Below, in pieces: positions 1 to 27,838 of a DNA stretch of 27,838 bases; position 1 is the first letter of the stretch, and each line of letters begins with the position of its first letter. A program made the position numbers and the translations under genes. The DNA is from an uncultured Bacteroides sp. Its GTDB lineage: Bacteria; Bacteroidota; Bacteroidia; Bacteroidales; Bacteroidaceae. Under the pieces are notes generated by a model. The model was not told where the DNA came from. It was given only the letters and a program-made list of their open reading frames with translations, and made no database searches. The stretch is taken from contig USEY01000051.1 in assembly GCA_900553815.1 (NCBI GenBank), positions 1 to 27,838 of the forward strand, in the 5' to 3' direction.

Positions 1-315
1 GAAGTGGGTGGGGGAATTATGTGCCTTTATCTAAGCTTAAATGAAAGAGCCGTGCACCTGACTCCGCACAAGCCTGCCATCGCCAAGGCGAAAAAGCGAC
101 TGCCGACCAAAGACACTCTGTCAGGCGAGTACAAGGCTGTTTTCTTCCCTGTCCACACGAAACAAATTTCCAGTCCACTGAAGAAAAAGTTTCATCGGAC
201 TGAAACTTTAGTTTCTCCAGACTGAAACTAAAGTTCCACCGGACTGGAACAAAAGTTTCACCGGACTGAAACCGTAAGGCGGTCAAAGAACCTGCCTGAT
301 GGCACCGCAGTGCTA
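1..315. other. Non-coding stretch downstream of the GH2 gene
   Basis: No convincing gene is visible. The short open frames here show no recognisable protein features. The main content is a tandem 22-bp array at about 165-276, which begins 40 bp beyond the GH2 stop codon. The left window edge cuts whatever lies further downstream. I see no clear intrinsic terminator with a T-run for the minus-strand GH2 gene. Confidence 0.6.
165..276. repeat. Tandem 22-bp array with internal dyad (array 1)
   Basis: Four units start at 189, 211, 233 and 255, exactly 22 bp apart. A decayed fifth unit lies at about 165-188. The unit reads AGTTTC-N8-GAAAC plus a short linker, so each copy is an imperfect palindrome with arms GTTTC and GAAAC and a centre close to ACCGGACT. 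In the third unit both arms changed together, to GTTCC and GGAAC, so pairing is kept. The array lies just beyond the GH2 stop codon. It could form a row of small RNA hairpins or a row of palindromic protein sites. There are no spacers, so it is not a CRISPR. Confidence 0.9.
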
Positions 316-2325
316 TCAGCGCAACTGCCAGACACAACGGTCCGAACAACGCTTATTCTTCACAACCAGCTCATTATGGCCCGGCTTCAGCCTGATGTTC
401 TCCCAACGAAGTACGTTCACCTCGTCCGGCTGCGCCTGTCCCATGTTCTGTCCGTTGACCCACAACTCTGCCGCACCGCTGTTGCTGAAAGCCATTACGG
501 TGATTTCTGCCGTCTGACGTACCGACAGCCTTTTCCCGGCAATGTGGACAAACGGTTCTTTCTTGTTCCAGTTGGCTTTGTAGAAGTAGAATGCGTCCTT
601 CTTTTCCTTGCGGTCGTATGTCACCAGACCTTTATCGTTGCGTCCCATTACCGTGCCTTCGCGACGGCCGGCAGCCGAAAAGTCGAATATGCACCAGATG
701 AAGTTGCACCACAGGAAAGGCCGTTCCTGCAACTGCCTCCAGTTCTCTATATGATAATAGGTTTGCCAGTTTTCAGGATGCCATTGTCCCCAGGGTTCGG
801 GCTGTTTCAGTTCCTCGGCCTGCTGGTAGATGCAGGCACCGGCACCATACTCGCTGATGCCCATCTTTCGCTCGGGATGTGCGGCATGCTCACGGTCAAT
901 CCACTGCCCCATCTCGCTCATGTCGCTGCCATACCAACCAAAATATTTGTTGAAAGCTATCAGGTCGGTAAATCCGTTAAAGTCGTCGTTCTGGTTGCTG
1001 GCGCCCATGGTAGGACGTGAAGGGTCGAGCCGATGAGCCAGACTGTCCAGCCGCAACACCATATCGGAAGGACGGTCCAGCCAGCCGGAGTTAATTTCGT
1101 TGAACAGCCCCCAAAACAGGATGCTGGGGTGATTGTAGTTTTGCAGTATCAGTTCGGTGAGTTGCTGGGTCAGGTTTTCGTCGTAAGCCGGATTGTTGAC
1201 ATAGACGTTGACAAAGGGAATCTCGGCCCAGGCCACCAAGCCACGGCAGTCCATCTGGCTGTGCAGATACTTGGCCTGCGGATAATGAGACAGACGTACG
1301 GCATTGCAACCCATTTCTTCTATCAGGTCCAGGTCCTCGTCATGGTCTTGCTCATAGAAGGCCGAAGCACGCTCGGCACGGTCCTGATGGCGGTTCACGC
1401 CGTTCAGCCGGTAAGGACGACCGTTCAGAAAGAAGCCTTTATCGGCATCGGCATGGTAGTAGCGAAAGCCTATCAGCTCCTCGCGACGGTCTACTTCGTG
1501 CCCCTGATGACGCAAGATGACGACACCACGATACAGGTGAGGGTCGTCCACTCCGTTCCACAGGTGAGGACGCTTCAGGGTAGTTTCCACAGCCATGCGG
1601 TTGCCGGGCAGCAGACGGCTGGTTACACCTTTGTACACCTGCTTGTCGCCGTCCCACAACTGGACTTCCAGCTCTGCGTCGTCGAGCGACGCACGTCGCG
1701 CCGACAACACGGCTTCCACCTTCAGGTCGGCTTGCCGCTCGGACACGTTGCTTTGGGTGAAAAATACGCCCGACGAGGCAAAGTAGTCGGGACTGATGCA
1801 GACATCATCGGTCACTATCAGTTCCACACCCCTATAGAGTCCACCGTATATATTGAAATCGCCACATACAGGAGCTATATCCATGGTTTGTGCATTGCTG
1901 ACGCGTATTTCCAGTTTGCTTTCGCGCCCGGGCATCAGGCAATCGGTCAACTCGGTCACGAATGCCGTATAGCCACCTTTATGCTGTTTCAGGAAATGAT
2001 GGTCCAAAAACACGTCGGCCACCGTCTGCGCCGCCTCTATCCGCAGAAACACCCGCTTGCCGCGACAACTCTCGGGCAGGAGCAAAGCACGTTCGTAGGT
2101 ACACAGTCCCCGATAGTAGTCCACGTTGCCAAACATACCGTCGGCCGCATTCCACGTGTGGGGCAACTCCACTTTCAATCTCTGTTCTTTCGACGCCTGG
2201 AAACCGCGGTAGAATTCCCATCCCGCATTCAGCGAAATCACCTCGGCAGCATCCGTCCGGGCAACACTACAGCCCAACAGGCAGCATATTGCCAGACTCA
2301 ACCATCTGTTTCTTATCATATTCAT
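316..2325 (-). CDS. Glycoside hydrolase family 2 (beta-galactosidase/beta-glucuronidase type), lipoprotein
   Basis: A 669-residue GH2 enzyme, expected to remove terminal beta-linked sugars from plant or host glycans at the cell surface or in the periplasm. The N-terminus is a lipoprotein signal, with a hydrophobic stretch ending in lipobox LLGC and Cys19 as the lipidated residue. The jelly-roll sugar-binding domain covers about 30-175, the Ig-like domain about 175-290, and the TIM barrel about 295-600. The barrel shows the family acid/base in GLFNE (Glu410) and the nucleophile in ISEYG (Glu492). The upstream GH5 gene is on the same strand 200 bp away, so cotranscription is possible but unproven. 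The family is clear. The substrate (galactoside, glucuronide or other) cannot be read from sequence alone. Confidence 0.93.
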   Translation of the reverse strand: MNMIRNRWLSLAICCLLGCSVARTDAAEVISLNAGWEFYRGFQASKEQRLKVELPHTWNAADGMFGNVDYYRGLCTYERALLLPESCRGKRVFLRIEAAQTVADVFLDHHFLKQHKGGYTAFVTELTDCLMPGRESKLEIRVSNAQTMDIAPVCGDFNIYGGLYRGVELIVTDDVCISPDYFASSGVFFTQSNVSERQADLKVEAVLSARRASLDDAELEVQLWDGDKQVYKGVTSRLLPGNRMAVETTLKRPHLWNGVDDPHLYRGVVILRHQGHEVDRREELIGFRYYHADADKGFFLNGRPYRLNGVNRHQDRAERASAFYEQDHDEDLDLIEEMGCNAVRLSHYPQAKYLHSQMDCRGLVAWAEIPFVNVYVNNPAYDENLTQQLTELILQNYNHPSILFWGLFNEINSGWLDRPSDMVLRLDSLAHRLDPSRPTMGASNQNDDFNGFTDLIAFNKYFGWYGSDMSEMGQWIDREHAAHPERKMGISEYGAGACIYQQAEELKQPEPWGQWHPENWQTYYHIENWRQLQERPFLWCNFIWCIFDFSAAGRREGTVMGRNDKGLVTYDRKEKKDAFYFYKANWNKKEPFVHIAGKRLSVRQTAEITVMAFSNSGAAELWVNGQNMGQAQPDEVNVLRWENIRLKPGHNELVVKNKRCSDRCVWQLR

Positions 2326-2357
2326 AAATCCACAATAGCGTTTGTTTCCAAAGGAAC

Positions 2358-2387
2358 GGGGAACAGTCCCCGTCCGGGCTGTTCCCC
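2358..2387. promoter_or_regulatory. Hairpin in the GH5-GH2 intergenic region
   Basis: Perfect 9-bp inverted repeat GGGGAACAG / CTGTTCCCC with a 12-nt GC-rich loop, about 33 bp upstream of the GH2 start and 140 bp after the GH5 stop. No T-run follows on the minus strand, so it is not a standard intrinsic terminator. It could be a structure in the GH2 leader RNA or an mRNA-processing or stabilising hairpin between the two genes. Confidence 0.4.
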
Positions 2388-2525
2388 TGTTCTAACAACA
2401 TTCAAAATATAACTAACGATTCGACTAATGTTCATTAAAAAATTATTCATTCTCCTTATAAAAGCCCATACGGTCACTTCGAAATAGGACCAAGAACCTC
2501 AAAAGAAGGAACTTGAAATTCCTGT

Positions 2526-3773
2526 TTATAGAGGTGCGTTGTTGTAAACAGATTCCAAAGTGTAGTCTGCATCCTCGGTAAACATGGCCTTCGTCATGAC
2601 TTCAATGACTTCACGGCCATTGTTCAAAGGCTCTCCCGTGGCGTGGTCTATCAGGCCCGAGCATTCCTTTCCTGTCCCGGCACTGCCATTATCCCAGAAG
2701 AAAGGAGTCAGACCGTAAGTCTTGGCTGCTTTGCAAACATATTCCAAATAGTATTTGCGGAAAGCTTCGCTACGCTCTGAGCTACGGTGTACACAACCTA
2801 TCTCACCGAGGTAAACCGGTATCCCTTTGTCTACAAAAGCCGTCTGCAAGCTGGCAAAGACTTGGCGTACATTGTCTTCGTCGCCCCACGATTCTTTCTT
2901 GTCGGCGGCAGCCGTATGTCCCCATTCACTGTATTTATCTGTCAGGGTAAACTCGTAAGGGTCATAGAAATGCACGGAAACCAGCAGTCGGTTCTTGGCA
3001 ACATCGGCAGGCAGCTTAAAATATTCCACCGTCAGACTGGGATTCGTGCAGTAACCGGGTACACCCAGATAGCGGTCGGCATTCTCTCCGCCCACAGCAC
3101 GAACAGCATCTACAAAGACCTGGTTCCATTCATTCAGCACAGCATACTGCTTGCCTCCGTCTGTCCGGTTGTCGCCCCAGCCCCAGCCGCCATCGTGAAT
3201 TTCATTCAAGCCTTCAAATATCAGAAAAGAGCCCTTATCCTTGAAACGCTCGGCAATCTGTGTCCAGACGGCAGCCAGCTGTTGCTTTACCCGTTCGTTT
3301 ATTGCCTCGTCTGTAGCCGCTCCCTTGATGTCAAGCCAATGTTGGCTGTCGGCACCGTCGTGGTGGATATTGATAATGGCATTCAAACCGGCATTCTGTG
3401 CATACCCCACACATGTTGCCACGCGGTCGAGCCAAGCTTTGTCAATGGTATAATCGGGAGCTTCTCCAATGTGTCCCAGCCAGGTCACAGGAATGCGGAC
3501 AGAAGTGAAGCCCAGCGCTGCCAACTGATTGAAAGTCGTTTGTGTGGCAGGCTTATTGCCCCAGCAAGTTTCGTTGGCTACTCCATTGCTATAAGCATCC
3601 AGCTGATTACCCAAATTCCAGCCCAGCCCCAGCCATTTGGCCACTTGCCAGGCGTCTTCGCCGCTTGGTCCTCCAGGTTGTTGCCCGGTTGACTCTGTAC
3701 CCGACTTGCAAGCCGTACAGATGCACAAAAAAGAAGATAGCAAAAGGAGTAAAAAGGATTTCAGTGTTTTCAT
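2526..3773 (-). CDS. Glycoside hydrolase family 5 endoglucanase-like lipoprotein
   Basis: A 415-residue GH5 enzyme, expected to cleave internal beta-1,4 links in glucans or related hemicelluloses. The N-terminal signal ends at ICTAC, with Cys22 as the likely lipidated residue and a Ser/Gly-rich linker after it. The -3 position of the lipobox is Cys, which is unusual. The TIM barrel opens with LGWNLGNQLDA (about 50-60). It carries the VRIP motif (92-95), INIHHDG (about 135-140), the acid/base in GLNE (Glu191), SVHFYDPY (about 266-273) and the nucleophile in YLGEIG (Glu324). This pattern fits the GH5_2/GH5_4 style of cellulases and broad beta-glucanases. The exact subfamily is not certain. The GH43 gene is divergent and 361 bp away. 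Confidence 0.93.
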   Translation of the reverse strand: MKTLKSFLLLLLSSFLCICTACKSGTESTGQQPGGPSGEDAWQVAKWLGLGWNLGNQLDAYSNGVANETCWGNKPATQTTFNQLAALGFTSVRIPVTWLGHIGEAPDYTIDKAWLDRVATCVGYAQNAGLNAIINIHHDGADSQHWLDIKGAATDEAINERVKQQLAAVWTQIAERFKDKGSFLIFEGLNEIHDGGWGWGDNRTDGGKQYAVLNEWNQVFVDAVRAVGGENADRYLGVPGYCTNPSLTVEYFKLPADVAKNRLLVSVHFYDPYEFTLTDKYSEWGHTAAADKKESWGDEDNVRQVFASLQTAFVDKGIPVYLGEIGCVHRSSERSEAFRKYYLEYVCKAAKTYGLTPFFWDNGSAGTGKECSGLIDHATGEPLNNGREVIEVMTKAMFTEDADYTLESVYNNAPL

Positions 3774-5694
<1,921 letters not shown>

Positions 5695-5743
5695 GAAATC
5701 TACCAGAGGTATCAATCTACAAACATACTGAACTATATAGACG

Positions 5744-5776
5744 AAGGGCCGGTCCTGAAACACAGAACCGGCCCTT
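5744..5776. terminator. Bidirectional hairpin terminator between GH43 and the TonB receptor
   Basis: Perfect 10-bp arms AAGGGCCGGT / ACCGGCCCTT with a 13-nt loop. Pairing extends inward by three more bases across one mismatch. It lies 50 bp after the GH43 stop and 70 bp beyond the stop of the convergent TonB-receptor gene. The A and T flanks suit termination in both directions, although the T-run on the plus strand is short. Confidence 0.8.
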
Positions 5777-5845
5777 AATTGTATATAAGCATTAATAGAC
5801 TTACGGATGACAGCCCTTTAACCGAAAGCCATCAAGAGCATCCCA

Positions 5846-8221
5846 TCAGAATCGACAACGCAAGTCGATACCGACTTGAACAGGCTTTCCCTTTTGCATA
5901 AAGCGGTTGCCCATGCTCTCGAAACAGAAGGCAGCATAGTCTTTGTCGAGCGCATTGCGTACCCACAGGCCTATGGCTCCCTGTCCTTTCTCCAGACTGA
6001 CGCGACCGTTCAATACACCATAGAAAGCCTGGCTTACATTGTTGGCTTCTGTCCAGTAAATACGTCCGGCGGCATTGTAGTCGGCATTCAGGCGGATGCG
6101 GTCCAGCAGACTGCCCTGACGCAAACTGATGAGATACTGGGCACCTACATTCAACGTATGACGGGGAATAAAGGGAATGAAGTGTCCGCGATAGTCTACG
6201 GGCTGGTCGTTATCGTCCAGTGTCTGATAGTCACGGAAGGTGGCGCAGGTATAACCATAACCGGCATTGAGTGTCAATGCATCGGTAACACGGGCTGCCA
6301 GCGAAGCTTCCGCACCGATGCTGCGGCTACGACCGGCGTTAACGGTGACACGTCCCATGCCATTCTCTGAGAACTGCGACACCTGCTGGTTGCGCGTTTC
6401 CATCAAGAAGCCGGCTATGTCGGCTGTCAGTCTGTTGTCAAAAAGGGTCAGGTGAGTACCCAGCTCATAGTTCCAAGTGTACTCGGGCTTATAAAGGGTG
6501 GTGCCCACCACGTCAATGCTCACCTCGGGCATCATCTTGTCAATCATACTGGCCATAGACGCAAACGACGGACTGGCCATGAGTGCCTGCTTCATGGAGT
6601 TGCGCAACTGCGATTGCACCAGGTCGCTGAACATCTGAATGTTGTATCCACCCGAACGGTAGCCCTTCGACACGGTGGCGTAGACGTTGTTCCCCTGTTT
6701 CCACTCGTATTGCAGAGAAAACTTGGGCAGCAGTTGCAGGTAGTCGCGCTTCATGCTTCCGGTCAGAGCAGACAGAGCCTGCATGGCGTCATCCTTCAGC
6801 TCCATGTTGCCCATCTTGAAAGAAAAACCGAAGTTCATAGGTTCGCAGGCAGAATTGTAGTCGAGCCACATTTTCTCATAATCGAGGCGCAAACCTACCG
6901 TAAGTGAAAGTCCTTTGACCAGCAGGTCGTTAAGCGTACTCTGATGGTAAACGGCAGCACTCATCAGCGGAGTAGAGAAATCACCGCCAATGTACAACTG
7001 CTCATTATTTATACCCAGATGCATCTGCGGAGCCATAGGCGAACTGGGGAACATGTTGTTCACATTGTCTTCTATCAGCTGCTCTATGCCTTCACGCTTG
7101 AACAGCACCGGACCGTCGGTAGACAACCATTGGTAGAAGCCAAAGGCACCCGTAGTCCATTGCCAGCGCTTGCCGGGTTTTGATTTGAGCACAATCTCTT
7201 CCGACACAGTGTTGGACCGTTGTTTCTGCACCAGTGTAAAAATGTCGCGCGGACTGAAGTCCTGGTCCATGTCCATGCGGTCATTCAGATTTTGGTAGCC
7301 TGTAATGCAACTCAGCGTGAATGCCTGTGCCTGGTACTCCAGGTTCAGACCAGCATTGAGCAGTCCACGGCGGTAGCCGCTTTCGTCATTGTAGGCAATG
7401 CGCCCCAACAAGTCGGGATAGACAGTAGCATCCTCACGGGCTGCACCTATATAATAATAAGGATAACCGCCCTGGTCACTGTATTCGTAGCTGAGATTAA
7501 GGTCCAGTTTCAGATTATCAGTGGGTAAGAAGATACCGTGCAAGCGTCCACCTCCTGCATTGCTACGGTCAATACGTTCGTTATTCTGGGCACTGTTCTT
7601 GAAAAAGCCGCCTTTGTGTTCAAAGGAACCACCCGCCGAGAAAGCGAATCGTGAAGTAATGCGGTGATAGTGGGTTAGCGAGACGTCGTAGTCGCCATAA
7701 GTAGCGGCTCCCAAGCGGACGTCCGTACCTTGGTAAGTAAAAGGCGACTTGGTATGTACTTTGATAAGTCCGCCCATCGTGTTGCGTCCGTAAAGCATGC
7801 TTTGCGGACCACGCAGCACTTCTATCTGTTCAATATCAGCATAGCTGAAGTCGAAAGCCGACTTGTCAATGTAAGGAATATTGTCGACATACAAGCCAAC
7901 AGCCGGTGTGTTGATGCGCGAACCGATGCCTCGTATATAAACGGCGGTCGTCAGGCGCGAACCATAGTCGGGTATAAAAAGGTTAGGTACAAGAGAAGTC
8001 AGGTCTTTGATGCCTGCCACTTGCTTGGCACGCATATCCTGCTGTGTCAGACGAGTCGAAGCAATAGGCAGTTCGCGCAAGGCACGGTTCTCTTTCGGTG
8101 CGGCCACTACCACTACTTCATCCACATTCATCGTTTTTAAGGTATCGGCTTCTTCGGCTGTAGCCGAAAGGGCGTAAAGCATAGCCCCTGTCAGGGATAA
8201 AAGAATCTGTTTGCAGTTCAT
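5846..8221 (-). CDS. TonB-dependent outer-membrane receptor
   Basis: A 791-residue outer-membrane active transporter. A signal peptide covers about 1-22 and is followed by DTLKTMNVDEVVVVA, a TonB-box-like region. The plug domain covers about 40-165, with NLFIPDYGSRL, VYIRGIGSR and QIEVLRGPQSMLYGRNTMGG. A 22-strand barrel follows, ending in the usual terminal aromatic (Phe791). It lacks the N-terminal carboxypeptidase-like domain and SusD partner expected of a glycan SusC protein. It therefore resembles siderophore, haem, cobalamin or metal receptors more than a glycan importer. The ligand is unknown. The LuxR-type regulator gene lies 90 bp upstream on the same strand and is the likely controller. 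The two may be cotranscribed. Confidence 0.93.
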   Translation of the reverse strand: MNCKQILLSLTGAMLYALSATAEEADTLKTMNVDEVVVVAAPKENRALRELPIASTRLTQQDMRAKQVAGIKDLTSLVPNLFIPDYGSRLTTAVYIRGIGSRINTPAVGLYVDNIPYIDKSAFDFSYADIEQIEVLRGPQSMLYGRNTMGGLIKVHTKSPFTYQGTDVRLGAATYGDYDVSLTHYHRITSRFAFSAGGSFEHKGGFFKNSAQNNERIDRSNAGGGRLHGIFLPTDNLKLDLNLSYEYSDQGGYPYYYIGAAREDATVYPDLLGRIAYNDESGYRRGLLNAGLNLEYQAQAFTLSCITGYQNLNDRMDMDQDFSPRDIFTLVQKQRSNTVSEEIVLKSKPGKRWQWTTGAFGFYQWLSTDGPVLFKREGIEQLIEDNVNNMFPSSPMAPQMHLGINNEQLYIGGDFSTPLMSAAVYHQSTLNDLLVKGLSLTVGLRLDYEKMWLDYNSACEPMNFGFSFKMGNMELKDDAMQALSALTGSMKRDYLQLLPKFSLQYEWKQGNNVYATVSKGYRSGGYNIQMFSDLVQSQLRNSMKQALMASPSFASMASMIDKMMPEVSIDVVGTTLYKPEYTWNYELGTHLTLFDNRLTADIAGFLMETRNQQVSQFSENGMGRVTVNAGRSRSIGAEASLAARVTDALTLNAGYGYTCATFRDYQTLDDNDQPVDYRGHFIPFIPRHTLNVGAQYLISLRQGSLLDRIRLNADYNAAGRIYWTEANNVSQAFYGVLNGRVSLEKGQGAIGLWVRNALDKDYAAFCFESMGNRFMQKGKPVQVGIDLRCRF

Positions 8222-8311
8222 ATCTGGACTAACGGTTGATTATCGGGCTGCAAAGTAAGCGAATAGCAACCGAAGCCACAATCCTCACTTATGAGGAAAT
8301 CGCAGCCTGCA

Positions 8312-8920
8312 TCAGATAGAGTCGGCCTCCACATAACCGTGCATCACGGCATAGATAGTCAGACCGGAAACAGACTTAATACCCAGTTTTTCAGTAATAT
8401 TCTTGCGATGGCTGATGACGGTAGTCAGGCTTATGTTCAGCCGGTCGGCTATTTCCTTATTGATGAGTCCTTTCACCAGCAGTATCAGAACTTCTATCTC
8501 ACGGGCACTCAACAGATGTCCGGCGGGCATATTAGCGGGTTGTTCGGCCGGAGCCGGCAGCTTACCCGGATGTCCATGCCTATGTCCATGACCATGCAAA
8601 TGCAGAATGCTGCGCACCAGTTCCTTCTCCGGTTGACAGATATTCAGAGTCAAAACGCCAGCCAATTGCGGATTGCCTTCGCCAGTAGCCAATACGATGG
8701 TCTTAGGACGACGGGGCAGAAAGAAGGAGGTATGCTCAAAATAGACCTGCGCCGACAGAAAGTAATGGGCATACATATCGGGGGTATCATCGGCAAAAGC
8801 CGCAAACGAAGGGAACGTGCGGATAATAGCACCCGGTATCAGTTCTTCGAGCAGAGTACGCAGACCCAGGCTGCTCAGTGTGTTAGAGTCTATGATAGCT
8901 ATTTCGGGAGAATTTGTCAT
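8312..8920 (-). CDS. LuxR-family response-regulator-like transcription factor with His-rich linker
   Basis: A 202-residue regulator. Residues 1-95 resemble a receiver domain, with IAIIDSNT at the first acidic site. The usual phospho-acceptor segment reads HYFLSAQVYF and has no Asp, so phosphorylation is doubtful. Residues 107-117 are HLHGHGHRHGH, a six-histidine run that could bind metal. The C-terminal LuxR/FixJ helix-turn-helix is clear: LSAREIEVLILLVKGLINKE through TTVISHRKNITEKLG (about 137-180). It sits between the COG2509-like gene (32 bp upstream) and the TonB receptor (90 bp downstream). The likely role is control of that receptor. Metal or haem sensing is an inference from the histidines and the neighbour, not shown. 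Confidence 0.85.
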   Translation of the reverse strand: MTNSPEIAIIDSNTLSSLGLRTLLEELIPGAIIRTFPSFAAFADDTPDMYAHYFLSAQVYFEHTSFFLPRRPKTIVLATGEGNPQLAGVLTLNICQPEKELVRSILHLHGHGHRHGHPGKLPAPAEQPANMPAGHLLSAREIEVLILLVKGLINKEIADRLNISLTTVISHRKNITEKLGIKSVSGLTIYAVMHGYVEADSI

Positions 8921-8952
8921 ACTTACTATCTGTCATTAGATTCTTCTATTAT

Positions 8953-10551
8953 TTACAACACTCCGCAATACTGTGCGGCAGCCTCTGCACAACGCTCACC
9001 GTCAACACCAGCCGAAACGATGCCGCCAGCATAGCCCGCACCCTCACCACAGGGGAACAGTCCCTTGACACGCACATGCTGAAGGGTATCGCGATCGCGC
9101 ACTATGCGAACGGGTGCCGAAGTCCGGGTCTCTACCGCTATCATCACCGCATCGTTGGTCAGGAATCCGTGTGCATTGCGCCCAAACTGCCGAAATCCCT
9201 GCGACAGGCGGTTGGAAATAAATGGAGGCAACCAGAAATGAAGCGGCGAAGCTATCAAGCCGGGCGCATAGGATGTCTCAGGCAAATCAGCACTCAACCG
9301 ACGGTTCACAAAGTCGGCCATACGTTGTGCGGGTGCTGTCTGCCGGCGGTTGCCCTGCTGCCAGCAAATCCGTTCAAGCTGTTCCTGAAAAAGAAGCATG
9401 TTCAATGCAGTATCCCCACCGACATTCCTTAATTCTTCGTTCTTCATTCCCAATTCCTTATTTTCCAGGTCTTCCGGCCTAATCTCCACCACCATTCCAC
9501 TGTTGCTCCAACGCGAACCGCGGTTACTCGGACTCATTCCGTTCACCACAATCTGTTCAGGTCCGCTGGCCGCAGGCACAATAAAGCCACCCGGACACAT
9601 GCAGAAGCTGTAAACGCCACGACCATCGACCTGCGTAACAAAACTATATTCGGCAGCAGGCAGATAACGTCCCCTACCCTCACGGTTGTGATACTGTATC
9701 TGGTCTATCAGCTGGGCCGGATGCTCCAGACGTACACCTACGGCTATGCCTTTTGCCTCTATCTCCACCTTGTTGGCAGCCAGCCAGCGATATACATCGC
9801 GGGCTGAATGTCCTGTAGCCAAGATGACAGGACCAAGGAAAGTTTCGCCTGTATTTGTTTGAATGCCTTTTACTTCATCATCCTCAATCAACAGCGCATC
9901 CATCCGTGTCTGGAAATGTACCTCGCCACCACATTGCAGAATGGTATTGCGCATGTTCTCAATGACACGCGGCAACTTGTCGGTACCAATGTGGGGATGG
10001 GCATCGACCAGAATGGAAGTAGAAGCACCATGCTGGCAGAAGACATTAAGAATCTTGTCCACATTGCCACGCTTCTTGCTGCGGGTATACAGCTTGCCGT
10101 CAGAGTAAGCTCCCGCACCTCCTTCACCAAAGCTATAGTTCGACTCGGAGTCTACACTCTGCGTACGGCTAATCTGTGCCAAGTCTTTCTTGCGCTCGCG
10201 CACATCCTTTCCGCGTTCAACCACAATAGGGCGCAACCCCAGTTCGATGAGGCGCAAGGCGGCGAAGAGTCCGCCGGGACCGGCACCTACCACTATCACC
10301 TGTGGGCAACCTTCAACATTTCGATATTCCGTAGATTGATACTCGCCATCTTTGGGTACTTCATTAACATAAGCCCGTACTGTCAGATTGACAAAAATCG
10401 TCCGTTGCCGGGCATCAATGCTCCGCTTCAAGATACGGGTGGCATTAATTTCTTTCTTATTCAATCCCTTTTCTTTGACCAGATAGTCAATCAGGCGTTG
10501 TTCGTTGGCGGCCACTTCGGGCAGCACTCTGATTATATATTCATGTACCAT
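8953..10551 (-). CDS. FAD-dependent dehydrogenase-like protein (COG2509 type)
   Basis: A 532-residue cytosolic flavoprotein of unknown substrate. An N-terminal alpha/beta domain (1-65) precedes the dinucleotide-binding motif VVGAGPGGL (88-95), with the adenine-binding acid in VERG about 30 residues later. ATGHSARD and the late GEGAGYAGGIVSAGVDG segment near the C-terminus are typical of this uncharacterised group. Residues about 363-378 (ENKELGMKNEELRN) look like a short in-frame insertion made of a DNA repeat. The start codon is only 2 bp from the inverted arm of the GxxExxY cassette, so that arm forms the whole upstream junction with its ribosome-binding region. The physiological reaction cannot be inferred. 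Confidence 0.88.
   Translation of the reverse strand: MVHEYIIRVLPEVAANEQRLIDYLVKEKGLNKKEINATRILKRSIDARQRTIFVNLTVRAYVNEVPKDGEYQSTEYRNVEGCPQVIVVGAGPGGLFAALRLIELGLRPIVVERGKDVRERKKDLAQISRTQSVDSESNYSFGEGGAGAYSDGKLYTRSKKRGNVDKILNVFCQHGASTSILVDAHPHIGTDKLPRVIENMRNTILQCGGEVHFQTRMDALLIEDDEVKGIQTNTGETFLGPVILATGHSARDVYRWLAANKVEIEAKGIAVGVRLEHPAQLIDQIQYHNREGRGRYLPAAEYSFVTQVDGRGVYSFCMCPGGFIVPAASGPEQIVVNGMSPSNRGSRWSNSGMVVEIRPEDLENKELGMKNEELRNVGGDTALNMLLFQEQLERICWQQGNRRQTAPAQRMADFVNRRLSADLPETSYAPGLIASPLHFWLPPFISNRLSQGFRQFGRNAHGFLTNDAVMIAVETRTSAPVRIVRDRDTLQHVRVKGLFPCGEGAGYAGGIVSAGVDGERCAEAAAQYCGVL
9424..9461 (-). repeat. Short repeat-derived in-frame insert in the FAD protein gene
   Basis: On the minus strand this purine-rich stretch is made of near-duplicate pieces (GGAATTGGGAATG, then AAGAATTAAGGAATG). 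It encodes ELGMKNEELRN, a low-complexity charged insert between RPEDL and GGDTALNML. Similar AAGAATT/GAATGAAGAA strings occur as dispersed intergenic repeats in many bacterial genomes. Here the insert keeps the frame open. Confidence 0.5.
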
Positions 10552-10553
10552 GG

Positions 10554-10584
10554 TTCACCACAGAGGACACGGAGTCCCACAGAG
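10554..10584 (+). repeat. Left inverted arm of GxxExxY cassette 1
   Basis: Begins TTCACCACAGAGGACACGG and repeats the CACAGAG/ACACGGAG motif. It pairs with 10983-11013 as an inverted repeat with 5 mismatches in 31. It ends 2 bp from the start codon of the FAD protein gene. Confidence 0.85.
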
Positions 10585-10592
10585 TTTTAAGT

Positions 10593-10967
10593 TTATAAGA
10601 TATATCGTTTAATTCCTTCTTTTAAGCTCTTTACGTTGAAGTTTATCAACAAGCCATAACGCTTATGTGACAATTTCATATAAGTCAGTATTTGAGCAGT
10701 ATGTATAGGAGACAAGGCTTCAACCGCCTTCAACTCAATAATCACCGTATCATTTACCAAAATATCCAATCTATATCCTGCATCCATTCGTATAGTTTTA
10801 TAGACAACCGGCAAGGCCTTTTGCCTTTCTACCTTTAACCCACATTCAGTCAATTCAAAACACAAACACTCCTCATAAGCACTTTCTAAAAGTCCGGGGC
10901 CTAATACCGAATGTACCTCGTATGCCTTTTTTAAAATCAATCCTGTTAATTCATTAACCGTATCCAT
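10593..10967 (-). CDS. GxxExxY family protein (PD-(D/E)XK nuclease fold), copy 1
   Basis: A 124-residue small protein. The name-giving motif is G-L-L-E-S-A-Y (Gly25, Glu28, Tyr31). The nuclease-like core follows: RLDILV (Asp68), IIELK (Glu78, Lys80), then a Gln in TAQILTYMK (Gln92) and LLINF. This pattern is that of PD-(D/E)XK proteins. The biological function of the family is not established to my knowledge. I chose the ATG at 10967; a GTG directly upstream at 10970 could also start the frame. The gene lies between inverted CACAGAG arms, which suggests that the protein and the arms belong together. It shares the motif with the copy at 20266-20652 but is otherwise quite different, so the two are not a recent duplication. 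Confidence 0.88.
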
Positions 10968-10982
10968 CACATTTACCTATTC

Positions 10983-11013
10983 CTCTGTGAAACTCTGTGT
11001 ACTCTGTGGTGAG
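10983..11013 (-). repeat. Right inverted arm of GxxExxY cassette 1
   Basis: Read on the minus strand it begins CTCACCACAGAGTACACAG and mirrors 10554-10584. It starts 1 bp after the radA stop codon and ends 15 bp before the GxxExxY start codon. Confidence 0.85.
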
Positions 11014-11014
11014 C

Positions 11015-12382
11015 TCAGCCAAATAAAGTTCTGAATGCTTCTTCCACTTTCCTTACCGGAACCAGTTCGATGTTCAGTTTCTTCGTATTCAGCCCCTGCA
11101 GGTTGTACTTGGGCAGGAGGAACTGTTTGAAGCCAAGTTTCTCGGCCTCGCCAATGCGTTGCTCAATGCGGTTCACGGGGCGGATTTCACCAGAGAGGCC
11201 TATCTCGCCTGCCATGCAGACGCCCGCTTCAATCTCTGCATCCATGTTGCTGGACAGGATGGCACTGATGACAGCCAGGTCGATGGCCGGGTCGTTCACC
11301 TTCAAGCCACCAGCAATGTTGAGGAACACATCTTTCTGAGCCAGCTTGAAACCTACACGCTTTTCGAGCACTGCCAGCAACATGTTCATGCGACGGATGT
11401 CGAAACCAGTGGCCGAACGCTGCGGATTGCCATAGACGGCAGAGCTGACCAGTGCCTGCGTCTCAATGAGAAACGGACGCACGCCTTCGATGGCCGAAGC
11501 AATGGCCACGCCGCTCATGCCTTCGTGGTCCTGACTTAGGAGCAGTTCGGACGGATTGCTCACCTGTCGCAGGCCATCCTGGCGCATTTCGTAAATGCCC
11601 AGCTCGGCCGTGCTGCCAAAGCGGTTCTTGATGCTGCGCAAGATGCGGTACATATAGTGCTGGTCGCCTTCGAACTGAAGCACCGTGTCAACAATGTGTT
11701 CCAGTACCTTGGGACCGGCAATGCTTCCTTCCTTATTGATATGTCCGATAAGGATGACAGCCGTATGCGTCTCCTTGGCAAAGCGGAGGATGCTGGCTGC
11801 ACACTCGCGCACTTGGGCGATGCTGCCGGGCGAAGACTCCAGTGTCTCGGTAGAAATGGTCTGAATGGAATCGATGATGACCAGGTCGGGATGGGTATTC
11901 TTGATATGCACAAAGATTTGTTCGAGCAATGTCTCGCACACAATAAGGCAGTCGGACGAATGATGTACCAGGCGGTCGGCACGCAACTTCAGCTGGCGTG
12001 CGCTCTCCTCACCCGAAACGTAAAGGACACGACGCCCGTCCATGCGAAGCACCGTCTGCAACACCAGCGTTGATTTGCCTATACCCGGCTCACCGCCTAT
12101 AAGCACCAGCGAGCCTTGTACCAGTCCGCCACCCAGCACGCGGTTCAACTCGGCATCGTGCATGTCGATACGCGGCTCGTCGGCAGCCTCAATCTGGTCC
12201 AGCGTCACAGGCTTGGACTTAACCGTCTCAATGCCCGATACGGGCCGTCGGGCAGGCGACTCCTTGCGCACTATTTCCTCGACAAATGTGTTCCATTGTC
12301 CGCATGCCGGACACTTGCCCTGCCACTTGGGCGATTCCTGCCCACAGTTGCTGCACACATAGACGCTCTTTTCCTTGGCCAT
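11015..12382 (-). CDS. radA: DNA repair protein RadA (Sms)
   Basis: A 455-residue RecA-like ATPase that promotes branch migration of recombination intermediates. The N-terminal zinc finger has Cys10, Cys13, Cys24 and Cys27 (CSNCG...CPACGQW). The Walker A motif is GGEPGIGKST (96-105) and the Walker B region is LVIIDSIQ (Asp171). The RadA-specific KNRFG motif is at 252-256. A C-terminal Lon-protease-like domain covers about 290-455. Length and all motifs are normal for the family. A -7 box (minus strand, 12412-12419) lies 30 bp upstream of the start. The stop codon abuts GxxExxY cassette 1, so downstream genes could be read from the same transcript. Confidence 0.97.
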   Translation of the reverse strand: MAKEKSVYVCSNCGQESPKWQGKCPACGQWNTFVEEIVRKESPARRPVSGIETVKSKPVTLDQIEAADEPRIDMHDAELNRVLGGGLVQGSLVLIGGEPGIGKSTLVLQTVLRMDGRRVLYVSGEESARQLKLRADRLVHHSSDCLIVCETLLEQIFVHIKNTHPDLVIIDSIQTISTETLESSPGSIAQVRECAASILRFAKETHTAVILIGHINKEGSIAGPKVLEHIVDTVLQFEGDQHYMYRILRSIKNRFGSTAELGIYEMRQDGLRQVSNPSELLLSQDHEGMSGVAIASAIEGVRPFLIETQALVSSAVYGNPQRSATGFDIRRMNMLLAVLEKRVGFKLAQKDVFLNIAGGLKVNDPAIDLAVISAILSSNMDAEIEAGVCMAGEIGLSGEIRPVNRIEQRIGEAEKLGFKQFLLPKYNLQGLNTKKLNIELVPVRKVEEAFRTLFG

Positions 12383-12411
12383 GACTGGAATATTTTAATG
12401 AATTATGGGCT

Positions 12412-12419
12412 CAAAGGTA
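12412..12419 (-). promoter_or_regulatory. Candidate -7 element for radA
   Basis: The minus strand reads TACCTTTG, a full match to TAnnTTTG, 30 bp upstream of the radA start codon. The nearest upstream TTTG is about 29 bp away, too far for a normal -33 box, so the promoter is only half supported. Confidence 0.5.
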
Positions 12420-12461
12420 CGATTTTAGCGGCAGGGAAAAGCGGGTATCAAAGAGTTTTTT

Positions 12462-12469
12462 TACTTTTG
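12462..12469 (+). promoter_or_regulatory. Candidate -7 element for the carbonic anhydrase gene
   Basis: TACTTTTG matches TAnnTTTG in the divergent region between radA and the carbonic anhydrase gene, about 116 bp before the start codon. No -33 TTTG at the right distance was found. Confidence 0.4.
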
Positions 12470-12585
12470 TTGGTACACTACGAAAGACAGAGAGTGCCCG
12501 TGCCGTTTTCTGCTTCTTAATTAGAATACGGAAAGAACGAGCCGCTGCCCCCTTCTATGCAACAAAAACTTTAATAAGAAACAAT

Positions 12586-13128
12586 ATGATAGACGAAATT
12601 CTGAAATTCAACCAAGAGTTTGTAGCCAACAAAGACTACGAAAAGTACATCACCACCAAGTATCCCGACAAGAAAATAGCCATCCTGTCGTGCATGGACA
12701 CCCGACTGACAGAACTGCTGCCTGCCGCCCTGGGCATCAAAAACGGCGACGTGAAGATGATAAAGAATGCCGGTGGCATCATCTCACATCCCTTTGGCAG
12801 CGTCATACGCAGCCTGCTGGTAGCCATCTATGAGCTGGGGGTGACGGAAGTCATGGTCATAGCCCACTCCGACTGCGGTGCCTGCCACATGAGCAGCGAA
12901 CAGATGATAAGCCACATGAAGGCCCGCGGCATCAAGCAGGAGACCATCGACATGATTCGCTTCTGTGGCGTGGACTTTGAGTCCTGGCTCTATGGATTTG
13001 GCGACACGGAAAAGTCTGTACGACAAACGGTAGATGCCATACTGAACCACCCGCTTATTCCGCACGACATACGTGTGTCGGGCTACATCATTGACTCCGT
13101 GACCGGAAAGCTGACGCCCGTGGAATAA
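12586..13128 (+). CDS. Beta-class carbonic anhydrase
   Basis: A 180-residue cytosolic zinc enzyme that interconverts CO2 and bicarbonate, which would feed carboxylation steps important in succinate- and propionate-forming Bacteroides. The zinc ligands are Cys36 (in SCMDTRL), His94 and Cys97 (in HSDCGAC). The Asp38-Arg40 dyad of the active site is present, as is the NAGG segment (61-64). Length fits the short beta-class (type II-like) group. The gene is divergent from radA and converges with the asparaginase gene, leaving 32 bp between their stop codons without a clear terminator. A single-gene transcript is likely. Confidence 0.94.
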   Translation: MIDEILKFNQEFVANKDYEKYITTKYPDKKIAILSCMDTRLTELLPAALGIKNGDVKMIKNAGGIISHPFGSVIRSLLVAIYELGVTEVMVIAHSDCGACHMSSEQMISHMKARGIKQETIDMIRFCGVDFESWLYGFGDTEKSVRQTVDAILNHPLIPHDIRVSGYIIDSVTGKLTPVE

Positions 13129-13160
13129 ACAAATTCAAGAAGAAAAGGAAGGAGTGCCCG

Positions 13161-14198
13161 CTACACCGTGATTTCGCCGGCAATGGGCTTGCACATGCGG
13201 CGGCGCACTTCGGCCGGTGAATAATCGTGCCCCAACAGGAACATCAGCTTGGTGACGGCCGACTCCGTGGTGCTGTCATGTCCGCTCACCACGCCGGCCT
13301 GCATCAGCCGGTAGCCCGTCTCATAGCGCTCCATCTCTACCGTGCCGGCACTGCATTGCGTAACGTTGACTATCACCATGCCACGCTCGCCTGCCTCGCG
13401 CAAGCGGCGCAAGAACCAGTCTTTGCGCGGCGCATTGCCCGACCCGTAGGTTTCAAGCACCACCGCCTTCAGTCCGGGAGCGGAAAGCACCGCCTCTACT
13501 ACACTCTCGTTGATGCCGGGAAACAACTTCAGCACAGCCACGTTCGTATCGAGCAGATAATGGGGCTTGAGTGCCGAGTTGCTCTTGCTCACATGAATCT
13601 GCACATTATTATACTTGATATGTATGCCTGCTGAAGCCAGTACGGGATAATTGAAAGAACGGAAGGCATTAAAATCCTCCGCATTGATTTTCGTTGTACG
13701 GTTGCCCCGCATCAGATGATTTTCAAAGAATATACAGACCTCGGGCACCACCGGACGTCCGCTGGGATGCCGGGCAGTGGCAATTTCGATACTGGTCAGC
13801 AGATTTTCCTTGCCGTCGGTACGCAGCACGCCGATAGGCAACTGCGACCCGGTCAGGATGACGGGTTTGCCCAGCCCTTCCAGCATGAAGCTGAGAGCCG
13901 AAGCCGTATAGGCCATGGTGTCAGTGCCATGCAGAATGACGAAACCCGTATAGCGGTCGTAGTTGTCGCTGATGATGCGCACCAACCGTTTCCAAGCCTC
14001 CGGGTCCATGTCCGAAGAGTCGATAGGCGGGTCAAACTGATAGGTGTCTATTCGGAATTCCAGTTTTTGCAGTTCGGGTACGTGGCGTTGCAGCTGCTCC
14101 AGACTGAAGTTCTCCAAAGCGCCGGTATCAGGGTTTTCTATCATGCCGATAGTACCTCCCGTATAAATTAGCAAAACAGATGTATCCTCTTCCTTCAT
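13161..14198 (-). CDS. ansA: Type I L-asparaginase
   Basis: A 345-residue cytosolic amidohydrolase that converts asparagine to aspartate and ammonia. Both signature threonine motifs are present: IYTGGTIGMI (nucleophile Thr16) and LHGTDTMAYTAS (about 89-100). I start the gene at ATG 14198, giving MKEEDTSVLLIYTGG. The open frame continues 52 codons upstream to 14354, but that part encodes an AT-rich hydrophobic stretch unlike the family. A -7 promoter box at 14276-14283 would place the transcript start inside it. Length without the extension matches bacterial AnsA. The gene converges with carbonic anhydrase. A 22-bp repeat array lies about 335 bp upstream. Confidence 0.93.
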   Translation of the reverse strand: MKEEDTSVLLIYTGGTIGMIENPDTGALENFSLEQLQRHVPELQKLEFRIDTYQFDPPIDSSDMDPEAWKRLVRIISDNYDRYTGFVILHGTDTMAYTASALSFMLEGLGKPVILTGSQLPIGVLRTDGKENLLTSIEIATARHPSGRPVVPEVCIFFENHLMRGNRTTKINAEDFNAFRSFNYPVLASAGIHIKYNNVQIHVSKSNSALKPHYLLDTNVAVLKLFPGINESVVEAVLSAPGLKAVVLETYGSGNAPRKDWFLRRLREAGERGMVIVNVTQCSAGTVEMERYETGYRLMQAGVVSGHDSTTESAVTKLMFLLGHDYSPAEVRRRMCKPIAGEITV

Positions 14199-14275
14199 CA
14201 GTAATTCCAAATGACTAACCGAAAACCTGCCTTGTTTTTCCGTGAATACAAGACTCCTATTTATGATATATGGTG

Positions 14276-14283
14276 CAAAGATA
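14276..14283 (-). promoter_or_regulatory. Candidate -7 element for ansA
   Basis: The minus strand reads TATCTTTG, a match to TAnnTTTG, 77 bp upstream of the chosen start. A TTTG at 14307-14310 lies 23 bp further up, slightly more than the usual 19-21 bp. Its position supports the downstream ATG at 14198. Confidence 0.5.
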
Positions 14284-14533
14284 ACGATATATATCCAAAT
14301 AACTAACAAAAAGACAGAAAATATACTCACAAACCACACACAGAAGAATATCAAAGCTTACACTTTGACTTAAATTATTCCTAATTACCATCCTTTTGTT
14401 TTCCAGTACCACTGACCGGCAACAAGAAGTAGTTACAGAGGGTGAACAGACAAACAATTCGCTTACACGCTGTCAATAGCCTTTCCAGTAGCCACCAGAA
14501 GCCTTGTGAGGGGGATTAAGAACCATGACGGAA

Positions 14534-14635
14534 GGAGTTAACTGCTAACGACCAAGGAGTGGACTGCTAACGACTGAGGAGTACACTGCTAACGACCGGT
14601 GAGTAGACTGCTAACAATAGAGGAGTACACTGCTA
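14534..14635. repeat. Tandem 22-bp array (array 2)
   Basis: Five units, the last partial. The ACTGC core falls at 14541, 14563, 14585, 14607 and 14629, exactly 22 bp apart. The unit is GGAGT-NN-ACTGCTAACGAC plus a short variable tail. The central NN differs between units (TA, GG, AC, AG, AC) and sits between AGT and ACT, which form a tiny palindrome. It lies about 250 bp upstream of the asparaginase -7 box and about 580 bp beyond the TPR stop codon. No function is known to me. Confidence 0.9.
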
Positions 14636-15115
14636 TCATTCACACTTACTTGTCTACATCAGCGATTTGAAGTTTCACGCCTTCACGCTAGAATGCAATC
14701 TGTTGCCATATAGATAAATATGGTGAAAGATTCACCCAAAATTATCATTCACACTACAGGAAATGCGGTTCACGAACGTAGCGTCCTACCGGATAGTCAT
14801 TCCGCACCTGATACGGGAACTTAGAGACGTGACGTACCGCGTTCCAAAGTCATGTTTCACAGTATTTATCTGATAAACAACAAAATAGAACACATAAGAC
14901 AGAAAATGGAAGATAATGCTGACGAGGAAATGCGGCACGCCACGTCCCTACTACGAATATACAACCATACATAACAACGCTTGATTCTTCACCGCCATCT
15001 TTCACCACAAGCCACTCGTTTCCAACGGCTAACAGTGAAACTTCACCTCAATGGCTATTCTATCCTCGTGAAACCTCCTTTTCTTCTTTCACTCTTTCCA
15101 AAGAAAAGCATACAA

Positions 15116-15174
15116 AAACATCCGTTACTTCCCTCCTCACCCGACAAGATGAAAAGCGAAAGAAACGGATGTTT
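15116..15174 (-). terminator. Intrinsic terminator of the leu operon
   Basis: Inverted arms AAACATCCGTT (15116-15126) and AACGGATGTTT (15164-15174) are perfect over 11 bp with a 37-nt loop. On the minus strand the distal arm runs into a short T-run (TTTTTG). It lies 44 bp after the TPR stop codon and is the first good terminator after the leucine operon. The loop is longer than usual. Confidence 0.65.
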
Positions 15175-15217
15175 GCCGGACAAAATGTCCCGTTAGTAAA
15201 TCATCGCCCTGAAAAGC

Positions 15218-16057
15218 CTATTTGCATTGTTGCAACAAGTCGCGCACATCGCCAGGAGCAACACCCAGCGAAACGGCCTTTTCCAGGTCTTCCTTGGCCA
15301 ACTTCTTCTTCTGTTGCGACAAGTAGAGCTGGCCTCGCATCAGGTAAGCCTCAGCCTGCGAAGCATCCAACTTGATGGCTTCCTCCAGGTCTATCAAGGC
15401 CAAATCGGGCTGGCCGGCATCAATCTCCACCCCGGCACGGGCCACGTAGAGCACGGCTTGCGTCTCTCGTTGCGTGTAGTCCTTGTCGGTCAGCAGGCCG
15501 TTGAGCAAAGCCAACGCCTCGGGATATTTGCCTTCCTTCTGTTCCAGCGTAGCCAGCCCCAGTCGACCGTTGAAGTCTGTCGGATTCAGTTTCAGCAGGC
15601 TCAGGTAGTCTGCTCGTGCCAGCTTGTAGTCGCGCATCTTCATATAGATATAGGCACGCATACGAAGGGCTTCCTGATTGTCCTTGTCCAGGTCTATCAC
15701 CAGCGAGTAGTCCACCCGGGCGTGGTCTTCCTTGCCCATCTCCATGTAGAGCGTTGCCCGGTTGAGCAATACCGGCACGGAGCGTGGCGTGAAGTTCAGC
15801 GCAAAGGTGTACGACTCCAAAGCCTGCTCCAGCCGCCCTTGGCTTCGCTGTATGGTGCCCAGGTTGGAGAACAGCAAGGCGTTGTGCGGATTCTTGGGTT
15901 CCAGTTTCAGTGCCTGGCGTATCAGGTCTTCGGCCTGCTGCAAGCTGTCTTGCTCGGTAGCGGCTATGGCCTGTTCGCACAATTCATTATAGGTCTGCGA
16001 TGCAGCCGGAAACACGAACGCTGCAGCCAGCAGGAAAGAAACGATTACTTTTTTCAT
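15218..16057 (-). CDS. Secreted tetratricopeptide-repeat protein
   Basis: A 279-residue periplasmic or outer-membrane-associated TPR protein. A signal peptide (about 1-20, ending FVFPAASQ) precedes about six to seven TPR units from residue 25 to the end. Units include QAEDLIRQALKLEPKNPHNAL and LEQALESYTFALNFTPRSVPVL. There is no enzymatic domain and the partner is unknown. It follows the cysteine synthase gene by 27 bp and is followed by the terminator at 15116-15174, so it is probably the last gene of the leucine operon. Its relation to amino-acid synthesis is not obvious. Confidence 0.85.
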   Translation of the reverse strand: MKKVIVSFLLAAAFVFPAASQTYNELCEQAIAATEQDSLQQAEDLIRQALKLEPKNPHNALLFSNLGTIQRSQGRLEQALESYTFALNFTPRSVPVLLNRATLYMEMGKEDHARVDYSLVIDLDKDNQEALRMRAYIYMKMRDYKLARADYLSLLKLNPTDFNGRLGLATLEQKEGKYPEALALLNGLLTDKDYTQRETQAVLYVARAGVEIDAGQPDLALIDLEEAIKLDASQAEAYLMRGQLYLSQQKKKLAKEDLEKAVSLGVAPGDVRDLLQQCK

Positions 16058-16084
16058 AAAACTAAAGGGATAAAGTGGAAAAGG

Positions 16085-17005
16085 TTAATAAAGTCCGGCC
16101 GAAAGATAGCGTTCGCCGGTATCAGGGAGCAGCACGACAATGGTCTTGCCCTGCATGTCGGGACGCTGTGCCAGCTGGCAGGCGGCATGAAGTGCGGCGC
16201 CGGAGGATATTCCCGCCAACAGCCCTTCCGTGGAAGCCAACTCGCGACTGGCACGGAAAGCATCCTCATCGGCCACAGAGATGACCTCGTCCACCACCGC
16301 AGCATCGTAATTGCCCGGCACGAAGTTGGCGCCTATGCCTTGCAAACCATGAGGTCCTGCCTTTCCGCCACTGAGTACGGGCGAGGCTGCCGGCTCCACG
16401 GCCACCACGCGCACCGACGGATTATGCCGCTTCAGCGCACGTGCCACGCCACTGACCGTACCGCCCGTACCTACTCCGGCCACAAACGCATCGACCTGTC
16501 CGTCGATGTCAGCCCACACCTCCTCACCGGTGGTGCGCTCGTGCACGGCAGCGTTCGAAGGATTATCAAACTGTTGCAGGATGACGGCTCCCGGCGTAGC
16601 GTCGCGCAAAGCCTCGGCCTTGGCTATGGAGCCGGCCATGCCTTCCTTGCCGGGCGTCAGCACAATCTCGGCACCCAATGCCTTCAGCAGGTTTCTGCGT
16701 TCCAGGCTCATGGTCTCGGGCATGGTAAGCACCAACCGATAGCCCTTAATGGTAGCCACCATGGCCAGCCCGATGCCTGTGTTGCCACTGGTAGGCTCAA
16801 TGAGGGTGGCACCCGGCTTCAGCACGCCACGTGCCTCGGCATCCTCTATCATGGCAAGAGCCGTACGCGCCTTCACACTGCCCGACGGGTTGAACATCTC
16901 CAATTTCGCCACCAAGGGGCGGGACAAACCATATAAACGACTATAGGCCGACAACTCCATCAGCGGAGTGCGGCCTACAAGGTCAATGAGATTTCTGGCT
17001 ATCAT
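16085..17005 (-). CDS. Cysteine synthase (O-acetylserine sulfhydrylase), PLP-dependent
   Basis: A 306-residue enzyme that makes cysteine from O-acetylserine and sulfide. The PLP lysine is Lys45 in NPSGSVKARTA. The asparagine-loop PTSGNTG (71-77) and the phosphate-binding GVGTGGT segment (about 170-176) are present. It ends in LLPDTGERYLSAGLY, typical of CysK. The frame is open far upstream into leuB, but homology begins at MIARNLIDLVGRTPL, so I place the start at ATG 17005, only 5 bp after the leuB stop. This tight junction implies translational coupling in the leucine operon. CysK and CysM are hard to tell apart here. CysK is slightly favoured by the C-terminus. Confidence 0.9.
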   Translation of the reverse strand: MIARNLIDLVGRTPLMELSAYSRLYGLSRPLVAKLEMFNPSGSVKARTALAMIEDAEARGVLKPGATLIEPTSGNTGIGLAMVATIKGYRLVLTMPETMSLERRNLLKALGAEIVLTPGKEGMAGSIAKAEALRDATPGAVILQQFDNPSNAAVHERTTGEEVWADIDGQVDAFVAGVGTGGTVSGVARALKRHNPSVRVVAVEPAASPVLSGGKAGPHGLQGIGANFVPGNYDAAVVDEVISVADEDAFRASRELASTEGLLAGISSGAALHAACQLAQRPDMQGKTIVVLLPDTGERYLSAGLY

Positions 17006-17010
17006 GTCAT

Positions 17011-18069
17011 TCAGCGTTTGATGTAGTCCACCAGCCAGGCACCCACCTCTTTCGTACCATACTTGGCACCGCCTTCCACCTGGATTTCGGGCGTGCGGAC
17101 ATTGGCATCGAGCGAAGCGTCTACGGCACGACGGATGAGCGCGCCTTCTTCCTTCAGGTCGAAGTATTCGAAAAGCATGGCTACCGACAGCACCTGTGCC
17201 AGCGGATTGGCAATGTTCAACCCCTTGGCTTGCGGCCACGAACCGTGGATGGGTTCGAACACCGGCGTGCTTTCGCCCGTCGAAGCCGATGGCAGCAGAC
17301 CCATGGAGCCGCTGATGACGGAACCTTCGTCGGTCAGGATGTCGCCAAAGGTATTCTCGGTCACCATGACGTCGAAGAAGCGCGGCTCCTGAATCATCTT
17401 CATGGCGGCGTTGTCCACAAACATGTAGTCGGTTGTCACCTCGGGATATTGCGGAGCCATCTCCTGGGCAATCTGGCGCCAGAGGCGTGAAGAAGCCAGC
17501 ACATTGGCCTTGTCCACCACCGTCAGGTGCTTGCGGCGCTTCATGGCATACTCAAAGCCCACGCGCAAGATGCGCTCAATCTCGGGACGGGTGTAGTAGT
17601 TCGTATCCCACGCCTTGTCATTGTCCTGATACTTCTCGCCGAAGTACATGCCGCCCGTCAACTCGCGGATGCAGAGGAAGTCGGCACCCTCCACCAGCTC
17701 GGCACGCAGGGGCGACTTGTGGAGCAGGCACTTGAACGTCTGCACCGGACGAATGTTGGCAAAGAGGCCCAACTTCTTGCGCATAGCCAGCAGGCCCTGT
17801 TCGGGGCGCACCTTGGCCGTAGGGTCATTGTCAAACTTGGGGTCGCCCACTGCCGAGAAGAGCACGGCATCGGCACGCTTACATATATTATAGGTATCTT
17901 CGGGGAAGGGGTCGCCCACCTCGTCGATGGCATGCGCGCCGCAAATGGCGTATTCATACGTTACCTTGTGTCCAAACTTCTCGCATACGGCGGTCATTAC
18001 ATCCACGCCTACGGCGGATATTTCGGGGCCGATACCGTCACCGGCCAATACTGCAATCTTCAGTTCCAT
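17011..18069 (-). CDS. leuB: 3-isopropylmalate dehydrogenase
   Basis: A 352-residue NAD-dependent oxidative decarboxylase. It converts 3-isopropylmalate to 2-ketoisocaproate in leucine synthesis and, in organisms with citramalate synthase, beta-methylmalate to 2-ketobutyrate. It starts with [13 protein letters not shown] and has SAVGDPKFD, the substrate arginines around [21 protein letters not shown], the signature [11 protein letters not shown] through [12 protein letters not shown], and the NAD-binding [19 protein letters not shown]. Length is normal. The start lies 6 bp after the small membrane-protein gene and the stop 5 bp before the cysteine synthase gene, so these three form a tight block. 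Confidence 0.96.
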
Positions 18070-18075
18070 ATTGTT

Positions 18076-18315
18076 CTATTCGTTGTTTTTTAATAATTCT
18101 TCCACTTTGTCCTTGTATTTCTTGTTCCTACGGCGCACACGGTCGCCGGCAATGAAGCCGAGAGTCAGCATGACAGGAAATACCAAACTCACCACCAAGT
18201 TGCCGTCCTTGATTTCCTCGCCTGCACTTATCCAGCGCAGTAAATAGTTGATGCCAAACATCAAGATGAATACCAGCACGTAGAGTTGCCAAGGTTTCAA
18301 ACGCATCTTCTTCAT
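18076..18315 (-). CDS. Small two-helix membrane protein of unknown function
   Basis: A 79-residue protein, not recognised as a characterised family. Hydrophobic segments at about 11-28 (QLYVLVFILMFGINYLL) and 41-57 (VVSLVFPVMLTLGFIAG) suggest a helical hairpin in the inner membrane. The charged C-terminal tail RVRRRNKKYKDKVEELLKNNE is likely cytosolic. AGAGGA lies 4 bp upstream of the ATG at 18315, a good ribosome-binding site. It is coupled to leuB (6-bp gap) and separated from cimA by 322 bp holding the 22-bp array. The reading frame is real by context and composition. The role in branched-chain amino-acid synthesis is unknown. Confidence 0.8.
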   Translation of the reverse strand: MKKMRLKPWQLYVLVFILMFGINYLLRWISAGEEIKDGNLVVSLVFPVMLTLGFIAGDRVRRRNKKYKDKVEELLKNNE

Positions 18316-18417
18316 ATCCTCTTTTTTTAGTTTCAGAGCTCAAAATAAGCATTTTATTCCTTATCTCCGGCTCTAATTATTCTTAAAAATCGACCACTAT
18401 CCCAGAAGTGATTCGAA

Positions 18418-18645
18418 AAACACGCTTGTGTTTGACAAACTACACGTTGCTCCAGTTCCGACTACACGCTGCTCCAGTTCCGACTACACGCTGCTCCGGT
18501 TCCGGCTACACGCTGCTCCAGTTCCAACTACACGCTGCTCCAGTTCCGGCTACACGCTGCTCCAGTTCCGGCTACACGCTGCTCCGGTTCCAGCTACACG
18601 CTGCTCCAGTTCCAACTACACGCTGCTCCAGTTCCAGCTACACGC
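18418..18645. repeat. Tandem 22-bp array inside the leu operon (array 3)
   Basis: Nine complete units start at 18440 and every 22 bp to 18616, with a partial tenth at 18638 and a decayed unit at 18418. The unit is CTACACGCTGCTCC, then (A/G)GTTCC, then a variable dinucleotide (GA, GG, AA or AG). The spacing is exact throughout. The last partial unit contains the cimA stop codon (CTA on the plus strand is TAG on the minus), so the array starts at the end of the gene and fills most of the gap to the small membrane-protein gene. It is expected to be transcribed within the operon. Confidence 0.95.
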
Positions 18646-20206
18646 CGGTGTTTTGCAAAGAAGCCCCCAAAGGCTCTCCAAAGCCATCCTCGATGAGGTT
18701 CAGCATCTTCATTGTAGCCTTGATGGCAGCTTCCGTCTGGTCGGCATCGAGGCCGCGGGTACGAAACACCTTGTCATCGAAGCTCCACGTGATGACTGTC
18801 TGCACAAAAGCATCCGTGCGACCGCCGGGCGGAATGCTCACAGCATAGTTGGTCAGCATGGGGAAGCGTCGGCCCAGCGTGCCCTTGTACACTTTGCGCA
18901 AGGCGCGGACAAAGGCATCGTACTGACCGTCGCCACTGCTGTTTTCCTCGTACTCCTTGCCATTGATTTCCACCTTGATGGTAGCCATCGGCTTCAGGCC
19001 ATAGGCCAGGTTGACGATATAGCTCTTCAACTTGACACGCTCGGTACGGACATCGTGCTTCAGCACGTCGGAAACGATGTAGGGCAGGTCTTCCTGTGTG
19101 ACAAGTTCCTTTTTGTCGCCCAGCTCGATGATGCGCTCGGTCACCTTGCGCATCGACTCGTCGTCCAGCTGCAGCCCCAGGTCTTCCAGGTTCTTGCGGA
19201 TGTTGGCCTTGCCCGAGTTCTTGCCCAAGGCATATTCACGCCGGCGGCCGAAGCGTTCGGGCAGCAGGTCGTTGTAGTAAAGGTTGCGCTTGTTGTCACC
19301 GTCGGCATGAACGCCGGCCACCTGCGTGAAGACATTCTCGCCCACGATGGGCTTGTTGGCCGGAATGGCTATGCCCGAATAAGACTCCACCACGCGGCTC
19401 ACCTCGTTCAACCGGCTTTCGTCTATATGCGTCAGGGCATTGAAATGGTCTTTCAGGATGGCCTGCACACTGGCCAACGGGGCATTTCCGGCGCGTTCGC
19501 CCAGTCCGTTGATGGTGGTATGCAAACCACGGCAACCGCTCAAGACGGCGGCCAGCACATTGGAGACGGCCAGGTCATAATCATTGTGGGCATGAAAATC
19601 GAAATGGGTATCGGGATAGCGCTTCTTCATTTTGCGCATAAACTCAATAACTTGCAGAGGATTGAGAATGCCCAGCGTATCGGGCAACATGAAGCGGCGG
19701 ATGCCGGTGCCGCAGAGTGCATCCATCAATTGGAACACATACTCGGGCGAATCCTTCATGCCGTTGCTCCAGTCTTCCAGATAGACATTGACCTCCATGT
19801 CAAGCCCTTCGGCATAATCTACCACGGCCTTGATGTCGGCAATGTGCTCCTCAGGCATTTTCTTCAGCTGGTAGGTGCAGTGCTTCAGCGAGCCCTTGCA
19901 CAGCAGGTTGATGACACGGCAGCCAGTGGAATGTATCCAGTCCACCGACGCATGTCCGTCCACAAATCCCAGCACCTCCACGCGCTGCAACAATCCGCGG
20001 CGGGCAGCCCAGTCGCATATCATGCGCACGGCATCAGCCTCGCCATCGGACACGCGGGCCGAAGCCACCTCCACACGGTCTACCTTCAGCTCTTCGAGCA
20101 GCAGACGGGCAATCATCAGCTTCTCGTGGGGCACGAAGGACACGCCGCTGGTCTGTTCACCATCGCGCAGGGTGGTGTCCATGATTTCTATTTTGGGTTG
20201 GTTCAT
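18638..20206 (-). CDS. cimA: (R)-citramalate synthase, Leptospira type
   Basis: A 522-residue acyltransferase, expected to condense pyruvate with acetyl-CoA to citramalate, the first step of threonine-independent isoleucine synthesis. It opens with [16 protein letters not shown]. Metal-binding HAHND is at 205-209 (His205, His207), GLGERAGN and GVHADGDNKRN follow, and a C-terminal LeuA-type regulatory domain covers about 385-515. From memory of the Leptospira interrogans enzyme, the pyruvate-pocket residues Arg16, Leu81, Leu104 and Tyr144 correspond to Arg14, Leu79, Leu102 and Tyr142 with a constant offset of 2. This argues against a second isopropylmalate synthase, the label it would usually receive. 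It lies in the leu operon, whose LeuCD and LeuB can serve both pathways. Confidence 0.85.
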   Translation of the reverse strand: MNQPKIEIMDTTLRDGEQTSGVSFVPHEKLMIARLLLEELKVDRVEVASARVSDGEADAVRMICDWAARRGLLQRVEVLGFVDGHASVDWIHSTGCRVINLLCKGSLKHCTYQLKKMPEEHIADIKAVVDYAEGLDMEVNVYLEDWSNGMKDSPEYVFQLMDALCGTGIRRFMLPDTLGILNPLQVIEFMRKMKKRYPDTHFDFHAHNDYDLAVSNVLAAVLSGCRGLHTTINGLGERAGNAPLASVQAILKDHFNALTHIDESRLNEVSRVVESYSGIAIPANKPIVGENVFTQVAGVHADGDNKRNLYYNDLLPERFGRRREYALGKNSGKANIRKNLEDLGLQLDDESMRKVTERIIELGDKKELVTQEDLPYIVSDVLKHDVRTERVKLKSYIVNLAYGLKPMATIKVEINGKEYEENSSGDGQYDAFVRALRKVYKGTLGRRFPMLTNYAVSIPPGGRTDAFVQTVITWSFDDKVFRTRGLDADQTEAAIKATMKMLNLIEDGFGEPLGASLQNTGV

Positions 20207-20220
20207 AGTTCGTTATTATT

Positions 20221-20260
20221 ATGGCACACAGATGACACAGATTTTACAAGATGACCACAG
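20221..20260 (+). repeat. Left inverted arm of GxxExxY cassette 2
   Basis: Begins ATGGCACACAGATGACACAG and continues ATTTTACAAGATG. It ends 5 bp before the GxxExxY stop codon and its outer end lies 14 bp from the cimA start. Its outer 22 bp are identical to the right end of the gene-less element at 21369-21390, inverted. Confidence 0.9.
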
Positions 20261-20265
20261 AAGAA

Positions 20266-20652
20266 TTATTTCCGGTCGTTCGTATAAATTTTACGACGAA
20301 TTTGCGGACGTTCACCAAAGTTCAGCAGCAGCCCAACTTCCATATCTGTAGCCTTAAGATAATTAATCAACTGCAACTCATGTTCCTTACACAATGTATC
20401 AACCGCTTTCAGCTCTAAAATAATACATTCATTTACAAGAACATCTGCATAATATTCGCCCACTTCCTGACCCTTAAAAAACACCTTGATTGGATATTGA
20501 GCCTTGCAATCGAAACCTCGCCGCTTCAATTCCTGATAAAGCGCATTCTGATATACCCGCTCCAAGAATCCGTAACCCAACGTATTGTACACCTCATAAA
20601 AGGCTTCAATTATTTCGTCAGTTTCTTCCTTATACAAGAAATCTGTGTCCAT
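20266..20652 (-). CDS. GxxExxY family protein (PD-(D/E)XK nuclease fold), copy 2
   Basis: A 128-residue protein. The motif is G-F-L-E-R-V-Y (Gly28, Glu31, Tyr34). Core residues are Asp70 in YYADVLV, Glu80 and Lys82 in IILELKAV, and Gln94 in HELQLINYLK, followed by GLLLNFG. This is the PD-(D/E)XK pattern. The role of the family is unknown to me. The start ATG is the inner end of the right inverted arm, so the arm provides the ribosome-binding region (ACAAG-ATG). It sits 15 bp after the leuD stop and 59 bp before the cimA start. It has no clear link with leucine synthesis and looks like a passenger in the operon. Confidence 0.9.
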   Translation of the reverse strand: MDTDFLYKEETDEIIEAFYEVYNTLGYGFLERVYQNALYQELKRRGFDCKAQYPIKVFFKGQEVGEYYADVLVNECIILELKAVDTLCKEHELQLINYLKATDMEVGLLLNFGERPQIRRKIYTNDRK

Positions 20653-20682
20653 CTTGTAAAATCTGTGTTATCTGTGTGCCAT
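20643..20682 (-). repeat. Right inverted arm of GxxExxY cassette 2
   Basis: Read on the minus strand it begins ATGGCACACAGATAACACAG and mirrors 20221-20260 with three mismatches. Its first 15 bases encode Met-Ala-His-Arg-stop, the end of LeuD. Further in it contains the GxxExxY start codon. Confidence 0.9.
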
Positions 20683-21267
20683 CAATTCATACTTTTCTAT
20701 CTTGTCTTTGTTCTCCACCAGAAAATCAATGTCGTCCAGTCCGTTCATCAGACAATGCTTCTTGTAAGCGTTGATTTCAAAGGTTTCGCTGCGGCCCGTG
20801 GCCTTGTTGGTCACAGTCTGTGCGGGCAAGTTCACCTCCACTTCTGTCTTGGGGTCGGCAGCAATGCTGTCAAAGAGTTCTTGCAGGAAAGCTTCGCTTA
20901 CCACTACCGGCAACACGAAGTTGTTCAGTTCATTGTTCTTGTGAATATCGGCAAAGAAGCTGGAGATGACCACGCGGAAGCCATATCCGGCAATGGCCCA
21001 GGCTGCGTGCTCGCGGCTGCTGCCCGAACCGAAGTTCTTGCCGGCCACAAGGATGCAGCCACTATAAGTCGGATTGTTCAGCACAAAGTCCTTGTTCAAT
21101 GTTCCGTCGGCATTGTAGCGCCAGTCGCGGAACAGGTTGTCGCCAAAGAACTTCTCCTCACGGGTAGTAGCCTTGAGGAAGCGTGCGGGAATAATCTGGT
21201 CAGTATCTACATTCTCCAACGGAAGGGGAACACAGGTAGAAGTTATGATGTTGAATTTCTGTTTCAT
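20668..21267 (-). CDS. leuD: 3-isopropylmalate dehydratase small subunit
   Basis: A 199-residue swivel-domain subunit that pairs with LeuC to isomerise isopropylmalate, and citramalate if CimA is active. It carries NVDTDQIIPARFLK (about 19-32) and the active-site segment GKNFGSGSSREHAAWAI, typical of LeuD. Length is normal. The last four residues, Met-Ala-His-Arg, and the stop codon come from the right arm of GxxExxY cassette 2, so the original C-terminus seems to have been replaced or capped. A gene-less relative of the arms lies upstream, between leuC and leuD. Confidence 0.96.
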   Translation of the reverse strand: MKQKFNIITSTCVPLPLENVDTDQIIPARFLKATTREEKFFGDNLFRDWRYNADGTLNKDFVLNNPTYSGCILVAGKNFGSGSSREHAAWAIAGYGFRVVISSFFADIHKNNELNNFVLPVVVSEAFLQELFDSIAADPKTEVEVNLPAQTVTNKATGRSETFEINAYKKHCLMNGLDDIDFLVENKDKIEKYELMAHR

Positions 21268-21296
21268 TGCATTATAAGTTTATGGGTTATGGGGTA

Positions 21297-21390
21297 GCAC
21301 ACAGACAACACACAGGATACGGATAACCACAGATTGAGGAAAAAAGAAAGATCTGTGAGCTCTGTCGTATCTGTGTCATCTGTGTGCCAT
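21297..21390. mobile_element. Gene-less inverted-repeat element between leuC and leuD
   Basis: A 94-bp imperfect palindrome. The left arm 21297-21334 and right arm 21351-21390 both carry ACACAGAT/CACAGAG motifs about 10 bp apart and face each other across a 16-bp purine-rich centre. The outer 22 bp of the right arm are identical to the outer left arm of GxxExxY cassette 2. It has no room for a gene. It may be a deletion derivative, a non-autonomous relative, or an empty site of the same system. It lies 7 bp after the leuC stop codon and would form a strong hairpin in the operon mRNA. Confidence 0.65.
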
Positions 21391-21397
21391 ATTATTC

Positions 21398-22792
21398 TTA
21401 CATCAGCTCACGCGGGTCAGTTATCACCCCTGTCACAGCTGCCGCAGCGGCAGTCAGCGGACTGGCCAGCAAGGTGCGTGAACCCGGGCCCTGACGTCCC
21501 TCGAAGTTACGGTTAGACGTAGATACAGCATACTTCCCGGCCGGCACCTTGTCATCATTCATGGCCAAGCAAGCCGAGCAGCCCGGCTGACGAATCTCGA
21601 AACCAGCCTCAGCCAGTATCTTATCGAGTCCTTCTTCGCGTATCTGTGCGTCAACCATCCACGAGCCGGGCACCAGCCACGCCACCACGTGCGGAGCCTT
21701 CTTGCGTCCTTTGGCAATAGAGGCAAACGCACGGAAGTCTTCAATGCGGCCGTTGGTACAGGCTCCCAGGAATACATAGTCTATCTTCTTGCCCAGCAAC
21801 GACTCACCCGGCTGGAAGCCCATGTAGTCCAGCGATTTGCGGAACGATGCCTGTGCTGCCTCGCCCATACCCTCGGTGGTAGGAATATGATTGGTAATGC
21901 CCATGCCCATACCGGGATTGGTACCATAAGTAATCATCGGCTCAATGTCAGCAGCATCGAAGCGCACCTCCTTGTCGAACACGGCATCGTCGTCGCTCTT
22001 CAGCGTCTTCCAATAAGCCAAAGCCTTGTCCCAAGCCTCGCCCTTCGGTGCATATTCACGTCCTTTGATGTAGGCAAATGTCACCTCGTCGGGCGCCACC
22101 ATACCGCCGCGTGCACCCATCTCAATGCTGAGGTTGCACAGCGTCAGGCGGCCTTCCATCGTCAGGCTGCGCACAGCCTCACCGGCATACTCCACAAAGT
22201 AGCCCGTAGCACCACTGGTGGTCATCTTCGACATCATATAGAGAGCCAGGTCTTTGGCTGTCACGCCCTTGCCCAGCCGTCCGTCTACGGTGATGCGCAT
22301 TGTCTTCGGCCGTGTCTGAAGAATACATTGCGATGCCATCACCATTTCCACCTCGCTGGTACCGATGCCAAAGGCCACGGCACCCATGGCTCCGTGGGTC
22401 GAGGTATGCGAGTCGCCGCAAACAATGGTCATGCCCGGCAAGGTAAGACCGCGCTCCGGTCCTACCACGTGTATGATACCGTTCTTGGGATTCAGCATGC
22501 CAAAGTGAGTCAAGCCGAATTCCTCGGCATTGCGAGCCAACGTATCTACCTGCGTGCGCGAAACTGGGTCTTCAATCGGTTTGTCCTGATCGTGCGTAGG
22601 AGTATTATGGTCGGGCATACAGAAAATCTTCTCGGGACGGAAGCAGCGGAGCCCCCGGGCACGCAAGCCTTCGAAGGCCTGCGGACTGGTCACCTCATGG
22701 CAATAGAGGCGGTCAATATAGAGTTGTGTGGGACCTTCCTCCACCTTTTGTACCACGTGGGCGTCCCAGATTTTATCAAACAGTGTATTCAT
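21398..22792 (-). CDS. leuC: 3-isopropylmalate dehydratase large subunit
   Basis: A 464-residue aconitase-family subunit carrying a [4Fe-4S] cluster, which works with LeuD. The cluster cysteines are Cys345 in GACTNGR, and Cys405 and Cys408 in GCSAC. Other family motifs are MPDHNTPT (59-66) and [14 protein letters not shown] (125-138). Length is normal. It starts 28 bp after the leuA stop. The 130-bp gap to leuD is largely the inverted-repeat element at 21297-21390. Confidence 0.97.
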
Positions 22793-22820
22793 ATCTTTAT
22801 ATATAGCAATAATTGATTAT

Positions 22821-24314
22821 TTATTTAAACTTGTTGATACAGTCGATGTACGCCTCCACGCTAGCGGCAATGATGTCGGTATTGGCGCCAAAGCCGTAGT
22901 AGATGCGGTTGTCGTATTCCACCTGCATGTGCACCTTTCCCATGTCGTCGCTACCCTTGCTGATAGCCTGTATGGTAAATTCCTTCAGCGTCATCTGGCG
23001 GTCGATAATCTTTTTCAGCGCCTTGATGGCGGCATCTACCGGACCGTTTCCGCTGGCGGCGGCCTCAAACTTCTCGCCCGAAATATTCAGACCAAGGCTG
23101 GCTACGGAGCGCACGCCCACGCCGCTGGTCACTTGCAGATACTCCAGCTTGATGCGATGATTCTGCGTACGGTCAGCACCTGCCAATACCAAGATGTCAT
23201 CGTCGTTGATATCTTTCTTCTTGTCGGCCAGCTTCAGGAAATCTTCGTATATCTTGTCCAGCTTCTCTTGGGTCAGCTCCACGCCCAACACATGCAGGCG
23301 GTTCTTCAGGGCTGCACGTCCGCTGCGCGCGGTCAGCACAATGGAGTTGTCGTCAATGCCCACATCGTGCGGGTCGATAATCTCATACGTCTGTACATTC
23401 TTCAGCACACCGTCCTGGTGGATGCCCGAAGAGTGGGCAAAGGCATTGCGGCCCACAATGGCCTTGTTGGGCTGTACGGGCATGTTCATCAGGCTCGACA
23501 CCATGCGGCTGGTGGGATAAATCTTCTGCGTATTGATGTTTGTCTCGATGTCAATATCCTTGTGACACTTGATAATCATGGCTATTTCTTCCAGCGAAGT
23601 GTTGCCGGCACGCTCGCCAATGCCGTTGATGGTCACCTCTACCTGGCGCGCACCGTTCAGCACACCCGCCATAGTATTGGCCGTAGCCATGCCCAGGTCA
23701 TTGTGGCAGTGAGTAGAAATGATGGCGTTGTGAATGCCATCAACGTGTTCCATCAGATACTTTATCTTGGCACCATACTCCGACGGCAGACAGTAACCCG
23801 TGGTATCAGGAATATTCACCACCGTGGCACCGGCCTTGATGACAGCCTCGATGACACGGGCCAGATATTCATTCTCCGTGCGGCCGGCATCTTCAGCATA
23901 AAACTCCACATCGTCCACAAAGCGACGGGCATATTTCACCGCTGCCACCGCCCGCTCAATAATCTCCTCACGGTTGGAATTGAATTTATATCTGATGTGC
24001 GAATCCGAAGTTCCGATACCTGTATGGATGCGCTTATGCTTGGCGTACTTCAGGGCCTCAGCCGCCACGTCAATGTCTTTCTGCACGGCACGTGTCAGTG
24101 CGCAAATGGTAGGCCACGTCACAGCCTTTGAAATCTCAATCACCGAATTGAAATCGCCCGGACTCGAAATAGGGAATCCAGCCTCAATGACATCCACACC
24201 CAGCAGTTCCAGTTGCTTGGCCACCTGAATTTTCTCTACCGTATTCAACTGACATCCCGGAACCTGCTCGCCATCGCGAAGCGTTGTGTCGAAAATAAAT
24301 AATCTGTCACTCAT
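22821..24314 (-). CDS. leuA: 2-isopropylmalate synthase
   Basis: A 497-residue enzyme that condenses 2-ketoisovalerate with acetyl-CoA, the committed step of leucine synthesis. The catalytic [13 protein letters not shown] is at 8-20 (Arg13, Asp14), the metal-binding HCHNDLG at 202-208 (His202, His204), and GIGERAGN and SGIHQDG follow. A C-terminal leucine-binding regulatory domain covers about 385-497. It lacks the extra residues shared by CimA-type enzymes (for example VYLEDWSNG), so the two paralogues in this operon are distinct. Being the first structural gene after the attenuator, it directly feels leader-peptide control. Confidence 0.96.
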
Positions 24315-24350
24315 CTTTGTATATCGTATTTATAGTTATGTACAACAAAA

Positions 24351-24382
24351 AAGCCTTTCGCACAGGGAAGTGAGAAAGGCTT
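24351..24382 (-). terminator. Attenuator terminator upstream of leuA
   Basis: On the minus strand AAGCCTTTC and GAAAGGCTT form a perfect 9-bp stem with a 14-nt loop, followed by TTTTGTTGT, counting the stem end as a six-T run. It lies 27 bp after the leader stop codon and 36 bp before leuA, where a transcription attenuator would be expected. Confidence 0.9.
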
Positions 24383-24429
24383 CATTATATCATCCAACTT
24401 ACATATAATCATGCACGGCACTCACTTCC
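24366..24429 (-). promoter_or_regulatory. Antiterminator pairing of the leu attenuator
   Basis: On the minus strand GGAAGTGAG (24429-24421, leader codons 22-24) is perfectly complementary to CTCACTTCC (24374-24366), which covers the end of the 5' terminator arm and its loop. If the ribosome stalls on the Ile/Leu codons, this pairing can form and block the terminator. If it reaches the leader stop it would cover the first segment and allow the terminator. Overlap with the terminator stem itself is only one base, so competition would be partly by topology. Confidence 0.7.
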
Positions 24430-24492
24430 ACTACATTTACTTAGCAGAATAATAATGCCACACAGCAGAATATATGTAAAGTTCTGAATCAT
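24409..24492 (-). CDS. Leader peptide of the leu/ile attenuator
   Basis: A 27-codon open frame from ATG 24492 to TGA 24409, too short for most gene finders. Its centre reads YILLCGIIILL, with Ile or Leu in nine of eleven codons, and it is followed by the antiterminator and terminator described separately. The composition fits a sensor of both leucine and isoleucine charging, as expected if the operon makes both. The -7 box lies about 25 bp upstream, giving a short leader RNA. It is probably translated but is unlikely to have another function. Confidence 0.85.
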   Translation of the reverse strand: MIQNFTYILLCGIIILLSKCSGSECRA

Positions 24493-24516
24493 CTTGTTTC
24501 TTTTTTAATACGGCTG

Positions 24517-24547
24517 CAAAGGTAGGGATAAAATTATAGCATGCAAA
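24517..24547 (-). promoter_or_regulatory. Promoter of the leu operon
   Basis: On the minus strand TTTG (24547-24544) is followed after exactly 19 bp by TACCTTTG (24524-24517). Both boxes and their spacing match the Bacteroides sigma-ABfr consensus TTTG-N19-21-TAnnTTTG. Transcription would start near 24509, about 17 bases before the leader ATG. Confidence 0.85.
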
Positions 24548-24719
24548 TAAAATCGTAACTTTTTCTATTATTATTATAACATTTTATCAGTACTCGCGGC
24601 TATTTTCATTCATTTACGCAGCAAACTATCTTTTCAGATTACGTCTGTCATCTGCCTGATTCTTCCATATACAAGGAAAAAAGTAATCGGCAGACCATCC
24701 GAATAGGCCTGATTTCTAT

Positions 24720-24727
24720 TACTTTTG
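24720..24727 (+). promoter_or_regulatory. Candidate -7 element for the PEP-synthase-like gene
   Basis: TACTTTTG matches TAnnTTTG 29 bp upstream of the start codon of the 989-residue protein. No TTTG lies at the expected -33 position. The rest of the 24548-24719 stretch is AT-rich with no other visible feature. Confidence 0.5.
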
Positions 24728-24756
24728 CAAACGGAACTACTAATCTTGAGAAACCT

Positions 24757-27726
24757 ATGCTCAGCAAACTTAAATTAAACCAGCTTTACTTCAAGGACAC
24801 CCAGTTTGCCAACCTCATGACGAGGCGCATTTTCAATGTCCTGCTCATTGCCAATCCCTACGACGCCTTCATGCTGGAAGACGACGGACGCATAGACGAA
24901 AAGATATTCAATGAATACACCTCACTGTCGCTGCGCTACCCGCCCCGCTTCACCCAGGTAAGCACCTGCGACGACGCGCTGGCACACCTGTCGGCCATGT
25001 CCTACGACCTGATTATCTGCATGCCCGGCACAGGCGACAATGAAAGCTTCGACGTGGCCCGCACTATCAAAGGACAATACCCGCACATTCCGATGGTGAT
25101 TCTGACTCCCTTCAGCCACGGCATCACCCAGCGCATAGCCAACGAAGACCTCAGTTCCTTTGAATACATCTTCTGCTGGCTGGGCAACACCGACCTGCTG
25201 GTATCCATCATCAAGCTGATAGAAGACAAGATGAACCTGGAGCATGACGTCAACGAAGTAGGCGTACAGGTTATCCTGCTGGTCGAAGACGGCATCCGCT
25301 TCTACTCCTCCATCCTGCCCAACCTCTACAAATTCGTACTGAAGCAAAGCCAGGAGTTCAGTACCGAAGCGCTGAATGCCCACCAGCGTACGCTGCGCAT
25401 GCGTGGACGTCCCAAGATAGTACTGGCCCGTACCTACCAGGAGGCCATCACCATCTACGAGAAATATAAGAACAACATACTGGGTGTCATTACCGACGTA
25501 CGTTTCCCACGCGTAGAAGGAGGTCCCAAGGACGGCATGGCCGGCATCAGACTCTGTGCAGCCATCCGTAAGGAAGACCCCTTCGTGCCGCTCATCATTC
25601 AGTCATCAGAGTCAGAAAATCTGCTCTATGCCAATAAGTTTGGTGCATCGTTCATCGACAAGAATTCCAAAAAGATGGACGTAGACCTGCGCCGCATCAT
25701 ATCGGACAACTTCGGATTTGGCGACTTCATCTTCCGCAATCCCACTACCATGGAGGAGATTGCCCGTGTGAAGAACCTCAAGGAACTGCAAAATATCATC
25801 TTTGCCGTGCCTGCCGAATCGTTTCTCTACCACATCAGCCGCAACCACATCAGCCGCTGGCTCTACTCGCGTGCCATGTTCCCCATTGCCGAGTTTCTGA
25901 AGCCCATCACCTGGAACAGCTTGCAAGACGTGGATGCCCACCGCAAAATCATCTTCGAAGCTATCGTCAAATACCGCAAGATGAAAAACCAGGGTGTAGT
26001 AGCCATCTTCAAGCGCGACCGCTTTGACCGTTACTCCAATTTTGCCCGTATAGGCGAGGGCTCGCTGGGAGGCAAAGGCCGCGGCCTGGCTTTCATTGAC
26101 AACTTGGTGAAGCGACACCCCGAGTTTGAAGAATTTGAAAACGCCAAAGTTGCCATACCCAAGACCGTGGTGCTCTGTACCGACGTATTCGACGAGTTCA
26201 TGGAGAGCAACAACCTCTACCAAGTGGCACTCTCCACAGCCGACGACGCTACCATCCTGCGCTACTTCCTCAAGGCCAAGCTGCCCGACAGACTGGTGGA
26301 AGACTTCTTCACGTTCTTCGACGTGGTCAAGTCGCCCATCGCAGTCCGTTCATCATCACTGCTCGAAGACTCTCACTACCAGCCCTTTGCCGGCATCTAC
26401 AATACTTATATGATTCCCTACCTGGACGACAAGTACGAGATGCTGCGCATGCTGAGCGATGCCATCAAGGGTGTATATGCGTCGGTCTACTTCCGCGACT
26501 CCAAGGCCTACATGCAGGCCACCAGCAATGTGATAGATCAGGAAAAGATGGCCGTCATCCTGCAAGAGGTGGTAGGCAATCAGTACGGCAACCGCTACTA
26601 TCCCAGCATGTCGGGCGTGGCACGTTCGCTCAACTACTACCCCATAGGCGATGAGCAGGCTGAAGAAGGCATCGTAAACCTGGCTCTAGGTCTGGGAAAA
26701 TACATTGTGGACGGCGGACTGACCCTGCGTTTCTCGCCCTACCACCCCAACCAGGTGCTGCAAACCAGCGAAATGGAGATAGCCCTGCGCGAAACGCAGA
26801 CCCGCTTCTACGCACTCGACCTGAGCAATGCCGGTCACGACTTCTCCATAGACGATGGCTTCAACCTGCTGAAACTGCCCGTCAAGGAAGCCGAAAAGGA
26901 CGGTGCCCTGAATTACATAGCCTCCACCTACGACCCTTACGACCAGATTATACGCGACGGACTTTACCCCGGCGGACGCAAGGTCATCACCTTTGCCAAC
27001 ATATTGCAACACGACGTCTTCCCTCTGCCACGCATCCTGCAACTGGCACTGAAATACGGACAGGAAGAAATGCGCCGACCGGTAGAAATAGAGTTTGCCG
27101 CCACCATGAGCCGCGAAGTGGACAAAACCGGCACCTTCTACCTGCTGCAAATCAGACCCATCGTCGACACCAAAGAGGTGCTGGACGAAGACCTGACCGC
27201 CATACCCGACGACAAGCTGATTCTGCGCTCCAACAATTCACTGGGCCATGGCATTATGAACGAGCTATACGACGTGGTATATGTGAAGACCGACAACTAC
27301 AGTGCCTCGCGCAATCCCGACATAGCCCGCGAAATTGAAACCCTGAACCAGAAATTCCTGGATGAAGGCAAGAACTACGTGCTCATAGGTCCCGGACGCT
27401 GGGGAAGCAGCGATTCGTGGCTGGGCATCCCCGTGAAGTGGCCGCACATCAGCGCGGCACGTGTCATCGTAGAAGCCGGACTGACCAACTATCGTGTCGA
27501 CCCTAGCCAAGGTACTCACTTTTTCCAGAACCTGACTTCCTTCGGCGTGGGCTACTTCACCATCAACGCCTACATGAACGACGGCATCTACGACCAAGAC
27601 TATCTCAACAGCCTGCCGGCCGTACACGAAAGCCAATACCTGCGCCACGTTCACTTTGACAAGCCCATCGTTGTCAAGATGGATGGTAAAAAGAAACTGG
27701 GAGTGGTAATGAAAAGCGAAGATTAA
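24757..27726 (+). CDS. Double-receiver protein fused to a PEP-synthase-type ATP-binding domain
   Basis: A 989-residue cytosolic protein. Residues about 26-155 form a receiver-like domain whose phospho-acceptor position is Cys (LIICMPG, Cys88), so it is degenerate. Residues about 171-315 form a second receiver with the key residues intact: Glu177/Asp178, Asp247 in ITDVRFP, Ser283 and Lys302. From about 430 to 802 lies a pyruvate-phosphate-dikinase/PEP-synthase N-terminal domain: GEGSLGGKGRGLAFI (433-447), AVRSSSLLEDS (529-539), ending FYLLQIRPI. The phosphohistidine domain (GGxTSHAA) and PEP-binding barrel of true PEP synthases are absent. Residues 820-989 are a conserved-looking tail. It is divergent from the leu operon. 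It may be a phosphorylation-controlled ATP-dependent phosphotransferase, but no reaction can be assigned. Confidence 0.85.
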   Translation: MLSKLKLNQLYFKDTQFANLMTRRIFNVLLIANPYDAFMLEDDGRIDEKIFNEYTSLSLRYPPRFTQVSTCDDALAHLSAMSYDLIICMPGTGDNESFDVARTIKGQYPHIPMVILTPFSHGITQRIANEDLSSFEYIFCWLGNTDLLVSIIKLIEDKMNLEHDVNEVGVQVILLVEDGIRFYSSILPNLYKFVLKQSQEFSTEALNAHQRTLRMRGRPKIVLARTYQEAITIYEKYKNNILGVITDVRFPRVEGGPKDGMAGIRLCAAIRKEDPFVPLIIQSSESENLLYANKFGASFIDKNSKKMDVDLRRIISDNFGFGDFIFRNPTTMEEIARVKNLKELQNIIFAVPAESFLYHISRNHISRWLYSRAMFPIAEFLKPITWNSLQDVDAHRKIIFEAIVKYRKMKNQGVVAIFKRDRFDRYSNFARIGEGSLGGKGRGLAFIDNLVKRHPEFEEFENAKVAIPKTVVLCTDVFDEFMESNNLYQVALSTADDATILRYFLKAKLPDRLVEDFFTFFDVVKSPIAVRSSSLLEDSHYQPFAGIYNTYMIPYLDDKYEMLRMLSDAIKGVYASVYFRDSKAYMQATSNVIDQEKMAVILQEVVGNQYGNRYYPSMSGVARSLNYYPIGDEQAEEGIVNLALGLGKYIVDGGLTLRFSPYHPNQVLQTSEMEIALRETQTRFYALDLSNAGHDFSIDDGFNLLKLPVKEAEKDGALNYIASTYDPYDQIIRDGLYPGGRKVITFANILQHDVFPLPRILQLALKYGQEEMRRPVEIEFAATMSREVDKTGTFYLLQIRPIVDTKEVLDEDLTAIPDDKLILRSNNSLGHGIMNELYDVVYVKTDNYSASRNPDIAREIETLNQKFLDEGKNYVLIGPGRWGSSDSWLGIPVKWPHISAARVIVEAGLTNYRVDPSQGTHFFQNLTSFGVGYFTINAYMNDGIYDQDYLNSLPAVHESQYLRHVHFDKPIVVKMDGKKKLGVVMKSED

Positions 27727-27737
27727 ACCTGATACAG

Positions 27738-27782
27738 AAATCCCCTCTTCAAATCCTACAGGACAAAAAGAGGGGATTTTTA
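27738..27782 (+). terminator. Intrinsic terminator after the PEP-synthase-like gene
   Basis: Perfect 12-bp arms AAATCCCCTCTT (27738-27749) and AAGAGGGGATTT (27768-27779) with an 18-nt loop, followed by a T-rich tail. It starts 12 bp after the stop codon. The A-rich 5' flank means it could also work in reverse. Confidence 0.92.
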
Positions 27783-27838
27783 TAATGAATGTCCGCAAAC
27801 GTCCCAATTAGCAAAGTTTAAACAGGCTCTGAGATGCC

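Follow-up and report, generated by a model that had tools for sequence, protein, structure and literature searches.

GxxExxY nuclease-fold genes between inverted repeat arms suggest an undescribed nuclease-linked repeat system in Bacteroidota

Genes encoding GxxExxY proteins were found inside inverted arms built of short repeated units, and gene-free copies of such arms were scattered in related gene-bearing genomes, which together suggest an undescribed nuclease-linked repeat system. The window, that is, the whole stretch of 27,838 nucleotides analyzed here from an uncultured Bacteroides sp. (contig USEY01000051.1), contains two such elements, A and B, and one gene-free hairpin (Table 1). Judging from sequence comparisons, the GxxExxY gene and its mirrored arms probably constitute a single selfish or self-maintaining system that resembles the REPIN/RAYT pairs and operates with an unrelated nuclease.

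Table 1. Positions of the arms, GxxExxY genes, hairpin and host genes in the window
Feature	Position	Strand	Basis or remark
Left arm, element A (past the 3′ end of the gene)	20221..20261	+	CACAGAT units, the full pair starting 9 bp apart
GxxExxY gene A, 128 aa, PD-(D/E)XK fold	20266..20652	-	Profile matches, active site, model
Right arm, element A	20642..20682	-	Includes gene A start codon and the 3′ end of leuD (four codons plus stop)
Host gene leuD, upstream of element A	20668..21267	-	Name from sequence and operon place
Host leuA-like gene, downstream of element A	18638..20206	-	Name from sequence and operon place
Left arm, element B, CACAGAG type	10555..10584	+	Inverted-arm alignment
GxxExxY gene B, 125 aa	10593..10970	-	Reading frame and profile matches
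Right arm, element B, CACAGAG type	10983..11012	-	Inverted-arm alignment
Host gene radA, upstream of element B	11015..12382	-	Neighbor of the GxxExxY gene in locus L304 annotated radA
Gene-free hairpin, between leuC and leuD	21297..21387		Inverted arms

Results

Inverted-arm elements in the window

The two arms of element A are 41 nt long and 93% complementary, and their local alignment score (35) was well above the best value (20) obtained in 2000 first-order Markov resamplings of both stretches. A first-pass annotation of the window had described arms pairing at 37 of 40 positions (20221..20682); the inverted arms are real, and the count is now 38 of 41. That annotation was also right in assigning the start codon of the gene to an arm, as the ATG of gene A (20650-20652) lies within the right arm, and in placing the CACAGAT units at helical spacing, with two full units per arm starting 9 bp apart. 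The same right arm encodes the C-terminal residues MAHR of LeuD and the stop codon. No Rfam match at gathering score was obtained in the whole window.

Element B (10555-11012) and the gene-free hairpin were absent from the first-pass annotation. The other neighbor of gene B corresponds to a gene annotated as FAD-dependent protein in L304. The right arm of the hairpin, read outward and including the flank up to position 21390, has the sequence ATGGCACACAGATGACACAGAT in common with element A. By eye, among 40 leuD-leuA rows, the full hairpin was present in the window and in loci L001, L006, and L009, with traces in L002, L003, and L060. When the hairpin arms were compared with the arms of GxxExxY genes, those of the same genome gave the best average score in one of four genomes (L006) and the best single score in none of the four. 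As a separate observation, a second dispersed inverted repeat (GTCATCCTGAGCG type) occupies the loop of CACAGAT/CGCAGAT-type hairpins, or of their traces, at L060, L002, and L003 (leuC-leuD gap) and at L194, L195, and L208.

Predicted nuclease fold of the GxxExxY protein

The products of the two genes belong to the GxxExxY family, with TIGR04256 matches of 138.5 bits (gene A) and 152.6 bits against a cut-off of 35. They also matched PF13366 (PDDEXK_3) with 145.6 (gene A) and 144.9 bits against a cut-off of 22, this being the sole Pfam profile above its own cut-off (DUF6022, E 0.21, was below its own). Among 120 sequences, the conservation of the active site was 1.0 for D, 1.0 for K, and 0.99 for E. 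The RecB/Cas4-like nuclease superfamily is characterized by the residues E, D, ExK, and QxxxY, and all of them are present in GxxExxY. The search for sequence relatives in the PDB yielded none (best E 0.22), and the best fold match of the nuclease-type model was the DNA nuclease 4ic1 (SSO0001), which paper titles call a Cas4; RNA-splicing endonucleases also appeared among the fold matches at lower rank. These data support the PD-(D/E)XK assignment made in the first-pass annotation, through the PDDEXK_3 match and the near-invariant catalytic residues, and they indicate that GxxExxY is, by predicted fold and active site, a Cas4/RecB-like nuclease. Cas4 proteins, as described in abstracts, hold an Fe-S cluster with conserved cysteines; in contrast, among 54 GxxExxY sequences no cysteine was found at invariant columns or at those conserved to 90%, so that the signature of such a cluster is absent, and no cas gene was noticed in a casual reading of the frames of the window.

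Among 148 Bacteroidota genomes drawn, 73 contained GxxExxY matches over the cut-off, with up to 12 copies per genome. The open-access literature searched gave no role for the protein; it is named in two of the papers found, a single time in either, by PMC12085832 in a gene table and by PMC8934634 as a gene adjoining a reverse transcriptase. No description of the arms was found either, in a search confined to open PMC papers and therefore weak as evidence of absence.

Arms around GxxExxY genes across Bacteroidota

The flanks of the first 15 GxxExxY loci were all judged by eye to be inverted and repeat-built, and they included the unit variants CGCAGAT, CACGGAT, and ACTGATTA. The survey was then based on 90 places taken from among the best-scoring ones (30 search loci and 60 fetched), 88 of them with full flanks; since these are the best family scores, divergent members are under-sampled. 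The arm score was obtained by aligning the left flank to the reversed right flank. The border was set by the profile match, because reading frames frequently extend into the right arm. The median score was 19 in the 88 loci vs 10 for flanks taken from different loci and 9 for 45 far-flank control pairs, whose maximum was 12. Inverted flanks scored above every one of these far controls in 76 of the 88 loci (71 when the right border was placed at the stop codon), whereas the remaining 12 had no arms detectable by score. At least two units on each side were found in 47/88 loci vs 0/45 far controls, the unit consensus being CRCNRAK and the spacing 8-11 bp with a peak at 9-10 (stop-based border). 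The first-pass annotation had proposed looking for inverted arms at the flanks of GxxExxY genes in other genomes, and they are present there above background.

The arms were specific to this family in a comparison of 14 chosen genomes from which contig-end loci were left out: at least two CRCNRAK units on both sides were found in 22 of 29 GxxExxY loci vs 0 of 26 Y1_Tnp (Y1/RAYT) and 0 of 28 TIGR02436 (S23p) loci. It was also observed that a polysaccharide-type gene island (L166, G195:C1:1585000-1600000) has CRCNRAK arms in most intergenic gaps and includes one GxxExxY gene and one four-helix-bundle gene.

Co-variation of arm type and protein

A FastTree tree was built with the 89 proteins, out of 120, whose loci had typeable arms; typing relied on the stop codon to position the right flank, a border that had proved inadequate in the survey. 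The G or T at the end of the unit changed 6 times on this tree, vs a mean of 26.9 and a minimum of 19 in 1000 shuffles, the observed count being lowered by the leu- and radA-site orthologs included among the 89. When this character was shuffled within genomes only (9 mixed genomes, 21 loci), 6 or fewer changes were obtained in 5 of 1000 shuffles. Similarly, the CAC/CGC character changed 15 times (shuffle mean 27.4, minimum 20), and as few changes as observed were found in 1 of 1000 within-genome shuffles (13 genomes, 30 loci). Co-variation was weak for the spacing class (8 vs at least 9), with 6 changes (shuffle mean 9.6, minimum 6) and 63 of 1000 within genomes. The left and right arm types of a given element were correlated (r 0.88 and 0.87, n=89), and in ten leu elements the two arms of one element scored 32.1 against each other, compared with 24.1 and 24.8 for the same arm across species. 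Altogether, the arm type tracks the protein tree, paralogs of a single genome included.

Gene-free hairpins and copy number

A three-unit arm pattern was counted in the same 148 Bacteroidota genomes, matches beside genes included. The 73 genomes with the gene had a mean of 24.9 and a median of 8 matches, vs 1.3 and 1 in the 75 without it, and at least 10 matches were found in 31/73 and 1/75 genomes, respectively. Reversed-pattern controls gave 1.4 and 0.28. The Spearman correlation was 0.65 for the pattern and 0.20 for the control; the relatedness of the genomes, the gene-adjacent matches and this weakly correlating control make p-values for such counts too small, so they serve as a guide only. 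Genome G035 had 40 arm matches and no GxxExxY match, and the five hairpins inspected in it were all intergenic.

The clearest test was a search of 158 genomes of the genus for the 25-base arm found at the second gene of G001 (L190), with at most one mismatch. A total of 488 matches were found in 43 of them, 324 of which were in G046 (120), G017 (111), G001 (55), and G003 (38); these four, the richest in this arm, are also the only genomes of the 158 with an ortholog at least 89% identical (92, 93, 100, and 89%, respectively). Taking the six genomes with an ortholog of at least 80%, the Mann-Whitney value was 4.7e-7. In one of these (G055, ortholog 86%), the variant TTACACGGAT was found in both arms of the ortholog and in 9 of the 11 matches, those two included; in another (G053, 80%), there was one match. 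Three genomes without a close ortholog also had matches (G004, 17; G247, 16; G303, 16). The G017/G046 group is rich in the CGCGGATTACGCGGATTTCACGGAT hairpin.

In 25 hairpins from fetched stretches of G001, G017, and G046, selected by the arm pattern with at most 4 changes in 27, the arms were 98.0% identical, a likeness due in part to that selection, and the loops 70% vs 58% after shuffling. The idea that the hairpin loops are unrelated to each other was thus wrong for the main family. By eye, several G001 hairpins with the arm sequence of the gene (L196, L198-L203, L205, and L206) were seen to lie within a larger inverted repeat, very roughly 190 bp in length.

Occupied and empty sites

The leuD-leuA site was studied in 46 loci, 6 of which were dropped for lacking both genes together, leaving 40 rows, 12 with the GxxExxY gene and 28 without it; the 12 rows represent ten genomes, two of them twice, and most were fetched because they carry the gene. 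In the genus draw (best 30 loci), the gene was absent in 28. In 26 of the 28 empty rows, leuD and leuA overlap or lie at most 31 bp apart; in the other two (L048 and L060) arms enclose other sequence. Genome G002, to which L048 belongs, has a further leuD copy (L002), and that one does have the gene. Apparent arm scraps were found at two empty leu sites (L046 and L051). At the radA site, 7 of the 30 best-matching relatives had the gene and 23 lacked it; the gap was at most 91 bp in 15 of these 23 loci and longer in 3, while in 5 the locus did not include the next gene. The gap was 7 bp in the closest gene-free relative (L270), and arm-like scraps were seen by eye at L271 and L297. The first-pass annotation had asked whether orthologous sites lack the whole unit cleanly: empty sites are frequent, and some of them retain apparent arm scraps. 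Neither of the two outcomes that it named as contrary, flanks without arms above background and occupation of this locus in all relatives, was observed.

Genomes G017 and G046 are 97-99% identical in the compared loci and have in common the hairpin L350:13244 and the gene element L340:3363. One hairpin of the 25-base-arm type was found in G017 only, at a site that differs throughout (141 vs 392 bases), so that it does not provide a clean empty site. No target-site duplication was seen, the flanks at leu and radA being too diverged to show one and the G017/G046 difference lying in unlike sequence. No near-identical GxxExxY paralogs were found (49 pairs, maximum 79%), so that there is no visible sign of copying of the gene itself. 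Two other differences between these genomes were observed. A hairpin built of GAGCTAC units occurs in G046 and is missing from G017, 95 bases replacing 29 at a site otherwise 97-98% identical (L311:1047-1143 vs L310:1113-1143). A AAGGACTG/AGTCCTTG repeat block is found in G046 only (L398:3664-3767 vs L355:8573-8580), with a short direct repeat at its borders by eye.

Orientation was scored against both neighbors in 78 loci, with neighbors taken as longest open frames rather than annotations: 57 genes were on the same strand as both, 4 on the opposite strand, and 17 were mixed (57/61, p 4.9e-13). The corresponding numbers were 23, 0, and 5 for TIGR02436 genes and 2, 1, and 10 for 13 Y1 loci. 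This bias suggests that the GxxExxY gene is transcribed from the promoter of the host operon, and it leaves room for a role at the RNA level.

Plasmids, phages and other phyla

GxxExxY genes were found in 8 of 72,556 plasmid records and in none of 50,697 phage records. Two viral loci were also identified, one with CACGGAT-type flanks (L308) and one with other sequence (L309). Clear inverted arms were present at three plasmid loci (L304, L305, and L306) and a short pair at L301; L302 had a neighboring hairpin only, and L300, L303, and L307 had no arms. In L304, radA adjoins the GxxExxY gene as in chromosomes, so this record is possibly a fragment of a chromosome. Four plasmid loci come from outside Bacteroidota (Sphingomonas, Treponema, Gemmatirosa, and Fusobacteria). 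In the plasmid of Sphingomonas parapaucimobilis (L306), a gene with CGCGAAG arms lies exactly between fabD and fabG; the Treponema locus has a short inverted pair, and that from Fusobacteria has no inverted arms. In the Gemmatirosa plasmid (L302), a CGCGGAT gene-free hairpin was observed just downstream of the GxxExxY gene, which itself is without clear arms.

Discussion

According to PMC8049555, REPINs are dispersed hairpins with two inverted arms and a diverse spacer, served by a dedicated protein gene that does not copy itself, and they are commoner in genomes with that gene. The GxxExxY hairpins are likewise dispersed, with two inverted arms and a diverse spacer, they are commoner where the gene is present (G035, G004, G247, and G303 being exceptions), and their gene shows no visible self-copying. 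The first-pass annotation had taken gene and arms as one unit following REP/RAYT logic, a proposal favored by the co-variation of arms and protein and by the gene-free copies, and against which stand the hairpins in genomes where the gene is absent (G035 and G303). The systems also differ in that GxxExxY is a predicted PD-(D/E)XK nuclease, whereas RAYTs are HuH Y1 transposases, a class to which it does not belong; in that its arms are runs of units 8-11 bp apart; and in the orientation of neighbors, which are predominantly on the same strand at GxxExxY loci (57 vs 4 of 78), whereas Y1 loci are mostly mixed (10 of 13 scored, the rest 2 vs 1).

A second known architecture is that of the S23p intervening sequences, which, according to PMC4990558, are elements of about 0.45 kb with one small gene and long inverted termini. 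Element A is similar in its size of ~0.45 kb, its single small gene and its long inverted termini. The chromosomal S23p genes studied here also have inverted flanks, with scores of at least 14 in 27/28 loci vs 0/28 far controls, and same-strand neighbors prevail in both families (23 vs 0 for S23p). On the other hand, the GxxExxY protein is unrelated to the four-helix S23p protein (TIGR02436), its arm sequence is other than that of S23p arms, and element A lies in the gap of a leuD/leuA-like operon rather than in 23S rRNA. The chromosomal S23p/IVP (four-helix-bundle) genes thus have the same architecture with a different protein. Among S23p/IVP loci L240-L269, short repeated units of other sequence were observed in several of the eight alignments inspected (L240, L244, L246, L254, L258, L261, L265, and L269).

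This resemblance bears on a reading, which we regard as unlikely, in which the element would be of the intervening-sequence kind and act in RNA: the arms would pair in the operon transcript, the stem would be cut by RNase III or a similar enzyme, the protein would act on or through RNA, and the arms would be kept for messenger folding. The strand bias in both families is in line with it, and so are the greater likeness between the two arms of one leu element (32.1) than between corresponding arms of different species (24.1 and 24.8) and the Coxiella intervening sequence, for which PMC4990558 gives a length of 428 nt, a terminal stem of 28 bp and an S23p gene. However, pairing alone would require neither that the unit type track the protein tree nor that arm sequence be kept while loops drift, in hairpins that were selected by their arms, and the fold is closest to a DNA nuclease, although RNA-splicing endonucleases are found among the lower matches.

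That the arms are host regulatory hairpins (terminators, attenuators or determinants of messenger stability) or operators for the gene product, the gene being immobile, vertically inherited and often lost, would agree with the sharing of elements at the same two sites by several species, with the intergenic position of the five G035 hairpins inspected and with the lack of any observed self-duplication of the gene. It is harder to reconcile with dozens of similar hairpins per genome, with the absence of the element from most relatives drawn, with its presence in unrelated operons, one of them in another phylum (fabD-fabG, Sphingomonas), and with near-invariant catalytic residues, and it also seems improbable. 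Much the least probable is that the arms are served by the enzyme of another mobile element, a RAYT or other transposase, with GxxExxY as cargo. Y1_Tnp proteins do occur in 12 of the 14 genomes searched, and G035 has hairpins without GxxExxY; but both G001 (106) and G035 (40) are rich in arm matches with no Y1_Tnp match, Y1 genes are flanked by other sequence with units on both sides in 0/26 loci, and it is the GxxExxY phylogeny that the arm type tracks.

Under the preferred reading of gene and arms as one self-maintaining system, the small Cas4/RecB-like nuclease would recognize arms made of CRCNRAK units about one helical turn apart, binding them specifically and nicking or cutting at the arm. 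The full copy of the element would be the carrier of the gene, and hairpins that have these arms but no gene would be non-autonomous copies, dependent on the protein in trans for their multiplication or maintenance as REPINs are on RAYT, with host repair possibly copying the hairpin into new intergenic sites. Specific recognition is suggested by the arm-protein co-variation together with the 25-base arm result, cutting by the active site alone, and hairpin spreading by the copy number and the empty sites.

We put forward a broader interpretation tentatively, with less than even confidence: hairpin mobile elements of an undescribed class, extending beyond Bacteroidota, would have GxxExxY as their enzyme and be driven by this Cas4/RecB-like nuclease instead of a transposase, and their multi-unit arm code would evolve together with the protein. 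Chromosomal S23p genes would then form a sister class, and the general architecture would have the rRNA intervening sequences as one of its landing places.

The family is common in the Bacteroidota genomes sampled (73/148), yet no role was given for it in the literature found. Linking it to a specific arm sequence supplies a predicted substrate, so that its function can be tested directly, and suitable material is provided by paralogs of one genome that differ in arm type and by genomes with more than 100 matches to one arm (G046 and G017). If the proposed system is real, it would account for the CACAGAT, CACAGAG, and CGCAAAG arrays observed, and it would represent a second, enzymatically unrelated route by which REP-like repeats persist in bacterial genomes.
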